DNA of 64,000 bases from Planctomycetota bacterium (GTDB lineage Bacteria; Planctomycetota; J058; J103): positions 248,001-312,000 of the forward strand of contig BPJM01000003.1 in the NCBI GenBank assembly GCA_026004615.1. The letters are read 5' to 3'. The translations under genes were made by a program, and so were the position numbers. Below are positions 1 through 64,000 of this stretch, in pieces. The notes under the pieces are model-generated. The model made no database searches. It was not told the DNA's origin and saw only the letters and a program-made list of their open reading frames with translations. Positions within the stretch are counted from its first letter, which is position 1. The number at the start of each line of letters is the position of its first letter.

Positions 1-75
1 CGCGCGGTCCAGGCGCTGCTCCAGGCCGAACCCCTCGTGCCCGAGCGCCAGCTCCGTTTCGCACCCGCGCGCTAG
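1..75 (+). CDS. 3' end of an unidentified gene
   Basis: The first 25 codons of the window read open in frame 1 and close with TAG at 73-75, giving a basic tail ending in -RFAPAR. Too little is present to name it. The stop overlaps the stop of the convergent kelch gene by a few bases, a tight arrangement also seen elsewhere in this window. In DNA this GC-rich an open frame of this length is weak evidence on its own, so this may not be a gene. Confidence 0.3.
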   Translation, partial: RAVQALLQAEPLVPERQLRFAPAR

Positions 76-1421
76 GGGGTGATGATCTCGGCGCCGCGCA
101 CGCTGTTGAGCCAGCCGTTGATGCCGCCGGTCACCAGCACCGTGCCGTCCGCGAGCGTGCACGCGGCGTCCATAGCCCGCTCCTGCTGCAGCTGCGAGCG
201 GCTGACCGCCAGCACGTCCGGGTCCGCCGGGTCGTAGACCAGCCGCCACAGATCCGCAACCGGGTCGCTGTCGATGAAGTCCGCGGTGAACACCCCGCGC
301 CCGTCGAAGAACAGCGAGCCGAAGCCGCCCGCCACCACCACCGTCCTGCCGTCGCCGGCCGCCGCCGCGGCGTGGAAGAACACCACGTCCCCGAGGTCGA
401 CGTTGGACTTGAGCGAGACCACGTTCGGGGCGGAGCCCACGCCGTTGTCCGCGAGCGTGAAGACATCGGCGCGATCGAGGTGGTACTGGCGGAAGCCGAA
501 GATGTTCTCCTCGATCTCGCCCAGCCCTCCGACCTCGACGATGGCATCGTCGCCGAGCACGCCCGGGGTGCCGTTGTCCACGTACGTGCTGGTGTGGTAC
601 TGGCGTGCGATGAGAGCTGCGGTGGGACCGAGCACGTACACGCTCAGATCCTGGAGATCGATCGCGTTCGCCTGCGCGAGCACATCGCCGTCGTTGCGGC
701 CGCCGGTCAGCAGCAGCCAGCCCGCCCGCAGGTTGGGCACGAACAGCAGCTGGTGGTTGTAGCGCTTGAGGAGCGGATCGGGTCCGGCACTGCTCGCGGT
801 GATGGTCGCGCTCAGGGTGCGCCCGTCGGGCGCGTAGATGAACACCTCGGCGCGCGCGTCGTTGTCCTCGTCGCGGCCGCCGGCGAACGCCACCCGCCCG
901 TCGGGCAGCGCCACCGCCCGCAAATCGAGCCGCTCGCCCCCCAGCGGCTCCACCACCTCCACCGTGCCGGGATCGCCCCCCGGCCCGTCGAGCGCGATGC
1001 GGACCGCGGTGCGGCGGGCGGCGCGGAACGGCCGGAACTCATCCCGCAGGTTGGTGATGCCGCCGGCGATCAGCAGGTAGTCATCGCTGGGATCGCCGGG
1101 CGTACCGGCGTCGGAGACCGCCCCGGCGCCGAAGGCGAAGCCGAGCGGCCCGGCGCTCAGCCCCGGCGCGAAGGCCCCGCTCGTGGGATCGAACAGCTCC
1201 AGGCGCTCGGGGAACTCCACGTCGTCTCCGCACTCGGTGCGGCGCACCCCGCCGATGATCGCCACCCGCCCGTTGGGCAGCGCCAGCTGCAGGTGGCCGT
1301 AGCGACCCGCGCGCAGATCGATCCCCGTCTTGCCCTGGCTGCCCTCGCACCGATCGACGCGGCAGCCGCCCGCACAGACCGCGATGAGCGCTGGGAGCAG
1401 CGCCAGGATCCGGGCTCGCAT
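72..1421 (-). CDS. Kelch/galactose-oxidase-like beta-propeller lipoprotein
   Basis: About 449 aa. I start at the ATG at 1421 because GGAGGT lies 7 nt upstream and it places a lipoprotein signal peptide (basic start, ALLPALIAVCA core, lipobox AGGC) at the N-terminus; a longer frame upstream adds only random-looking sequence. The mature protein contains about six spaced repeats of the kelch type, each with a hydrophobic strand ending in a Gly-Gly pair (AIIGG, AFAGG, LLTGG, VEVGG, VVAGG, VTGG) preceded by 'LPDGRV'-like turns, so it should fold as a beta-propeller anchored to a membrane. Kelch propellers bind proteins or sugars; the ligand cannot be read here. It does not form an operon with the aminotransferase upstream (about 145 nt gap). 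Confidence 0.8.
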   Translation of the reverse strand: MRARILALLPALIAVCAGGCRVDRCEGSQGKTGIDLRAGRYGHLQLALPNGRVAIIGGVRRTECGDDVEFPERLELFDPTSGAFAPGLSAGPLGFAFGAGAVSDAGTPGDPSDDYLLIAGGITNLRDEFRPFRAARRTAVRIALDGPGGDPGTVEVVEPLGGERLDLRAVALPDGRVAFAGGRDEDNDARAEVFIYAPDGRTLSATITASSAGPDPLLKRYNHQLLFVPNLRAGWLLLTGGRNDGDVLAQANAIDLQDLSVYVLGPTAALIARQYHTSTYVDNGTPGVLGDDAIVEVGGLGEIEENIFGFRQYHLDRADVFTLADNGVGSAPNVVSLKSNVDLGDVVFFHAAAAAGDGRTVVVAGGFGSLFFDGRGVFTADFIDSDPVADLWRLVYDPADPDVLAVSRSQLQQERAMDAACTLADGTVLVTGGINGWLNSVRGAEIITP

Positions 1422-1566
1422 GCCAGCACCTCCCTCCCCCTGGTCCAACCGCACCGTGCATCGCCGGGACGCGCGAGCACCCCCCGGTATTCGACCGCGT
1501 TCGCCCTCGCCGGCGCTCGTCCGGCTAGCCCGCGCGGGCGGTGGCGAACCGTCCTCGTGCTGACCC

Positions 1567-2652
1567 TCAGCCCTGGCGCGCGAGCCACTGCTCGATCCAG
1601 CCGAGCAGCTCCTGCAGCGCCGCGGGCTCGAGGTCGCCCATGTGCGCGATGCGGAAGGTCTGGCCCTTGATCTTGCCGTAGCCCTTGTCGAGCACGACCT
1701 GGTGCTCGGTCGCCAGCCAGGCCGCCAGCTTCTCGACGTCGATGCCGCGCGTGTTCGCGATGCAGGTCAGTCCCGGTGCCTCGTAGCCCGGCTCGGCGAA
1801 CAGCCCGAAGCCGTGCTCCAGCGCCCAGCGGCGGGTGCGCTCGGCCATGGCGCGGTGGCGCGCCCAGCGCGCCTGCAGCCCCTCCGCCTGCATGCGCGCG
1901 AGCTGGCGCTGCAGCGCGAAGATCTGCGGCAGCGCCGGGGTGGTCGGGGTCTGCTCCTGCTCGTGCCGCCGGTGGAACTCGAGCAGATCGAGGTAGTAGC
2001 CGCGGTGCGGGATGGTGGCGGCGCGCGCCCGCGCCCGATCCGAGGCCACGCACAGCGCCAGTCCCGGCGGCAGGCCGAACGCCTTCTGCACCCCGACCAG
2101 CAGGATGTCGATCCCCAGGGCATCGGTGGGGATCTCGAGCGTGGTCGCGGAGCTGACCGCATCGACCAGCAGCAGCACGTCGTCGAACTGGCGCACCACC
2201 CCGGCGATCTCGGCGAGCGGGTTCAGCACCCCGGTCGAGGTCTCCGAGTGCACCAGCGCCACCGCGTCGTAGACCCCGCGCTCCAGCTCGCGGCGCAGTG
2301 CCTCCAGGTCGCGGTTGGCGCGCCCCCACGGCACTGCGAGCGTGCCCGCTTCCTTGCCGTTGTCGAGCGTCGTCTGGGCCCAGCGCTCGGAGAACGCCCC
2401 GTTCGTCAGGTGCAGGCAGCGCCGCCGCACGCAGCTGCGCACCGCCAGCTCCCAGACCGCGGTCGCGCTGCCGGTGATCAGGTACACCGGCTGCTCGGTG
2501 CCCAGCGCCCAGCGCAGCCCCGGCTGCAGGCTGCGGTACAGCGCGCGGAACTCCGTGCTGCGGTGGCCGATCGCCGGGCGCGCGCAGGCCTGCAGCACCT
2601 CGGGATCGACCTCGACCGGTCCCGGGATGAACAGCCGCTTATGGGAGGGCAT
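1567..2652 (-). CDS. Class V pyridoxal-phosphate aminotransferase (alanine-glyoxylate/serine-pyruvate type)
   Basis: 361 aa, full length for the family. The N-terminus has the signature of the alanine/serine-glyoxylate aminotransferase branch (IPGPVEVDPEVL, then IGHRS), followed by the cofactor-binding ITGS loop, a VDAVSS strand carrying the Asp that contacts the pyridine nitrogen, and GVQKAFG with the Lys that forms the Schiff base. Members transfer an amino group between alanine, serine or glyoxylate and a keto acid; in several bacteria they make serine from phosphohydroxypyruvate or hydroxypyruvate. The start overlaps the end of the DUF1015 gene by 14 nt, with GGAGG in that gene's last codons, so the two are probably translationally coupled. 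Substrate is inferred; no serA is in view. Confidence 0.85.
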   Translation of the reverse strand: MPSHKRLFIPGPVEVDPEVLQACARPAIGHRSTEFRALYRSLQPGLRWALGTEQPVYLITGSATAVWELAVRSCVRRRCLHLTNGAFSERWAQTTLDNGKEAGTLAVPWGRANRDLEALRRELERGVYDAVALVHSETSTGVLNPLAEIAGVVRQFDDVLLLVDAVSSATTLEIPTDALGIDILLVGVQKAFGLPPGLALCVASDRARARAATIPHRGYYLDLLEFHRRHEQEQTPTTPALPQIFALQRQLARMQAEGLQARWARHRAMAERTRRWALEHGFGLFAEPGYEAPGLTCIANTRGIDVEKLAAWLATEHQVVLDKGYGKIKGQTFRIAHMGDLEPAALQELLGWIEQWLARQG

Positions 2653-3955
2653 CGAGGGGGGCCTCCACGTCGTTCATGAGCAGCCCGCTGGGAAACTTGG
2701 GATAGAAATCGGTCGACTTCTGCGGCATGGTCGCGCCCGCACGCGCCACCTGGAGCACCGCCCGCGGCGGGGTCGGCCGCAGCAGCACCGCCACCCGATA
2801 GCGTTCATCCAGCCGCGCCAGCGCTTCGGCGGCGGTGCGGGTGTACCACGGGCGCAGCGCCGCCTCCTCCGCGGTGGCGCCCTGGGCCGCCCGCCGCTCC
2901 AGCAAGGGCTCCAGCGCGAGCGCGTGCAGGATCGTCACATCCAGGCGCCGCAGCGGTGCCGGCAGCGGCGCCAGCACCTCGTCCAGGTCGACCTCCGGCC
3001 GCAGCACCACCCGGTGGGCGCGCCGGCCATCGGTGAGCACATAGCAGCCCGGCCCGGCCTCGGCGAGCCCCTGCAGCTCCGCCTCCAGCGCCTCCGCCTG
3101 CGGCTGGTGCAGCACCGTGTCCTCGGTGAATAGCGGATCGAGCATGGCGAGCAACTCATCGAGGGTCACCTCGGGCAGCACCCGGTGGGTGGCGAGCACG
3201 AGCAGGCCCGGGTCGTGCACCTCGACCAGCGCGCACAGCCGGTAGCGATGCCCGGGTTGCGCCTCGCCGCGCTGCTCCTGTTGCTGGCGGAAGGCGACGG
3301 CGGTCTCGTAGCGGTGGTGCCCGTCGGCGATCACGCAGGTGCGCGCGGCCATGTGCGCGCACACGGTGCGGATCGCCTCCGCATCGTCGATCGCCCACAG
3401 CCGGTGCGCGATCCCGTCCGGGGTGCGGAACTCCATCCGCGGCGCCGTGGCGGCAGCCGCGCGCTCCAGCACCTGCGGCACCAGCCGCTGCGCGTCCTCG
3501 TAGAGCAGGAACACCACTCCGAAGTGCGCGCGCACCGCCCGGAGCAGCCGCAGCCGCTCCTCCTTGTAGACGCCGTAGGTCCGCTCGTGGGGCAGCACGC
3601 CGCCCTCGCCGTAGGGCGCGGCCTCCACCAGCGCGAACAGCCCGTGCCGGCAGTACTCCCGCCCGCCGTGCGCGAAGCGCTGCTCGTACCACCACAGCGC
3701 CGGCCGCTCCTCGCGGCGCACCAGTCCCTGCCGGAGCCAGGCGCGCCAGCGCGCCGCCGCGGCGGCGTAGGCGTCCTCGCCCGGAGCCTCGGGTTCGGGC
3801 AACGACAGCCGCACCACGTTGTGCGGGTTGCGCTCCAGATAGGCGCGCCGCATGGCGGGGCTCACCTTGTCGTAGGGCTCGGCGAGCAGCTCCTCGATGG
3901 GGCCGGCGTGCGCCGGATCGTACAGGATCGCGCGGAAGGGTCGCACCTGGGGCAT
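2639..3955 (-). CDS. DUF1015 family protein
   Basis: 438 aa. Recognised from the conserved opening (VRPFRAILYDP... EPYDKVSP), the NPHNVVRLSLPE segment and the DGHHRYETA motif in the middle. The biochemical role of DUF1015 is not established; in my recollection it often sits next to serine-biosynthesis genes, and here it overlaps a class V aminotransferase by 14 nt. The ATG at 3955 follows AGGAGGG. Being first in the pair, it may set expression of the aminotransferase. I infer a role in amino-acid or keto-acid metabolism from context only. The DGHHR motif, with adjacent acidic and His residues, could bind a metal or nucleotide, but that is a guess. Confidence 0.85.
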   Translation of the reverse strand: MPQVRPFRAILYDPAHAGPIEELLAEPYDKVSPAMRRAYLERNPHNVVRLSLPEPEAPGEDAYAAAAARWRAWLRQGLVRREERPALWWYEQRFAHGGREYCRHGLFALVEAAPYGEGGVLPHERTYGVYKEERLRLLRAVRAHFGVVFLLYEDAQRLVPQVLERAAAATAPRMEFRTPDGIAHRLWAIDDAEAIRTVCAHMAARTCVIADGHHRYETAVAFRQQQEQRGEAQPGHRYRLCALVEVHDPGLLVLATHRVLPEVTLDELLAMLDPLFTEDTVLHQPQAEALEAELQGLAEAGPGCYVLTDGRRAHRVVLRPEVDLDEVLAPLPAPLRRLDVTILHALALEPLLERRAAQGATAEEAALRPWYTRTAAEALARLDERYRVAVLLRPTPPRAVLQVARAGATMPQKSTDFYPKFPSGLLMNDVEAPLDALP

Positions 3956-4017
3956 GCTGCGGCTGCCCTCCTGTCGTGGGCTCGCGCGCGAGCCAGCTGG
4001 CCGGCGCGTAGCGCACG

Positions 4018-4046
4018 AGGATAGTGCGGCGAGCGAGGCGCCGCAA
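4018..4046 (-). promoter_or_regulatory. Candidate sigma-70-type promoter for the DUF1015-aminotransferase operon
   Basis: On the minus strand TTGCGG (4046-4041) and TATCCT (4023-4018) are 17 nt apart. A start site near 4011 would give a leader of about 55 nt before the ATG at 3955. The -35 matches TTGACA at four of six positions; the match is modest for GC-rich DNA. Confidence 0.4.
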
Positions 4047-4088
4047 TGGCTCGCGTGCCGGGCGGCGCGAGCGGCGAGCCGAAGGTCC

Positions 4089-5864
4089 TCAGATCCCCGG
4101 CAGTCCTTCGGCGTCCAGGTCGGCGAACTCCTCGGCGGGCGCGGCCAGGAGCGGGTCGCTCTGCAGGTCGGCCTCGCGCAGCGCCGGGCGGTCGAGTCCG
4201 GCCCCGGGTGGCGGAGCGGGCCGGCGGGGCCGGTGGCGGCCGGATGGAGCCTGCCCGCCGGAGGCGGCCCCGGGGGCGGAGGCGGGCGGCGCCGGGCTGC
4301 CGGCGGCGATGCCCTGCAGCGCCGCCCATCCCGCGCTGCCCTCCGCGGCGGGCGCCTCGGCCGGCGGCGCCGCCAGGATGCGGGTGGCGCCCGCCGCCCC
4401 GGGGTGGGCGGCGCGGGCGGCTGCCTGCAGCTCCTCTACGGCCGGCAACGGTGCGGCGAGCGGGCCATCCCAGCTCAGCCACCGCTGGCCGGCGGTCGGC
4501 AGCAGGCGTGTCCGCGCCAGCCCCGCGGGCCGCGGTCTGGCACTGCCGCCCGGAGGCTCGCCGTGCTCACTCGCCGCCGCCGCAGCGGGAGCCTGCCCCG
4601 CACCGGCAGCGGGCGCCTGCAGCTCGTGCGCCAGCTCGCCCAGCCCGTCGTCGGCCGCCGGCGCCGCCACGATGAGCGGGTCGGTGCGGGCGACTCCGGC
4701 CGCAGCTCCGCTCGCCACCAGCTCGGCCAGCCGCGCCTGCAGCTGCTCGTTCTCGCGCCGCAGCGCTTCCAGCTCGCGCAGCGCCTGGCGGGCGGCCTGC
4801 TCGGCGTCGAGCACCGCCTGGCGCATGCGCGCCTCGAGCTGCTCCGGCTCGCCCTGCGCGCGCTGCCGCTCCAGCTCCGCGCGCAGCTGCTCCACCTCGC
4901 GCCGCGCCGCCGCCAGCTTCTGCTCCGCCTCGCGCTCCACGCGCTCCAGCGCCTCGGTGGCCTCCCGCGCGGTGCGTTCGGCGTCCAGCACCGCGCGCCG
5001 CATGCGGACCTCCGGGCCCTCCTCGCGCTCGATGCGCTCCAGCCGCTGCAGCTCCGCCCGTGCCTGCTCGCGCACGCGCGCCGCCACCGGTTCGGCGGCT
5101 TCGCGCACCGCCCGCTCGACCGCCCGCATCACCGCGTGCACCAGGCCTTCGCTCTCGGCGAGGTACGCCTTCTCGCGGGCGAGGGCGCCCGCGCGCTCGC
5201 GGTCGAGCTTCGCCTGCAGCTCGCGGATCTCGCCCCGGAGCTTGCGGATCTCCGCGCGCGCCTTCTCGCCGGTGCGGCGCAGCGCCTGTTCGGCCGCGGC
5301 GCGTGTCGCCGCCTCGGCCTGGCGTGCGGCGCGCTCGGCCTTCTCGGCACCCTCGCGCGCCTGCCGCTCCGCCTCCTGCCGGGCCTGCTCGAGCTGTTCC
5401 TGCAGCAGCGCGAGTTCGCGCTCGGCGGTGCGGGCGCGGGTTTCGGCCTGGAAGGCGCGCCGGATCGCCGCCTCGACCTCACGGCGCAGCCGGCCGATCT
5501 CCTCCACGCTCGCGCGCAGCGCCGCCTCCAGCCGCTCGACCGTGAACGGCTCGCCGGGCGCGGCGGCCGCCTCGGTCGCGGCCGCGGGCCGCTCGCCCGC
5601 GAAGGCCAGCGGCGCCGGGGGGTCCTGCTCGGGTCCGGCCGCCGCCGCTTGCTGCTCGTGCCCTGAGGGTGGTTCGCCGCTGGCCGGGCTGGGCGGCGCA
5701 GGCGGTGGGGCTGCGGCGGAGCCGGCGCCGGCGGCCTCGCCAGCCTCGGCGGGCGGCTCGGGGGCGGGCTCGTCCGCCAGCGTCGGGCGATCATCGAGTC
5801 CCCGCGGCGCCGCCTGCGCGGAGCGCGCGCGCCGCCGCCTGCCGCCTCGCCTGGCTCGGGCCAT
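4089..5864 (-). CDS. Long Ala/Glu/Arg-rich coiled-coil protein
   Basis: 591 aa from the ATG at 5864; the longer upstream frame is non-coding-like. The N-terminus is very basic (MARARRGGRRRRAR), followed by an Ala/Pro/Glu linker, then roughly residues 130-400 as nearly uninterrupted charged heptad sequence typical of a coiled coil. Two copies of an 'RMR(R/Q)AVLDAE(R/Q)' unit occur about 90 residues apart, pointing to internal duplication. The C-terminus returns to Pro/Ala-rich disorder and ends in a short acidic stretch (FADLDAEGLPGI). No signal peptide or membrane segment is seen, so it is probably cytoplasmic; the basic head could bind DNA or RNA. No family is recognised. The gene is divergent from the VCBS gene at 6037. 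Confidence 0.75.
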   Translation of the reverse strand: MARARRGGRRRRARSAQAAPRGLDDRPTLADEPAPEPPAEAGEAAGAGSAAAPPPAPPSPASGEPPSGHEQQAAAAGPEQDPPAPLAFAGERPAAATEAAAAPGEPFTVERLEAALRASVEEIGRLRREVEAAIRRAFQAETRARTAERELALLQEQLEQARQEAERQAREGAEKAERAARQAEAATRAAAEQALRRTGEKARAEIRKLRGEIRELQAKLDRERAGALAREKAYLAESEGLVHAVMRAVERAVREAAEPVAARVREQARAELQRLERIEREEGPEVRMRRAVLDAERTAREATEALERVEREAEQKLAAARREVEQLRAELERQRAQGEPEQLEARMRQAVLDAEQAARQALRELEALRRENEQLQARLAELVASGAAAGVARTDPLIVAAPAADDGLGELAHELQAPAAGAGQAPAAAAASEHGEPPGGSARPRPAGLARTRLLPTAGQRWLSWDGPLAAPLPAVEELQAAARAAHPGAAGATRILAAPPAEAPAAEGSAGWAALQGIAAGSPAPPASAPGAASGGQAPSGRHRPRRPAPPPGAGLDRPALREADLQSDPLLAAPAEEFADLDAEGLPGI

Positions 5865-6036
5865 GGAGCACCGGGCTGGAGCCCACCTCGCCCCCAAGCC
5901 TAGCGCCGGGCCGCAGCCGCGGCAAGCGGCCCGCCAGCGCCCGCCCCTGTGGCCGGCGCCGGTCCTGGCGCGCACCGGGAGCGCTGTGCTATCCGTGGAA
6001 GCGGACGGCTCGGTCGCGACCGCTGGAGACCTCCCC

Positions 6037-9000
6037 ATGTCGCCACCTTCTGTGCTCCGCAGCGCTGCCGCCGCGCTGCTGCTGCTCCCCTTCGGCGCCA
6101 CCAGCAGCGGCTGCGGACCGGCGCCGTGGTTGCTCGCGGCCCTGGGCGGTGCGAGCGCGGTCTCCGATCGCTCCTCGGAGCGCAATGCTCCGCCCTCGCT
6201 CGCGGTGATGACCCCCGCCGGAGTGCAGCGGCAGCGGGTGGAGCTCTCCTTCTCGGTCGCCGACCCGGAGGGGGACACGATCGAGCTCGCGTTCGCCTAC
6301 GCGGTGGGCGATGGTCCCTTTACGCCTGCGACACCGGCGTGGGGGGGACTGCCCAATCCGGCGCCGGTGAGCGCCCGTGCCGAGGGGGTGGACCTCGTCT
6401 TCTCCTGGGACAGCGCTGCCGACGCGGTCCCCAACTCGGCCGAGGTACGCTTCGCGGTCTTCGCCGCCCGCGCCGGGCAGCCGCGCGCGGTCACCGGCCC
6501 GTTCGCGGTCGTTAATGCTCCGCTGCGTCTCGATCTGGGCCCGCTCGGCGGTACCGCGGTGCTGCCGGCGCATACCGCCATCGAGGAGGCCACTGGCAGC
6601 GGGCCGGAGTATGCGGTCGAGCTGGCCCCCTTGGTCCGCGACGGACTGCCACCGTACCGCTTTTCGATCACCGCGGAGCCTGCACTGCCCGGAGTCGCGA
6701 TCGACCGCAGTTCCGGCCGGCTGGCCGGCCAACCCCCGCCGCAGCGGCAACTACCGGCTCAGGCTTGCCGTCGAGGATGCCACCCTGGCACGCGTGGAAC
6801 AGCAGCTCGCGCTGACGGTGCGAACCGCGCTGCGGGTGAGCGCGCCGGCGCTGCCGCCGGCGGCCCCCGGCGCGCCGTACGACGAGCGCGTGCCGGCGCG
6901 CGGGGGCAGCCCCCCCCTACACCTTCGCGCTGCGGGCCGGGGCGCTGCCCGACTCGCTGGTGCTCGAGGCGGACGGCCGGCTGCGCGGGACCGCCCCGGC
7001 CGTGGCGGCCCCCGAGGTGCATGCGTTCACGGTCGCGGTCCGAGATGCGGAAGGCTTCACGGCCGAACGCGAGCTGCGGCTGCGCATCGCCGAGCCGCGT
7101 CCGGTCGCGCAGACCCGCAGCCCCGGTGCCGCCGAGTCCGTGGTGCTGCCGGCCTATGCGATTGCGGATTTCGACGCGGACGGGATCGACGACCTGCTGC
7201 GCGCGGCCACGCTCACCAGCAGCGGCGCTACCGCGGTCGAGCTGCTGTTCGGCCGCGGTGACGGCACGTTGGACACCCCGCGCCCCGTCACCGTGCCCGC
7301 TGGTCTCCAGCTCGTCGCGCCCAGCCCCGAACGCCGCATGGTGGCGGCCGGCAGGTTCGACGCCGATGCGTACGCCGACGCGGTGATGCCGGTGCTCGCC
7401 GCCCGCTCGCTGCAGCTGCTGGTGCTGCGCAGCGACGGACAGCGCCCGCCCCACCGCGTCGCCGAACTGCTGCCCCTCACCGGTGCGCCCAACGATCTGG
7501 TGGTGGGTGAGTTCGACGGCCTGCCGGGCGAGGAGATCGCCGTGGGCGAGCTGTTCGATACCGACCGCAACGGCGCCGCCGACCGCGCCCAGGTGACGGT
7601 ATGGACCTTCGATACGCGCACGGGCCGGTGGACGGCGGCGGTCGGCCCCGCCTCGCAGCCGGCCGCGCCGCCAGCTGGACTGGGGCGTCTGAGCGCCCCC
7701 GACCTCGACGGCGACGGCCGCCAAGAGCTGCACTTCGACGGCCGGATCTTCGTGCACCAGGACGGCGGCTTTCTCGAGACGACCCTGGCGCTCAGTGGCC
7801 CGGACAACCAGGTGAGCGCGGCCCTGACCGGCACCCTCGGTGTCAGCTCCGGGCGGCTGCGCGACGAGATCGTGCGCCAGCAGCTCGCGCCCGACGGCTC
7901 GCTAGTGCTCGAGGTCATCGGATTCTCGGGCACGCTGCGCACCGGGGTGTTCGATCCGCGCGACGGACGGCTTGTGCCCGACATGCCGCTAGCGCTGCTC
8001 GCCAGTCTACCGGTGAGCGGCGGGGCCACGGTCCGACTCCGAGCCGGACCGCTGGACCGCGACGGTTCCGAGGCGGTCGTGGTCCAGGCCGGCGGCCGGG
8101 CCGGCGCCGCGCCGCGGTGGCTCTACCTGCTGGCATTCCGCGACGGAATGTTCAGCCCGCCGGCCTTCGACCACGACCACATCGCGCAAGCCGGGCTACG
8201 CGGCCGCCCCGTCGGGCTCGCGCTGCTCGATCTGGGGCGGCAGAGCAGCCATGCGGTGATCGACCTCAGCGACGGCCCGGATGCGGACGGTCCCGAACTG
8301 TTGCTCCTCGCCCACGAGCAGTTCCGGTTCGACGGACCGGAGGTGCGCGCTCTGCGCGACGACCGGCCGGAGCTGGAGGGCTCGACGCTGCCGGTCCGCA
8401 TCTTGGAACTGCTCGCGCCGGGCCGCCGCGAGATCGTCCTGCCCCAACGCCAGGGCGACATGCTGCTGATCGAGCTCGACGAGGCCGGCCGCCCGGGTGC
8501 GGAGCAGGTGCTCGTGCCAGCCAGTCTCGCCGGCGGTCTCCCGCTCGATGTGACCCGGATCGCCGAGGGTGCCGAGGTCGCCGCCGCGGTCGAGCTGTTG
8601 CAGTGCGGGCGGGACTGCACGGTGTCGCTGGCGCGCTATACCCCCCTGGGCACCGGCAGCCTGCCGGTCGAGACCGCGCGCACCGCGCCGGTGCCCAACA
8701 GTGTGGGCCTGCGCAGCCACGACTTCGACGGCGACGGGGTGGACGAGCTGGTGCTGAACGACCTGGCCGCAGCGACCGTCAACGTCGTGGCTCCGCGCTT
8801 CGCAGCGGGTGGGCAGCCGGTCGTGCTGGGCGCGAGCTTCGTCGGCCCGGTGCTGCCGGACTTCGAGCTGCTCGACCTGGATCGCGACGGCCTGACGGAC
8901 GTGGTCTGCCGCACCTCGCCCCCGGTGGGTCTGGGCGGCCGCGGCACGACGACGGTGGTCATCGCGCGCGGACTCGGCGGCGGACTGCTCGCCGCCGGAG

Positions 9001-9506
9001 TGCTCGCGCGCACCTCGGCCACCGCGCTGGCGGGTGCGATGGGCCCGCTGTTCGGCGACTTCGATGGCGATGACGCGGTGGACGCGGTCACGTTGGGTCG
9101 CTTCGACGATGGGCTGGTGGGAGTCGACCTGGCCGCGAATCGGGACGGCACCTTCGCGTCCCCACTGCGGGTGCTGGTGCTGTCCGAGCGCGTGGACGCG
9201 CTCGCCGCCGGGGTTGCGGATGCGGATCTGGACGGCGACCTCGATCTGTGGGTGATCGAGCAGAGCGAACGCGAGCTGTTGCTGCTGGCCAACGAGGGCA
9301 GCGGCAGCTTCCGCCTGCAACGCCGCATCGATCTGGGCTTGCGCATCAGCGAGGAGCCGGCGCCGCGCATCGCGCTGGGAGACTTGGACGGCGATGCGAT
9401 CGACGACCTGGTGATCGCGGTCCACCCCGAGGTCATCGTGCTGTTCGGCGACGGGCGGGGCGGCTGGCGGCGCGCCGAGCCGGAACCCGCGCCCGCAGCG
9501 CGCTGA
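6037..9506 (+). CDS. VCBS/FG-GAP repeat lipoprotein with Ig-like domains, interrupted by two apparent frameshifts
   Basis: The ATG at 6037 (GGAG 8 nt upstream) begins a lipoprotein signal ending in SSGC at residue 26. About 230 residues follow in frame 1, then the reading continues in frame 2 after a C5 run at 6733-6737 and in frame 3 after a C8 run at 6910-6917. Removing one C from each run gives one protein of about 1155 aa with natural joins: '...RLAGQP|RRSGNYRLRLAVED' and '...RGGSPPYTFALRAGALP', both typical of putative-Ig/cadherin-like domains. The rest has at least seven Ca-binding FG-GAP motifs (DFDADGIDD, DLDGDGRQE, DFDGDGVDE, DLDRDGLTD, DADLDGDLD and others) of the kind forming beta-propellers. 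It is probably surface-exposed. The shifts look like sequencing insertions, but a real pseudogene is possible. Confidence 0.7.
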
Positions 9507-9516
9507 GCCCGGACCG

Positions 9517-9533
9517 CGCCCGGCGCCCGGGCG
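9517..9533. terminator. Short GC hairpin between convergent genes
   Basis: CGCCCGG and CCGGGCG form a perfect 7-bp stem with a 3-nt loop in the 33-nt gap between two convergent stops. There is no T-run on either side, so it would be an atypical terminator that could serve both directions. Confidence 0.4.
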
Positions 9534-9539
9534 GCGGGT

Positions 9540-10253
9540 TCAGGGCAGCGCGCCGCCGTCGGCGCGCAGCGGGTTCCAGCGGCCCGGGGTGAGCAGCTCG
9601 CCCGTGGTGTCACGCCCCGCCTTGGCGAGCGCGCGCTGGTGCGCGCGCGCGAAGCGCCAGCGGCTGGTGGTGTGGCGGTAGCTCTGCAGGTGACGCGCCA
9701 GCCGGTGGCCGGCGAACAGCTGGTCGAGCGCGGCCGGACCTTCCAGGCCGAAGTAGGCGAGCAGCGGCGCCCCGGCGGGTGCCGCCTCCGGGCGCGCGCG
9801 CACCACGTGCGTCCGGTAGCGCGTCGGCACGAAGCGCCCGCGCGCCAGCCGGTTGGTCGTCACGCTGAAGCCGGCGTACCACCGCTCGCCCCCCAGCACC
9901 AGCTCCAGCCCGCACTGGAACTTGACCGGCTGGAACCAGCGCGCGATGCGGCAGAGCACCGGTACCACCTCGAAACCGCGCGCGCGCAGGCGCGCCAGCG
10001 CCAGGGTGCACAGGTCGTGGCAGGGGGTGGCGTAGTGCAGGTGACCCTCCGCGAGCAGCTCCGCGGCGCTGCGCGTGCAGAAGCGCGCGGTGATCTCCTC
10101 GAAGCGATACAGCCGCCGCTCCAGCGCCTCGGCCGCCTCGCGCAGGATGCCGGCCACCACCGCATGCGGCTGCCTGGCGAGCCGCGCCGCGGAGGAGGGC
10201 GCCGCGCGGCTGGCAGCGCCGCCGTGCGCCTCACCCAGCGCCACCGCCGCCAT
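9540..10253 (-). CDS. Protein of unknown function, possibly transglutaminase-like
   Basis: 237 aa. The ATG at 10253 has GGAGGA 7 nt upstream. No signal peptide or membrane segment is evident. The central part (YATPCHDLCTLALARLRARGF, then PVLCRIARWFQ, then a strand ending GGERWYAGFSV) follows the order of secondary structure of a transglutaminase-like cysteine-protease core: a Cys at a helix start, a beta strand, then an aromatic strand. However, the His expected in the second motif is replaced by 'QCGLEL', so I would not call it an enzyme. It lies 59 nt downstream of the large lipoprotein gene on the same strand and may be cotranscribed with it. Confidence 0.6.
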   Translation of the reverse strand: MAAVALGEAHGGAASRAAPSSAARLARQPHAVVAGILREAAEALERRLYRFEEITARFCTRSAAELLAEGHLHYATPCHDLCTLALARLRARGFEVVPVLCRIARWFQPVKFQCGLELVLGGERWYAGFSVTTNRLARGRFVPTRYRTHVVRARPEAAPAGAPLLAYFGLEGPAALDQLFAGHRLARHLQSYRHTTSRWRFARAHQRALAKAGRDTTGELLTPGRWNPLRADGGALP

Positions 10254-10312
10254 CGGCGCCTCCTCCCCCCGCCAGCACGCGCCCCCGGCGCCCCGCCGCG
10301 GGCGGACGCTCC

Positions 10313-13250
10313 TCAGCGGCTCGCCTGCGCCCGCATGGAGTTCCAGATATGCGCCAGCCCGTGCTCGGGATCGCGCAGCAGCTCCACCAGCTCCAGCAGC
10401 TGGGCCCGCAGGGAATCCACGGTGAGCGGCTGCACCGGCGCGGTGCCCTGCGCCTCGATCTGCTCGAAGATCTCCAGGATCACATCCAGCGGCGCGCGCA
10501 GGTCGCCATTCGGCCCCTGGTCGAGCGCCCGGCGCACGATGCCCACCAGCACCGAGCCGTTCTGGCCGTCCAGCAACCGCAACAGCCCCCGCACGATGTC
10601 GGGGGACCAGCCGCGCGCCGGATCGAGCGCGCGGCCGGCGAAGCGCAACAGATCGACCAGCGCGGTCGGATCGGTGCGGGTCTGGATCAGCGCGCCCGTC
10701 ACCTCGAGCAGCGCTCCGTACACGTCGTGGCGCACCGCCAGGTTGGGCGTCAACAGGTTGACCAGCGCCGAACGCACCACGGGCTTGTCCGGCGAGGCGT
10801 CCACCGCCAGCAGCACGTCGATCAGCACCGGCAACTCGCGGCCGCCGAACAGCTCGGCGAGCCCCTGCTGCCAGCGCGTGATGTCGGCATTGCGGCTCCA
10901 GGGCAGCACGCTCAGCGCGTCGGCGGCGCGCGCGAGCAGCGCCGCCGCGAGCGGCACCAGGCCGTGGTGCCGCATGAGCTCGCCGCCGCGGCCATCGCTG
11001 ACCGTGGCCAGCGCGACATCGAGCAGCGCGTTCGTGGCGGCCTGGAGCTCGGCGGAGAGCCCCGCCGCGCGCACCCGCTCGCCCATGCGCTCCAGCGGCT
11101 CGAGCACCAGGTGCACGAGCGAGGTCACCGGCAGGCCGCGCCGGTCGCGCACCCCCGCGGTCGTCGTCGACCAGCGCCGCCAGGAAATCCGCGACCGCGC
11201 CCGCGACCGGCTCGCCGGTACCCGGCACCCGTACCGTGTTCATGTCGTCCAGGATCTCGAACAGCACCTCCAGCAGGCCCGACTCCAGCACCTGGGCCAG
11301 CGCCGGCTCGTGCGGCCGCATGCGCACCGCATAGTTCGGCTGCAGCGCGAGCAGGATCCGCTTGAGGGTCGCGGTCTGGCCGGCATCGGAGAACGCCTTC
11401 GCGATGGGCTTCATCGCGTCGAGCGCCCCCGAGCGGGCGAATCCGCCGAGCGCCCGCACGTTGTGCTCGCTGATCTGGCTGCACAACAGGCTGCGCAGCA
11501 CCGAGATGTCCATGAGCAGGTTGATCGTCTCGGCGCTGATCGTGAACCAGAGGATCCGCTTGTTGCCGGCCATGGCGTCGAGATAGAACTCGGCCAGGTT
11601 GCCGAACGGCCAGACGTCGCACTGGTCGGCCTCGGCCATCATGTCGAGCAGCCGTTCCATGATGCTCGGCTGGCCCGGACCGGCCGGCAGGCGCCGGTCG
11701 TAGTCGTGATAGCGCAGCATGCGCGCGAAGCCCAGCGGCAGGTTGCGCAGCCGCCGCTGCTCGCGGCTGAAGGCATCGAGCAGCAGCCGCGCCGCGCTCT
11801 GCCCGCCCCGGCCCTGCTCGAACGCGCGGTCGAGCAGCGGCACCAGATCATCCAGGAGCGAGGGACCCCCCTGGCCCGCTCCGGGCGCAGCCGGCATGCT
11901 GCGCACGATCCGCACCACCTGGGCCAGCTTGACCAGCAGCCGCTCCGCCTTCGCCTCGTCGTGGCGGATCAGCGCCGCCAGCGACTGCAGGACCTTGGGG
12001 GCATCCCGGTAGCGGAACAGCTCCAGCACCGCCCAGAGCAGATCGTGCAGCGGATGGCCGGCCGCATACACCTCGTAGGGCCGGCCGGTCTGCGGGTCGA
12101 GCCGCCGTTCGCGCGGCGCCAGCGCATCGAGCGCGCGCACCAGCGCGAACGGGTCGCTGGCGGCCAGCAGCTCGCCCTGCATGGCGAGCAGCTGCCCCAG
12201 CGGGGTGCGCTTGGCATCCACGTAGACATAGAGCAGCTGTCCGCCGTCGGCGAGCGCCCGCCCCTCGGCGTCGTAGCCCGGGCCGCGGCCGAACGGAGGC
12301 CGGTCGATCGGACGGCCCTGCGCGTCGATCGGCACCCCGTCGGCATCGACATCGGCGGCGCCATCGCCATCGCGATCGACGAACGGCGCATACAGCCGCC
12401 CGGCCGCATCGCGCCCCACCTGGGGATTGCCGTGCCGGTCCAGGCGGACCACCCAGGCCGGGGCGCCCACCTGCTGGCCCCCGCGCAGCTGGATCGGCCG
12501 CAACAGCGTGTCGACGAGCCCCGCGGCCGCTGCACTCGGCTGCGCGGCGGCACCGCTCGGCCGCTCCAGATCGCGCAGCACCGCGGACAGCGCCGCGAGC
12601 CCGTCGGTGATCAGGTCGCGCTCGGTGGCGCTCGGACGGCCGGCGGCATCGAGCCCGTCGTGCGCCGCGGCGATGCGGCCGATCGCTTGCAGCAACCGCT
12701 CGAGATCCGGATACGCGAAGAGCCGCCCCAGCAGCCGGCGGGCGGTGGCACCGTCCACCGGCGGCCGGCTACCCGCCAGCGTCACCAGCGCGCGCAGCGC
12801 GTGCTGCTGCGGATCGGCCGGGTCGTTGGCCAACAGCTCCAGCACCCCGGCCAGCCCCTCGGTCAGCCGCGGCAGCGTGCCGTCGAGCACCAGCGCCCGC
12901 ACATCCTGTACGGTCGCGCCGAGCCCGGCGGTCACATCCGGGGGCACGATGGTGTCGACCGCGGCGACGAAGTCGTCCTTGCGCGCATCCAGCGCCGCGA
13001 CCTTGCCCTGGGGGTTGTCGGCCGAGCGCGCCAGATTGGCGCGCAGGATGGCGTACGCCAGCTCGCCGAGGGTGGTGTGCTGCGCAGCGCTGGCGGCGCC
13101 GCGCGCGCCACTGCCCCGCACGGGCTTGCCGCCGCCTTCCTCGCGGCAGCCCGGCCCGAACACCAGCACGAGCCCCGCTGCGAGCGCGCACAGCACGGAG
13201 GTCGTGCGCCGCGATTGCCGAGCGGAGGCGAAGCACCCCTGCCACCTCAT
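10313..13250 (-). CDS. Large helical lipoprotein with Asp-rich calcium-type motif, one apparent frameshift
   Basis: About 978 aa if one base is removed from the C5 run at 11152-11156. That restores '...VDDDRG|VRDRRGLPVTSLVHLV' and carries the frame from the ATG at 13250 to the TGA at 10313-10315. The ATG has GGAG 7 nt upstream. The N-terminus is a lipoprotein signal (two Arg pairs, LCALAAGLVLVF, lipobox FGPGC). The mature protein is predominantly alpha-helical with repeated 'LL..L' segments resembling ARM/HEAT-type solenoids. One loop near residue 340 reads DRDGDGAADVDADG, like a calcium-binding EF-hand/dockerin loop. No family is recognised. It follows a cytochrome gene on the same strand (300-nt gap). 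Confidence 0.7.
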
Positions 13251-13550
13251 AGGCCGTCTCCGTCTTGCCATACGGCATCCCCACGGCGCGGAGCCTGGGG
13301 GTCCGGTGCTCACCGCAAACCGCGCGCCCCGCGCCGGAGCACACCGCCTGGCCGGTGGCCACCAGCGGCGTGGGCCGGCTCGCGGCACCGCTGGGTCCCA
13401 ACCCGCGCGCGTACGTTTCAACCTCGTCGCAGGGGCGGAACGAAACTGCAGCGGCTGCCAGTTGCGCGGCGATGCGAGTCCTCGAGCCGAGCTCCGCCCT
13501 GCCGCGAAGGCCAGCTCATCCGGGGCCGATCGCCGGCCGCCGGGGCGCGG
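13251..13550. other. 300-nt gap between the cytochrome and large lipoprotein genes
   Basis: I see no coding sequence, promoter of good quality or known riboswitch here. I compared the minus strand by eye with cyclic-di-GMP-type aptamers because of its position before a surface lipoprotein, but the conserved core is absent. Confidence 0.4.
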
Positions 13551-14012
13551 TCACGACCCCTTGCCGAGCGAGACGTGGCAGCGCACACAGGTGGCGGAAG
13601 TGCGCTGGAAGGCGCGCCGCACCGCCTGCGCCCGCCCGGCCTCGGCGGCCGCGCGCAGCTCCGCGCCCAGCTCGCCCAGCCGCTTCACCAGCTCGTCGTA
13701 TTCCGCTCCGGCCTGCGGCGGCCGATCCGCCTCCAGCAGGGCGAGCCCGCCCTGCAGTTCGGCCGCCGCCGCCGCGATCGCCGCGAACTGCGGGCTGCCC
13801 GTTGCCCCGCCCAGCGCTTGCTCCAGCCGCTGCTCCAGCTCGCCGAAGCCGGCGTGCCGGACGGCCGCCGGCGGCGCCTGTGCGGGCAGCTGCTCGCGAA
13901 CCACCTCGGGCGGCGGCGCCTCGCTGCCTGCCTCGGGCGTTCCCGCGCAGGCACCGCCGAGCGCGAGCGCGGCCACGACCGCGAGCGCGGGCACCCCAGC
14001 CGATCTGCCCAT
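13551..14012 (-). CDS. Cytochrome c'-like heme lipoprotein
   Basis: 153 aa. A lipoprotein signal (VAALALGGAC) is followed by a mostly helical Ala/Glu/Leu-rich domain and, near the C-terminus, a single heme-attachment motif CVRCH, eight residues from the end. A single C-terminal CxxCH after a helical bundle is the layout of cytochrome c' and cytochrome b562-like small c-type cytochromes; these bind heme with a His and often a Met, or leave the sixth site open for NO. It would be anchored to the periplasmic side of a membrane. A promoter lies at 14100-14127. The leader DNA contains a long G run on the coding strand. The partner redox protein cannot be told from context. Confidence 0.8.
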   Translation of the reverse strand: MGRSAGVPALAVVAALALGGACAGTPEAGSEAPPPEVVREQLPAQAPPAAVRHAGFGELEQRLEQALGGATGSPQFAAIAAAAAELQGGLALLEADRPPQAGAEYDELVKRLGELGAELRAAAEAGRAQAVRRAFQRTSATCVRCHVSLGKGS

Positions 14013-14099
14013 GCCGGACTCCCCCCCAGTGCTCCGGCCGGAGTCCGCCCCCCCCCCGCGGATCGAGGGCGCGGACGCACGCCCGGCCTGAAGGTGCGT

Positions 14100-14127
14100 A
14101 TCTTATCCGGCGGGCCGGGCTTGTAAA
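14100..14127 (-). promoter_or_regulatory. Promoter for the cytochrome c'-like gene
   Basis: On the minus strand TTTACA (14127-14122) and TAAGAT (14105-14100) are separated by 16 nt, the same spacer length as the best promoters elsewhere in the window. The start site would lie near 14093, leaving a leader of about 80 nt. Confidence 0.45.
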
Positions 14128-14201
14128 GCGGTCGCGCCAGGGTGCAGCCAGGTGCGCGCAGCCCGCCGGGCGAAGCCGGAGCAGGCGGGGCGGAGCAGCT
14201 C

Positions 14202-15260
14202 ATGGACGCCGGTTCCCCTGTGCCAGCATGCAGCTCGAACTCGGCGGCGGGCTGGCCCGGCGAGTGCGCTCGCCCCACCGTGGCACTGCACCTGGGCGCG
14301 CTCGGCGACCTGGTGCTGGCACTGCCCGCGTTGGAGCGCCTGCGGCAGTCGGGCCCGGTGGTGCTGCTGGCGCAGCCGGCGATCGGGCGGCTGCTCGTGG
14401 CGAGCGGGGCTGTCGCCGCGGCGGTGGACGGCACCCAGGCGGCACTCGCCCCGCTGTTCGCCGGCAGCGCGCGCGCGCTGCCGGGGTGGTTGACCGCGGC
14501 GCTCGCCACCGCGCGGCGCGCGGTGCTGTTCGTGCGCGAGGGCGCGGCCCTGCAGGCGGGCTTCGCCAGTGCGGGTGCGCGCGAGGTGCTGGTGGTGCCG
14601 CCGCGGCCCGAGCCGGGCTCGGGGGTGCACGCCGCCGATGCGCTGGTGCGGGGGCTGGCCCGCGCGCTCGGCGAGCCCGCGCCCGCCGAGCCGGCCCGCC
14701 CGGTGCTGGCTGCTTGCCCGGCGGGGCTGGCGGCGGCGCGGGCGCTGCTCGGCGAGCGGGGGCTCGCGCCCGGCGCGTATGTCGCGCTCCACCCCGGCAG
14801 CGGCGGGCTGCGCAAGTGCTGGCCGCCGGCGAGCTGGATCGAGCTCGGGCGCGCGCTCGCCGCCGCTGGCGGCCCGCCCCCGCTGGTGCTGCTCGGCCCG
14901 GTGGAGCTCCAGGCGCGCCCGGAGCTGGGCGCCGCGCTCGCCGCCGCGGGCCTGCCGGTCATCGAGGCGCCGCCGCTGGAGACCCTGGCGGGCCTGCTCG
15001 CGCAGGCCGCCGCGTATGCGGGCCACGACAGCGGCCCCACCCACCTCGCGGCCGCGCTCGGCACCCCGACGCTGGCGCTGTTCGGCCCCACCGATCCCGC
15101 CCTGTGGGCGCCGCGCGGCCCCCGGCCCGAGCGCATCCGGGTGTTGCGGGCCGGCTGCGAGGTGCAGGCGCTGGCGCCTCCGGCCGCCCTGGCCGCGCTG
15201 CGCGCCCTGCTCGGCGCAGGCGGCTGCACGCCCGCCTCCCCCGGCGAGCGCCGCGGGTGA
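14202..15260 (+). CDS. Glycosyltransferase family 9 (heptosyltransferase-like)
   Basis: 352 aa from the ATG at 14202, which has GGAG 6 nt upstream; the frame stays open further up but without a better start. It opens its catalytic core with HLGALGDLVLALPAL, the family-9 N-terminal motif, and the C-terminal Rossmann half has the donor-binding motif GHDSGPTHLAAALGTP followed by LFGPTDP and WAPRG. These enzymes move ADP-heptose (or related sugars) onto lipopolysaccharide core at the cytoplasmic face of the inner membrane. Its presence supports a diderm organism. It is alone: the next gene downstream encodes an outer-membrane porin with its own start signals. Confidence 0.85.
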   Translation: MDAGSPVPACSSNSAAGWPGECARPTVALHLGALGDLVLALPALERLRQSGPVVLLAQPAIGRLLVASGAVAAAVDGTQAALAPLFAGSARALPGWLTAALATARRAVLFVREGAALQAGFASAGAREVLVVPPRPEPGSGVHAADALVRGLARALGEPAPAEPARPVLAACPAGLAAARALLGERGLAPGAYVALHPGSGGLRKCWPPASWIELGRALAAAGGPPPLVLLGPVELQARPELGAALAAAGLPVIEAPPLETLAGLLAQAAAYAGHDSGPTHLAAALGTPTLALFGPTDPALWAPRGPRPERIRVLRAGCEVQALAPPAALAALRALLGAGGCTPASPGERRG

Positions 15261-15297
15261 CACTCCGGTGACAACCTGCCGCTACCATGCCCCGCCC

Positions 15298-16842
15298 ATG
15301 AGGCGACGACTGCATGTCCGGGCAGTGCGCGCGGCGCTGCTGGCTGCGCTCGCAGCGGCGAGCCCGGCGGCGGCGACCAACGGCGCCAAGCCGATCGCCG
15401 ACGGGGCGCGCGCGCAGGGCCGCGGCGGGGTGGATGTGGCACTCGCCGAGGACGCCACCGCCATCGCTTCCAACCCCGCCGGGCTCGCCTTCATCGACGG
15501 GCAGCGGGTGGATCAGACCCTGGGGCTGATCCTGCCGCGCGTGCAGTGGCGCGGGCCCACCGACCGCGACCGCAACCGCGAGCCATGGCTGCCGGTCGGC
15601 TCGTTCGGCTTCGTGTTCGACTTCCAGGAGCCGTGGCACCTGGACGAGGTGCTGACGTTCCGCGACGAAGCACGCTCGGAGCTGCCCTCGCGGCTGCAGG
15701 CATCCTATGCCGGCAGCCCTTTCAAGTTCGGCTTCGGCATCTTTCCGGTCAAGGGAGGCAACGTCCGCCTGAACTTCACCACCCCCTTCTGGGATGCCGA
15801 TCCCGACGCGGGGCTCGACCGGCAGCGCCCGCGCTACCAGACCATCTCGCAGGAGGTGGGGATCCATCTCGCGCTCGGCTACCGGCTGAGCGAGAAGCTC
15901 GCCTTTGGCCTCTCGCCCAGCTTCGTCCTGTCGCGCCTGGAGGTGGACCAGCCGCTGGCGCAGCCGACCTCCATCCTCAAGGGCCACCCGGTCGGCACCA
16001 GCGGGCTCACCTATGCCGACGTGGCGCCGTTTCAGGGGATCGAGCAGATCGAGGGCCTGAGCGACCTGGACGGCGCCAGCACGTTTGGCTTCCGGGTCAA
16101 ACTCGGCGTGCTGTGGCACGTGAACGAGACCGTCTCGCTCGGGCTCACCTATGCGCCGCCCTCGTACACGCTCGACTATCTGGGGCGGGTCGCGGTCGAT
16201 CTGAACCGCATGGTCGCCAAGGTGGACCCGCAGGGCACGCTGCTCAAGCCGGTGGTGGCGGCCAACACCGGCATCCCGCCCGAGGACCAGGACTATCGGG
16301 GCGCCTACAACGTCCGGCTCAAGCCGTTCGCCGTGCCGCAGGAGGTGGCGGTCGGCATCGCGGTGCGGCTGCCGCGGCTGACCCTCGGGCTCGACCTGCG
16401 GTGGCTGCAGTGGAGCCAGGCCAACGAGGAGTTCCGCGCCGAGCTGACGGACGGCACCAGCCCGGAGCTCAACGAGCTGACCGGTGATGGGAGCGGCAGG
16501 ACCCAGGCCGAGGTCCCGCTGGACTGGGAGGACCAGCTGGTGGTGGCGGTGGGCGCCGCGGTCGCGGTGACCGACTGGCTGGTGCTGCGCGCCGGCTACA
16601 ACTGGGCGAACAACCCGGTGCCGGACGAGACCCTGCAGCCGACGCTGCCGGCGATCTTCACCCACCACCTCACCGGCGGGTTCTCGCTCTGGTGGCGCCG
16701 GCTGGAGCTGAGCGGCGCGGTGGAGTGGGCGCTGCCGGTGGAGCAGCGCACCGCGCGCAACCTCGCGAACCGGAGCTATGACGGCACCGAGGTGGAGGCG
16801 GAGCTGTTCTGGTTCTCGCTGGGCATCGGGGCGAGCTTCTGA
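15298..16842 (+). CDS. FadL/OmpP1-family outer-membrane beta-barrel
   Basis: 514 aa. A cleavable signal (LLAALAAASPAAA|TNG) is followed by the family N-terminal region with 'GRGGVDVALAEDATAIASNPAGLA', then alternating-residue beta strands through to a C-terminal aromatic residue (GASF), as required for BAM assembly. FadL-type barrels admit long-chain fatty acids and other hydrophobic compounds. A TACCAT hexamer ends 9 nt before the ATG and there is no Shine-Dalgarno, so the mRNA may be leaderless. A second, divergent family member lies at 23331, suggesting the organism takes up hydrophobic substrates. The specific ligand is unknown. Confidence 0.8.
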   Translation: MRRRLHVRAVRAALLAALAAASPAAATNGAKPIADGARAQGRGGVDVALAEDATAIASNPAGLAFIDGQRVDQTLGLILPRVQWRGPTDRDRNREPWLPVGSFGFVFDFQEPWHLDEVLTFRDEARSELPSRLQASYAGSPFKFGFGIFPVKGGNVRLNFTTPFWDADPDAGLDRQRPRYQTISQEVGIHLALGYRLSEKLAFGLSPSFVLSRLEVDQPLAQPTSILKGHPVGTSGLTYADVAPFQGIEQIEGLSDLDGASTFGFRVKLGVLWHVNETVSLGLTYAPPSYTLDYLGRVAVDLNRMVAKVDPQGTLLKPVVAANTGIPPEDQDYRGAYNVRLKPFAVPQEVAVGIAVRLPRLTLGLDLRWLQWSQANEEFRAELTDGTSPELNELTGDGSGRTQAEVPLDWEDQLVVAVGAAVAVTDWLVLRAGYNWANNPVPDETLQPTLPAIFTHHLTGGFSLWWRRLELSGAVEWALPVEQRTARNLANRSYDGTEVEAELFWFSLGIGASF

Positions 16843-16878
16843 GCGGCGGTGGCGCCCCGGCGCGCAGCTGCAGGATGG

Positions 16879-16884
16879 TACAAT
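16879..16884 (+). promoter_or_regulatory. -10 element giving a leaderless guaB1-like transcript
   Basis: TACAAT (five of six consensus positions) ends exactly 6 nt before the ATG at 16891, so transcription would begin on the start codon. No convincing -35 is visible and no Shine-Dalgarno is present. Confidence 0.45.
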
Positions 16885-16890
16885 CCCCGC

Positions 16891-18339
16891 ATGCGCTTTC
16901 TCCATCCGGAACGGGACGAGCAGCTGGAGCTTTCGCTCGACGACGTCTTCATCGTGCCGGCGCGCTTCGAGGGCGGCTCGCGGCTGGAGGTCGACCTGAG
17001 CCCGATCGACCTCGACTTCGGCTCCCACCCCGTCGTGTCGGCCAACATGAACTCGGTGACCGGCAAGCGCATGGCGGAGACGATGGCGCGCTACGGCGGG
17101 CTCGGGGTGCTGCCGCAGGACATGGACCTGCGCACGGTGGAGCGGATCGTCAGGCACGTGCACGCCGCGCACCCGCGCTACGACACCGCGCTCACGGTGG
17201 GACCGGAGGCGACGCTGCGCGATGTGCTGGGGCTGATCCGCAAGCGCGCCCACGACATGGTGGTCGTGGTGGACGAGCAGCGGCGGCCGCTGGGGATCGT
17301 CACCAGCGCCGACCTGCGCGGCCGCGACCAGTACACACCGGTCAGCCGCCTCATGTCGCGCCAGCCGGTGACGCTCCGGGCGGGTATCTCCCCGCGGGAG
17401 GCCTTCGCGGCGCTGGAGCGCGAGCGGCTCAAGGCGGCGCCGGTGCTGGACGCCGACGGCCGGCTGGTGGGGGTGCTGACGCGCGACGACGCGCTGCGCT
17501 TCGAGCTGCTGCGCCCCTCGCTGAACGCAGAGGGCCGGCTCATGGTGGGGGCGGCGCTCGGCATCGCCGGCCGGGTCGAGCAGATCGCCGCCGAGCTGCT
17601 GGCGATCGGCGTCGACGTGCTGGTGCTGGATACCGCCCATGGCCACCAGCGGCGGATGCTCGAGGCCATCCGGGCGGTGCGCGAGCTTTCGGGCGGCGCC
17701 CAGGTGCCTCTGGTCGCCGGCAACGTGTGCACCGCGGAGGGCACGCGGGAGCTGCTCGAGGCGGGCGCCGACATCGTGAAGGTCAACATCGGCCCCGGTG
17801 CCATGTGCACCACGCGGATGCAGACCGGCTGCGGCCGGCCCACCTTCAGCGCGGTGCTGGCCTGCGCGCGCGAGGCGGAGCGCCATGGCCGGTTCGTGTG
17901 GGCGGATGGCGGGGTGCGGCGGCCGCGCGATGTGGCGCTGTATCTGGCGGCGGGCGCAGCGCGCGTGATGGTGGGGACGCTGTTCGCCGGCACCTACGAG
18001 AGTCCCGCCGACGTGCAGTTCGACGCCCAGGGCCGCATGTTCAAGGAGAGCTATGGCATGGCCAGCGCCCGGGCCGTGGTCGAGCGCACCGGCGAGCTCG
18101 ATCCCTTCGAGCGGGCGCGGCGCGCGCTGTACCGCGAGGGCGTCTCGCACGCCAAGGTGATGCTCAAGCCCGGCCGCGAGAGCGTGGGGGCGCTGCTCAT
18201 GGAGATCGTGACCGGGGTGCAGTCCGCCTTCACCTATGCGGGTGCGCGCACCGCCGCGGAGTTCCGAGAGCGCGTCGTGGTCGGGGTGCAGACCGTGCAC
18301 GGTTTCCGCGAGGGGTTGCCGCGGGAACTCGTCGAGTAG
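16891..18339 (+). CDS. guaB1: GuaB1-type IMP dehydrogenase-family protein, probable GMP reductase
   Basis: 482 aa. It is an IMPDH/GMPR-family TIM barrel with two CBS domains inserted (about residues 95-215; GIVTSADLRGRD and GVLTRDDALRFE mark their ends). The catalytic loop reads KVNIGPGAMCTTRMQTGCGRP with the thioimidate Cys, followed by an ADGG phosphate loop. The 'GPGAMCTTRM' form and the short N-terminus (LELSLDDVFIVP) match the GuaB1 branch best known from Actinobacteria, where GuaB1 is a GMP reductase rather than an IMP dehydrogenase. It would convert GMP to IMP with NADPH in purine salvage. It appears to be expressed from a leaderless mRNA. Confidence 0.85.
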   Translation: MRFLHPERDEQLELSLDDVFIVPARFEGGSRLEVDLSPIDLDFGSHPVVSANMNSVTGKRMAETMARYGGLGVLPQDMDLRTVERIVRHVHAAHPRYDTALTVGPEATLRDVLGLIRKRAHDMVVVVDEQRRPLGIVTSADLRGRDQYTPVSRLMSRQPVTLRAGISPREAFAALERERLKAAPVLDADGRLVGVLTRDDALRFELLRPSLNAEGRLMVGAALGIAGRVEQIAAELLAIGVDVLVLDTAHGHQRRMLEAIRAVRELSGGAQVPLVAGNVCTAEGTRELLEAGADIVKVNIGPGAMCTTRMQTGCGRPTFSAVLACAREAERHGRFVWADGGVRRPRDVALYLAAGAARVMVGTLFAGTYESPADVQFDAQGRMFKESYGMASARAVVERTGELDPFERARRALYREGVSHAKVMLKPGRESVGALLMEIVTGVQSAFTYAGARTAAEFRERVVVGVQTVHGFREGLPRELVE

Positions 18340-18342
18340 GCG

Positions 18343-18362
18343 CCGGCGAGCGGGCCCGCCGG
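18343..18362. terminator. Hairpin between guaB1 and fic
   Basis: CCGGCG and CGCCGG form a 6-bp stem with an 8-nt loop in the 40-nt gap between convergent genes. No T-run is present, so assignment is weak. Confidence 0.3.
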
Positions 18363-18379
18363 CCGGCCGAGCGGATGCG

Positions 18380-19054
18380 CTAGCCCGGCGGATCGAGCAG
18401 GCGGCCGGACTGGGAGGTGGTCGGGGCGGGTTCGGCGCCGGCGGTGCGCGCCAGCCGCTGGCCGTACGCGATGATCGAGCGCAGGTACTGCTCGCGGTTG
18501 GCGAACGGGATGATCTCGATGGAGTTCATGCCGGCGCGCAGCCGCATCAGGTTGAGCAGCAGCCTGGCCATGCGGCCGTTGCCCTCGATGAACGGGTGCA
18601 CGTAGATGAACTCGTGGTGCACCTGCCAGGCGAGCAGCCGCTTGTCGCGCGCGCGCTCCAGACCCTCGTTCATGAGCGCCAGCACCCGGCCGAGCCGCGC
18701 CGGGATCTCCGCCGGCGCGACCGGCGGGATGCCGCGGTAGCGCAGCGTGCACTCGCGGTAGTCCCCGGCGCTCAACAGCACCCCCCGCATGAGCCGGCCG
18801 TGCAGCTCGCGGATGTGCTCCTCGGTGAACGGGGGGCGGTGCGCCAGCTCCTGCACGAATCCCAGCGCGTCGGCATGGCTGGTGACGTGCTCGACGTAGT
18901 ACGTCTTGCCGTCCATGCCGAAGACCTCTTCGCTCGCTGGCGGAGCTGCGGAGGCGGCGACGATCAACTCCAGCGTGGTCTCGAACGGGATGTGCACCCC
19001 GTCGAGCCGGTTGGAGTTGTAGACGTACTTGGCGATCCGCTCAGCATCGGCCAT
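18380..19054 (-). CDS. Fic-domain protein (probable AMP transferase)
   Basis: 224 aa, a minimal Fic protein. The active-site loop HPFIEGNGRMAR (His153 to Arg164) is complete, with the catalytic His, the phosphate-binding GNGR and the second Arg; a flap with QVHHEFIYVH precedes it. Fic enzymes usually transfer AMP from ATP to a Ser, Thr or Tyr hydroxyl of a target. Near the N-terminus SNRLDG (14-19) resembles the autoinhibitory helix motif (S/T)xxxE(G/N) but has Asp where Glu normally points into the ATP site, so inhibition may be weak or absent. No separate antitoxin gene is adjacent. A TACAAT hexamer (19069-19064) ends 9 nt before the ATG, suggesting a leaderless transcript. Targets are unknown. 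Confidence 0.85.
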   Translation of the reverse strand: MADAERIAKYVYNSNRLDGVHIPFETTLELIVAASAAPPASEEVFGMDGKTYYVEHVTSHADALGFVQELAHRPPFTEEHIRELHGRLMRGVLLSAGDYRECTLRYRGIPPVAPAEIPARLGRVLALMNEGLERARDKRLLAWQVHHEFIYVHPFIEGNGRMARLLLNLMRLRAGMNSIEIIPFANREQYLRSIIAYGQRLARTAGAEPAPTTSQSGRLLDPPG

Positions 19055-19149
19055 AGGGGCTCGATTGTATCACTGCCCCGCGGGGCGGCGCAACGAAAGG
19101 CTCATGCGCCACGGGGGTTGGAAGGGCGGCCCGGCCGAGCGGCTCGCGG

Positions 19150-19179
19150 TTGACAGGGCCGGGGCGGCGCTGCTACGCT
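19150..19179 (+). promoter_or_regulatory. Promoter for the 75-aa protein
   Basis: A perfect TTGACA (19150-19155) is followed after 18 nt by TACGCT (19174-19179). The spacer and first bases of the -10 are identical over 20 nt to the promoter-like region at 60056-60075. The start site near 19186 leaves a leader of about 80 nt before the ATG at 19268. Confidence 0.5.
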
Positions 19180-19267
19180 TTCGAGCTCCGAGCGGGTGGC
19201 GGCGCGCCGGCGGGGAGCCGGTGCGTGGGGCCGCCGCCCCGGTACGGCTCCGCGATCGAGGACCAAC

Positions 19268-19495
19268 ATGGACGATATCCGCGAGGCCTTCCGCGGCGTC
19301 ATGCTGCGGGACCTGCGACCGATCGAGGACAAAGACGGGGTGCGCATCGGCGAGGACGTGCGCATCTACAAGGAAAAGGAAGGCTACGTGCTGCGCTTCC
19401 TCAAGGGGACCGACGAGAAGCGCCGCAAGCAGATCCGCGACCGGCTACAGGTGCACCAGATCGCCTTTCAGGAGGGCAAGGACTTCGTGCTGTGA
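19268..19495 (+). CDS. Small conserved-looking protein of unknown function (75 aa)
   Basis: The ATG at 19268 begins MDDIREAFRGVMLRDL. The protein is charged, has no signal or membrane segment, and reads like a compact mixed alpha/beta fold: two short helices, a strand pair (GEDVRIYKEKEGYVLRFLKG) and a C-terminal helix-strand. Low-complexity shadow translations are Ala/Arg/Pro-rich; this one is balanced and rich in Lys, Glu, Ile and Phe, which supports it being real. A perfect TTGACA promoter stands upstream and an 11-bp stem hairpin follows the stop by one base, so it forms its own transcription unit. I do not recognise the family. Confidence 0.55.
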   Translation: MDDIREAFRGVMLRDLRPIEDKDGVRIGEDVRIYKEKEGYVLRFLKGTDEKRRKQIRDRLQVHQIAFQEGKDFVL

Positions 19496-19496
19496 G

Positions 19497-19525
19497 GGCC
19501 TGGCGGCCGGCGCCGCCGCCAGGCC
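19497..19525. terminator. Strong hairpin terminator between convergent genes
   Basis: GGCCTGGCGGC and GCCGCCAGGCC make a perfect 11-bp stem with a 7-nt loop, starting one base after the stop of the 75-aa gene and just before the stop of the dnaJ-like gene. It lacks a T-run but is the strongest hairpin noticed at a gene end here and can serve both strands. Confidence 0.5.
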
Positions 19526-19538
19526 GGCGCGCCGAGGC

Positions 19539-20531
19539 CTACAGCCGCAAACCGGCGCGGATCTCGCCCGTGTAGAACCGGTCCAGCTCGCGGGCGAGCC
19601 GCTCGAGCTGCTCGCCGCCGCCGTCGGGCAGGCGCACCTCGAGCCGCACCAAAAGGTCGCCCTTGCGGCCCCCACGCCCCGGCGCACCCAGGCCGCGCAG
19701 CCTGAGGAGGCGGCCGTTCTGTGAGCCGGGCGGGACCTTGAGCTCGACGGTGCCCCCATCCCACAGCGGCAGCGGGATGGTCGCGCCTCCGAGCGCCTCG
19801 CCCACCGTGACCGGCACCGTCATCAGCAGGTCGTCGCCGCGCCGCTCCAGCACCGGGTGCGGCCGCACCCGCACCTTGAGGTAGAGATCCCCGGGCCCGG
19901 CGGGCCCCGGCTGGCCCATGCCCGCGAGCCGGATGCGCTGGCCGTCGCGGACGCCAGCTGGCAGCTTGACCTCGAGCCGCTCCGGCCCCTGGCCGCGATC
20001 GACCCGCAGCGCCATGGTGCCGCCGCGCAGCGCCTCCAGCAGCCCGAGCTCGATCTCGCTCTCGATGTCGCGCCCGCGGCGCGGAGGCGGGGTGCGCCCG
20101 CGGCCGCGGGCGCCGGCACCGCCCGCGGCCGCGCCGAACAGCTCCTCGAACAGCGACTCGAAGCCGCCGCCCCCCCCGGGGCCCCACTCGAAGCGGAAAC
20201 CCCGGAACGGGCCGCCCTCGGCGAACGGCCCGGCGCCCGGGCCACCGGCCGCCCCTGCGTACTGCTTCCAGGCGCGCGCGCGCTCCGCGTCGAAGCCCTC
20301 GCGCAGCCCCAGCTCCCCGAACTCGTCGTACAGCTTGCGCTTGTCGGGGTCGCTCAGGACCGCGTGCGCCTCGTTGATCTCCTTGAAGCGCGCCTCCGCC
20401 TGCTTGTCACCCGGATGCAGGTCGGGGTGGTACTGGCGCGCGAGCTTTTTGTACGCGCGCTTGATCTCCTCCTGGCTCGCGTCGCGCGCGACGCCGAGGA
20501 TCTTGTAGAAATCGCGGTCGGTCTGCGGCAC
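19539..20531 (-). CDS. dnaJ: DnaJ-like (CbpA-type) J-domain co-chaperone
   Basis: 330 aa. The J domain occupies residues 6-72 with the HPD tripeptide (YHPDLHPGD) that stimulates DnaK ATPase; a Gly/Phe-rich linker follows, then the two beta-sandwich substrate-binding domains ([38 protein letters not shown]). The four-repeat CxxCxGxG zinc domain of classical DnaJ is missing, so this is a type-B/CbpA-like J protein. The GTG start directly abuts the TAG of groEL with no spacer, so translation must be coupled to groEL termination. No dnaK is in the window. Confidence 0.9.
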
Positions 20532-22190
<1,659 letters not shown>

Positions 22191-22504
22191 GGTTGCGTGC
22201 TTCTCCTCTCCGGGCTTCGAGCCTCCGATTGGACCGCAGGTCGCCCCGCCAGCGCAAGGGGGGTGCCGGACGACCACCGGCCCCATGATGCGGCTGCGCG
22301 CCGCCGGGCCTCTGCCAACATGACAGGCCAGGCGCCAGGACGCCGCGGCGCGGCGCCAGATTGGCACCGCGCGCGGACCGCCCGGTGGCTCGCCCGGCCG
22401 GCTGCCCTCACGGCCGCCTTGCCGAAGCCGGCCGGGAGCGTTACCCTCGGCTGGCGCGCCGCGCCCGCCGAACGGCGGCGCCGCCGGGGACGACGGGATA
22501 CGCC
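22191..22504. other. Divergent spacer between groEL and a lipoprotein gene
   Basis: 314 nt. It carries the groEL Shine-Dalgarno (AGGAG near 22202 on the minus strand). I looked for CIRCE (TTAGCACTC/GAGTGCTAA) and a heat-shock sigma promoter on the minus strand and found neither. Open frames here are Arg/Ala-rich and look non-coding. Confidence 0.4.
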
Positions 22505-23194
22505 GTGGGATTCGCGGTGCAGCAGGGGCGCGCCGCCTGGCTGCTGGCGGTGGGACTCGCCTGGAGCGCGGCGGGGGGCTGTGGCTTCGCCGAGCCACCC
22601 CAGCCCACTCCCCCGGCCCGCGCCCCGGACCACCCGGAACTCCGGCGCACCGCACGCACGATCAGCGGCGAGCGCGACAGCCTGACCGAGTACCGCGAGC
22701 GGCTGGAACCGGTGCTCCGGGCGCTGGAGCGGGCGAGCCGCTTCCCGGCCAGCGGCCGCGGCGGGCCGGCGCCCGCCGCCCCGCTCGCCGCCCGCCTCGC
22801 CTCGGCGTTGAGCCCCGAGCACGAGCCGCGCCAACTCTGGGCGCGTTTCGAGCACCTGCTCGGGCAGGCGCCGGCCAGGCCCTTCACACGGGTGCACCTG
22901 GTGTTCGCCCGCCGCCGTCCGGGGGCCGAACCCGAGCGCCTCAGCGTGCGGCTGGACGGCCGCCCGGCGACGCCGGACGGCGCCCCGCCGGTGCTGGAAC
23001 GCGTCGGCATGGCCGCGGCACCGGCCGGTCTCAGCATCGAGATCGCCGAGGAGGACGGGGTGTGGATCGAGCGCGTGCAGCTGCCAGGCCATACGCCTTA
23101 CACCGTCGCCTCCCCGGAACTCGGCGAGCTGGTGCGCGAGCTGGAGCGGCGGCTGTTCCGCCCGCTCGTCGAGTCGCTGCCGGCGGAGGGCTGA
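22505..23194 (+). CDS. Predicted lipoprotein of unknown function
   Basis: 229 aa from the GTG at 22505, chosen because it gives a compact signal ([15 protein letters not shown], lipobox AAGGC); a second GTG 9 nt later is also possible and no clear Shine-Dalgarno decides between them. After the Cys comes a Pro-rich linker, a charged helical region (residues 45-110) and a C-terminal alpha/beta part with '[22 protein letters not shown]' and '[12 protein letters not shown]'. No family is recognised. It precedes a FadL-type porin by 136 nt on the same strand but that gene has its own -10. Confidence 0.6.
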
Positions 23195-23316
23195 GCGCGC
23201 CGCCGCTCGCGCGCGATCGCTGCCCGGCCGCGGCGCCGGGCTGGGGCGGGGCGCTGCGGGCCGCGAACCGGCGCTCCGCCCGCGCCGGGCATGACCGAGC
23301 GGTGACAGAGCGTCCT

Positions 23317-23322
23317 TATACT
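23317..23322 (+). promoter_or_regulatory. -10 element for the second FadL-type gene
   Basis: TATACT (five of six) ends 8 nt before the ATG at 23331, which has no Shine-Dalgarno, consistent with a leaderless or nearly leaderless mRNA. No well-spaced -35 is evident. Confidence 0.4.
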
Positions 23323-23330
23323 CGCGCGCC

Positions 23331-24926
23331 ATGTCCGCCGGGGCGAGCAGGGGGGGCGGTCGGCAGGGGCAGCGGCGGCGGGAAGTCCGCGCCGCACGCG
23401 AGCGCGCCCGGCTGCGGCGGGGCGTGCTGGCTGTGCTCGTCGCGGCGCCGGTGCTGGCGGCGAGCCCGGCTGCCGGCACCAACGCGGCGGCGCCGCTGGC
23501 CGTGCACGCCAAGGCCGCCGGACGCGCCGGGGCCCAGCTCGCCGTCGGCGAGAGCGCGCTCAGCGTGAGCTCCAACCCGGCCTCGATCATCGAGCTGCCC
23601 CGGCTGCGGCTGGACGGCTCGCTCGGCTGGCTGATCACCCGCAGCCGCTTCCAGAACGATCTGAACGACCGGCTCAGCACCTCGTTCGACACGGTGACGG
23701 GGGCCGGCGGCGTGGTATGGGATCCCGCCTCCGATCCCGACGATCCGTGGGGCCCGGGCAGCGAAGTGCGGCTGGGGTTTGCGATCTTCGTCCCGGTGGG
23801 CGGTGGGGGAAGCAGCGAGCTCAAGACGCCGGTCTTCCCCGAGGGCGAGACCGAGGCGAGCACCTTCTTCTTTTTGACCGCGATGCCCAGCATCGCGGTG
23901 CGGGTGCACCCGAAGCTGGCGATCGGATTCGGGTTGAACCTGATCTGGCTGCGGCTGGAGACCGAGGGACTGGTCGGCTCCAACGACAACTCCGGGGGGC
24001 TGGTCTTCCGCTACTTCACCCCGGAAGGCCAGCCGATCCAGCCCCCCGAACCGGTCCTGGTCGAAGGGCAACAGGTGACCTGGCAGGAGGTGTTCGACCT
24101 CGCCGATACCGAGGACGCCAACGAGTCCAGCCGCATCGAGGTCACCGATGTGAACGGCTTCGGCATCGGGGCGCACGTGGGGCTTGTGTGGCGCCCGCTG
24201 CCCGAGCTGAGCTTCGGGTTGAGCTACCGCACCCCCGGCTTCGTCCCCAAGGCGAGCGGGCGGGCGCGGCTGGATGCCTCGCGCGCCATCGAGGCGCTGC
24301 GAGCCGACCCGCAGCTGCAGGCGATCCTCCAGGGGCTGCTGGAGGCCCACCTGCCCAACCGCGGTGCGCGCGGCTTCCGGGCGCGCTACGACTTCGAGAT
24401 CGAGCGGTTCGACATGCCGGCCGTGCTGGCCGGCGGGCTCGCCTGGCGGCCTTCTGCCGACTGGCTGATCGCGCTGGACCTGCGCTACATCTTCTGGAGC
24501 GACGCCTTCGGCGAGGAGGAGGTGACGCTGCGCAACGGGACCAACGACGACATCAACGAGATCAACGGCAGCGATCGGCTGCGCGACAAGAAGCTGTTGC
24601 GCTGGGACGACCAGTTCACCGTCGCCCTCGGCACCGCCTGGCGCATCCCGCAGCTCAGCGAGGAGCTGGTGTTCCGGCTCGGCTACAACTACGGCAACAA
24701 CCCTCAGCCCGCGAGCACCTTCACCGCGAACACCGGCATCCTGGAGCACCACCTGAGCGTGGGCCTGGGCTGGATGCACGGCGCGTGGGACTTCGACTTG
24801 GCGTACGTCTACGGCTTTCCCAACGAGATCCGCGTGCGCCGCTCGGACGCGGGGCGGGCGTACGACGATTCGGCCGCCAGCGCCGAACAGCACTTCTTGC
24901 ACTTCGGGATCGGCTACCAGTTCTGA
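23331..24926 (+). CDS. FadL/OmpP1-family outer-membrane beta-barrel (second copy)
   Basis: 531 aa with a long basic N-region (more than 25 residues before the hydrophobic core VLAVLVAAPVLAASPAAG). The mature N-terminus has the family pattern 'AGRAGAQLAVGESALSVSSNPASI', many amphipathic strands, and a C-terminal aromatic (IGYQF). Sequence is clearly different from the copy at 15298 but shares layout, including an 'LxLGYNYGNNP' strand equivalent to 'LRAGYNWANNP' there. It likely transports a hydrophobic substrate across the outer membrane. The extended n-region might be trimmed if translation starts at an internal codon, but the -10 placed 8 nt before this ATG favours the start used. Confidence 0.8.
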   Translation: MSAGASRGGGRQGQRRREVRAARERARLRRGVLAVLVAAPVLAASPAAGTNAAAPLAVHAKAAGRAGAQLAVGESALSVSSNPASIIELPRLRLDGSLGWLITRSRFQNDLNDRLSTSFDTVTGAGGVVWDPASDPDDPWGPGSEVRLGFAIFVPVGGGGSSELKTPVFPEGETEASTFFFLTAMPSIAVRVHPKLAIGFGLNLIWLRLETEGLVGSNDNSGGLVFRYFTPEGQPIQPPEPVLVEGQQVTWQEVFDLADTEDANESSRIEVTDVNGFGIGAHVGLVWRPLPELSFGLSYRTPGFVPKASGRARLDASRAIEALRADPQLQAILQGLLEAHLPNRGARGFRARYDFEIERFDMPAVLAGGLAWRPSADWLIALDLRYIFWSDAFGEEEVTLRNGTNDDINEINGSDRLRDKKLLRWDDQFTVALGTAWRIPQLSEELVFRLGYNYGNNPQPASTFTANTGILEHHLSVGLGWMHGAWDFDLAYVYGFPNEIRVRRSDAGRAYDDSAASAEQHFLHFGIGYQF

Positions 24927-25007
24927 GCCGCGCGCCCGGGCCATGGCCTGTGTCCTCTGGGGCGCGCCCGCGCTATAGTACGCACTCCGGAGCGCGGAGG
25001 GCGGTCC

Positions 25008-25685
25008 GTGCGCAGGCGGGGCGGCAGCAGGGGACGCGGCCTGGGACGGCGGCTGTTGCAGCGCCTGCGCATCCAGTCGCACCGCTGGCGCTGGCTCGGC
25101 GCGCTGCTCGGCGGCCTCAAGCGCGTGCTGCAGCTCGAGGACACCCCGGAGTCGATCGCCCGCGGCGTCGCGCTGGGGCTCGTCATCGCGTTCACCCCGA
25201 CGGTCGGCATCCAGATGGTGCTGGTGCTGATCATCCACACGCTGGCGCGCGCCAACCGGCTCGCCGGCATCGCCATGGTCTGGCTCACCAATCCGCTCAC
25301 CGTGGTACCGGTCTACTGGTGGGACTACGTGCTGGGCTCGTGGCTGCTCGCACGCCCGCGGATCCCGCTCGAACGCTTCCGCGAGCTGTTCGCACTGGAG
25401 CAGACGGGGTTCTTCGCGCAGTTCTTCGAGTTCCTGCGGAACGTGGGCGAGCTGGGGCTGGACGTGCTCGGGCCGATGGCGCTCGGGGGGCTGCTGACCG
25501 GCCTGGCGCTGGCGCTGCCCGCCTACCCGCTCACGCTGTGGCTGGTGCGCCAGGAGCGAGCCGCGCTGGAGCGGTTGCGCCGGCTGCGCGCGGCGCGGCG
25601 CGCGCGCCTGGGCAGGCGAGCCCGCAGGCCGGCCTGCCCGGTGCCGCCACCGCCACCGGTGGGCGAGGAGCCGGTGCGGGGTTGA
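25008..25685 (+). CDS. DUF2062 inner-membrane protein
   Basis: 225 aa. The DUF2062 core is recognisable: TPESIARGVALGLVIAFTPTVGIQMVLVL, then RANRLAGIAMVWLTNPLTVVPVYWWDYVLGSWLL, and a last membrane segment near residues 160-180. Three or four transmembrane helices are predicted with Arg-rich ends on the cytoplasmic side. The function of DUF2062 is unknown; it is often near glycosyltransferase or envelope genes. The GTG start has GGAGG about 8 nt upstream, and TATAGT (24974-24979) is a possible -10 with a 28-nt leader. It faces the FecR-type anti-sigma gene tail to tail. Confidence 0.8.
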   Translation: MRRRGGSRGRGLGRRLLQRLRIQSHRWRWLGALLGGLKRVLQLEDTPESIARGVALGLVIAFTPTVGIQMVLVLIIHTLARANRLAGIAMVWLTNPLTVVPVYWWDYVLGSWLLARPRIPLERFRELFALEQTGFFAQFFEFLRNVGELGLDVLGPMALGGLLTGLALALPAYPLTLWLVRQERAALERLRRLRAARRARLGRRARRPACPVPPPPPVGEEPVRG

Positions 25686-25722
25686 ACCGGCAGCTGGAGC
25701 CTTCCTCGGAGAGCAGCCAGGG

Positions 25723-25743
25723 GGCCGGAGCATTGCGCCGGCC
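25723..25743. terminator. Weak hairpin between convergent genes
   Basis: GGCCGG and CCGGCC with a 9-nt loop in the 101-nt gap between DUF2062 and the anti-sigma gene. Short stem, no T-run. Confidence 0.25.
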
Positions 25744-25786
25744 GGCCGCCTGTCTGCGGGCCGAGGGGGCAAGGGCGAGCACCGGC

Positions 25787-27799
25787 TCAGGGCCGGGCGA
25801 TCACCCACACCTCGTCGAGCACCGCGCGCGCGCCGGCGCCCGCCTCGAGCAGCGCCACCTCCAGCCGCGTGAACACGTCCTCGGGCTGCAGCGCCCGCGC
25901 ACCGCTAGCCGGAGCCGGCAACAGGGCATCGACCGGCACTGCCACCACCGCCCACCGGCCCCCGGGCAGCGGGCCGGGCCAGCACTCGTAGAACGCGCCG
26001 GCGCTGGCATTGTACGCGCGCACCCGCAGCCGGGCGTGGGCGCTGCCCTGGAGCCTCAGCGCCAAGCGCAGCTCGGTGCCCGCCCGGGCGGTGAACAGCC
26101 CGGCGGGGCGCTCGACGGCGGTGCCCAGCGCGGGCGTGTGCCCGGCGGGCTCGGACGGCGCGGCCATGAGCGGCCAGAGTTCCAGTCCCCGGCCGCGATA
26201 GCCGTCCGCTACCAGCCGTCCGGCGAAGCCCTCCGCCTCCAGCTCGAAGTCGGCGTGCAACACCGCCAGCGGCCGCGGCAGGAGCCGTTCCACCAGCCGC
26301 TGCCACCCCGCGGCCTCGCCCGGCCGGCGCACGAGCGGCTCGCTGCCGCCATCGGCGAAGGCGACCTCGCGGCCGGCGGCGATCTCGCGCTCGGGCTGGC
26401 CCGGCTCCTGCAGCACCGTGCGCCCGCTCAGCACCACGAGCCGGCTCGAGACCGGGCCGGCCGTAGCGCCCACCCGGCCGGCTTCCACCCGCACCCGCCC
26501 CTGGGGCAGTACCAGCACCACACCGCCATCCAGCCGGTCCGCCACCACCTCGAGCGCCGCCGCGCCTGCCTCCAGCCCCAGCAGCAGCGCCGCCGTCGCC
26601 CGCTCGTGGCCCAGCCACACGCGCGCGCCCTGATCCAGCGCCACCTCCACCCCGCCGAGGGCGAACCAGCCGCCGCCGGCGCCCGCCACCAGACGCTCCT
26701 CGGGCCGCACCCCGGCGTTGCGGCCGGCGAGCCGCAGGGGCGGCGCCGCTGCCTCGGCCCGGTGCACGAACAGCGTCCCGCCGTGGTGCGCCAGCCGCAC
26801 CGGGCGCAGCCGCTCGTCGGCCGGCCCCAGTGCAGCGCCAGCCAGCTCGCCGCGCGGGCCCCGCTCGCCGCTGCCCGCGAGCGCCGCCGGACCGGAGGGC
26901 TCGGGCCCCTGCTCGCCGGGCAGCACCAGCCCCGGGCCCGCCGCACTGCGGCGCACCGCCGCGGTGAGCTGGCCTTGCGCTGCAGCTGCTGGCCGAACGG
27001 CCTGCCCGCCGCCTGTGGCGGCCGCCGCGCCGTCCGCCACAGGCGGCGCGGTCCCGGCAGCGGCGACGGCCCCGCCCGCCGTCGCGCCGGCCGTCGCCGC
27101 GGGCTGCACGCCCTCGGGGCTCAGCGGCGCGCGCGCGAGCGCTCCAGCGCCGCCGGGCTGCTGCAGCTCGGCCTCATCCCGGCGTGCCACCGGCGCCGCC
27201 GCCTGGCCGCCGCCGGCGGACGGCGGCAGGCCGCTCGCCCCAGGCCCGGTCCGCGCCAGCTCCGCACCGGACGGCCGCTCGCCGGCTCGCCCGGGGCCGA
27301 GCAACCGCAGTCCGGCGAGCAGCACGAGCAGGACTGCCGCCGCGGTCGCGATCCCGAGCGGCAACAGGGCACGCCGGCGCGCCGTGGCGCGCAGCCGCCC
27401 CAAGACCGCACCCCGGGCGAGCCGCCCGGAGGTGCCGGGGGCAGCCGGCGCGGCGATCCGGCGCAGCCGGCGCGACGAGCCGGTAGCGCGGCGCCGCTGC
27501 GGGCCCGCCCCCGCCAGGCGCACCGCCCGCTCGCGCTCCGCGAGCGCCACCAGGCGGCGGCGCAACGAGGGCGGCACGCGCCCGCAGCCGGGCTGCTCCG
27601 CCAGCAGTCCGGCGGCCAGCGCCGCGTCCAGCGCCTCGATCTCTGCGGCGAGGCGCTGGCAGCGCGGGCAGCTCTCCAGATGCGCCTCGATCGGCACCAC
27701 CTCCGCACCCGCCGGCGCGCCGTCGAGCGAGCGCTCGATCTGGCGCCGCGAGGGGCAGCCCGAAGGCGAGCGGCCGGGGTTCGATCCGGAAACGGGCAA
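25787..27799 (-). CDS. Membrane anti-sigma factor with zinc-finger head and FecR-like exported domain
   Basis: 670 aa from a TTG at 27799 backed by GGAGGG 8 nt upstream. An N-terminal HC2-type zinc finger (Cys near residue 15, then AHLESCPRC at about 39-47) is the anti-sigma domain of many ECF regulators. After a basic linker one membrane helix (LLPLGIATAAAVLLVLLAGLRLL, about 145-167) leads to a long Gly/Ala/Pro region. A FecR-like domain follows (GGVEVALDQGARVWL... RVRVEAGRVGATAGP... REIAAGREVAFADGG, about 385-500) and a C-terminal beta-sandwich resembling carbohydrate-binding or laminin-G folds (about 515-670). The ECF gene ends 59 nt upstream. I infer it holds the sigma factor and releases it when the outer part senses a ligand. 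Confidence 0.75.
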   Translation of the reverse strand: MPVSGSNPGRSPSGCPSRRQIERSLDGAPAGAEVVPIEAHLESCPRCQRLAAEIEALDAALAAGLLAEQPGCGRVPPSLRRRLVALAERERAVRLAGAGPQRRRATGSSRRLRRIAAPAAPGTSGRLARGAVLGRLRATARRRALLPLGIATAAAVLLVLLAGLRLLGPGRAGERPSGAELARTGPGASGLPPSAGGGQAAAPVARRDEAELQQPGGAGALARAPLSPEGVQPAATAGATAGGAVAAAGTAPPVADGAAAATGGGQAVRPAAAAQGQLTAAVRRSAAGPGLVLPGEQGPEPSGPAALAGSGERGPRGELAGAALGPADERLRPVRLAHHGGTLFVHRAEAAAPPLRLAGRNAGVRPEERLVAGAGGGWFALGGVEVALDQGARVWLGHERATAALLLGLEAGAAALEVVADRLDGGVVLVLPQGRVRVEAGRVGATAGPVSSRLVVLSGRTVLQEPGQPEREIAAGREVAFADGGSEPLVRRPGEAAGWQRLVERLLPRPLAVLHADFELEAEGFAGRLVADGYRGRGLELWPLMAAPSEPAGHTPALGTAVERPAGLFTARAGTELRLALRLQGSAHARLRVRAYNASAGAFYECWPGPLPGGRWAVVAVPVDALLPAPASGARALQPEDVFTRLEVALLEAGAGARAVLDEVWVIARP

Positions 27800-27858
27800 C
27801 GCCTGGTCCCTCCGTGTCCTCGTCTAGCCGGGCGGGCGCCCGGGCCGTGCAACCGCGC

Positions 27859-28545
27859 TCACGGCCCGTGCACTCCTGCCGCGCGCAGCCGCCGGCGCAG
27901 GCGCTGGCGCGCGCGGTGCAACGCCGCGCCCACCGAGTTGGTGCTGATGCCCAGCTCGCGCGCGATCGCCTGGTAGTCGCGATCTTCGAAGTAGAAGCGG
28001 ATCAAAACTTTGCGGTCGCGCTCGCCCAGCTCCGCCAGGCACGCCCGCACCGCCTCCTCCAGGTCCCCCGCGGCCGCGGCGCCGAGCGGGTCCCGTGCCA
28101 GCGCCTGCAGTTCGGCGACGTCCAGCTCGGCGGCGAGCCGGCGCCGGCGCAGGTAGCGATGGGCCTGGGTGCGCGCCACCACGCCGACGTAGGTCGAGAG
28201 CGCGAAACGCGGGTCGTAGTTGCGCAACAGGTGGAAGTCGTCCTTGACGAAGGCGTAAAAGGTGTTCTCGCAGATGTCCTCGACGTCGTCGGGCGCGGGG
28301 CTGAGGCCGCGGGCGCGCAGCGTCCGGCGCGCCACCGCCATGATCAGCGGCGCGTAGCGCTCGACGAAGCGCTCCCACGCCCCTGGGGCCTCGGCGCAGC
28401 AGGCCTCGACCAGCGCCAGACCGTCCAGCGCGCCAGCCTGCTGGCGTGCCGGCTCCGCTGCGCGGCGCGAGCGGGCGCTCGCCCTCCGTGCCGGCTCGGC
28501 CCCGGCCTCCGAGCGGGAGCGCAGCGGGTAGAGGTGACTGCTCAA
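27859..28545 (-). CDS. ECF-family RNA polymerase sigma factor
   Basis: 228 aa from the TTG at 28545, chosen because GGAGGG lies 5 nt upstream; frames continuing further up give only Pro/Arg-rich sequence. Region 2 (about residues 50-125: WERFVERYAPLIMAVARRTL ... DDVEDICENTFYAFVKDDFHLLRNYD ... LSTYVGVVARTQAHRYLRRRR) and region 4 (LGERDRKVLIRFYFEDRDYQAIARELGISTNSVGAALHRARQRL) are intact, with no sigma-1.1 or region 3, as in ECF factors. It is followed by the FecR-type anti-sigma gene. Both genes of this pair appear to use rare TTG starts with strong ribosome sites, which may keep their levels matched. Confidence 0.85.
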   Translation of the reverse strand: MSSHLYPLRSRSEAGAEPARRASARSRRAAEPARQQAGALDGLALVEACCAEAPGAWERFVERYAPLIMAVARRTLRARGLSPAPDDVEDICENTFYAFVKDDFHLLRNYDPRFALSTYVGVVARTQAHRYLRRRRLAAELDVAELQALARDPLGAAAAGDLEEAVRACLAELGERDRKVLIRFYFEDRDYQAIARELGISTNSVGAALHRARQRLRRRLRAAGVHGP

Positions 28546-28901
28546 GCGGGCCCTCCCGGCCGGGGTCGGTCCCCGGCGCGGCACCGGGACCGGGCGCACG
28601 CGGGCGCCGAGCAGGCCGGTCCCAGGCACCGCGCCCTCCCCGGGCACCGCAAATCCCGTTCGTCTGCGGCCCGCGCGCAGGCGCACCCCGGGCGTGGACA
28701 CAACGCTTGATCCGGGCCGTGGTTACTGATAGCGTCGGCAGGGGCCCCGGGCCGGGGCGGGCACCGGCGACCTCCGGGCTGCGACGCAAAAGCGTCCCTG
28801 CGGGACGATTCCGGCGCGCCAGGGGCTGCGCGCCGCTGGGAGACCGCGCCCACCCGGCGCGCGGCGCGGCCGGGCCCGGCTGCGGGCAGGAGGAGGTGGC
28901 G
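28546..28901. other. Divergent spacer between the ECF sigma and CPBP protease genes
   Basis: 356 nt. Translations in all frames are Arg/Pro/Ala-rich and look non-coding. I found no good promoter, although AT-rich bases at 28715-28735 (around ttactgatag) are the most likely place for one on either strand. Confidence 0.35.
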
Positions 28902-29600
28902 GTGGCGCGCGGCCGGCCAGCCGGAGCGGACGATCCGATCGGCGAGGTCCTCGCCGCCTGGGCGGCGGCGCTGGTGCTGTCCAGCGCGGCGTGGCTATGG
29001 CTGCCGCGCACCTGGGCGCAGCTGCTCGCCCCGGCGAGCTGGGCAGGGGTCGCACTGTCGGTGGCGCTGGTGTGGCACCGCGATCCGCGCCGCTTCGGGC
29101 TGGTGTGGCGGCGGCCGCTGCGGGGCCTGCTGGTGTGCGGCGCCTACGCGCTGGCGGTTCTGCCTTTGTTCGCGCTCGGGTGGTGGGTGTGGTTCGTCTG
29201 GCTCGGTGGGGCGAGCTGGCAGGCGCCACCGCCCGCGCTGTGGGGGGCCGCGTTCGTGCGCCACCTGCTGCTGGCGGGCCTGCCCGAGGAGCTGTTCTTC
29301 CGCGGCTATGCCCAGCAGCGGCTCGCCGACGGGCTGGGTCGGGCGCGCCGGCGCGTGCTGGGCGCGCCGCTGACGCCGGCGGTGGTGGCGGCGGCGGCGC
29401 TGTTCGCGCTCACCCACCTCGCCTTCACCAGCGAACCCCTGAGCGCTGCCGGCGCGGCGCGGCTGTTGACCTTCCTGCCAGGGCTGCTGTTCGGAGCGCT
29501 GCGCGAGCAGACCGGGGAGGTGTTCGCGCCGGCACTGCTGCACGCGCTGTGCAACGCGGTGCTCATCGGGCTGGAGAGCGGGCTCGGCTCCGCGGGCTGA
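28902..29600 (+). CDS. CPBP-family intramembrane metalloprotease
   Basis: 232 aa from the GTG at 28902 (AGGAGG 5 nt upstream; another GTG 6 nt earlier is possible). Six or so transmembrane helices. The three family motifs are complete: EELFFRGY (two Glu and the Arg), FALTHLAF (His) and HALCNAV (His and Asn). CPBP proteins (formerly Abi/CAAX) are glutamate-type intramembrane proteases used for prenyl-protein processing, bacteriocin immunity or release of membrane-held regulators. Lying between two ECF/anti-sigma loci it could take part in anti-sigma cleavage, but that is inference. It is transcribed apart from both. Confidence 0.85.
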   Translation: MARGRPAGADDPIGEVLAAWAAALVLSSAAWLWLPRTWAQLLAPASWAGVALSVALVWHRDPRRFGLVWRRPLRGLLVCGAYALAVLPLFALGWWVWFVWLGGASWQAPPPALWGAAFVRHLLLAGLPEELFFRGYAQQRLADGLGRARRRVLGAPLTPAVVAAAALFALTHLAFTSEPLSAAGAARLLTFLPGLLFGALREQTGEVFAPALLHALCNAVLIGLESGLGSAG

Positions 29601-29615
29601 GCCGCCCCCGGCCGC

Positions 29616-30677
29616 TCAGAAGTCGCCGCGCGGCGCCGGCTGCTCTGCGGGCGGTGCGGGCTGCTGCTCGGGTAGCGTGCGCTCCGGGGCGGCGGCCGGC
29701 GTGTGCGCGCGCAGCTGCTCGGCCTTGCCGGCGCGCACCACCCGCAGCGTGTGCTCTCCCGGCTCGCGCAGCGCGAGCAGGTCGTCGGGGTGCGCGACCG
29801 GGACCCCGTCGATATGGGTAACGATGTCCCACTGCCGCAGCCCCGCGCGCGCTCCCAGACCGTGCGGCTCGACCCTGGCGATTGCCACCCCGCCCTCGCC
29901 CTGGAGCCCCAGCTGCGCGCGCACCAGCGGACCCAGCGGTTCGGTCTTCAGACCGAGCGCGCCCTCCGGCGGCGCCTGCGCCTGCCCGCCGCGCTCGAAG
30001 ACCCACTGGCCATCCTTGAACCGGAAGGTCCAGAAGTCGCGGAACACCGGCGGCCGCTCGCCCCGCGTCTCGCGCAGCGCGCGCTCCAGCTCCGCAAACG
30101 CACGCTGCAGCTCCGGCGCCAGCAGATCGCGCAGCCGCCGCGAGGGCTCCAGCGGCCGGGCCGGCTCCGGCGCCAGGCGGCCGAGCTCGCGCTCGAGCTC
30201 GCGCAGCGCCTCGGCGAACAGCTCCCCGAACTCCGCGGGCCCATCGGGGCGCGGGGCGCGCTCGAGCTGCTCGCCCCGCCACGCGGGCTGAGGCTGCTCG
30301 GCGCCCGGGCGGGCGGCCGCGCGCGCGCGCACCGCCTTGAGCGCCTCGGCGGCGCGCCAGCGCACCTCCGGATCGGGGCTCTGGGCGGCGCGCTCCAGCG
30401 CCGGGATCGCCTCCGGCCCCGCCGCCGCGAGCGCGCGCGTCGCCTCCTCGCGCACATGGAAGTCCGCCGCTCCCAGATCGCGGATCCAGTCCTCGATGCT
30501 CCTGGCCGCGGCGCGGGCCGGCCGGTCCTCGCCGGCGCTCCCTTGCGCTGCGCGGTCGCCCGCCGCGGGGGCCGCCCCGCCCCCGCCGTCCGGGGCAGCC
30601 AGCGCGGCCGTCCCCGGTCCCAGCAGCGCCAGGATCACCGACCACCTCGCAAGCCGCGATGCAGCTCTACGCGCCAT
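29616..30677 (-). CDS. Exported HEAT-repeat/PDZ-domain protein
   Basis: 353 aa starting at the third of three in-frame ATGs (30677), which is best spaced from GGGAG. A signal peptide (SVILALLGPGTAALA) is followed by one or two HEAT repeats (about residues 50-110: FHVREEATRALAAAGPEAIPALERA, PDPEVRWRAAEAL), a charged helical middle (130-210) and a PDZ domain near residues 250-330 (VAIARVEPHGLGARAGLRQWDIVTHIDGVPV). It ends in a Pro/Gln-rich tail. PDZ domains bind C-terminal peptides or misfolded termini; here there is no protease domain. It is the last gene of the ECF operon, after the protease-dead HtrA-like protein, so I suggest it is a periplasmic scaffold of that pathway. Confidence 0.8.
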   Translation of the reverse strand: MARRAASRLARWSVILALLGPGTAALAAPDGGGGAAPAAGDRAAQGSAGEDRPARAAARSIEDWIRDLGAADFHVREEATRALAAAGPEAIPALERAAQSPDPEVRWRAAEALKAVRARAAARPGAEQPQPAWRGEQLERAPRPDGPAEFGELFAEALRELERELGRLAPEPARPLEPSRRLRDLLAPELQRAFAELERALRETRGERPPVFRDFWTFRFKDGQWVFERGGQAQAPPEGALGLKTEPLGPLVRAQLGLQGEGGVAIARVEPHGLGARAGLRQWDIVTHIDGVPVAHPDDLLALREPGEHTLRVVRAGKAEQLRAHTPAAAPERTLPEQQPAPPAEQPAPRGDF

Positions 30678-30798
30678 GCCCATCGCTCCCATCCTCGATC
30701 TCCGCCGGACCGCCCCACCGGAGTCGCACGGGGTCCGTCCTGCCACGCTTCGGTACGCCGCGCGACGGCCGGGCGTTGGCGTGCGCGCGGGCGCTGCC

Positions 30799-32136
30799 TC
30801 AGCGCGGCTCGAGCCGGATCTCGAGCCGCTGTCGCTCGCCCGCGCGCACCACCTCCAGCACCACGCGCTGGCCGGGCTGGCTCTCCGCGAGCAGGCGCTG
30901 CAGGTGGTGCACGTGCTCGATCGGGACCTCGCCGAAGCGCACCAGCACGTCGTGGGGCTGCACGCCGGCGCGCGCGGCCGGGCTGCCGGGCAGCACGCCG
31001 AGCACCAGCGCGCCGTGCTCCAGCTCCACCCCCAGGCGCGCGGCGACGGCGGCATCCACGCTCAGCACCTGCAGCCCCAGCCACGGCCGCGGCCGGGCGC
31101 TCTCGGCGCGCAGCCGCTCCACCACGTCCTCGACGCGCGCGATCGGCAGCGCGTAGCCGCTATGGCCCGCTCCGGCGGGCAGTGCCGCCGCCGCGTGGAG
31201 CAGCCGCGCCCAGCGCCGCGCATGCGCTGCGGCCGCCCCCTCCCCGCTCTCGGCGGGTGCGGGCGCGCGCTCGCCGCCCGGTTGTGGCGCCGGCTCCGGC
31301 TCGATGGCGGCGGCGAGCAACCGCTCGAGCAGCTGCGCCAGCTCCAGCCGCTGGCGCTCGGACCACAGCGCCGGGCCGGCACTGCCGAGCGCTCCGCCCA
31401 CAACCCCGACCACCTCGCCCCGCACGTTGACCAGCGGCCCGCCCGGATCGCCCGGGTGCACCGGGGTGGTGACCTGGATCAGCCCCTCCAGGCGCCGCCC
31501 CTGGTGCGCGAGCGTCCGCTCCAGCGCCGCGACGTTGCCGAGCGCCACCGAGCCGCCCTGGCCGTAGGCGTTGCCGAAGGCCAGCACCAGGCTGCCGGGG
31601 CGGAGCGGCGCCGGCGTGGCGGCGCGCGCCAGCGGCACGAACTCCTGTCCAGCCGCCGCGGGCTCCACGCGCAGCAGCGCGATGGCGGTCGGCGGATCGG
31701 TGCCGAGCAGCCGGGCGGGCAGCGTGCGGCCGCCCAGCCGGACCTCGATCGCCTCCGCGCTGGCGAACGCGCGGCCCAGGCTCACCACCAGGCCGTCCGC
31801 GCTCCACACGAAGCCGCTGAGCACGACCGTGTCGCGCCGCGGCACGAGCGGATCCACCGCGACCAGGCGCCGCACGCTCACCTGGACCACCGAGGGTGCG
31901 ACCCGCGCGACCAGCCGCTGGACGGCGCATTCCAGCGCGAGCAGGGCGTCGGTGTCGGCCGGCGCCCCGCCGGACTCGCCGGCCGCCCCGTCCCGCTCGC
32001 CGGCGAGAGCGGCTGCCGCCGGCGCTGGCGCACCGGCGCCGCGCTGCTGCTCGGCGTGGCCCCGGGGCGCTGCCGCGAGCAGCGCGCCCAGCGCTGCCAG
32101 CAGCGCCGCGGCCCGCCTGCTCCAGCTCGTGCGCAC
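30799..32136 (-). CDS. HtrA/DegP-like trypsin-fold PDZ protein lacking the catalytic triad
   Basis: 445 aa from the GTG at 32136 with GGGGAGG 8 nt upstream; signal peptide ending around residue 28 (PRGHA). The trypsin fold is clear at about 72-250 (APSVVQVSV, SGFVWSADGLVVS, PLRPGSLVLAFGNAYG, PVHPGDPGGPLVNVRGEVVGVVGG), and a PDZ domain ends the protein (LGVELEHGALVLGVLPGSPAARAGVQPHDVLVRFGEVPI). Relative to HtrA, the His of 'TNxHVV' is gone (SLGRAF near 119), the Asp of 'DxxTDLAVL' is Ala (TAIALL, about 151), and the nucleophile Ser in GNSGGPL is Pro (GDPGGPL, about 231). It cannot be a serine protease of the normal kind. Losing all three while keeping the fold suggests selection for binding, for example peptide sensing. 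Confidence 0.85.
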   Translation of the reverse strand: MRTSWSRRAAALLAALGALLAAAPRGHAEQQRGAGAPAPAAAALAGERDGAAGESGGAPADTDALLALECAVQRLVARVAPSVVQVSVRRLVAVDPLVPRRDTVVLSGFVWSADGLVVSLGRAFASAEAIEVRLGGRTLPARLLGTDPPTAIALLRVEPAAAGQEFVPLARAATPAPLRPGSLVLAFGNAYGQGGSVALGNVAALERTLAHQGRRLEGLIQVTTPVHPGDPGGPLVNVRGEVVGVVGGALGSAGPALWSERQRLELAQLLERLLAAAIEPEPAPQPGGERAPAPAESGEGAAAAHARRWARLLHAAAALPAGAGHSGYALPIARVEDVVERLRAESARPRPWLGLQVLSVDAAVAARLGVELEHGALVLGVLPGSPAARAGVQPHDVLVRFGEVPIEHVHHLQRLLAESQPGQRVVLEVVRAGERQRLEIRLEPR

Positions 32137-32324
32137 CGCTCGCACCTCCCCGTCTGTGCCGCTGCCTTCTGCCGGCGCACCGAAGCCAGGCCGGTCCGCT
32201 CGCCGTCCCGATGCCGGAGCGCGGCGCGCGCCGGCCCGGACGGTCCCGGCCGGGCTCGCCTCCGCCGGCTGCTGCCGCATGGCAGGCGCGCGGCCCCGCA
32301 CCGAGCTCCGGTGCGCCGGCGGTG

Positions 32325-32972
32325 CTAGAACGAGAGCACCTCGCGCTCCGGCTCCTCGGGGGCGCGCCAGCCATCGAGCGGGTACAGGCGTGCGGGCGCG
32401 CCCAGCGCGCCCTCGGCCGGCTCCGGCTCGAGCCCCGGGCCGCCCACGCGCAGCAGCCCGGTCGGATCGGCGATGCGGCCGCCCGCGGCGGCGGGCAGCA
32501 GGGCCTCGCGCGGGCTCAGCGCGCGCAAGCCCTCTGCCGCCGGCCCGCCGCGCCGCTCGCCCCCGCCCTCCCCGGGACCGTACAGCGCGAAGGCGAGCAG
32601 GACCGCGGCCGCCGCCGCCCCCAGCCGCAGCACCAGTGCGAGGCGGCGCTGGCCCCAGCCCGCCCGGGGCTCCAGCCCGGGCCCGGCCCGCTCCGCTCCG
32701 GGCGGTGCCTCGCCCAGCCGGCGGGCGAGGCCACGCCAGAACGCCTCGGCGTCCGCCACCGCCGCCGGCAGCGCCTGCTCGCGCGCGCTGTCCGCCCGCA
32801 GCACCGCCAGCCGCTCACGGTCGCGGCGCAGCGCGTCCTCGTACGCCGCACACCGCGCGCAGCCGAGCAGGTGCGCCTCGGTCGGCCCGAGCATCGCCTG
32901 CGGCAGATCGTCGCCGACGTACAGCGGCAACAGCCGCTGCACCGTCCTACAGCTCAGCGTCGCCCTGTCCAT
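32325..32972 (-). CDS. Zinc-finger anti-sigma factor, single-pass membrane
   Basis: 215 aa. The anti-sigma zinc finger spans about residues 8-42: Cys8, then HLLGCARC giving the His-x3-Cys-x2-Cys pattern. A charged linker leads to one transmembrane helix (LALVLRLGAAAAAVLLAFALYG, about 110-132) and a roughly 80-residue periplasmic tail without known domain. The start overlaps the end of the ECF sigma gene by 26 nt, the usual coupling of sigma and its inhibitor. It should hold the sigma factor at the inner membrane until its periplasmic tail is cleaved or bound. Confidence 0.8.
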   Translation of the reverse strand: MDRATLSCRTVQRLLPLYVGDDLPQAMLGPTEAHLLGCARCAAYEDALRRDRERLAVLRADSAREQALPAAVADAEAFWRGLARRLGEAPPGAERAGPGLEPRAGWGQRRLALVLRLGAAAAAVLLAFALYGPGEGGGERRGGPAAEGLRALSPREALLPAAAGGRIADPTGLLRVGGPGLEPEPAEGALGAPARLYPLDGWRAPEEPEREVLSF

Positions 32973-33711
32973 CTCGCTCTTGCTCGCCCTGTAGCTGCTG
33001 CTGGCCGGCGGCCTCGCCCCCGTCCCCGTAGAGCTTCTCCCACTGCTCGCGGAACAGCGCGCGCGCGCGGTGCAACCGCCAGCGCACGGTGGCGTGGGTG
33101 GAGTCCACCATGTCCGCCACCTCCTTGGCCGTGAAGCCCTCCAGCTCGCGCAGCACCATCACCTGCCGGTACGCGGGCGGCAGCCGGTCCAGCACGCGGC
33201 GCACCCGCTCCGCCAGCTCGCGCTGCTCCAGCCGCGCGTGCACCGGCAGGCTGCCGCCGTCCATCTCGCCCAGCTCGTCGAACGACACGTTGCGGCGCGC
33301 GCCGCGCTTGCGCAGGTAATCGACGGCGAGGTTGCTGACGATCCGGTACAGCCAGGTATAGAACCGGTAGCGCGGATCGAATCGCTTGAGCGAGCGATAC
33401 ACGCGGACGAACGCCTCCTGGGCGATGTCGACCGCGTCCTGTTCGTCGCCGACCATGTGGTAGGCGACCCAGTAGACCCGCTTGCGGTAGCGCTCCACGA
33501 GCGCGCGGAAGGCTGCCTCGTTGCCGCGCTTCGCCTGGGCGATCAGTTCGTTCTCGGCGGTGTGCTCGGCGGACACCTCGCTCTCGCCTGCGGTGGCGCC
33601 CACCCCCGCCATGCGGGCGCGGTCCGACCGGGGCCGCGAGCGCAGCGCCCTCGCCGGCGCCGGCAGCGCGGCCGATCGCTCCAGCCGCAGGGGTGAGGTC
33701 AGTGCCGTCAC
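32947..33711 (-). CDS. ECF-family RNA polymerase sigma factor (RpoE-like)
   Basis: 254 aa from a GTG at 33711 (GGGGAGG 9 nt upstream). Region 2 is canonical (ELIAQAKRGNEAAFRALVERYRKRVYWVAYHMVGDEQDAVDIAQEAFVRVYRSL) with the -10-reading FYTWLYRIVSNLAVDYLRKR, and region 4 reads LPPAYRQVMVLRELEGFTAKEVADMVDSTHATVRWRLHRARALFRE. About 50 residues before region 2 are disordered. The C-terminus is Gln/Glu-rich and overlaps the anti-sigma gene. It is second in a five-gene operon whose other products are envelope proteins, so envelope stress is the likely signal. No matching promoter motif could be identified without its regulon. Confidence 0.9.
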   Translation of the reverse strand: MTALTSPLRLERSAALPAPARALRSRPRSDRARMAGVGATAGESEVSAEHTAENELIAQAKRGNEAAFRALVERYRKRVYWVAYHMVGDEQDAVDIAQEAFVRVYRSLKRFDPRYRFYTWLYRIVSNLAVDYLRKRGARRNVSFDELGEMDGGSLPVHARLEQRELAERVRRVLDRLPPAYRQVMVLRELEGFTAKEVADMVDSTHATVRWRLHRARALFREQWEKLYGDGGEAAGQQQLQGEQERDGQGDAEL

Positions 33712-33770
33712 GCCATCCTACCTCCCCGCGTCCCCTCCGGCGAGCCCCCGCTCCGGGGCCGCCCTCGGGG

Positions 33771-34799
33771 CTAGTACTCGCCCGGCTCGCCCGAGGGGCG
33801 CGGGCGCGACTCGCCCTCCGGCCGCGCGGTGCCGGCGCCCGCGGCGGGCTGGGACGGCGTGGCGGCGCGGCGGGCCTCGCCGCGCCGGCGCAGCTGCTCC
33901 AGCAGCCGCTCGAGCTCCGGGTCCTCCTTGGCCCGCTCCTCGAGCAGCCGCTCCGCCTCCTCGCGCAGCCGCTCGAGCACCCGCGCGGTGCGCTCGCTCT
34001 GCGCAAGCGCCCGCAGCCGCGCCCGCCAGCGCTGCCCGCTCAGCTCGCGCCCCAGCCGGCGGTCCAGCTCGCGCACCAGGCGCAGCCGCCGCTCGACCGC
34101 CTCCCGGGGCAGCTCGAAGCCCTCGACGAGCACCTCGGCCAGCCGGTCGTACAGCTGCTCGCGCTCGCGCTCGCGCGCCCGCTCCGCCTCCGTGAGCGCC
34201 TGCTCGTCCTGGGCGTTGAGTGCCGCGAGCAGCTCGGCGACCAACGTCTCCAGCTGGGGCGGCACGCCCTGCTCGAGCGGCGACTCGCCGCGCTCCAGCC
34301 GCTGCTGCATGCGCTGGAGCAGCTCGGCCCCGCCGTTCGCCAGGAACCTCTGGATCGCCAGCACGAACGGGCGCAGCTGCACGTCCTTGCGCAGCACCAG
34401 CCGGCCATGCGGCCCCGGCTCGGCGACGATCTCGAGCGCGATCTCCAGCGGGGCCCCGGGCACGCCCTCCAGTCCACTGTCCTCGCGCAAGACCACCCGG
34501 CCGCGCTCGGCGTCCCAGCGCGCGAGCTGGTTGAGCTGCGCCTCCAGCTGCAGGCGCAGCAGCATCTCCTCGGCCTCGGCGCGCCGGCGTGCCTCGGCGG
34601 CCCGCCGCTCGGCCTCCGGGTCGGCCTGCGTGCGGCCGGTCCCGCCACTTTGCTCCCCGGGGGCCGCCGGTGGGGCGGCGCGCGCCACGACGGGCAGCGC
34701 CGTCACCGCGCCCAAGAGCACCACCCCCAGCGCCACCGCGGCCGAGCCGGGCCCGCGGGCCCACGCGCCGCGCCTGCTGCCCTGCCTGTCTCGCCTCAC
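33771..34799 (-). CDS. Exported charged coiled-coil protein, first gene of the ECF operon
   Basis: 342 aa from the GTG at 34799 with GGAGGA 7 nt upstream. A signal peptide (VALGVVLLGAVTALPVVARA) leads to a mature protein that is mostly helical and highly charged. A short beta part near residues 95-145 (GRVVLREDSGLEGVPGAPLEIALEIV... GRLVLRKDVQL) is followed by helices that look like a coiled-coil hairpin (200-320, 'ERAREREREQLYDRLAEVLVEGFEL' and 'RVLERLREEAERLLEERAKEDPELERLLEQL'). It resembles small periplasmic chaperones or Spy-like sensors in composition but no family motif is seen. It ends 59 nt before the sigma gene. Confidence 0.75.
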   Translation of the reverse strand: MRRDRQGSRRGAWARGPGSAAVALGVVLLGAVTALPVVARAAPPAAPGEQSGGTGRTQADPEAERRAAEARRRAEAEEMLLRLQLEAQLNQLARWDAERGRVVLREDSGLEGVPGAPLEIALEIVAEPGPHGRLVLRKDVQLRPFVLAIQRFLANGGAELLQRMQQRLERGESPLEQGVPPQLETLVAELLAALNAQDEQALTEAERAREREREQLYDRLAEVLVEGFELPREAVERRLRLVRELDRRLGRELSGQRWRARLRALAQSERTARVLERLREEAERLLEERAKEDPELERLLEQLRRRGEARRAATPSQPAAGAGTARPEGESRPRPSGEPGEY

Positions 34800-34933
34800 C
34801 TGTGCGTCCTCCGCGCGCCGGCGCCCCGCCCTGCAGGTCGAGCGCGCGCCGCTGGCCGCTGCCACGGGGCAGGGGCAAGGGGCGCCGCTCGCCTCGGGGC
34901 GACGCCCGGTGATACGCCGCGGCGGGGGCCGCT

Positions 34934-34961
34934 GTTGGCCGTTGCGCGCGGTGCGGTATGA
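34934..34961 (+). promoter_or_regulatory. Promoter for the patatin-methyltransferase operon
   Basis: TTGGCC (34934-34939), a 16-nt spacer and TATGAT (34956-34961). The start site near 34968 gives a leader of about 60 nt including GGGAGGA before the ATG at 35029. Confidence 0.55.
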
Positions 34962-35028
34962 TGGGGCGCGCCAGCGGGATGGCCTGCGCGCCCAGGCAGC
35001 ACCCAGCACCGGGAGGACACAGCCAGCG

Positions 35029-36540
35029 ATGAGCGGGACGGAGGCGGCAGCGGCCGAACGCGTGCTGATCCTGGGCGAGCACGAACGCCACACCGCCGAG
35101 GCGCGCGCGCGGCTCGCCGCCTTCATGGAGCAGAGCGGCCGGCCGCTGGAGATCTGGAGTGTGGGCGGGCTGCAGGCGGCGCTGCCGCTCTTGGACAGCT
35201 ACCTCGATCTGATCGTGCTGGCGTATCCGGAGCAGCCCGCCGCCCATGCGCTGCCGGCGATCCAGAGCCTGCGGCAGCGCTACGGCGGCCGCATCCTGCT
35301 GGTCAACGACGACCCGGCGGTCGACTCGTGCACCTGGGGCCGGCGCCACCAGATCGACGTGCACCTGCGCTCGCTGGATGAGCTGCCCGAGGCGCTGGCG
35401 CGGCTGTTGTTGCGCGAGCGGCGGCGCGGTCGCACGGCGCTGGTGCTGGCGGGGGGCGGCATCCTGGGCGGCTTCAACGAGGCCGGCAGTCTGAAGGCGT
35501 TGTACGACTTCGGGATCCGCGACTTCGACATGTACATCGGCATCTCGGCGGGCTCGGTGGTGGCGGCATGCGCCGCCAACGGCGCGACGCCGGAGGAGCT
35601 CTTGGAGCACAAGGCGCTGGGGCTCTTGGATTTCTACTGGCCCAACCTGCGCGAGGCGGGCCAGCGGCTCGTCTCCTTCCTGCCGGCGGCGGTACGGCGG
35701 GGCGCGGAGTATCTGACGCTGGAGCACCGCGACGCGCTGTTTTTGCTCTCCAGCCTGTTCACCGCCTCGGCGTTCCTGTCCAACCGCCGCATCGCGGACA
35801 AGCTGCGGCGGGTGTTCCGGCTCAAGGGCGGCACCAACAGCTTCCGCACCCTGCGCGAGCGCGGGCGGCGGCTGTATGTGATGGCGGTCGACCTCGACGC
35901 GGCGAGCACGCGGGTGTTCGGCGAGGACGGCGACCTCGATGTCCCGATCGACCAGGCGGTGGCCGCCTCGTGTGCGCTGCCGCTCGCCTACGCGCCGGTG
36001 CGGGTCGACGGCCGCGACTACATCGACGGGGCGGTGGCCCGCACCGCGGGCCTGGATGTGGCGGTCGACAACGGCGCCGATCTGATCGTCTGCATCAATC
36101 CGCTGGTGCCGTACACCGGTGGGGAAGCGGGCACGATCAAGGGCCTGGGGATGCTCGGGGTGCTGGAGCAGTCCTACCGCACGATCCTGCAGCAGCGGCT
36201 GCACCAGACGATCGAGTACTACCGCCACACCCGGCCGGACGTCGCCATCATCCTGATCGAGCCCGACCCCACCGACGCGACCATGTTCCACAACCCGCTG
36301 AACGCGGTCGAGGCCCTGATCACGCTGGCGGCGCTGCACGGATTCAAGTCGACCCGGCGCACGATCGAGGCGCGTTTCGACTTCATCCGGCGCGCCTTCC
36401 AGAACCACGGCCGGCCCATCACGCGCGAGGTGGTGGACGAGGAGTTCGAAGTCATGGTGGACCGCGACTTCTCGCTCGAGGTCATCGAGCGCGTGCTGCA
36501 GCGCAACCGGCCGCCGGTCGAGCACCACGTGTTCGAGTAG
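35029..36540 (+). CDS. Patatin-like phospholipase with N-terminal pseudo-receiver domain
   Basis: 503 aa. Residues 10-125 read like a response-regulator receiver fold (RVLILGEHERHTAEARARLAAF, DLIVLAYPEQPA, GGRILLVNDDPAV) but the phospho-accepting Asp at the end of strand 3 is Ala65, so it is not phosphorylated in the usual way. The patatin domain starts at about 133: oxyanion loop GGGILGG (142-148), nucleophile elbow GISAG with Ser173, and the Asp333-Gly334 of the catalytic dyad (YIDGAVAR). The dyad is complete, so acyl hydrolase activity on phospholipids is expected. About 100 extra C-terminal residues follow the core. No membrane segment is seen. It is followed after 34 nt by a methyltransferase gene in the same operon. 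Confidence 0.85.
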   Translation: MSGTEAAAAERVLILGEHERHTAEARARLAAFMEQSGRPLEIWSVGGLQAALPLLDSYLDLIVLAYPEQPAAHALPAIQSLRQRYGGRILLVNDDPAVDSCTWGRRHQIDVHLRSLDELPEALARLLLRERRRGRTALVLAGGGILGGFNEAGSLKALYDFGIRDFDMYIGISAGSVVAACAANGATPEELLEHKALGLLDFYWPNLREAGQRLVSFLPAAVRRGAEYLTLEHRDALFLLSSLFTASAFLSNRRIADKLRRVFRLKGGTNSFRTLRERGRRLYVMAVDLDAASTRVFGEDGDLDVPIDQAVAASCALPLAYAPVRVDGRDYIDGAVARTAGLDVAVDNGADLIVCINPLVPYTGGEAGTIKGLGMLGVLEQSYRTILQQRLHQTIEYYRHTRPDVAIILIEPDPTDATMFHNPLNAVEALITLAALHGFKSTRRTIEARFDFIRRAFQNHGRPITREVVDEEFEVMVDRDFSLEVIERVLQRNRPPVEHHVFE

Positions 36541-36574
36541 CGCCGGGCGGGGACCGCACGCCGGGAGAGCAGGG

Positions 36575-38356
36575 GTGAGTCCGAAGCCGGCCTCGGAGTT
36601 CCGGCGCGGCGTCAAGCGGCTGCGGATGGGGCATCACCTCTCGTTCTTCCGCAAGCACGAGGAATACTACGTCTACCACGACCTGTGGGGCTACCTGCTG
36701 GCGATGGATCGCCAGCCGCTGGAACTGTTGCGGGCGTTCGGGCCGCAGGGGCGAGCGATCGCCGAGGTCCAGGCGGAGTTCAGCGGGCGGCTGCGGCCCG
36801 AGCAGATCGAGAGCTACCTCGCCACCTTCCGCTCGCACGGCTGCCTGGTGCCGCTGCGCCACGATGAACGCTCCGAGGCGTTCGCGCGCGGGCATCCGGT
36901 GCGTGCGCCCTGGACGGTGGCGTGGCTGTCTGGCCGGCAGGCGGGCGAGGCGGCCGAGCAGCAGGCGCGCCAGGGCGTGCTCGCCTACCGGGACCGGGCG
37001 CTCGGCCGGGTGGTGCTGCAGCGGCTCGGCGAGTTCGAGGCGCGGCTGTTCGAGCTGTGCGACGGCGAGCGGACGCTCGCCGAGCTGGCCGAGCTGCTGG
37101 CGCCGCACGCCGGCGGGCCGGAGGCGGCTCGCCACGCGGTGGCGCGCTTCGTCTTTTCCCTGACCCACAGCTACCGCCAGGTGCTGAAGCTGCTCGACCG
37201 GCCGCGCTACACCTACCTGTCGTTGCTGCCGGCCTACGTGCGCTCGAGCATGCCGTTCGCCCGCCTGGAGGAGGCGGAGCTCCAGGAGCTGCCGGCGCCG
37301 GCGCCGTCCCGCGATGTGGTGGACCTGAGCGCGTACCACCGCGAGGGCATCGCCGATGCGGCCGCGCAGTTCGACCTGGAGGAGACCACGCTCTCGCACA
37401 TGTTCCGCGAGCCGCATCCCGCGCTCGGGGGCCGCTCGTATGGCGAGGCCTTCGCCCAGGCGCTGCTGGAGCGCAACCTGGTCCCGCGCCAGGGCGAGGT
37501 GGTGGAGGTGGGCGGCGGGGTGGGCTTCTTCGCGCTCAGGCTGCTGGAGACGCTGGAGCGCCTGGCGCCGGCCCACTATGCGGGGTTGCGCTACACCACG
37601 CTCGATCTGTCGGCGGTGCTGCAGGAGAGCCAGCGGCTGCTGACCAGCGCGCTGGGGGCCAAGGTGCGGCACGTGCTGGCGGACGCCTCGCGCGGGCTGC
37701 CGCTGCGCGATGCGAGCGCGGCGCTGGTGCTGTCCAACGAGGTGATCGCCGACCTGGAGACGGTGCGGCTGCGGCGGCGCGAGCTGGAGGCGGGCGCGCC
37801 GCCGGCGGGCGCGCCACCGAGCATCCGGGCGGCGCACGCGCTGCTCGGGCGGTACGGGATCGGCTGGCAGGACGCTCCGGAGGTGTTCTGGCTCAACCTG
37901 GGCGCGCTGCGGCTGGTCGAGGAGATCGCACGGGTGCTGCGCCCGGGCGGCGCCGCGGTGCTGACCGAGTTCGGCGCGCTCGACCGCTACCCGATCGAGA
38001 GCACCCACCTGGAGCACGGGGAGTTCTCGATCCACTTCGGGCACCTGATCCAGCTCGCGCGCGCGGTGGGGCTCCAGGTCGAGCACACCGACATCATCGA
38101 GTTCCTGGGCATGCGGACGCAGGTGCCGGTGCTCGCCACCACGCGCAGCCACTTCCTGTGCCTGCGGGCGCTGTTGCAGCGGCGCGGGGTGAGCCTGCAG
38201 AAGCTCGCCTATTCGCGCGAGCAGTTCGAGGCGCTGTGCCGGGAGCGGATCGATCCCGGCGAGATCGAGGGGCTGCGCTTTCTGCCCGCGGGCGAGCGCG
38301 TGCTGGGGCTCAGGCCGCGCGAGTTCCAGGTGCTGATCCTGCGCCGGCCGGCCTGA
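36575..38356 (+). CDS. SAM-dependent methyltransferase with twin PqqD-like winged-helix N-terminus
   Basis: 593 aa from a GTG at 36575 (GGGAG upstream). Two winged-helix modules open it: residues about 28-95 (YYVYHDLWGYLLAMDRQPLELLRAFG... LATFRSHGCLVPL) and 140-215 (LQRLGEFEARLFELCDGERTLAELAELL). This 'LW..L..MD..PLELL..F' and 'ERTLAELA' pattern is that of PqqD/RiPP-recognition-type domains. A Rossmann methyltransferase follows with motif I VVEVGGGVGFFALRLLE (about 309-325), a DLS acidic end of strand 2 and a long lid. Known proteins with such domains act on peptides or carrier-bound substrates. The substrate is unknown. It shares an operon with a patatin-like lipase. Confidence 0.75.
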   Translation: MSPKPASEFRRGVKRLRMGHHLSFFRKHEEYYVYHDLWGYLLAMDRQPLELLRAFGPQGRAIAEVQAEFSGRLRPEQIESYLATFRSHGCLVPLRHDERSEAFARGHPVRAPWTVAWLSGRQAGEAAEQQARQGVLAYRDRALGRVVLQRLGEFEARLFELCDGERTLAELAELLAPHAGGPEAARHAVARFVFSLTHSYRQVLKLLDRPRYTYLSLLPAYVRSSMPFARLEEAELQELPAPAPSRDVVDLSAYHREGIADAAAQFDLEETTLSHMFREPHPALGGRSYGEAFAQALLERNLVPRQGEVVEVGGGVGFFALRLLETLERLAPAHYAGLRYTTLDLSAVLQESQRLLTSALGAKVRHVLADASRGLPLRDASAALVLSNEVIADLETVRLRRRELEAGAPPAGAPPSIRAAHALLGRYGIGWQDAPEVFWLNLGALRLVEEIARVLRPGGAAVLTEFGALDRYPIESTHLEHGEFSIHFGHLIQLARAVGLQVEHTDIIEFLGMRTQVPVLATTRSHFLCLRALLQRRGVSLQKLAYSREQFEALCRERIDPGEIEGLRFLPAGERVLGLRPREFQVLILRRPA

Positions 38357-38395
38357 GGGGCGGCGGCCGAGCGCGGGCGGCGTGGCAGCGGGCAG

Positions 38396-38788
38396 CTAGC
38401 CGGCCGGGCCGCCGTCCTGGCCGGCGGGTTCCGAGGCGGCGGAGGCCGAGGTGGCGCCGGCCGCGCGGCCGGCGCGCTCGGCGCGCACGCGGCGGATCAG
38501 CTCCATGCGGGCGGCGACCTCGGGGTTGTCGGGCTGGAGCGCATGGGCGAGCTCGACCAGGTGCTCGCTCGCGTTCATGAACACCACCCGGCCGTCGTCG
38601 GTGATCACGATCTCCCCGCCGTGCTCGGACAGAAGGCTGCACGCCGCCTCCGCCTCGAGCACCAGCTCCTCGGCGCCGTGCCCGGCCGGCGCCTGGGGTG
38701 CGGCCGGCCCACCGCCCGCCGGCCCGGCCTGGGGGTGGTCCGCCGCCGGCCGGGCCTGTGGCTGGTCCTCGCTCCGCTGCTCGTTCAT
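38396..38788 (-). CDS. Small protein partnered with a radical SAM enzyme
   Basis: 130 aa. The ATG overlaps the TGA of the radical SAM gene (ATGA), so it is translationally coupled to it. The N-terminal 45 residues are a Gln/Pro/Ala-rich linker, then a compact domain of about 60 residues with one Cys (LEAEAACSLLSEHGGEIVITDDGRVVFMN) and two helices (HLVELAHALQP, NPEVAARMELIRRVRAERA), then an Ala/Ser/Gly-rich tail. The core looks like a helix, two strands and two helices. It does not match a RiPP precursor I know, but its size, position and disordered ends would fit a substrate or partner of the radical SAM protein. Function unknown. Confidence 0.65.
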   Translation of the reverse strand: MNEQRSEDQPQARPAADHPQAGPAGGGPAAPQAPAGHGAEELVLEAEAACSLLSEHGGEIVITDDGRVVFMNASEHLVELAHALQPDNPEVAARMELIRRVRAERAGRAAGATSASAASEPAGQDGGPAG

Positions 38789-39624
38789 CGCACGACCTCC
38801 AGCCCGTAGCGCGCCGCCAGCGCGCGCGCCCGCTCGCCCTCGGCCGGGGTGCTCGCGCGGTCCATGCCCGGCACCCGCCCGGCGCGGAACAGCGGCAGGT
38901 ACGGATCGAGCACCGACAGCGCCACGCCCGGCAGCTGCTGCGCCAACATGCGGCAGATCGGCTCCAGGCAGCACCGTTCGTGGCCCGGCATCACCAGGTA
39001 GCGGGCGATCACGCGCGCGCCGCTCACGAGCGCGCGCTCGAAGTTGCGCCGCACCACCTGCGTGTAGGCCGGCACCGCGGCGAGCCGCATCGCACAGGCG
39101 TCATTGCCGAACTTCCAGTCGCCCAGATAGACATCCACCACCCCGTCGAGCAGTTCGGCCTGCTCCGGGGTGTAGTACATGTTGCTGTTCCAGACCACGC
39201 GCGTGTCCGGCGGGCAGTGGCGCAGCAGCTCCAGCACCGCGAGCAGATTCACGCTCGGCTCGCCGCCGAGGAAGTTGACGTTGCGCGCGCCCTGGGCGCG
39301 GCGCGCCGCCACCACCTGTGCGAAGCGCTGTGGCTCCAGCGCCACCCCGCAGCGCGGGGCCGCCTGCTTGAGCACCACCGGGCCGCTCATGCAGAACACG
39401 CACCGGAAGCTGCACCCGCTCAGGTAGATCGCGTGCGAGGGGCACAGCTCCAGCTCCTCGCCGAAGTGCAGCAGTTCGCGCACCAGCCGCGCCTCGGCCC
39501 CCAGCCCGCAGTAGCCGCGCTCGCCTGCGAGCCGGTCCACCCCGCAGCGCCGCTCGCACAGCGTGCACGCGCGCATGAGCGCGCGGGCGCGCTCGATCCG
39601 GGCCTCGATGTCCGCCGGCACCAT
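38785..39624 (-). CDS. Radical SAM protein, PflX-like (COG1313 type)
   Basis: 279 aa from the ATG at 39624. The N-terminus has an auxiliary cysteine set (CTLCERRCGVDR...GYCGLG, four Cys), followed by the radical SAM cluster motif CSFRCVFC (CxxxCxxC) preceded by 'HAIYLSGC', and GGEPS, the SAM-contacting Gly-rich strand. This order matches PflX-type proteins, related to pyruvate formate-lyase activating enzyme, whose reactions are not defined. It would carry a [4Fe-4S] cluster that cleaves SAM. A TACGAT hexamer (39639-39634) ends 9 nt before the ATG. It overlaps the small gene downstream by 4 nt. Context gives no glycyl-radical enzyme partner, so the target may be the small protein. Confidence 0.85.
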   Translation of the reverse strand: MVPADIEARIERARALMRACTLCERRCGVDRLAGERGYCGLGAEARLVRELLHFGEELELCPSHAIYLSGCSFRCVFCMSGPVVLKQAAPRCGVALEPQRFAQVVAARRAQGARNVNFLGGEPSVNLLAVLELLRHCPPDTRVVWNSNMYYTPEQAELLDGVVDVYLGDWKFGNDACAMRLAAVPAYTQVVRRNFERALVSGARVIARYLVMPGHERCCLEPICRMLAQQLPGVALSVLDPYLPLFRAGRVPGMDRASTPAEGERARALAARYGLEVVR

Positions 39625-39730
39625 CGAGGCCCCATCGTAGCGCCGCCACCGGGCCGATGCACCCGGCATGGCGGCGGCGGGCCGCCATGCGCAGCCCGCC
39701 GCCGCCCCGCGCGCGGCGGCCCGACCGCGC

Positions 39731-40318
39731 TCAGAAGTCCTCCGGCCGGGTGTAGGGCCAGGTCCACAGTGCGACCTGGAGCACCACCGCCTTGGTCCAG
39801 GCGGCGTGCATCTTGTCGACCTCCTCGGCCGGCCGGCCGCTCTGCGCGAGGAACGGCCGCACCGTCAGCACGATCGGCGCGATGAGCGCCACCAGGTGGC
39901 GCAGCGGTACGTGCTCGGCCGCGGCGACGCCATCGGTCCGGTTCTTGCCGCTGCGGTGGTGGCGGCGGCCGATCTCGAACTGATAGTCCAGCCAGGCCTG
40001 ATCGAACCGGGCGGCACAGGTGTCCTCGACCCAGCGCCCGAACCGCCTGCGCACCGCCGCCAGGTAGCGCTCGTCCGGCTTGCCGTCCTCCTTGCGCACA
40101 AAGGCCGCCAGCAGGTGGGGGTGCGAGCCCACGAAGCCGTACCACACATCCAGCAGCTCCTCCACGCGCGGCAGCAGGATCTCGCCGGCCAGGCGCAGGT
40201 ACCGCAGGTCCTCCTCGCCCAGCGCGACCGACTGCTCGAGCTCTTCGAATTCCTGCCAGCGGATCGGCGCCCGGGGCACGCTGTCCTGCCCCAGGGTGTA
40301 GCCAGCGATGGCCGTCAT
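39731..40318 (-). CDS. Protoglobin (heme sensor/globin)
   Basis: 195 aa, the length of stand-alone protoglobins. It shows the family helices in order: QEFEELEQSVALGEEDLRYLRLAGEILLPRVEELLDVWYGFVGSHPHLL, FGRWVEDTCAARFDQAWLDYQFEIGRRHHRSGKNRTDG, then AEHVPLRHLVALIAPI. His120 or His121 in the 'GRRHHRSGKN' segment is the likely proximal heme ligand. Protoglobins bind O2, CO and NO in a deeply buried heme and act as sensors or in gas chemistry. The ATG (GGAGGA upstream) overlaps the TGA of the MarR gene (ATGA), so the two are made together; with a Cys-containing MarR this suggests redox or nitric-oxide sensing. Confidence 0.9.
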   Translation of the reverse strand: MTAIAGYTLGQDSVPRAPIRWQEFEELEQSVALGEEDLRYLRLAGEILLPRVEELLDVWYGFVGSHPHLLAAFVRKEDGKPDERYLAAVRRRFGRWVEDTCAARFDQAWLDYQFEIGRRHHRSGKNRTDGVAAAEHVPLRHLVALIAPIVLTVRPFLAQSGRPAEEVDKMHAAWTKAVVLQVALWTWPYTRPEDF

Positions 40319-41130
40319 GGCGATCCTCCTCCCCTCGGTGTCGAGCGCCTGGCCCGAACCTGCGGGCGACCGGCGCGCTCGACCCAGCCGGCGCCCGCTA
40401 CCGATCGGCTGCTGCCCCCCGGCGCCGGCTCCGTTCCGGGCTGCGCCGGCGCGCGCGGCGAAGGCTTGCCCTCGCCGTGTTCGGCCGCCGCCAGCGCCTG
40501 CAGGCGAACCCGCAGCGCCTGGCCGCCGAGCGGCCGGTGATCCGGACAGTCCGCCCGCAGGTGCTCGTCTCCCAGCGGCAGATCGACCAGGGCGCAGTGG
40601 TGGGCCGCCGGGGCGCCGGGGTGCGCGTACGGGCGGAAGTACTCGCAGCTCGGGCAGATGCGGGCCTGCCGGACCAGGCCCCGCTGCACCAGCTCGGCGA
40701 TGATCCGGAGCAACAGCCGCAACAGCCCCGCCTTGTCGCGCGGCGCCAGCTCGGCGGTGGCGCGGCGGAACACCTCGGTCCACTGGGCGTGGCGGGCGGC
40801 GAGCCTGCGGCCGCGCGCGCTCGGCCGCACCAGGACACCGCGCCCGTCGGCGCCGGCCGGCTGGCGCCGCACCAGCCCCTTGCGCTCCAGGGCGCTGACC
40901 GCGTCGCTGACCGTCGGCGAGCGGACCCCGAGCTGCGCGGCGAGCGCACCGATCTGCGCCGGTCCCCGGCGCACCAGCTGCTCGAGCAGCTGCCCTTGCA
41001 GGGCCGACAGCGCGTGCTGTTGTGCCTGGCGCGCCAGCGCGCGTGCCCCGACCAGTGCGATCCGCGCCAGCGCCGCGGCGAGGCGGGTGTCGATCGAACC
41101 GCTGCCCTGTTCGAACGCGGCGAGGTCCAT
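40315..41130 (-). CDS. MarR-family regulator with C-terminal four-cysteine domain
   Basis: 271 aa. A winged-helix MarR domain fills about residues 15-150 (LLEQLVRRGPAQIGALAAQLGVRSPTVSDAVSALERKGLVRRQPAGADGRGVLV). A second domain has Cys159, Cys162, Cys179 and Cys195 with His170, His177 and His178 nearby (ICPSCEYFRPYAH, HHCALVDLPLGDEHLRADCPDHRP), a set suited to an Fe-S cluster or zinc. I recall MarR relatives in Proteobacteria with the same CxxC...C...C tail. A 21-bp palindrome lies 7 nt upstream of its ATG, so it probably represses itself and the protoglobin. The last 60 residues are Pro/Arg/Ser-rich. No strong Shine-Dalgarno is present. Confidence 0.9.
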   Translation of the reverse strand: MDLAAFEQGSGSIDTRLAAALARIALVGARALARQAQQHALSALQGQLLEQLVRRGPAQIGALAAQLGVRSPTVSDAVSALERKGLVRRQPAGADGRGVLVRPSARGRRLAARHAQWTEVFRRATAELAPRDKAGLLRLLLRIIAELVQRGLVRQARICPSCEYFRPYAHPGAPAAHHCALVDLPLGDEHLRADCPDHRPLGGQALRVRLQALAAAEHGEGKPSPRAPAQPGTEPAPGGSSRSVAGAGWVERAGRPQVRARRSTPRGGGSP

Positions 41131-41137
41131 CGGCGAT

Positions 41138-41158
41138 ATAGTTAGGAGTCCTATCTAT
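41138..41158. promoter_or_regulatory. MarR-type palindromic operator
   Basis: ATAGTTAGGA, one central base, TCCTATCTAT: nine of ten positions pair. AT-rich, symmetrical and 7 nt before the MarR start codon, it stands out against the surrounding GC-rich DNA. The TAGGA-N-TCCTA core is like operators bound by other MarR proteins. Binding would cover the promoter or start region and block the MarR-protoglobin operon. Confidence 0.6.
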
Positions 41159-41251
41159 CTGGATGCTACGCCACCCGCCATGGCCTGTCAAGCGGCTCGC
41201 CTGCCGGGCGGCAACGCGGCTCGCTGGCGCAAGCGCGACGGTGCCGGTGGC

Positions 41252-42790
41252 TCAGACCACCGCCAGCTCCTCGCGCGGCGGCGCCGGCAGCAGTGCCACC
41301 GGCCGGGGCTCGGGCTCCGCCGGGCGGCCGTAGTGATGGGCGAAGGAGAGGTAGGCGACGTAGAGGAAGCCGAACAAGAACAGTCCCACGAACGGCAACA
41401 TCAGGAAGCGGCGCTCCCAGAGGACGATCCCGAAGATGACGGCGAAGTAGATCCCGAACGCCAGCTCCACCCACGGCAGCAGCGACTTCATGGCAGCGTA
41501 CCGCTTGTCGCGCCAGCTGCCGGCGCGCCCCTGGATGCCGTGCTTGGGGGTGCGCACGAATTCGCTCGGCTTGCCGAGCAGGCCTTCCAGCACCGCCTTG
41601 GCGTTGGACAGACACATCCCGATCCCGACCGAGACGACCAGCGGCACATACCGTAGCCGCTGCAGCCAGGCATGCGGGTAGACCTCGCGCTGCGAGGCGA
41701 CATAGAAGCTGAAGACCGAGGTGGTGGCGAGCACGAAGAACGGCACGTCGATCAGCAGATAGGTCAACCAGGTCTGCTCGAACCGGATGGTGAGCGCGGG
41801 CAGCATGAGGATCGACAGCAGCACCATGAGCACGTACGCCAGGTTCATGGTGAGCTGGTAGGTGGCCTCGATCTTCGCCTTGAGCGGGACCTGCTCTGCG
41901 CCCCAGATCGACCCCAAGAGCTTGCGCGCGCACTGCACCGCTCCCTTGGTCCAGCGGTGCTGCTGCGACTTGAAGGCGTTGATGTCGGCCGGCAGCTCCG
42001 CCGGGGCGGTGACCTCGGGCAGGAACACGAACCGCCAGCCCCGCAGCTGCGCGCGGAACGAGATGTCCAGGTCCTCGGTCAGCGTGTCGTGCTGCCAGCC
42101 GCCTGCGTCCTCGATCGCCTGCCGGCGCCAGATGCCCGCGGTGCCGTTGAAGTTGAAGAACCGGCCGGAGCGGTTGCGCGCGGTCTGCTCGATCTGGAAG
42201 TGGCCATCGAGCAGGATGCTCTGCACCTGGGTCAGCAGCGAGTAGTCGCGGTTGAGGTGCTCCCAGCGCGCCTGGACCATGCCGATCTCGGGATCGGTGA
42301 AGTGATCCACGGTGCGGCGCAGGAAATCGGGCGGCGGCACGAAGTCGGCATCGAAGATGGCGATCAGCTCGCCGGTGGCGTGGCGGAGCCCTTCGGCGAG
42401 CGCGCCCGCCTTGAAGCCGCGCCGGTCGGTGCGGTGGCGCAGCTCGATCTCGAGCCCGCGCTGCCGCCAGTACTCCACCCGCGCGCGCGCGATGGCGGTG
42501 GTCTCGTCGGTGGAGTCGTCCAGGACCTGCACCTGCAGCAGATGCCGCGGGTAGTCCAGCGCGGCCACCGCGTCGATCAGCCGCTCCACCACGTACATCT
42601 CGTTGTAGCAGGGCAGCTGCACGGTGACCGAGGGCAGCTCGTCCTCGGCGAAGCGGCGCGGCGGGCGCGCGATGTTGCTGCGGTTGCGGTAGTACAGATA
42701 CACCATCTGGTAGCGGTGGAAGCCGTAGATCGCCAGCACGCCGACCACGGCGAGATACAGCACGAGCAGGGTCCATTCGGTTCCGGACAC
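41252..42790 (-). CDS. Cellulose-synthase-like processive glycosyltransferase (GT2)
   Basis: 512 aa from a GTG at 42790 (GGGGGCAGG upstream). One N-terminal membrane helix, then the GT2 catalytic domain with DDSTDET (donor nucleotide), DADF (metal DxD), TEDLD (catalytic base) and QQHRW (acceptor/polymer grip), all expected for polymerising beta-glycosyltransferases, then four or five C-terminal helices forming a channel. It most resembles CslA/BcsA-like enzymes making beta-linked mannans or glucans. There is no PilZ domain. Proline-rich tail. No bcsB or partner genes are adjacent. A good promoter lies at 42920-42947, leaving a leader of about 120 nt. Confidence 0.85.
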
Positions 42791-42919
42791 GACCTGCCCC
42801 CCTCTTCGCTCCCCGGCACCGAGCCGTCCACCGCAGGCGCTGCCGGGTCGCCGGCCGCCTGGGCAGGAGCCCGCGCGAAGACGCGTCGCAACTGCCCGTG
42901 GCACACAGAATAGCCGGCT

Positions 42920-42947
42920 ATCATAGCGCGGTCTTGCGCGTCGTCAA
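42920..42947 (-). promoter_or_regulatory. Promoter for the GT2 gene
   Basis: On the minus strand TTGACG (42947-42942), a 16-nt spacer and TATGAT (42925-42920): five of six matches at each hexamer. Among the best promoters in the window. Confidence 0.6.
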
Positions 42948-43038
42948 CCCGAGGCGGGGCGCTTGTGGTTGCGCGGGCGGCTACCATGAGGAGGCGGCAG
43001 CCCGCTCGAGCGGGGGCTCCAGGTCGAGGAGGCGGAGT

Positions 43039-44247
43039 GTGCGCGAGGTGGCGCGGCCAGGCGAGCGGGTGGTGGTGGCGATGAGCGGCGGGGTCGACTC
43101 CAGCGTCGCCGCCTGGCTGCTGGTGCAGGCGGGCTGCGAGGTGATCGGGCTGTTTCTGCGCAACGGCATCGAGGCGCCGGCGGCGCAAGCAGGAGCGGAC
43201 GGAGCGGAGGCAAAAGCGGGGTGTGCGAGCGGGGCGGCGGGCGCCGGCGGCGGCGCGCGGCAGCGCCGATTGCGGCAGGGCTGCTGCTCGGTGGCGGACG
43301 CCGCGGACGCGCGGCGGGTGGCGGACGCGCTCGGGATTCCGTTTTACGCGCTCGACTACAGCGAGCCCTTCGCGCGGCTGATCGAATACTTCGTCGACAG
43401 CTACCAGCGGGGTGAGACCCCGAGTCCGTGCGTGCTGTGCAACACCTGGCTCAAGTTCGGCACGCTGCTCGAGTTCGCCGAGCGGCTGGGGGCGGTGGCG
43501 GTGGCGACCGGCCACTATGCGCGGCGGCTGCTACCCTCCGAGCAGGCGCGCGCGGCGGGCGGGCGGCTGGGGCTGTTGCGCGCGCGCGACCGCGACAAGG
43601 ACCAGAGCTATTTTTTGGCCGGGCTCGATCAGCACCAGCTCGCGCGCTGCCGCTTTCCCCTCGGGGAGTACACCAAGGCCGAGGTGCGGGCGCTGGCGCG
43701 GCAGGCGGGGCTCAAGACGGCGGACAAGCCCGAGTCGATGGAGATCTGCTTCGTGCCCGGGGGCGACTACCGGCGGCTGATCGCCGCGCGCCGGCCCGGA
43801 TCGGTGCGGCCGGGCGAGGTGGTGGACACCGAGGGGCGGGTGCTCGGCATGCATGCGGGCTACCAGGGCTACACGGTCGGGCAGCGGCGCGGGCTGGGGC
43901 TCGGCGGGACGGGCAGAGCGCTCTATGTCACGCGGGTGGAGCCCGCGACCAACCGCGTGGTGGTGGGGCCGCGCAACCTGCTCGCGCGCCGGGATCTGCT
44001 CGCCGAACGGGTGAACTGGGTGGTGGAGCCGCCGGAGGTGGGCGAGCCCTTGCGCTGCGAGGCGCAGGTCCGCCACCGCCACCGCGCCGCGGCCGCGACC
44101 GCGCGCCGGCTGGCGGACGGCCGCGTGCACGTGCGCTTCGAGGCACCGGTCGAGGCGATCGCGCCGGGCCAGGCGGTGGTGCTGTACCGGGGCGAGCGGG
44201 TGCTGGCGGGCGGCTGGATCGCGCGCGAGCCAGCCGGGACAGGCTAG
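43039..44247 (+). CDS. mnmA: tRNA-specific 2-thiouridylase MnmA
   Basis: 402 aa from the GTG at 43039 (GGAGGCGGAG upstream; longer frames have no support). PP-loop SGGVDSS (16-22), GCCSVADAADARRVADALGIPF, the catalytic cysteines in CVLCN (131-135) and in MEICFVPGGDY, ATGHYARR, KDQSYFLAGL and GRRGLGLGG-like segments (QRRGLGLGGTG) are all present. The enzyme activates U34 of tRNA Lys, Glu and Gln with ATP and adds sulfur relayed from cysteine desulfurase. An insertion of about 35 Ala/Gly-rich residues after LFLRNG (44-80), containing an extra Cys, is unusual. No IscS or TusA genes are adjacent. Confidence 0.92.
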   Translation: MREVARPGERVVVAMSGGVDSSVAAWLLVQAGCEVIGLFLRNGIEAPAAQAGADGAEAKAGCASGAAGAGGGARQRRLRQGCCSVADAADARRVADALGIPFYALDYSEPFARLIEYFVDSYQRGETPSPCVLCNTWLKFGTLLEFAERLGAVAVATGHYARRLLPSEQARAAGGRLGLLRARDRDKDQSYFLAGLDQHQLARCRFPLGEYTKAEVRALARQAGLKTADKPESMEICFVPGGDYRRLIAARRPGSVRPGEVVDTEGRVLGMHAGYQGYTVGQRRGLGLGGTGRALYVTRVEPATNRVVVGPRNLLARRDLLAERVNWVVEPPEVGEPLRCEAQVRHRHRAAAATARRLADGRVHVRFEAPVEAIAPGQAVVLYRGERVLAGGWIAREPAGTG

Positions 44248-44311
44248 GGCTGGCGCGCGCCACGGGCAGCGCCGAGCGCGCGCGGCGCGCCGCCGCGCGG
44301 CCGGGACATGC

Positions 44312-45070
44312 TCAGTTCTGGCGCAGCTCCTGCATGTAGCGCTCGAACCGCTCCAGCTGCTCGGGCCGCAACAGCTGGCGGATGCGCTGTTCGGTCCGGC
44401 GCGAGATCTCCTCGCCGATCCGCTCGATGATCGTGATGTCGCGCTCGCCGGCCTGGCTGGCCTCGATCAGCCGCCGCTCGAACTCGTTCTGCCCCTGGAT
44501 GATCGCGCGCCGCACCTCCTCGCGCTGCTGCTGGTCGAGCCCGAGCGCCCCTGCCAGCCGCTCGATCTCGCCCTCCTGCGACGCCCCCCACGGCTCGCCC
44601 GAGGGGCTGGGGGGCGGCACCGGATGGGCACCGGCGGCAGGGGGCGCCGGCGGTGCGAGCGCGGGCTCGGAGGGCGGGGGGCCCGCAGGAACGGGGTTGC
44701 CGGCGAGCGCCGGGCCCGTGCCGGGGGGCGAGCCGGCGGCCTCGTGCTGCAACCGCGCCAGCGCTTCCTTGAGCTGGGCGTTTTCCGCCCGCAGCGCCGC
44801 CAGCTCGCGCTCCAGCTCGGAGCGCTCGGCCTCGAGCCGCTCCGCGCGGGCGCGGGCGAGCACGAGCTCGCTCTCGCTCGTGCCTGCGCCCGTGCGCGCG
44901 GGCGCGGGGAGCGGGCGCGCCGGGGCGGCGGCGGCCGGCGCCTTCTCCAGCCGCTCCAGCCGGCGCTCCAGCTCGCGGTTGGTGCCCATGAGCTGCACCA
45001 CACCGAGCAGCGCCGCGGCGCAGCCCACCGTGGCCAGTCCGCCGAAGATCTGCCAGTGCAGCAGTCGCAC
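44312..45070 (-). CDS. Membrane-anchored Spy/LTxxQ-like coiled-coil protein
   Basis: 252 aa from a GTG at 45070 (GGAGGAGG upstream). An uncleaved N-terminal membrane helix (WQIFGGLATVGCAAALLGVVQLMG) is followed by a coiled coil (residues 30-110, LERRLERLEK, ERLEAERSELERELAALRAENAQLKEAL), a Pro/Ala spacer and a helical C-terminal domain (about 175-250: LAGALGLDQQQREEVRRAIIQGQ, RIRQLLRPEQLERFERYMQEL). The spaced 'LGLDQQQREEV' and 'LLRPEQLERF' resemble the LTxxQ motifs of CpxP/Spy periplasmic chaperones. It would sit on the periplasmic face. It is separate from the queC-queE pair by 160 nt. Confidence 0.7.
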   Translation of the reverse strand: MRLLHWQIFGGLATVGCAAALLGVVQLMGTNRELERRLERLEKAPAAAAPARPLPAPARTGAGTSESELVLARARAERLEAERSELERELAALRAENAQLKEALARLQHEAAGSPPGTGPALAGNPVPAGPPPSEPALAPPAPPAAGAHPVPPPSPSGEPWGASQEGEIERLAGALGLDQQQREEVRRAIIQGQNEFERRLIEASQAGERDITIIERIGEEISRRTEQRIRQLLRPEQLERFERYMQELRQN

Positions 45071-45231
45071 CGCACCTCCTCCGCTGCCGGGCGGCGGCCG
45101 GCGCGTTTCGCGCGGCCCCGCGACCAGACGCCCCCATGATAGCGGCTCGCGCAAGCGCGGCGGCGCAGCGGCCCGGCGGGCGAGGCGGCAGGGGCGGCGG
45201 ACAGGGGCCGGCGGCGCGCCCGCCGCCCGGC

Positions 45232-46110
45232 TCAGCGCGCCCCCATGGCCTTGTGCAGCTGCGGGATCACGCGCACGCACTCCAGGTACGCCCGCGCCGC
45301 GCGCTGCAGCTCCAGCAGCACCGGCACCGGCGGCGGCAGCGCAGGCCCGGGGCGGCTGCCCGGCAGGGGCGCGACCGGACTCACGGGCTGCAGGATGAGC
45401 GGCACCCGGCGGTCGATCGCGGCGAGCATGCGCGCGACCTCCTCGACCTCGGCGGCGTCGACCTCGCGCGTCACCACCACCTTGACCTGGGCGGCGCCGG
45501 GCCGGCAGTGCGCCAGGGTGCGGCGGTAGGTCTCGCGCGTCGCCGGATAGTCGGCGAAGGGCAGCTTCACATCCGCGCTCAGAAAGCCGAGCTGCGGCGC
45601 GATCGCGGCGACCGTCTCGGGGTACAGGCTGTTGGTCTCCAGGTAGATCCGGAAGCCCTCGGCGGTGAGCGCCGGGCACAGCCGCCGCAAGAACCCGCCC
45701 CACATCGCGGGCTCGCCCCCGGTCAGCGCCACCCAGTCGACCGGTCCCCAGCCCGCGCGCAGCCGGCGGAGTTCGGCGAGCACCTGCTCGGGCGTGACCG
45801 GATTGGCGAGCAGCCGCCAGCTGCCGCCCGGCTGCTGCTCGACGCGCGCCTGGGGCACCGCCTTGGCGGTGAGCGCCTCGGGGGTGTCGCACCACGGGCA
45901 GCGGATGTTGCAGCCGGCGAGCCGCACGAACAGCTGTCGTTCACCCGCCAGCACGCCCTCGCCCTGCACCGAGAGGAAGATCTCGTGCAGGTAGGCCTTG
46001 GCGCCGGGCTGGCGCCGCGGTGCGGGCGCGTGCGGCGGGGCGGGCGCGGGATGCTCGGGCGCGGGCTCGCCGGAGGCCATGCGCTCGGTGCTCATGCCGG
46101 TGTTCGCCAT
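45232..46110 (-). CDS. queE: 7-carboxy-7-deazaguanine synthase QueE
   Basis: 292 aa from the ATG at 46110; a TTG 12 nt earlier is an alternative. The first 30 residues are a Pro/Ala extension. Then FLSVQGEGVLAGERQLFVRLAGCNIRCPWCDT contains the radical SAM CxxxCxxC (CNIRCPWC) in its QueE setting, and ALTGGEPAM is the SAM-binding strand. QueE converts 6-carboxy-tetrahydropterin to 7-carboxy-7-deazaguanine, the ring contraction step of queuosine synthesis. It lies 54 nt after queC, whose product takes the next step. QueD is not in this window. Confidence 0.92.
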   Translation of the reverse strand: MANTGMSTERMASGEPAPEHPAPAPPHAPAPRRQPGAKAYLHEIFLSVQGEGVLAGERQLFVRLAGCNIRCPWCDTPEALTAKAVPQARVEQQPGGSWRLLANPVTPEQVLAELRRLRAGWGPVDWVALTGGEPAMWGGFLRRLCPALTAEGFRIYLETNSLYPETVAAIAPQLGFLSADVKLPFADYPATRETYRRTLAHCRPGAAQVKVVVTREVDAAEVEEVARMLAAIDRRVPLILQPVSPVAPLPGSRPGPALPPPVPVLLELQRAARAYLECVRVIPQLHKAMGAR

Positions 46111-46164
46111 CGCGATTCGCAACCGTATCCGCCTCGGGTGCGCAAGGGTGGCGGCAAGCGCTGC

Positions 46165-46893
46165 TCAGCCGGCGCTCGGCACACCCGGTAGCCGCCGCAC
46201 CTGGCGGCGTTCGGCCTCCCACCACGCGCGGGCGCCGGCGCGTTCGAGCGCGCGCACCAGCCGCTGGCACGACTCGCACTGCCCGCAGTGCTCCTCCTCG
46301 CCGAGGTAGCAGACCCAGATGTGGGCGAGCGGGGCGCCGGCGCGCCGGCCGGCCTCGAGCAGTTCCGCCTTGTCCATGCCGACGGTCGGGGACTGGAGCG
46401 TCACCCGCCCGCGCGTGGAGTAGCGTAGCGCCGCGCGCGCGGCGAGCAGGAACTCGTAGCTGTTGTCGGGGAAGGTCTGCGCCTCCTCGCGGTTGAAGCC
46501 CATGATGACGCAACCGGCCCCCAGGCCCTCCGCGAGCGCGGCCGCGACCGCCAGCATCACCCCGTTGCGGTTGGGCACCCATACGCGCTCGGCGCGCGCC
46601 AGCGCCTGGGCGCCCTCCAGCTCTTCGGGTCTGGTGCGCGGCACCTCGAGCGAGTGCTGCGTCAGCGCGTTGCGCCCCAGCTCGCCGAGGAACGGCAGGT
46701 GCACGACCTGGTGCGGGATGCCGAGCGCGGCAGCGATCGCGCGTGCGGCCTCCAGTTCGCGTGCGGCGGCGCGCTGGCCGTAATCGATCGTCAGCGCGCG
46801 CACAACCGGAGCGGTGCGCGCCGCGAGCGCCGTCGCGACGGTCGAGTCCAGTCCCCCGGACAGCAGCGCCACCGCGCCTGCGCTCCTGCTCAT
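46165..46893 (-). CDS. queC: 7-cyano-7-deazaguanine synthase QueC
   Basis: 242 aa. The ATP-binding PP-loop SGGLDST (12-18), DYGQRAAARE, VPNRNGVML, GFNREEAQTFPDNS and the zinc-binding CYLGEEEHCGQCESC make it certain. It turns 7-carboxy-7-deazaguanine into preQ0 with ATP and ammonia. It forms an operon with queE; queF, which reduces preQ0 to preQ1, is at 56547 on the other strand. A TAAGAT hexamer (46905-46900) ends 6 nt before the ATG, suggesting a leaderless mRNA. Confidence 0.95.
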   Translation of the reverse strand: MSRSAGAVALLSGGLDSTVATALAARTAPVVRALTIDYGQRAAARELEAARAIAAALGIPHQVVHLPFLGELGRNALTQHSLEVPRTRPEELEGAQALARAERVWVPNRNGVMLAVAAALAEGLGAGCVIMGFNREEAQTFPDNSYEFLLAARAALRYSTRGRVTLQSPTVGMDKAELLEAGRRAGAPLAHIWVCYLGEEEHCGQCESCQRLVRALERAGARAWWEAERRQVRRLPGVPSAG

Positions 46894-46966
46894 GCTGCGA
46901 TCTTATCCCCTTGCTCGCCCGGCCGCCAGCGCACCGGCGACAGGAGGTGAGGCGAGGGGCGGGTGG

Positions 46967-47028
46967 GGGGCGCGGCGGCTGCAGGCGGGGCCCGCGTCGC
47001 GCGGGGGCGCGGCGGCTACAGGCGGGGC
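46967..47028 (+). repeat. Two copies of a 25-nt direct repeat
   Basis: Units at 46967-46991 and 47004-47028 match at 24 of 25 bases (one g/a difference), 37 nt apart, in the 300-nt spacer between queC and the SPOR gene. GC-rich; may be slippage or a binding site for the SPOR gene's expression. The remainder of the spacer shows no gene. Confidence 0.6.
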
Positions 47029-47193
47029 GCGGGCGCGGGTGCGCGCGCGCACGCCCACCAGGAGCGGTGGGGGACAGCCGGCGGCGCCGAACGCCGGGCC
47101 GCAGCCGGGCGGAGGGCGCTGCCGGCGACGGCTCAACTCTCCGCGCGGTCGTGCCGATGCTCATGGTGAGGTCCACCTCCCGGGAGACGACCC

Positions 47194-48558
47194 ATGGGGC
47201 TTGTCAAGCGCGACGCCGAGCTGTTCGACCTCATCGGACGGGCGCAGAGCGAGGAGCGCGCGCCGGGCGCGCAGGCGACGGCCAGCGCGATCGCGGCGGT
47301 GGCGGCGGGCGGCAGCGCCGTCCGGCCGCGGCGGAGCGGGGCGGCGGCCGGGGCGGAGCCAGCCCAGGCGCAGGCGGTCGGCAGTGCCGGCGCGGGCACG
47401 GCCGGCGAGGAGGGTGGCGAGCGAGGGCTGCGGCCGCCCGAGGGCGCGGCGGGAGCCGTGCCTCGGCCGCCCCTCGCCTCGCCCGCGGCGGCGAGCGCCG
47501 GCGGCGGCGCCCCGGGCGCGGGGCCGCGGCTGCGCGTGCGGGTGGCGGGGCCAGCCACCGGCGAGGGCGTCGTGCAGGGGGCGGGGGCCGCTCCGGCGGC
47601 GGCTGCGCCGCCTGGGGCGGCCGGCGGCCCGGCGCCGGCACCGGCCGGGGACGCGCGGCCGGCGGGGCGTCCGGCCGGTGCCGGCTCGCCGCTCGCGGGG
47701 CAGCCCGCCTCGGGGCAGGGCGGCACCGAGCGGCCGGCCGAGGAGGATCCGTTCGGGGTCGAGGAGGCGCTCGCCTCGCTGACGGACCTGCTCGGCGGCA
47801 GCCGGATCGTGGTGCTGGACGGCGAGGGCTCGCCCGAGCCCGCCGGCGGGCTGGGGCGCCCGGTGCAGCTGCGGCTGGATACGCTGCTGGCGGCCGGGGT
47901 GCTGGTGGTGCTGCTGCTGGGGGTGGCGTTCCTGCTGGGGCGCGGCTCGGTGGCGGGGCCGCCGCCGGTGACGGCGCTGCCGCCGGCGGGGGCGGGAACC
48001 GAGCGAGCGCAGGCCCATGCGGAGGCGGGCGAGGGCGCCGGGGCGGTGGTGGGCGCGGTCGAGCCCGGCGCACCGCCGGCAGCGGCGGCACCGGCGGCAG
48101 CGGTGCGGCGGGCGGCGGTGCCGCTCGGGATCGTGGCGAGCGCGCCGCCGGTGGCGGGCCCGGCGGGCGGCGGGGCGGCTGGGCATGCGGAGGCGGGCGG
48201 CGCGCCGGCTGGGGCCGAGGCCGGTGGGGTGGCCTCGGCCGCGGCGCAGGCCGCTGCGGGAGCGGGCGAGGCGGCGGGCCAGGCGGCCGGCGCGCAGTCA
48301 CCGCCGCGCTACCAGATCATGGTGATCAGCCACATCCCGAAGGCGAACGCCGAGCGGGTGCAGGCGTTCCTGGAGCAGAAGGGCTACCGCGCCTTCGTCC
48401 AGCGCTCGGGCAACGTCTACAACGTGCGGGTGGGGGCGTATCCGGACCGCAACGCGCCCGAGGCGAAGCGCGACCTGGAGGGTTTGCGCGGGCTGGTGTA
48501 CGAGGGTAAGCTCGAGTTCAAATCGGCTTACTTCGTACCTTGGATGGGCGGTCTGTGA
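47194..48558 (+). CDS. SPOR-domain membrane protein with long low-complexity linkers
   Basis: 454 aa, GGGAG before the ATG. The N-terminal 25 residues (MGLVKRDAELFDLIGRAQSEE) are followed by about 160 residues of Ala/Gly/Pro low complexity, an acidic segment (DPFGVEEALASLTDLLGG), one transmembrane helix (LLAAGVLVVLLLGVAFLLGRG, about 230-250), another Ala/Gly linker, and a C-terminal SPOR domain (YQIMVISHIPKANAERVQAFLEQKGYRAFVQ... YNVRVGAYP, about 373-445). SPOR domains bind denuded peptidoglycan, usually at division sites, so a periplasmic SPOR on a flexible tether is expected. It overlaps the DUF89 gene by 4 nt. The Ala/Gly regions are the most GC-rich in the window. Confidence 0.8.
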   Translation: MGLVKRDAELFDLIGRAQSEERAPGAQATASAIAAVAAGGSAVRPRRSGAAAGAEPAQAQAVGSAGAGTAGEEGGERGLRPPEGAAGAVPRPPLASPAAASAGGGAPGAGPRLRVRVAGPATGEGVVQGAGAAPAAAAPPGAAGGPAPAPAGDARPAGRPAGAGSPLAGQPASGQGGTERPAEEDPFGVEEALASLTDLLGGSRIVVLDGEGSPEPAGGLGRPVQLRLDTLLAAGVLVVLLLGVAFLLGRGSVAGPPPVTALPPAGAGTERAQAHAEAGEGAGAVVGAVEPGAPPAAAAPAAAVRRAAVPLGIVASAPPVAGPAGGGAAGHAEAGGAPAGAEAGGVASAAAQAAAGAGEAAGQAAGAQSPPRYQIMVISHIPKANAERVQAFLEQKGYRAFVQRSGNVYNVRVGAYPDRNAPEAKRDLEGLRGLVYEGKLEFKSAYFVPWMGGL

Positions 48559-49403
48559 AGGCGAGCCCGTACTGTCTGCCCTGCATCCTGCGTCAGGTCC
48601 TGAACACCGCGCGCCAGGTGACCGAGGATGCCTGGCTGCACCGCAAGGTTCTCAGCGAGGCGATGCTGCACCTGGCGAAGGTGGATCTCGACAGGAGTCC
48701 GGCCGAGATCATATCCGAGGTCGAGCGCCTGGCCTGCAAGGCGCTGGGCAACCACGATCCGTTCGCTGCGCTCAAGAAGCAGCACACCACGGCGGCGCTG
48801 GCGGTGCAGGACCGGGTGAAGGAGGCGATCGCGGCGGCGGACGACCCGCTGCGGGTAGCGCTGCTGGCGGCGATCGGGGCGAACGTGCTCGACGGTGCGG
48901 TGCTGGGCCCGGTGGACCTGGCGCAGGGGGTCGAGCTGGCGCTGGCGCAGGGGCTGGTGCTGGATGACTACCCCGAGCTGCTCAAGGATCTGGAGGGGGC
49001 GCGGCGCGTGCTGTACGTGTGCGACAGTGCGGGCGAGATCGTGCTGGACCGGCTGGTGATGGAGCAGCTGCGCGGCCGCGGGCTCGAGGTGGCGTGTGCG
49101 GTGCGGCGTGCGGTGGTGCTCAACGATGCGGTGCGTGCGGATGCGGAGGCGCTCGGGCTGGGCGAGGTGGCGAGCGTGATCGACACCGGCTCGGACGACA
49201 TGGGGGTGCCGGTGCCGCTGACGGCGGGGGAGTTTCGGGAGCACTATCAGGCGGCGGATCTGGTGCTGGCCAAGGGGGCGGCGAACTACGAGACGCTGCT
49301 GCGCGATGACACGCCCGCCTACTTCGGCATCTGGGTGAAATGTCCGGTGGTGGCGCGCGATCTGGGGGTGGAGGTGGGCGAGCGGGTGCTGGTGCGGCGC
49401 TGA
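48555..49403 (+). CDS. DUF89/ARMT1-like metal-dependent phosphatase
   Basis: 282 aa from the GTG overlapping the SPOR stop (GTGA). The N-terminus has the bacterial/archaeal DUF89 CxxC (YCLPCILRQ), a helical cap, and the active-site strand VLYVCDSAGEIVLDRL, equivalent to the family's 'DNAGE' metal site with Ser for Asn, then DTGSDDMG and LAKGAANYETL. The family includes damage-control phosphatases that remove phosphate from non-canonical metabolites such as 4'-phosphopantetheine or sugar phosphates. Coupling to a SPOR protein is odd, and may only reflect cotranscription. Confidence 0.85.
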   Translation: MKASPYCLPCILRQVLNTARQVTEDAWLHRKVLSEAMLHLAKVDLDRSPAEIISEVERLACKALGNHDPFAALKKQHTTAALAVQDRVKEAIAAADDPLRVALLAAIGANVLDGAVLGPVDLAQGVELALAQGLVLDDYPELLKDLEGARRVLYVCDSAGEIVLDRLVMEQLRGRGLEVACAVRRAVVLNDAVRADAEALGLGEVASVIDTGSDDMGVPVPLTAGEFREHYQAADLVLAKGAANYETLLRDDTPAYFGIWVKCPVVARDLGVEVGERVLVRR

Positions 49404-49419
49404 GCGGCTGGCCCGCCTC

Positions 49420-49447
49420 TTGCGAAGCCCGTCCGGGACCGTATAAT
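49420..49447 (+). promoter_or_regulatory. Promoter for the small basic protein (and probably tRNA-Asn)
   Basis: TTGCGA (49420-49425), 16-nt spacer, perfect TATAAT (49442-49447): the only full -10 consensus noticed. Start site near 49454; leader of about 36 nt. The tRNA follows the gene by 14 nt and may be cotranscribed. Confidence 0.65.
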
Positions 49448-49489
49448 CGTCGGGCTGATCGGTAGGGAGTCCACGCGGAGCGAGATGCG

Positions 49490-49726
49490 ATGTCGCTGCA
49501 TTCGAGCCTGAAGGTCCAGACCAAGCTGGCGCGTTCGCGCAACGTGTTGACGCGGGCCGAGCGGCTGGAGCGGCTGGCGGAGCAGGGCCGCTGGGATGCG
49601 GAGCGGGACTCGGTCTTCGGCCTGCCGAAGACGCGGGTGCAGCTGGCCAAGAAGGTCGGCAAGAAGAAGAAGAAGAAGGAAGAGGCCAAGGCGAAGGCCG
49701 AGGCCGCCGGCGGCGCCAAGCAGTAA
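49490..49726 (+). CDS. Small basic protein (PVC-type, TIGR04137-like)
   Basis: 78 aa: MSLHSSLKVQTKLARSRNVLTRAERLERL, a short 'GRWDAERDSVFGLPKTRV' middle and a Lys-rich tail (VGKKKKKKEEAKAKAE). The MSLH..L...(L/A)xRxRNVLTR(A/V)ER opening and GLPKTRV match a family I remember as specific to Planctomycetes-Verrucomicrobia-Chlamydiae and close relatives; its role is not known, though an rRNA- or nucleic-acid-binding job is suggested by its charge. Strong promoter upstream, directly followed by tRNA-Asn, which suggests high expression. Confidence 0.9.
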   Translation: MSLHSSLKVQTKLARSRNVLTRAERLERLAEQGRWDAERDSVFGLPKTRVQLAKKVGKKKKKKEEAKAKAEAAGGAKQ

Positions 49727-49740
49727 CCCCTCGCACGCGC

Positions 49741-49816
49741 TCCCCGGTAGCTCAACTGGTAGAGCAGCCGGCTGTTAACCGGCGGGTCGAAGGTTCGAAT
49801 CCTTCCCGGGGAGCCA
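49741..49816 (+). tRNA. tRNA-Asn (anticodon GTT), CCA encoded
   Basis: A complete cloverleaf: 7-bp acceptor TCCCCGG/CCGGGGA, D-arm GCTC-AACTGGTA-GAGC, anticodon stem GCCGG/CCGGC around CTGTTAA (anticodon GTT at 49774-49776), T-arm GAAGG-TTCGAAT-CCTTC, discriminator G and an encoded CCA. GUU anticodons are substrates for queuosine, whose synthesis genes queC, queE and queF are in this window. Confidence 0.98.
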
Positions 49817-50095
49817 GATTTCAGTCCGCCAACTCTGGCGGCTCTCGGTTCACGCGGGACCCCGTCGGGATGCCCTGGCGGGGGCTTTTGGGGCTGCACG
49901 AAGAGTTACGGCCCTGCGATTTTCTCCCTTGCCTGGAAGGTTCGCGAGGCAGCGCGTGGGGGCCACGCGTTGGTCTCCCGTCAAGCGTGTATGTTCGGCT
50001 TTTCTCCAACCCGAACCTCCAGACCTTCTTCTCTTCTCCGCAGAAGCCTTGCATGACCCCGCGGAGCGCTGTGACCGCGGGAGGCATCGGCGCTG
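49817..50095. other. Spacer between tRNA-Asn and the transposase remnant
   Basis: 279 nt with more A/T than the genes before it. No gene or tRNA-derived direct repeat is visible. It may be the non-coding flank of the decayed insertion sequence. Confidence 0.35.
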
Positions 50096-50611
50096 CTACG
50101 CAGCGAGCTCGACGGACGCCGGGAGCAGCGCCGCCGACGCCGGCTCGGCCGCCCCGTAGAGGGCGGCCGTCGACGCCTGGCCGAAGTACCTTTGTCTGAC
50201 CTCCCACTGGTCGTTCTGCTCGATCAGGAGCATGCCGGCCAAGCAGCAGACTCGCCCGGTTCGGGAAGATCCCGACGGCCGAGCTGCGCCGTCGGCTCTC
50301 TCGGTGGAGGCGTTCGAGCAGGTTCGGCGAGTGGAGCTGGCGGCAGTGCGCCGCCGGAAACGCCATGTACGCGACGACGTCGCCGCCGGCGTTGGCGAGG
50401 AACTCCCCGGGCCTCGGAACCCGCGGGCCGATCTGCCCTGCCCGCGTACCGAAGCGACGGTCGCGGTAGCCGTCGCGCCGGTCCTCGCGATCCTCGAACC
50501 GTTCTGCGTTGGCCGCACCCGCGAGCTTCGTGACTTCGCGTTGCACGAGCGTTCCCGCCAGCGCCCTCAGCGCCTCTCGCAGGACGTCCGAGCTGCCTTC
50601 AACTCCACCAT
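50096..50611 (-). pseudogene. Degenerate IS256/Mutator-family transposase with internal deletion
   Basis: Pieces of an IS256-type transposase are in order on the minus strand in different frames: ADERMVELKAA near 50611, TLVQREVTKLAGAANAERFEDREDRRDGYRDRRFGTRAGQIG (about 50550-50430), then directly the C-terminal AYMAFPAAHCRQLHSPNLLERLHRESRRRSSAVGIFPNRAS (50370-50250), and, after a frameshift, MLLIEQNDQWEVRQRYFGQASTAALYGAAEPASAALLP ending at 50096. The catalytic middle of the roughly 400-residue enzyme is missing, so the element cannot move by itself. It marks the accessory segment that also holds mgtE. Confidence 0.75.
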
Positions 50612-50641
50612 CCGCTCGTCGGCCCTGGTTCTGTCTCCTCG

Positions 50642-50669
50642 CCAGTTTTTTTCTTTCGAGGAAAACTGG
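50642..50669. repeat. AT-rich inverted repeat beside the transposase remnant
   Basis: CCAGTTTT and AAAACTGG, 12-nt loop with a T-run, about 30 nt beyond the transposase start. It could be a stem-loop at the element's end or a promoter-proximal terminator. No matching end sequence was found on the other side. Confidence 0.3.
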
Positions 50670-50899
50670 ACCTGGAGCAAACCGTGCCCGACCCCACGAG
50701 CCCTGCCACCGGGCCGCCAGGCCAACCCCTTCCGGCGCCCTTTTTCAGACAATTCGCTGCCGAGCGACGAAGGCGCGTGGCAGGGCGGCGGCGTTGGCTC
50801 GGGATAGGTTTTGCTGGTCTGTATTCCGTGCCTTTCTCGAGGGACGCTCCGGGTCAGCGGCGGGCGACAGCTGGCCCGCCGCAACCGGTGGTCCTGCCG

Positions 50900-52285
50900 T
50901 CACAGACCCAGCATCCACTTAGCCGTGAAGAAATAGATCGTGAGCCCTGTGATGTCCACGATCGTGGTCAGAGCCGGGGTGGCCACCACCGCAGGGTCCC
51001 ACTTCACCTTGGCAGCACCCAGGGGTAGCACCGCGCCGATCAACGTCGCCGTGACCACCTGCACGGCGAGTGCGACGGCTATTGCGGCCCCGACCCTGGC
51101 CAGAGTATACCCGGCGGGGATATCGGTCCCTCGCGACAAGAACATGACCTTTCCCCAAGAGAGAAGGCCCAGAACAGCTGCAAGCAAGATTGCGATCTTG
51201 AGCTCCTTCCACAGCACCTTGCGAGTATCTTTCGGCGAGATCTCACGCAACGCCAGTGCCCTCACGACCACCGTCGCGGACTGGCTGCCCGTGTTGCCTC
51301 CAGTGTCCGCCACCATGGGCATGTAGAGCGCCAGGATCAGCATCTGCATTAGGGTGGCCTCGAAGGTGTGGATGATCATGCCCGACACCAGTCCGAGCGC
51401 CGCCAGGCCCACGATCCAGTAAGCGCGGTTCTTGAAATGGACCCAGGAGGAGGTCTTGAGGTATACGCCCGCCTCATGGCTGCCCGCGATGGCCATGAGT
51501 TTCTCCATGTCCTCGGTGTGTTCCTGGGTGATGATGTCGATGGCGTCGTCGTGGGTGATAATGCCGACCAGCGCATCGTCACCGTTGAGTACCGGCAGCG
51601 CGACCAGGTCGTATTTTTGGATTTTGCGGGCCGCGTCCTCCTGGTCATCATCGACCCGGGCGAAGATGACCTCGCGGTGCATGATGTCGCCAACGCGCGC
51701 CTCACGCCGTGCCAGGATCAAATCTTTTAGCGAGACAAATCCCAGAAGTTTCCGGCGCTCGTCCACCACGTAGGCCAAATAGATCGTTTCCTTGTCGGGC
51801 GCGACTTCCCGCAGGCGCTCGATGGCTTGGGAGGCGGTCAGGTGCGGGGACAGCGTGGCATAGTCGGAGGTCATGACCGCCCCGGCGGTGCCCTCCTGGT
51901 ATGCCGACAGCCTGCGGATATCCTCCCTTTCGGCCTGCGCGAGGGCCGGGAGGACGGCTTCTTGCACCCGTTCGGGCAACCGCTTGAACAAGTCGACACG
52001 GTCATCCGGCGACATCTCCGTCAGCAGTTGAGCGATTTCCTCCCGGCGCAGGTTTTCGACGATATCGACCTGCAGGTCCTCATCCAGGTGGCTGAAGATC
52101 TCGGAGCGGAGGGCCGGCTCTGCATGGAGCAGCACCGACCAGGCTTCATCCCTGGAGAGCGCTGACAGGAATTCGCCGATGACGGCGGGGTGGCCGGACT
52201 TACAAAAATCTCGGAGGGCTTTCGCGTCCCCGGCGGCAAGCAACTCGTGCAGCTCGGGGACGAGGAGCGGATTTTTGTTGTTCAT
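50900..52285 (-). CDS. mgtE: Magnesium transporter MgtE
   Basis: 461 aa. The layout is complete: N-terminal superhelical domain (about 5-130, LHELLAAGDAKALRDF ... LLTEMSPDDRVDLFKRLPE), paired CBS domains (135-260, VMTSDYATLSPHLTASQAIERLR ... GIITHDDAIDIITQEHTEDMEKL), a plug helix and five transmembrane helices with the pore motif PMVADTGGNTGSQSATVVVRALA. It is an inner-membrane Mg2+ channel gated by its CBS domains. Codons ending in A or T (AAA, AAT, TTT, TGT, CTT, CGA) are common even in the first 30 codons, unlike the neighbouring genes, which suggests transfer. It lies beside an IS256 remnant. A leader with a hairpin precedes it. Confidence 0.95.
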   Translation of the reverse strand: MNNKNPLLVPELHELLAAGDAKALRDFCKSGHPAVIGEFLSALSRDEAWSVLLHAEPALRSEIFSHLDEDLQVDIVENLRREEIAQLLTEMSPDDRVDLFKRLPERVQEAVLPALAQAEREDIRRLSAYQEGTAGAVMTSDYATLSPHLTASQAIERLREVAPDKETIYLAYVVDERRKLLGFVSLKDLILARREARVGDIMHREVIFARVDDDQEDAARKIQKYDLVALPVLNGDDALVGIITHDDAIDIITQEHTEDMEKLMAIAGSHEAGVYLKTSSWVHFKNRAYWIVGLAALGLVSGMIIHTFEATLMQMLILALYMPMVADTGGNTGSQSATVVVRALALREISPKDTRKVLWKELKIAILLAAVLGLLSWGKVMFLSRGTDIPAGYTLARVGAAIAVALAVQVVTATLIGAVLPLGAAKVKWDPAVVATPALTTIVDITGLTIYFFTAKWMLGL

Positions 52286-52484
52286 GGTTCACCTGCTGTT
52301 CGGCCGCGAGGGGAGGGCAGATGCGATCGGCGGCGAACCGGTCGGCCTGTGCGCGGAGGCAGGGCCGACCGATCCCGCCGCGTACCGCATCGCCCGGCCG
52401 TTGCGGCCCAGGGTCGTCGAGCTCGCCTGGTGTCGAATCCTGCGTCCTGGGCTGGCAACTATGACTGCCATCCGAGTTGTTCAT
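52200..52484 (-). CDS. Possible leader peptide overlapping the start of mgtE
   Basis: An ATG at 52484 with a perfect AAAGGAGGT upstream opens a 94-codon frame (MNNSDGSHSCQPRTQDSTPG...) that runs through the whole mgtE leader and ends 86 nt inside mgtE in another frame. The strong ribosome site argues that something is translated here; the composition (Pro, Arg, Gln, no fold) argues against a normal protein. Leader peptides controlling Mg transport genes are known elsewhere. Both this frame and mgtE begin ATG-AAC-AAC, so a small duplication or an earlier mgtE start that later moved is also possible. Confidence 0.35.
   Translation of the reverse strand: MNNSDGSHSCQPRTQDSTPGELDDPGPQRPGDAVRGGIGRPCLRAQADRFAADRICPPLAAEQQVNHEQQKSAPRPRAARVACRRGRESPPRFL
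52339..52371. promoter_or_regulatory. Stable hairpin in the mgtE leader
   Basis: CGGTCGGCC and GGCCGACCG pair over 9 bp around a 15-nt loop, 54 nt before the mgtE ATG. It does not resemble the M-box (ykoK) aptamer. Ribosomes translating the overlapping leader frame would unfold it, which would suit an attenuator. Confidence 0.4.
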
Positions 52485-53778
52485 GGCCGACCTCCTTTCC
52501 GTAGTCTCGTACTTATCCACGCTCACGCACCCTCTTTCAAGTGGCATGAGGTCAACACGAGCGGCCTCATGGAGCGGCGGAGGCCCGCGATAGAACCGGC
52601 GGCATTGGCGTATGAAGGCGACATGATTTGGAATGCGATGGGTATCGGGCGACGCACCGCCGACTGTGCTGAAAGGCGGTTTCAGCTTTGACCAGAGTGG
52701 CTGCGTCTGCGGGTGCAGGATATCGCTTTTCGTGCGGGACGATATCTGTGCGAAGCGGTTCCGCGGGCAAGGTGGGAGGACGCCGTTGCCCGCAACATGG
52801 CGAGAACGGCTGCGGCTCGATCCGGACAGGCGGTCTTCGCGGTGGGAAGGTTGCGCGACGAGCCGGGCCGGAATGTCTGCCAGGTTGCACCGCGGGGGCG
52901 ATCCGACGCCGCCTCGAGGGTAGGGGTAGAGTCCGCGATCGTCGGTGGCGGCATGTCGCCTCCCTAGCTACCGCGGGATCGCCCGGACCGCCGGCGACCC
53001 CAGGCGGCCGCGTCGCGTCCGCGCCCAGCTCCTGGAGATCTTCGGTTACGGCTTGTTCCCCGACTGGGCCTGGCGCTTGTTCTCCTACGGCCGCCCTGCC
53101 GAGGACGGCTTGCCTCGACGTCAATGCCTGCGGCTTCCGGGTGGCCTGCCGCGGCGACGAGCATGCCTGCCCCATCGGCGGCCACGGCGGCACCGACCTC
53201 CTGGTCTGCGCTCCTGGGTCTTCGCCAACGGCCTCGGTGGTGCCCGCAGCGGCGACAAGGCCGGCTGCGGCGCGGCGACCGCGGCGGGGTGTCCGAGCGA
53301 GCAAGCCGGCGCCTCGGGCCGGCAGCCCTGCCGACCGGTGCACGACCGCCGCTTCGCCCGCCCGGCAGCCCCCCGGGCCGCGCCGTGGCCGCTCTCCGAG
53401 CTCCGCGGGATCGAGCAAGGCACGGCAGTGCGAGTGCGCGAACTGCAGGTCCTGCGCAGGGGTGCGGCGGTGGAGCCGGCGGGGCGGGTGGTGCAGCGCC
53501 CGGGCACGGGCGCTTACCGGCCGGCCCGCGGCGCAGGGCGGAGCTGCTGCGTCAACCAGCTCGGAGGGTACGGCTGCGCGAGGCGGGCCGCGGGCTTTTC
53601 TGCCGGGAGGTGACCGGGGCGCACCGGCGGAGCGCGGCGCAGCGCCGAGACGCTGGCGAGCCGCGGCCGCCAGCGGCTTGATCCGGACCGGCCGGGCGAC
53701 TACCCTCTCGGACCCGGCGCGCGCGGTCGCGCGCCGGAGGCCAGGCAGCGGGGGCGCACGCCCGGAGGAGGAGGTTCG
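52485..53778. other. About 1.3 kb without a recognisable gene
   Basis: Several overlapping frames are open on both strands but their translations are Arg/Pro/Ala/Ser-rich and change frame often. One stretch at about 53010-53090 (+) reads like real protein (RAQLLEIFGYGLFPDWAWRLFSYG) but no start, Shine-Dalgarno or longer domain supports it. I think it holds decayed genes or mobile-element debris. The last 20 nt carry the GGAGGAGGAGG ribosome site of pepF. Confidence 0.4.
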
Positions 53779-55611
53779 ATGACGGCGCAGGCGCCGGCGC
53801 GCGCGCGGCAGCAGCTGCCGGCGCGCAGCGAGCTCGATCCCCGCGATTGCTGGGATCTCTCTAGCCTCTATACCGACGAGGCCGACTGGGAGGCGGACTT
53901 CCGGCGCGTGCAGGCGCTGGCGGAGCAGCTCGCAGGCTGGCGCGGCCGGCTGGCCGAAGGCGCCGCCGCGCTCCGGAGCTACCTCGATCTCCAGACCGAG
54001 GCGCACCGGCTGCTGGATCGGCTCCGCAACTACGCAGGGCGCCGCAGCGACGAGGATACCACCGACGGCCACTACCGGGGACTGCTCCAGCGGGTGAGCG
54101 CCTTGGCGGCGGAGCTCGGCGAGAAGACCTCGTTCTTCTTGCCCGAGCTGCTCGCCCTTCCGCCCGCCCAGATGCAGCAACTGCTCGGCGCCGAGCAGCT
54201 CGCGCCCTACCGCTTTTACCTCGAGCGCCAGCTGCGCTGGCGCGAGCACACGCTGACTGCAGGCGAGGAGCGGCTGCTCGCCATGGCGAGCGAGCTGGCG
54301 CGCGTGCCGTACGAGGCGTTCGGCCAGCTCCACCACGCCGACCTGCGGTTCGGCTTCATCGTCGATGAGGACGGCCGCGAGGTCGAGGTCAGCCACGCCA
54401 GCTACAGCGCGTTTCTGGCGCGGCCCGACCGCGAGCTGCGGCGCCGGTTCTTCCAGCAGTACTACCGGGCCTTCCAGGAGCACCGGCACACGCTCGCCGC
54501 CACCCTGGCCGGCGCCATCAAGCGGGATCTGTTCTATGCGCGGGCGCGCCGCTTCGCGAGCGCGCGCGAGGCGGCGCTGTTCGCCGCCCACGTGCCGGTC
54601 GCGGTCTACGACGCGCTGCTCGAGGCGGTCCACCGCCGGCTGCCGGTGCTGCACCGCTACTACGAGCTCCGCCGGCGGGCGCTGGGACTGGAGGAGCTGC
54701 GGTTCTACGACCTGATGGTGCCGCTGGTGCCCGAGCTGCGGGTGCACCTGACCTACGAGGAGGCGGTCGACCTGGTGTGCGCAGCCCTGGCCCCCCTCGG
54801 AGAGCAGTACGTCAGCACGCTCCGCCAGGGGCTCCTGGGCGGCTGGGTCGACCGCTACGAGAACCGCGGCAAGCGTGCGGGGGCCTACGCGGCGGGGGCG
54901 TACGATTCCACGCCGCTGATCCTGCTCAACTACCGCGGCGAGTCCCTCGAGGACGTCTACACGCTCGCCCACGAGGCGGGGCACGCCATGCACACCTGGT
55001 ACAGCAACCGCCACCAGCCCCCGCAGTACGCGGACTACGGCATCTTCGTCGCCGAGGTCGCCTCCACCTTCAACGAGGAGCTGCTGACCGCGCACCTGCT
55101 CCGCATCTGGGATGACCCCCGCCGGCGCGCGTACGTGGTCCACCGTGCGATCGACGACTTCCGGGCGACATTCTTCCGCCAGGCGATGTTCGCGGAGTTC
55201 GAGCACCTGGTGCACCAGCGCGCCGAGCGCGGCGAGCCGCTCAGCCTGCAGGACTTCCAGCGGCTGTACCACGAGCTGCTGGAGCGCCACCACGGCCCGG
55301 GCCTCACGCTCGATCCCGAGCTCGACCTGGAGTGCCTGCGCATCCCGCACTTTTACTACAACTTCTACGTCTACCAGTACGCGACCGGAATGGCGGCGGC
55401 GGTGGTGCTGGCGCAGCGGCTGCTCGCCGGCGAGCCAGGCGCCCGCGAGCGCTATCTGGCGCTGCTCGCCGCCGGCGGCTCGGACGAGCCGATCCCGCTG
55501 TTGCAGCGCGCCGGCGCCGACATGACGAGCCCGGAGCCGATCGAAACCGCGCTCGCCCACTTCGAGCGGCTGGTGGAGCAGCTGGAACCGATGCTGGCGG
55601 CGCTGCAGTAG
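53779..55611 (+). CDS. pepF: Oligoendopeptidase F (M3B metallopeptidase)
   Basis: 610 aa with GGAGGAGGAGG before the ATG. N-terminal helical domain starts WDLSSLYTDEADWEADF; the M3 zinc site HEAGHAMHTW (about 395-404) with the second Glu in FVAEVASTFNEELL is intact, as are RIPHFYYNFYVYQYATGMAAA near the C-terminus, typical of PepF. It degrades short peptides, in the cytoplasm. It is followed after 77 nt by an SDR gene and then queF; whether they are one operon is not clear. Confidence 0.92.
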   Translation: MTAQAPARARQQLPARSELDPRDCWDLSSLYTDEADWEADFRRVQALAEQLAGWRGRLAEGAAALRSYLDLQTEAHRLLDRLRNYAGRRSDEDTTDGHYRGLLQRVSALAAELGEKTSFFLPELLALPPAQMQQLLGAEQLAPYRFYLERQLRWREHTLTAGEERLLAMASELARVPYEAFGQLHHADLRFGFIVDEDGREVEVSHASYSAFLARPDRELRRRFFQQYYRAFQEHRHTLAATLAGAIKRDLFYARARRFASAREAALFAAHVPVAVYDALLEAVHRRLPVLHRYYELRRRALGLEELRFYDLMVPLVPELRVHLTYEEAVDLVCAALAPLGEQYVSTLRQGLLGGWVDRYENRGKRAGAYAAGAYDSTPLILLNYRGESLEDVYTLAHEAGHAMHTWYSNRHQPPQYADYGIFVAEVASTFNEELLTAHLLRIWDDPRRRAYVVHRAIDDFRATFFRQAMFAEFEHLVHQRAERGEPLSLQDFQRLYHELLERHHGPGLTLDPELDLECLRIPHFYYNFYVYQYATGMAAAVVLAQRLLAGEPGARERYLALLAAGGSDEPIPLLQRAGADMTSPEPIETALAHFERLVEQLEPMLAALQ

Positions 55612-55688
55612 CCAGGACGGGGCGGACCGCGCCTCGCTCGCAGCAGCGGCGCGGGCACGCTCCGGGGCGAGTGCGGCGGAGGCGAGGC

Positions 55689-56528
55689 GTGCAGTTTCAG
55701 GGCAAGCGGGTTCTGGTCACCGGCGCCAGCCGGGGCATCGGGCGCGCCATCGCGGTGCTGCTCGCGAGCGAGGGCGCCTCGCTGGCGCTGCACTACGATG
55801 CGGACTCCGGCGGCGCGGAGGAGACGGCGACCGCGTGCGGGCTCGCCGGCGAGGCGGTGCCGGCGCTGGTGCGGGGCAGCCTCGCCGACTGGCAGCAGGC
55901 CGAGCGGATCGCCGAAGAGGCAGCGACCGCGCTCGGCGGGCTCGATGTCCTGGTGCTGAACGCGACCGAGCCCGCCGCGGGCGCGCCGCTCGCCCCTGCC
56001 ACCGCGGGCAGCGGCGAGCCCCGCTCGCCGCAGAGCGCGGACAGCGCCCGGAGCGTTTCGCTGCACGTGCCCAGCGCGGCGGCGCGCCGGCCGCTCGGGC
56101 TCGACGCGCGGAGCTGGGCCGCGGGGGCCGAGGGAATGCTGCGCGGCGCGGTGGCGGTCACCGCCGCGGTGGCGGACCTGCTGGCGCAACGCCAGGGGGC
56201 GGTGGTGGTGGTCGCACCGCTGGGCGCGTACGGCGCGGCACCGGCTGCGGCACTCGGGGGTGCAGCGGTGCTGGGCCTCGTCGCCGCGCTCGCACGCGCG
56301 CTCGCCCCGCGCGTCCGCGTCAACGGGGTGGCGATCGGCGCCATGGCGGCCGAGGCACAGGGGGTCTCGGAGCAGAGCGAGCACGCGCGGCTGCTCGCCC
56401 AGGTGCCGCTCGGACGGCTGGGACGCCCGGAGGAGGCCGCCGCCGCGGTGCTGTTTCTCGCCTCCCAGGAGGCCGCCTTCATCACGGGACAGGTGCTCGC
56501 CGTCGACGGCGGCCGCAGCGTGCGGTGA
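55689..56528 (+). CDS. Short-chain dehydrogenase/reductase-fold protein lacking the catalytic Tyr-Lys
   Basis: 279 aa from the GTG at 55689 (GGAGG upstream). The NAD(P)-binding motif VTGASRGIGRAIA, the 'LDVLVLNATEP' strand (Asn-Ala-Thr in place of NNAG) and C-terminal VPLGRLGRPEEAAAAVLFLASQEAAFITGQVLAVDGG are typical of FabG-like SDRs. Where the active-site YxxSK should be, the protein reads YGAAPAAALGGAAVLGLVAALA, without the Lys and with no suitably placed Tyr. About 45 extra residues (Ala/Ser/Pro-rich) sit before this. It may have become a binding protein, or a different residue may act. It ends 18 nt before queF. Confidence 0.85.
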   Translation: MQFQGKRVLVTGASRGIGRAIAVLLASEGASLALHYDADSGGAEETATACGLAGEAVPALVRGSLADWQQAERIAEEAATALGGLDVLVLNATEPAAGAPLAPATAGSGEPRSPQSADSARSVSLHVPSAAARRPLGLDARSWAAGAEGMLRGAVAVTAAVADLLAQRQGAVVVVAPLGAYGAAPAAALGGAAVLGLVAALARALAPRVRVNGVAIGAMAAEAQGVSEQSEHARLLAQVPLGRLGRPEEAAAAVLFLASQEAAFITGQVLAVDGGRSVR

Positions 56529-56546
56529 GCACCAGGAGTGACCGGC

Positions 56547-56963
56547 ATGCCGAGCCGACCTTCGAAGGACCTCCAGACCTTCCCCAATCCCAAGCCCGAG
56601 CGGGACTATGAGATCGAGGTGGTGACGCCTGAGTTCACCTGCCTGTGTCCCATGACCGGCCAGCCCGACTTCGCGACCGTGCACATCGAGTACGTGCCGG
56701 ACCGGCTGTGCGTCGAACTCAAGTCGCTCAAGCTCTATCTCTGGTCGTACCGCGAGGAGGGGGCGTTCCACGAGGCGGTCACCAACCGCATCCTCGACGA
56801 CCTGGTGGCGGCGCTGGCGCCCCGGCGCATGACGGTGCGGCTGGTGTTCAACGTACGCGGCGGTCTCACCACCACCGTGACCGCACGCTACGAGCAGCCC
56901 GGCGCCGGCCGGGCCGCGGACGCCGAGGCCGAGGCGGGCGGTGGGCGGGACCGCCTGGTCTAG
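56547..56963 (+). CDS. queF: NADPH-dependent 7-cyano-7-deazaguanine (preQ0) reductase QueF
   Basis: 138 aa, the short (type I) QueF. The ATG at 56547 has AGGAG 8 nt upstream. It shows [24 protein letters not shown] with the catalytic Cys that forms the thioimide with preQ0, and the QueF motif [20 protein letters not shown] with the NADPH-binding residues. The C-terminal 20 residues are an Ala/Gly/Glu-rich extension. The enzyme makes preQ1, which TGT inserts into tRNAs with GUN anticodons. It is well away from queC-queE, and the next gene starts inside its 3' end. Confidence 0.95.
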
Positions 56964-57930
56964 CGGTGGCGGGCCGGAGGCCGACCGCCCGCCGCCCCCG
57001 CCGGGCGCACGAGCGCGCGAGCGGCCCTCGCTGACCGCGGAGGTGGTGGCGCTGCTGCGCGCGCGCGAGCAGCTGCGCCCGCCGGCGGCGCGGCTCATCG
57101 AGGACCCGTGGGCACTGCCCTTCCTCCAGGCGAGCCGCTCGCCCCTGGTGCGCGGCCCGCGCGGGATCGCCGGGCCGGTGCCGGCCGCCATCGAGCGGCT
57201 CATGGACCTGCCGCCGCTGGGGGCCGCGGCGTTCGTGCCGCTGCGGCACCGGATCATGGACGAGCACCTCGAACGCGCCGTCGCCGGTGGCATCCGGCAG
57301 ATCGCCATCCTGGGGGCGGGGCTGGACGCCCGCCCCTACCGGCTGCGCTCCCCCGCCGGGAGCGAGCCGCTGCGCTTCTTCGAGGTCGACCACCCCAGCG
57401 TTTCGGCGATCAAGCAGGGGATCGTCGCGCGCGTGGTCGGCGAGGTCCCGCACGTGCGCTTCGTGGCCGTGGACCTCGAGCGACAGCCCCTGGAGCAGCC
57501 GCTGCTCGCGGCGGGATTGGAGCCGCGCCAGCGCTCCGCCTTCGTCTGGGAAGGGGTGACCTACTACCTCGAAGAGCAGGCGATCCGTGCCACCCTCGGT
57601 GCGCTCGCCCGCCTGGGGGCACCGGGCTCGCTGCTGCTCCTGGACGGGCGGTGGCGGCTGGGGCTGCGCCGGCCCTGGAGCGCGCTGCTGCTGCTCGGAG
57701 GGCGCGTGTTGTTGCGGGCGCTCGGCGAGCCGTTGCGCTTCGCCTTTGGCCCGCCGGCCAGTCCCACCGAGCCGCGGGCGCTGCTCGCGGCGGCAGGTTG
57801 GGAACTGGGTGTGCTGCACGAGCACGCCGAGCTGGCGCGGCGGCTCGCGCAGGCGCGCGGCGCGCGCGCCCGGCTCGAGCCCATGTGGTTCGTGCTCGCG
57901 GCCGAGCGACCGCCGGCCGGCGCCGGCTGA
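56941..57930 (+). CDS. Class I SAM-dependent methyltransferase of the LCM/TIGR00027 type
   Basis: 329 aa from a GTG at 56941, 23 nt inside queF (GAGGCGGGCG upstream), so coupled to it. It shows [33 protein letters not shown](H)[32 protein letters not shown] (SAM site [10 protein letters not shown]), [14 protein letters not shown] with the acidic ribose-binding residue, and [15 protein letters not shown], all standard for the leucine-carboxyl-methyltransferase-like family. Members O-methylate small acids or lipids; the substrate here is unknown. Confidence 0.85.
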
Positions 57931-58055
57931 GCACCTGCGGCGCCGCCGGCACGAAACGGGCTGCGGGCGGGCAAAACCAGGGCAGGGCAACCGGCGTTCG
58001 AATAGAGACAGGGACAGGCCGGCCGGCCCGGCCCCGGGGAAGGAGGACGACCACC

Positions 58056-58466
58056 ATGCGCAACCGCACAGCGCTCGCCGCCGTGGCGGGGTGGGCCTGC
58101 GCCGCGCTGCTGCTCGGCTGTGGAGGGGGCAGCAGCACCGGCGGTGTGGCCAGCCCGAGCTCCGCACCGGCGGTCGAGGAGGAAGGGCAGCTCGTGGTCC
58201 GCTTCGATCACGACCGCGACGGGCTGCCCGACGTGCTGGCGCTCGATCCGAGCGCAGAGCCCTTCCGCATCGTCAAGGCGCTGCTCGGCACCCCGAGCGG
58301 GGATCTGGTGGACCGCAGCGCGGCGCTCGCCGGCCAGCCCATCGACGCCGGCATCTCGGCGGCGATCGCGGCCTATCTCGACGGCTCCGCAGAGCTGGCG
58401 GCCGCCACCGAGCTCAGCGCGTTCGACAGCGCGGGCAACCCCGTGTTCGTCACCATCTTCGAGTAG
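58056..58466 (+). CDS. Small lipoprotein with calcium-loop-like motif
   Basis: 136 aa, AAGGAGG before the ATG. Lipoprotein signal AALLLGC is followed by a Gly/Ser linker, then 'LVVRFDHDRDGLPDVLAL', a DxDxDG-like loop of the type found in dockerin or FG-GAP proteins, and a helical end with ISAAIAAYLDGSAELAAATELSAFD and a terminal strand VFVTIFE. Unknown family. It lies 11 nt before the IPT/TIG gene, whose product is also exported, so the two probably work together at the surface. Confidence 0.75.
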   Translation: MRNRTALAAVAGWACAALLLGCGGGSSTGGVASPSSAPAVEEEGQLVVRFDHDRDGLPDVLALDPSAEPFRIVKALLGTPSGDLVDRSAALAGQPIDAGISAAIAAYLDGSAELAAATELSAFDSAGNPVFVTIFE

Positions 58467-58477
58467 GAGGCAGCGCC

Positions 58478-59998
58478 ATGCGAACCCAGCACCCACACGG
58501 TCTCGCACCGCGCGTTGCTGCGGGGGTACGGCTCGGCTGCGCGCTGCTCGTCGCCTCCTTGCTCGGCTTGGCCGCGCAGGCGCGCGCCGCCACGATCACC
58601 GATTTTCGGCCCGCCTGCGGGGCGCCCGGCGACGAGCTGCTGATCCGCGGCAGCTTCGATCTCGGCGCCGGCCCGCCGAGCGTCGTCGTGGCCGGCGAGC
58701 CGGCGCAGCTGCTCGGTGCGCGCGCCGACCGGCTGCTCGTGCGTACCGCGCCCAGCACGCCCCAGAGCACCAGCGCCGGCGATGCCCGGATCGAGGTCAC
58801 CGATGCGCTGGGCAGCGCCGCCGCGAGCGGCTACACCGTGCTCGCCCCCGGGGCGCCGCTCATCTATCACCTGAGCGCCACGAGCGCGGTGCCGGGCCAG
58901 CTCGTGCTCGCGTTCGGGCGACGGCTGGGCGCGGGGACCGCGATCGAGCTGACGGACAGCACCGGCCAGCGCTTCACCGTGAGCCAGGTGCGGGCCCGCC
59001 ACCGGAGGTTCGTCGCCTTCGTGGTGCCGGGCGGTCCGGCCCTCGGCCCGGCGACGCTGCTCTTCACCAACGCCGCGGGCGTGCAGAGCGGGCTCTGCTC
59101 GCCGCAGATCACCATCGCGGCGGCCGGCCAGCCCACCATCACCGCCATCGTGCCGGCGGACCGGCTGCCGGGCGAGCCGGTCGCGATCGAGGGCACCGAC
59201 CTCGGGCCGTTCGGCGCGGTGCGGGTCGAGTGGGTGGATCCGAGCGGTGGCCCGGCGCTGGTGGTGCCCGGCTGGAGCAACGGCTACGACAGGGTGCGGA
59301 GCCTGGTGCCGCCCGCAGCCGCCGGCCCGGTGCGCTACGAGGTGACGGTGCACACCCGCGCCGGCGCTTCCAACAGATTCGCCTATACCACCGGTGATCC
59401 GAGCGCCGCGCCGGCGCCCCAGATCACGGCGCTGGTGCCGGATACCGGCCCTGCGCTGAGCCCCTTGCAGATCCGGGGGCAGCACCTGCTCGCGCGCTTC
59501 GCCCGCACCGAGCTGCTCTGGGACGGCGCGCGCCATGCCATCCTCGGGTTCTTCGTCGAGCGGAGCAGCGGCGAGCACCGGCTGCTCAGCTTCGTGCCGC
59601 GCACGGCGAGCCCGGGCCCGCACGACGTGCAGGTGCAGCTGGTGCGGCCGAGCGGTGTGCTCGCGTCCAACATCGCCACCTTCCAGGTCAGCGCCCCGGG
59701 ACCGCTCCGGGTGACCGCTCTGGTGCCGGATACCGCCCGGCGCGAGCCGCTGGTCGAGATCCACGGCAGTGGCTTCGGGGCGCCGGGCCTGTTCCCGCTC
59801 GCGGTGAGCTTCGACGACGGCACCGGCCCGCGGCGCGCGCAGCTGCTGCGGCGCACCGAGAACCGGCTGCTGGTCTGGCGGCCCGAGGGCCGGCGGCTCG
59901 CCCCCGGCGCCTACACCGTCGCCGTCAGCCGGCAGCGGAGCCCGAGCGGTCCGCTGGAGACCGCGACCGCGCCAGGGCCCTATACCGTGCTGCCCTGA
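58478..59998 (+). CDS. Exported multi-IPT/TIG-domain protein
   Basis: 506 aa with a signal peptide (CALLVASLLGLAAQARA). Four or five tandem IPT/TIG Ig-like domains follow, recognised by their openings: ITDFRPACGAPGDELLIRGSFD, ITAIVPADRLPGEPVAIEGTDLGPFG, ITALVPDTGPALSPLQIRGQHLL and VTALVPDTARREPLVEIHGSGFG. There is no membrane anchor or sorting signal at the C-terminus. Such proteins sit on the cell surface in adhesion or matrix. Partner of the small lipoprotein upstream. Confidence 0.75.
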   Translation: MRTQHPHGLAPRVAAGVRLGCALLVASLLGLAAQARAATITDFRPACGAPGDELLIRGSFDLGAGPPSVVVAGEPAQLLGARADRLLVRTAPSTPQSTSAGDARIEVTDALGSAAASGYTVLAPGAPLIYHLSATSAVPGQLVLAFGRRLGAGTAIELTDSTGQRFTVSQVRARHRRFVAFVVPGGPALGPATLLFTNAAGVQSGLCSPQITIAAAGQPTITAIVPADRLPGEPVAIEGTDLGPFGAVRVEWVDPSGGPALVVPGWSNGYDRVRSLVPPAAAGPVRYEVTVHTRAGASNRFAYTTGDPSAAPAPQITALVPDTGPALSPLQIRGQHLLARFARTELLWDGARHAILGFFVERSSGEHRLLSFVPRTASPGPHDVQVQLVRPSGVLASNIATFQVSAPGPLRVTALVPDTARREPLVEIHGSGFGAPGLFPLAVSFDDGTGPRRAQLLRRTENRLLVWRPEGRRLAPGAYTVAVSRQRSPSGPLETATAPGPYTVLP

Positions 59999-60050
59999 AA
60001 GGGGGAGCAGCGGCGCAGCCGGGCTTGCGGGCGCCGCCCCGGAGCCTCCC

Positions 60051-60079
60051 TTGCGGGGCCGGGGCGGCGCTGCTAGGCT
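60051..60079 (+). promoter_or_regulatory. Promoter-like element before the ChaN-like gene
   Basis: TTGCGG (60051-60056), 17-nt spacer, TAGGCT (60074-60079), ending 8 nt before the GTG at 60088. A 20-nt block within it (60056-60075) is identical to 19156-19175. Confidence 0.45.
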
Positions 60080-60087
60080 AGGGCGCG

Positions 60088-61828
60088 GTGCGCGCCAACA
60101 CCTTGAGAAAGCACGGGATAAAACCGGCGCCGCCGCGCGCGCCCGATTCCGCCACGAGCGGGGCGCGCGCGGAACTCATCGCGATCCAGAAGGAGATCGT
60201 CGCCCGGCTCAAGCGCGAGATCGAGGACTCCTTCGGCGGGCTGCCGCCGGCGGTCCAGGTCTACTACGACGAGTACTGGCGCGAGATCTCCAGCTTCGAG
60301 CGGCTGGCTTCCCGGCAGGAGCTGCTCCGGGCCTGCGCGGCGGCCGATCTGGTCTATCTCGGCGACTACCACACCCTGCGCCAGTCGCAGCAGACCGCGC
60401 ACTGGTTGCTGGGCGAGCTGGCCGGGCACGGCCGGCCGATCGTGGTCTGCATGGAGATGGTGCCCTCCACCCACCAGCCCGTGCTCGACGCCTACCAGGC
60501 GGGTGCGCTCACCGAGCAGGAGTTCCTGGCGGCGATCGACTACACCAACACCTGGGACTTCCACTGGGAGCCGTACCGGGAGCTGCTGCGGTTGTGCCGC
60601 CGGCGGGGGTTGCGCGTGGTGGGCATCAACAGCGAGCCGGACGATACGCGGCCCGACCGGGTGATCGAACGGGACCTGCATGCCGCCCGCCTGATCGCCA
60701 CCGAAGCCCTTGCCCATCCGGAGGCGCTGGTGTTCGTATTCGATGGCGACCTGCACGTGGCGCGCGACCACCTGCCGCTCATCGTCGATGCGGAACTGCG
60801 CCCGCGCGGCGTGCGGCGCCGCCGGGTGGTGGTCCATCAGAATGCCGAACCGATCTACTGGCAGCTCGCCGAGGAGGGGCTGGAGCGGGTCGTCGACGTG
60901 GTGCGCATCGCAGCGGACTGCTACTGCGTGTTCTCGGCCACCCCGCTGGTGGCGTTGCAGAGCTATGTGTTGTGGGAACAGAACCACGCCGAGCTGCACG
61001 ACCACAGCGCGCCCATCTGGCGCGGCGAGCGCTGGGGGGAGGTCGACCTCGCCGAACAGGTCCACGAGATCGTGCACACCCTCGCGCGCTTTCTGGAGAT
61101 CGAGCACGAGCGGCTGGACGACTTCCAGGTCTACACCACGCACGATCTGGACTTCCTCGAGGTGCTCGAAGCCGACGAGCGGTTCAGCCCCGCCATGCTG
61201 CGGGAGATCAAGCGGCACGTGCGGCGTGGCGAGAGCTACTTCATCCCGTATGCCAACATCATCTACCTGGCGGATATCTCGCTGTACCGGGCCGCGGAGG
61301 AGGCGGCGCACTTCCTCAACGTGCTGCTCGCGGGCTTCAGCGGCGAGCGGCGCGAGGTCCGCGACGCCTTCTATTTCCGGATCAATCCGGGAGGCGCTGG
61401 GCTTTTTCGGCTCGCGCATCATCGACCCGCGGCGGCACTGCATGTCGGTGGAGGACTATGCCGAGTTCCTGCGCGCCAACCGCCGCCGGCGGCTGGATGC
61501 GCAGGGGCGGTGGTTGCGCGAGCTGGCGCGGCTGGTGCTGCGCCACGTCGAGGCGGAGCAGCGCGCGCTTGCCGGCGAGCGGCGGCGGGGCCCGCGCCTG
61601 GCCGCCATCTTCCGCCGCCCGCCGGCGATGCAGGACGCGCTCGCGCACGCGCTCGGCTACATCCTCGGCGACAAGCTGTACGGCGCGGTGCTCGCCGGCA
61701 CGATCGCCCGCGACGAGATGCGCGGGCTGTTCGCCGATCCGCTGCCGCCCGGACGGGCCGAGCAGCTCTACGGGGAGCTGCGCCGCCGCCTGGCGGATAT
61801 CCAGCACGACCTGCCCGGGCGCGGCTAG
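60088..61828 (+). CDS. ChaN/TIKI-superfamily protein with extra domain, one apparent frameshift
   Basis: About 579 aa if one G is removed from the GGG at 61390-61392, joining '...FYFRINP|EALGFFGSRIIDPRRH'. The N-terminal half is a ChaN-like (heme-binding uptake, TIKI/EreA-related) domain: LVYLGDYHTLRQSQQTAHWLLGELA, VVCMEMVPSTHQPVLDAYQAG, IDYTNTWDFHWEPYRELLRLCR, VVGINSE and VFVFDGDLHVARDHLP, with conserved His and Glu residues that bind metal or heme in relatives. The remaining 300 residues (from 'RRRVVVHQNAEPIYWQLAEEG') are not recognised and have helices rich in Glu and Arg. No signal peptide is present, so unlike ChaN it should be cytoplasmic. The GTG start follows a -10 by 8 nt. Confidence 0.75.
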
Positions 61829-61849
61829 CCGCGAGCGCCACGCAGGGGT

Positions 61850-63817
61850 TCAGCCCGGGGGAGGCTGGCGGAGCACGCGGGTGGCGCCACGCCGCTCGGT
61901 CAGCCCCTGCGCATCGAAGTATTCCAGGAGCGGGATGGCCCACTTGCGGGTGGTGCCGAGTGCGTCGCGAAGGCGGCGGCGCTGAACGGCTCGCCGCGCT
62001 GCAGGGGTTCTAGCAGCGCGCGGCGCGCCCGCGCCACCACCTCGGGAGCGAAGAACAGTCCCGGCGCCACCTCGAGCAGCTCGCCCCGGTGCGCCAACAG
62101 CCCCAGCAGCGCCCGCACCTCGGCCACCCGTTGCGGGCGGCTCACCGAGCGCCGCCGCCGCCTGTTCCGCGCTGTCGGGCGGCTGCGCGCCGGCCTGGCG
62201 ATACAGCGCGCGCCAGCCGCTCGGCCAGCGCCTGCTGCCGGGGCTCGAGCGCCACCTGGCGCCCGGGCAGCGCGAGCCCGCCGGCGGTGCCGCGCTCGAT
62301 CGTGCCGGCCTGGAGCGCCGCCTCGAGCGCGCGCTCGAACAGCGCCTCGTCCAGTCCCGCCGCCGCGCGCAGCTCGCGCAGCTCGATCTCCGGCAGCAGC
62401 GGCCGCTCGCCGAACAGCTCCCCGAGCCGCTCGACCAGACGCCGGCTGGCCGCCGCCAGCGCCTCGCGGTGCACCAGCGCCGCGCCGTGCCGCAGCGCCA
62501 CCAGCTCGCCCGCTGCGGTCAACTCGCCGGCGAGCCGCTCGGTCAGCACGCGACCGAGCCCGGTGCGTTGCCGCAGGCGCTCCAGCGCCAGCGGCACCAG
62601 CTCGCTCTGCCGCACCGTCTCGGCCAGGAGCGCGCGCGGCTCGCCCAGCGCCCGCTCCAGCTTCGCCAGCCCTTGCAGCACCCGTACCCGGCCCGGCTTG
62701 AGCCGCCGCTCGAGCAGGGCGATGACCGTGCCACCCCCGAGCGTGCGGCTGGCGCTGGCGTCGCGCACGATGAACCGGTCGCCCGGGGCCGCCACCACCG
62801 GCTCGCCGAGCCGCAGCTGCACCAGCGCCTGCGCCCCGGGCACCAGCGGCGTGCCCTCGAGCAGGGCCAGCCGGCCGAGCACCTCCGCGGTGCCCAGGTG
62901 CACCCGTACCGCCGCCATGTGCGCGAGCGGGCCGCGCGCGCTCGGCAGCAGCGCCAGGCGCGCCCCCAGCAGTGTGCTGCCGGCGAGCGAGCCGGGTTCG
63001 CCCACCACCATGCCGCGGTGCACCTGCTTGTAGTCGACCTCGGCGAGATTGAGTGCGGTCGAATGGCCCGCGCGCGCGCGCGCCACCCTCGGCCCCGTAG
63101 GCCTGCAGCCCCCGCACCCGCCCGCGCAGTCCCGCTGGCGCGATCTCGGACCAGCTCGCCCGGGGCGACGGTGCCGCTGAGCGGGATCCCGGTGACGACG
63201 GTGCCGAAGCCGCGCGCGCTGAACACGCGCTGGATGGGCATGCGCAGCGGGCCGGTGGCCGGGCGCGGGCCGGCGCGGCGGCAGGCCGCCTCCAGCGCCG
63301 CGCGCAGCTCGGGCAGGCCCTCGCCCGTGCTCGCGCTCACCGGCAGGATCGGCGCCTGGGCGAGGAAGGTGCCCGCGAGCGCCTGCCGCACCTCCTCCGC
63401 TGCCAGCTCCACCAGGTCCGGCTCGGCGAGATCGATCTTGCTCAGCGCCACCACCCCGTCCCGGATACCCAGCAGGTCCATGATCTCCAGGTGCTCGCGG
63501 GTCTGGGGCATGACGCCCTCGTTCGCATCGACCACCAGCAGCGCGATGTCGATGCCGCTCGCCCCGGCGACCATGTTCTTGATGAAGCGCTCGTGGCCGG
63601 GCACATCGACGAAGCCGACCAGGCTGCCGTCCGCGAGCGGCATGCGCGCGAAGCCCAGGTCGATCGTCATGCCGCGCGCCTTCTCCTCGGGCAGCCGGTC
63701 GGGATCGATGCCGGTGAGCGCCCGCACCAGCGTGGACTTGCCGTGGTCGATGTGGCCGGCGGTGCCGATGACGACCTCGAAGATGGCGCTGCGCTCGGCG
63801 CTCTGCTGCGGTGCCAT
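61850..63817 (-). CDS. selB: Selenocysteine-specific elongation factor SelB, broken by about five apparent frameshifts
   Basis: The G domain is intact from the ATG at 63817 (GTAGHIDHGKST, DVPGHERFIKNM, SKIDL, then PLRMPIQRVFSARGFGTVVTG of domain 2). The frame then changes at about 63155, 63062-63082 (GC repeat), about 62210 and about 62148, each as one extra base, and at about 61968 as one missing base. Read across these, the product is SelB to the end: LNLAEVDYKQVHRGMVVGEP of domain 3, winged helices, and a C-terminus DALGTTRKWAIPLLEYFDAQGLTERRG of the SECIS-binding type, ending at the TGA 61850. If real the gene is dead; if the indels are sequencing errors, the organism reads UGA as selenocysteine. 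Confidence 0.85.
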
Positions 63818-63915
63818 GGCCGCCGTCCCGTCGCCCGACGCCCGCGCGGGCCCGAGCCCCCAGCGTGTGCGGGCCCGCGGCGCCTGTCAAGCGCGAGCTG
63901 CCCCGCCGGGGGCGC

Positions 63916-63943
63916 TTGATCGGCGCTCGCCCGGACGTATGAT
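63916..63943 (+). promoter_or_regulatory. Promoter of the last, truncated gene
   Basis: TTGATC (63916-63921), 16-nt spacer, TATGAT (63938-63943), ending 8 nt before the ATG at 63952. It fits the same 16-nt-spacer, leaderless pattern as other genes here. Confidence 0.55.
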
Positions 63944-63951
63944 CGCCAGCC

Positions 63952-64000
63952 ATGGAGCGGGGGACGGCCAGGCAGAGCGGCTCGGCGCCATGCCGCAGCA
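63952..64000 (+). CDS. 5' end of a gene running off the window
   Basis: An ATG after a strong -10 opens a frame (MERGTARQSGSAPCRS) to the window end. Sixteen residues are not enough for identification. It is divergent from selB; selA would be a natural neighbour but nothing in the sequence shows it. Confidence 0.5.
   Translation, partial: MERGTARQSGSAPCRS

Follow-up and report, generated by a model that had tools for sequence, protein, structure and literature searches.

One of the closest described systems to the locus reported here is the E. coli RpoE–RseA–RseB–DegS–RseP pathway, which likewise combines an ECF sigma factor, a single-pass anti-sigma factor and an HtrA-fold PDZ protein, and in which aromatic C-terminal ligands carry the signal. 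In the family concerned, the zf-HC2 domain of the anti-sigma factor holds the sigma factor at rest, and PDZ domains of the HtrA type bind hydrophobic C-termini. The Pseudomonas AlgU–MucA–MucB–MucC–MucD system, with AlgW/MucE, also has an HtrA in its sigma operon. Here, the PDZ domain of the HtrA sensor AlgW recognises the MucE end (SVRDELRWVF), which activates it; DegS is activated by YxF ends, and DegS/AlgW PDZ domains bind YxF/WVF (PMC8545111). Sigma, anti-sigma and HtrA genes also adjoin in the mycobacterial sigE / rseA-htrA-tatB locus (PMC10027907). A precedent for a degenerate HtrA is the magnetosome protein MamO, whose role is non-catalytic and which helps a partner HtrA to carry out proteolysis (PMC4794232). 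The planctomycete arrangement described below is not mentioned in an ECF review (PMC8103513), and a PDZ survey counts an expansion of PDZ domains in planctomycetes and draws no link to anti-sigma factors (PMC6411480). The ECF classification may already list this sigma group together with its gene neighbourhood. To our knowledge, few studies have dealt with envelope-stress control in Planctomycetota.

The window, the whole 64,000-nt stretch of DNA that was analysed, comes from a 3.87 Mb draft genome of a Planctomycetota bacterium (G000; 78% complete). A first-pass annotation had placed five same-direction genes here, and these are confirmed on the minus strand from 34799 to 29616, in the order coiled-coil, ECF sigma, anti-sigma, HtrA-like and HEAT-PDZ, with Pfam in agreement. 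The features are as follows.

34913..34938, minus strand: predicted promoter P1, CCAAC-N17-CGTA (the dyad scan motif), 5′ of the coiled-coil gene, the first of the operon
33771..34799, minus strand: exported coiled-coil protein, GTG start with GGAGG, C-terminus -GEPGEY
32947..33711, minus strand: ECF sigma factor (Sigma70_r2 1.7e-21, r4_2 6.8e-13)
32325..32972, minus strand: membrane anti-sigma factor with a cytoplasmic zf-HC2 domain (HLLGCARC; PF13490, 26.3 bits against a cut-off of 22.2, E 7.7e-6)
30799..32136, minus strand: exported pseudo-HtrA, trypsin-like barrel and one PDZ domain (Pfam, triad alignment, AlphaFold2 model); start uncertain, GTG 32136 preferred and 32301 possible
30754..30779, minus strand: predicted promoter P2, CCAAC-N17-CGTA (motif match), between the pseudo-HtrA and HEAT-PDZ genes
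29616..30692, minus strand: exported HEAT-PDZ protein (HEAT_2 3.2e-8, PDZ_6 2.4e-7), C-terminus -APRGDF
28446..29600, plus strand: CPBP/Rce1-like intramembrane protease (EELFFRG...FALTH...HALCN; PF02517 1.8e-17), convergent with the operon; coordinates are those of the ORF, the real start probably lying further in

Pfam finds sigma regions r2/r4, zf-HC2, Trypsin_2 with PDZ, and HEAT_2 with PDZ_6 along the operon, and nothing significant in the coiled-coil protein. The sigma factor carries r2 and r4 only and the adjacent anti-sigma factor an Hx3CxxC domain plus a TM helix, which places the pair in class I (ECF sigma factors with a zf-HC2 membrane anti-sigma factor). Sigma and anti-sigma genes overlap, as previously annotated, by 26 nt. 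The accompanying description of short gaps elsewhere is only in part right, because the gaps measure about 59 nt (coiled-coil to sigma), 23–188 nt (anti-sigma to HtrA, by choice of start codon) and about 106 nt (HtrA to HEAT-PDZ): some are short, one may reach 188 nt, and the last contains the promoter-like site P2.

The HtrA-like protein has the trypsin-like fold followed by PDZ that defines HtrA/Do proteins (Pfam and fold search), and lacks their His-Asp-Ser triad; read from an alignment to MucD, the three positions are changed H to R, D to A and S to P. It scores 175 against a cut-off of 416 for TIGR02037, 114 against 423 for the DegS model and 41.4 against 800 bits for the MamO family, and thus falls outside both the DegS-type active site-1 proteases and MamO. 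Its AlphaFold2 model (17 sequences; pLDDT 72.7, pTM 0.64) has both the trypsin-like barrel and the PDZ domain in place, and in a fold search it matches DegP/DegQ/DegS; the corresponding model of the HEAT-PDZ protein, from two sequences only, is unusable (pLDDT 48). Among the HtrA-like proteins encoded directly 3′ of sigma/anti-sigma genes in relatives, the triad is incomplete in 51/51, with no His, two Asp and five Ser kept, while other HtrA domains at the same loci have it intact in 15/22. Their PDZ domain keeps its carboxylate-binding loop motif in 46/47. Judged by these residues, the operon HtrA is a pseudoprotease that would be unable to cut, in line with the annotated absence of protease activity from the PDZ proteins.

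These features set the locus apart from its described counterparts. Compared with the E. coli system, the window's operon HtrA is dead, the operon shows no RseB gene, the aromatic end sits on the anti-sigma factor itself, and the HEAT-PDZ and coiled-coil genes are extra. MucD and AlgW of Pseudomonas are active proteases, whereas the planctomycete operon HtrA is dead at all 51 loci. The description of the mycobacterial locus makes its HtrA a serine protease and mentions neither a HEAT-PDZ gene nor an aromatic anti-sigma end (PMC10027907). MamO acts in metal binding and biomineralisation and not in the control of a sigma factor.

The arrangement is widespread among planctomycetes. Sigma matches at E<=1e-28 occur in 174/292 sampled genomes of the phylum, and HtrA-like and HEAT-PDZ genes adjoin in many of the 58 relatives searched. 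Our comparison set comprises 98 sigma-anchored loci (1.275 Mb, window included), selected by similarity to the window sigma factor and drawn largely from MAGs; simple profile searches supplied the gene starts and domain calls for the relatives. The typical order is coiled-coil or multi-PDZ, sigma, anti-sigma, HtrA-like and HEAT-PDZ, often with a further HtrA behind; the HEAT-PDZ gene is adjacent in most relatives, and coiled-coil homologues occupy the equivalent position in L087, L089, L090, L097–L100, L103, L106 and L108. The sister genus has the complete five-gene order, its last gene truncated by the contig end. Family f2 has the operon without HtrA, with tails and HEAT-PDZ present, and in certain lineages PDZ genes are absent beside a retained sigma/anti-sigma pair. 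The operon core is conserved across the phylum Planctomycetota, far beyond chance. The first-pass annotation had named gene order in relatives as the check on its proposal and scattered orthologues as the finding that would speak against it; the order holds across the phylum and the orthologues are not scattered. By contrast, 19 paralogous ECF loci of the same genomes lack PDZ, HtrA and HEAT genes as well as aromatic tails. Outside Planctomycetota, where close relatives only were covered (L010–L025), HtrA matches are ordinary and have no sigma/anti-sigma operon of this type beside them, so there is no evidence of the module beyond the phylum.

A candidate ligand for the PDZ domains lies in the anti-sigma factor. 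In the window, this protein has one TM segment near residues 111–130 and an extracytoplasmic tail of about 85 residues ending in -REVLSF. A TM segment is found in 39/41 anti-sigma factors of pseudo-HtrA operons, followed by a tail of median 80 residues, and the last residue is F or Y in 32/41 (F 28, Y 4), preceded by D in 17, against a background of 5.6% for C-terminal F/Y among 756 ORFs in these loci. The rest of the tail is variable, no other position being common to more than 11/41. The conserved hydrophobic/aromatic last residue on an exposed tail is what is expected of a PDZ ligand, and we regard it as a putative one. Similar ends recur on the neighbouring proteins: the window has -RGDF on HEAT-PDZ and -GEY on the coiled-coil protein, whose homologues end in -EVY, -RFF, -RLY or -KLY, and in family f2 the ends are mostly -REV[KR]F (anti-sigma), -[RS][DS]F (HEAT-PDZ) and -LY (coiled-coil). 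Four anti-sigma factors (L168, L180, L170, L177) are fused to a PDZ domain of their own and have no aromatic end. Together, the conserved F/Y end and these natural fusions support the earlier guess that the tail is a PDZ ligand. Across loci, an F/Y end accompanies pseudo-HtrA in 35/51 cases and is found at 8/36 other loci (Fisher 2.7e-5, part of the tail assignments being made by eye); about one third of pseudo-HtrA loci have no F/Y end. A test of this association on the tree, where independent changes are few, gave the right direction and was not significant.

The operon also appears to share a promoter. In a spaced-dyad scan 5′ of the sigma gene, CCAAC-N16-CGTA was the top word pair, and across the 98 loci CCAAC-N16/17-CGTA has 56 copies on the operon strand vs 1 on the opposite strand, the reversed and swapped control motifs giving 3/6 and 3/5 by strand. 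A purine, at a position not used in the search, follows CCAAC in 51/56 sites. The window holds exactly two copies (shuffle mean 0.20), one 5′ of the coiled-coil gene and one 5′ of HEAT-PDZ; the P1 position is kept in G001, a genome of the same family, and the P2 position in the sister genus (L259). Genome-wide, the motif is not enriched in G000, where it has 17 sites and its reversed control 29, so the count was rejected as proof of a regulon and the promoter argument rests on position and conservation. Of two alternatives, the textbook promoter GGNAAC-N17-CGT is not clearly above its reversed control genome-wide (62 vs 51), and GGAAC-type promoters are rarer 5′ of sigma than in shuffles. We consider CCAAC-N16/17-CGTA a likely promoter and infer that the window sigma factor uses it, because it sits ahead of the sigma operon phylum-wide. 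Predicted targets shared by G000 and G001 are the coiled-coil gene, HEAT-PDZ, a DUF5117/5118 protein, a TraB-like lipoprotein and a 204-aa exported protein, with an RND adaptor probably another (chance expectation about 0.01 by our own estimate). These predicted targets are envelope proteins, fitting an envelope-stress regulon. The annotated idea of one conserved, apparently autoregulated unit forming a plausible envelope-stress circuit gains support.

Such a regulon would also suit an explanation in which pseudo-HtrA and HEAT-PDZ are merely sigma-regulated chaperones or scaffolds and an unrelated PDZ protease reads the tail, as DegS would. The other envelope proteins in the putative regulon, the promoter-like site that HEAT-PDZ has of its own, and the several intact HtrAs and RseP-like protease of the genome are all consistent with this. 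We nevertheless judge it improbable: the dead HtrAs are strictly tied to one sigma/anti-sigma pair, anti-sigma–PDZ fusions exist in nature, and the paralogous ECF loci have no such genes.

Which protease would finally cut the anti-sigma factor is a related question. The first-pass annotation argued that, with inactive PDZ proteins, the sensing logic must differ from that of DegS. This need not be so: several HtrAs elsewhere in G000 have intact triads, including one that follows a site matching the promoter, and the genome encodes an RseP-type site-2 protease (PF02163, G000:C5:276036-277748), unlinked to the operon and another likeness to E. coli; anti-sigma proteolysis may therefore still take place. 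The final protease may be one of the intact HtrAs, the RseP-like protease or, in two families, the adjacent CPBP protease. The last, possibly related to PrsW, might make the first cut in a PrsW-like manner. Its motifs are intact and it adjoins the operon in both f1 genera and three f2 genomes (the window, L088, L097, L098 and L100), in differing orientations; with presence at just 5 of about 100 loci, a first cut by this protein is very improbable, and it was rejected as a general partner and kept as a possible accessory protease.

The intact HtrAs also bear on how the pseudo-HtrA might act. It could assemble with an active HtrA and deliver the tail-tagged anti-sigma factor to it, promoting cleavage as MamO promotes MamE-dependent proteolysis (PMC4794232). 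An intact HtrA lies behind the operon in twelve neighbourhoods (L091, L094, L096, L114, L117, L120, L122, L124, L137, L163, L168 and L169), and in G000 a CCAAC-CGTA site lies directly 5′ of a cluster of three HtrAs, of which two are dead, one of these having five PDZ domains, and the third is intact. Neither the window nor the majority of f2 loci has an intact HtrA beside the operon, and we see this adaptor role as somewhat unlikely. On the sequence evidence, which fits either direction of pseudo-HtrA action, we favour a shield.

Taken as a whole, we tentatively read the locus, with confidence just short of even, as an autoregulated ECF sigma/membrane anti-sigma envelope-stress circuit whose inactive PDZ proteins serve as readers of the anti-sigma tail. 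At rest, the single-pass anti-sigma factor would expose a variable tail with an aromatic carboxylate end, to which the exported pseudo-HtrA and HEAT-PDZ proteins would bind through their PDZ domains. As the pseudo-HtrA appears unable to cut, it is proposed to hold the tail as a reader or shield. C-termini with similar ends, exposed by stress, would displace the tail by competition and leave it open to an active protease, for example an intact HtrA and then RseP. The sigma factor so released would transcribe its own operon, HEAT-PDZ, the HtrA cluster and other envelope genes from CCAAC-N16/17-CGTA. Possibly, although we hold this with some reserve, the anti-sigma factor's own C-terminal -DF bears the signal phylum-wide and is read by an inactive HtrA and a HEAT-PDZ protein that evolved for the role, sensing being achieved by competition for the PDZ groove and not by activation of a sensing protease. 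Against the main reading stand the weak tree support for the tie between tail and pseudo-HtrA, the missing F/Y ends, the f2 operons without HtrA and the unenriched motif; an active PDZ protease could read the tail instead.

What emerges is a testable circuit with conserved parts, a promoter motif, a small two-genus regulon and a defined ligand–receptor hypothesis, in which the natural anti-sigma–PDZ gene fusions point to a putative tail–PDZ interaction. If the circuit operates as proposed, proteolytic sensing would have been rebuilt around pseudoproteases strictly linked to one sigma factor. Because the protease look-alikes of the operon are always without their cutting residues, the locus suggests an envelope alarm that may work by gripping protein tails, not by cutting them directly.

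Next to the five-gene sigma operon in the window are encoded:
about 35010-36540, plus strand: patatin-like phospholipase gene (motifs GGGILGG and GISAGS)
28701-25787, minus strand: another ECF sigma, followed in the list of products by an anti-sigma-like protein of the zf-HC2 kind, both on the same strand as the operon and just downstream of it
The patatin-like gene and the operon are divergent, and their common intergenic region contains promoter P1. The anti-sigma-like protein of the second pair comprises 670 aa, with a large C-terminal part.

Elsewhere in the same genome lies:
G000:C2:325500-333500 (locus L250): three-gene HtrA cluster
This cluster encodes a dead HtrA (incomplete catalytic triad) with five PDZ domains, another dead HtrA and one intact HtrA, with a CCAAC-CGTA site (the inferred promoter motif) immediately upstream of the first gene. 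Similar HtrA genes adjoin the sigma operon in loci L106, L090, L089 and L108.

Ahead of dead HtrA genes, the F/Y end of the anti-sigma is replaced by -N in four loci (L161, -EKN; L172, -ERN; L176, -ESN; L182, -ERN), perhaps representing a different ligand type. The anti-sigmas of L099, L103 and L106 appear to have lost their zinc-finger ligands and retain -REVKF or -TFRF ends. In both genera (L238 and L258), a CCAAC-CGTA site precedes the gene for a TraB/GumN-like lipoprotein ending in -REPVLY, one more aromatic C-terminus within the regulon.
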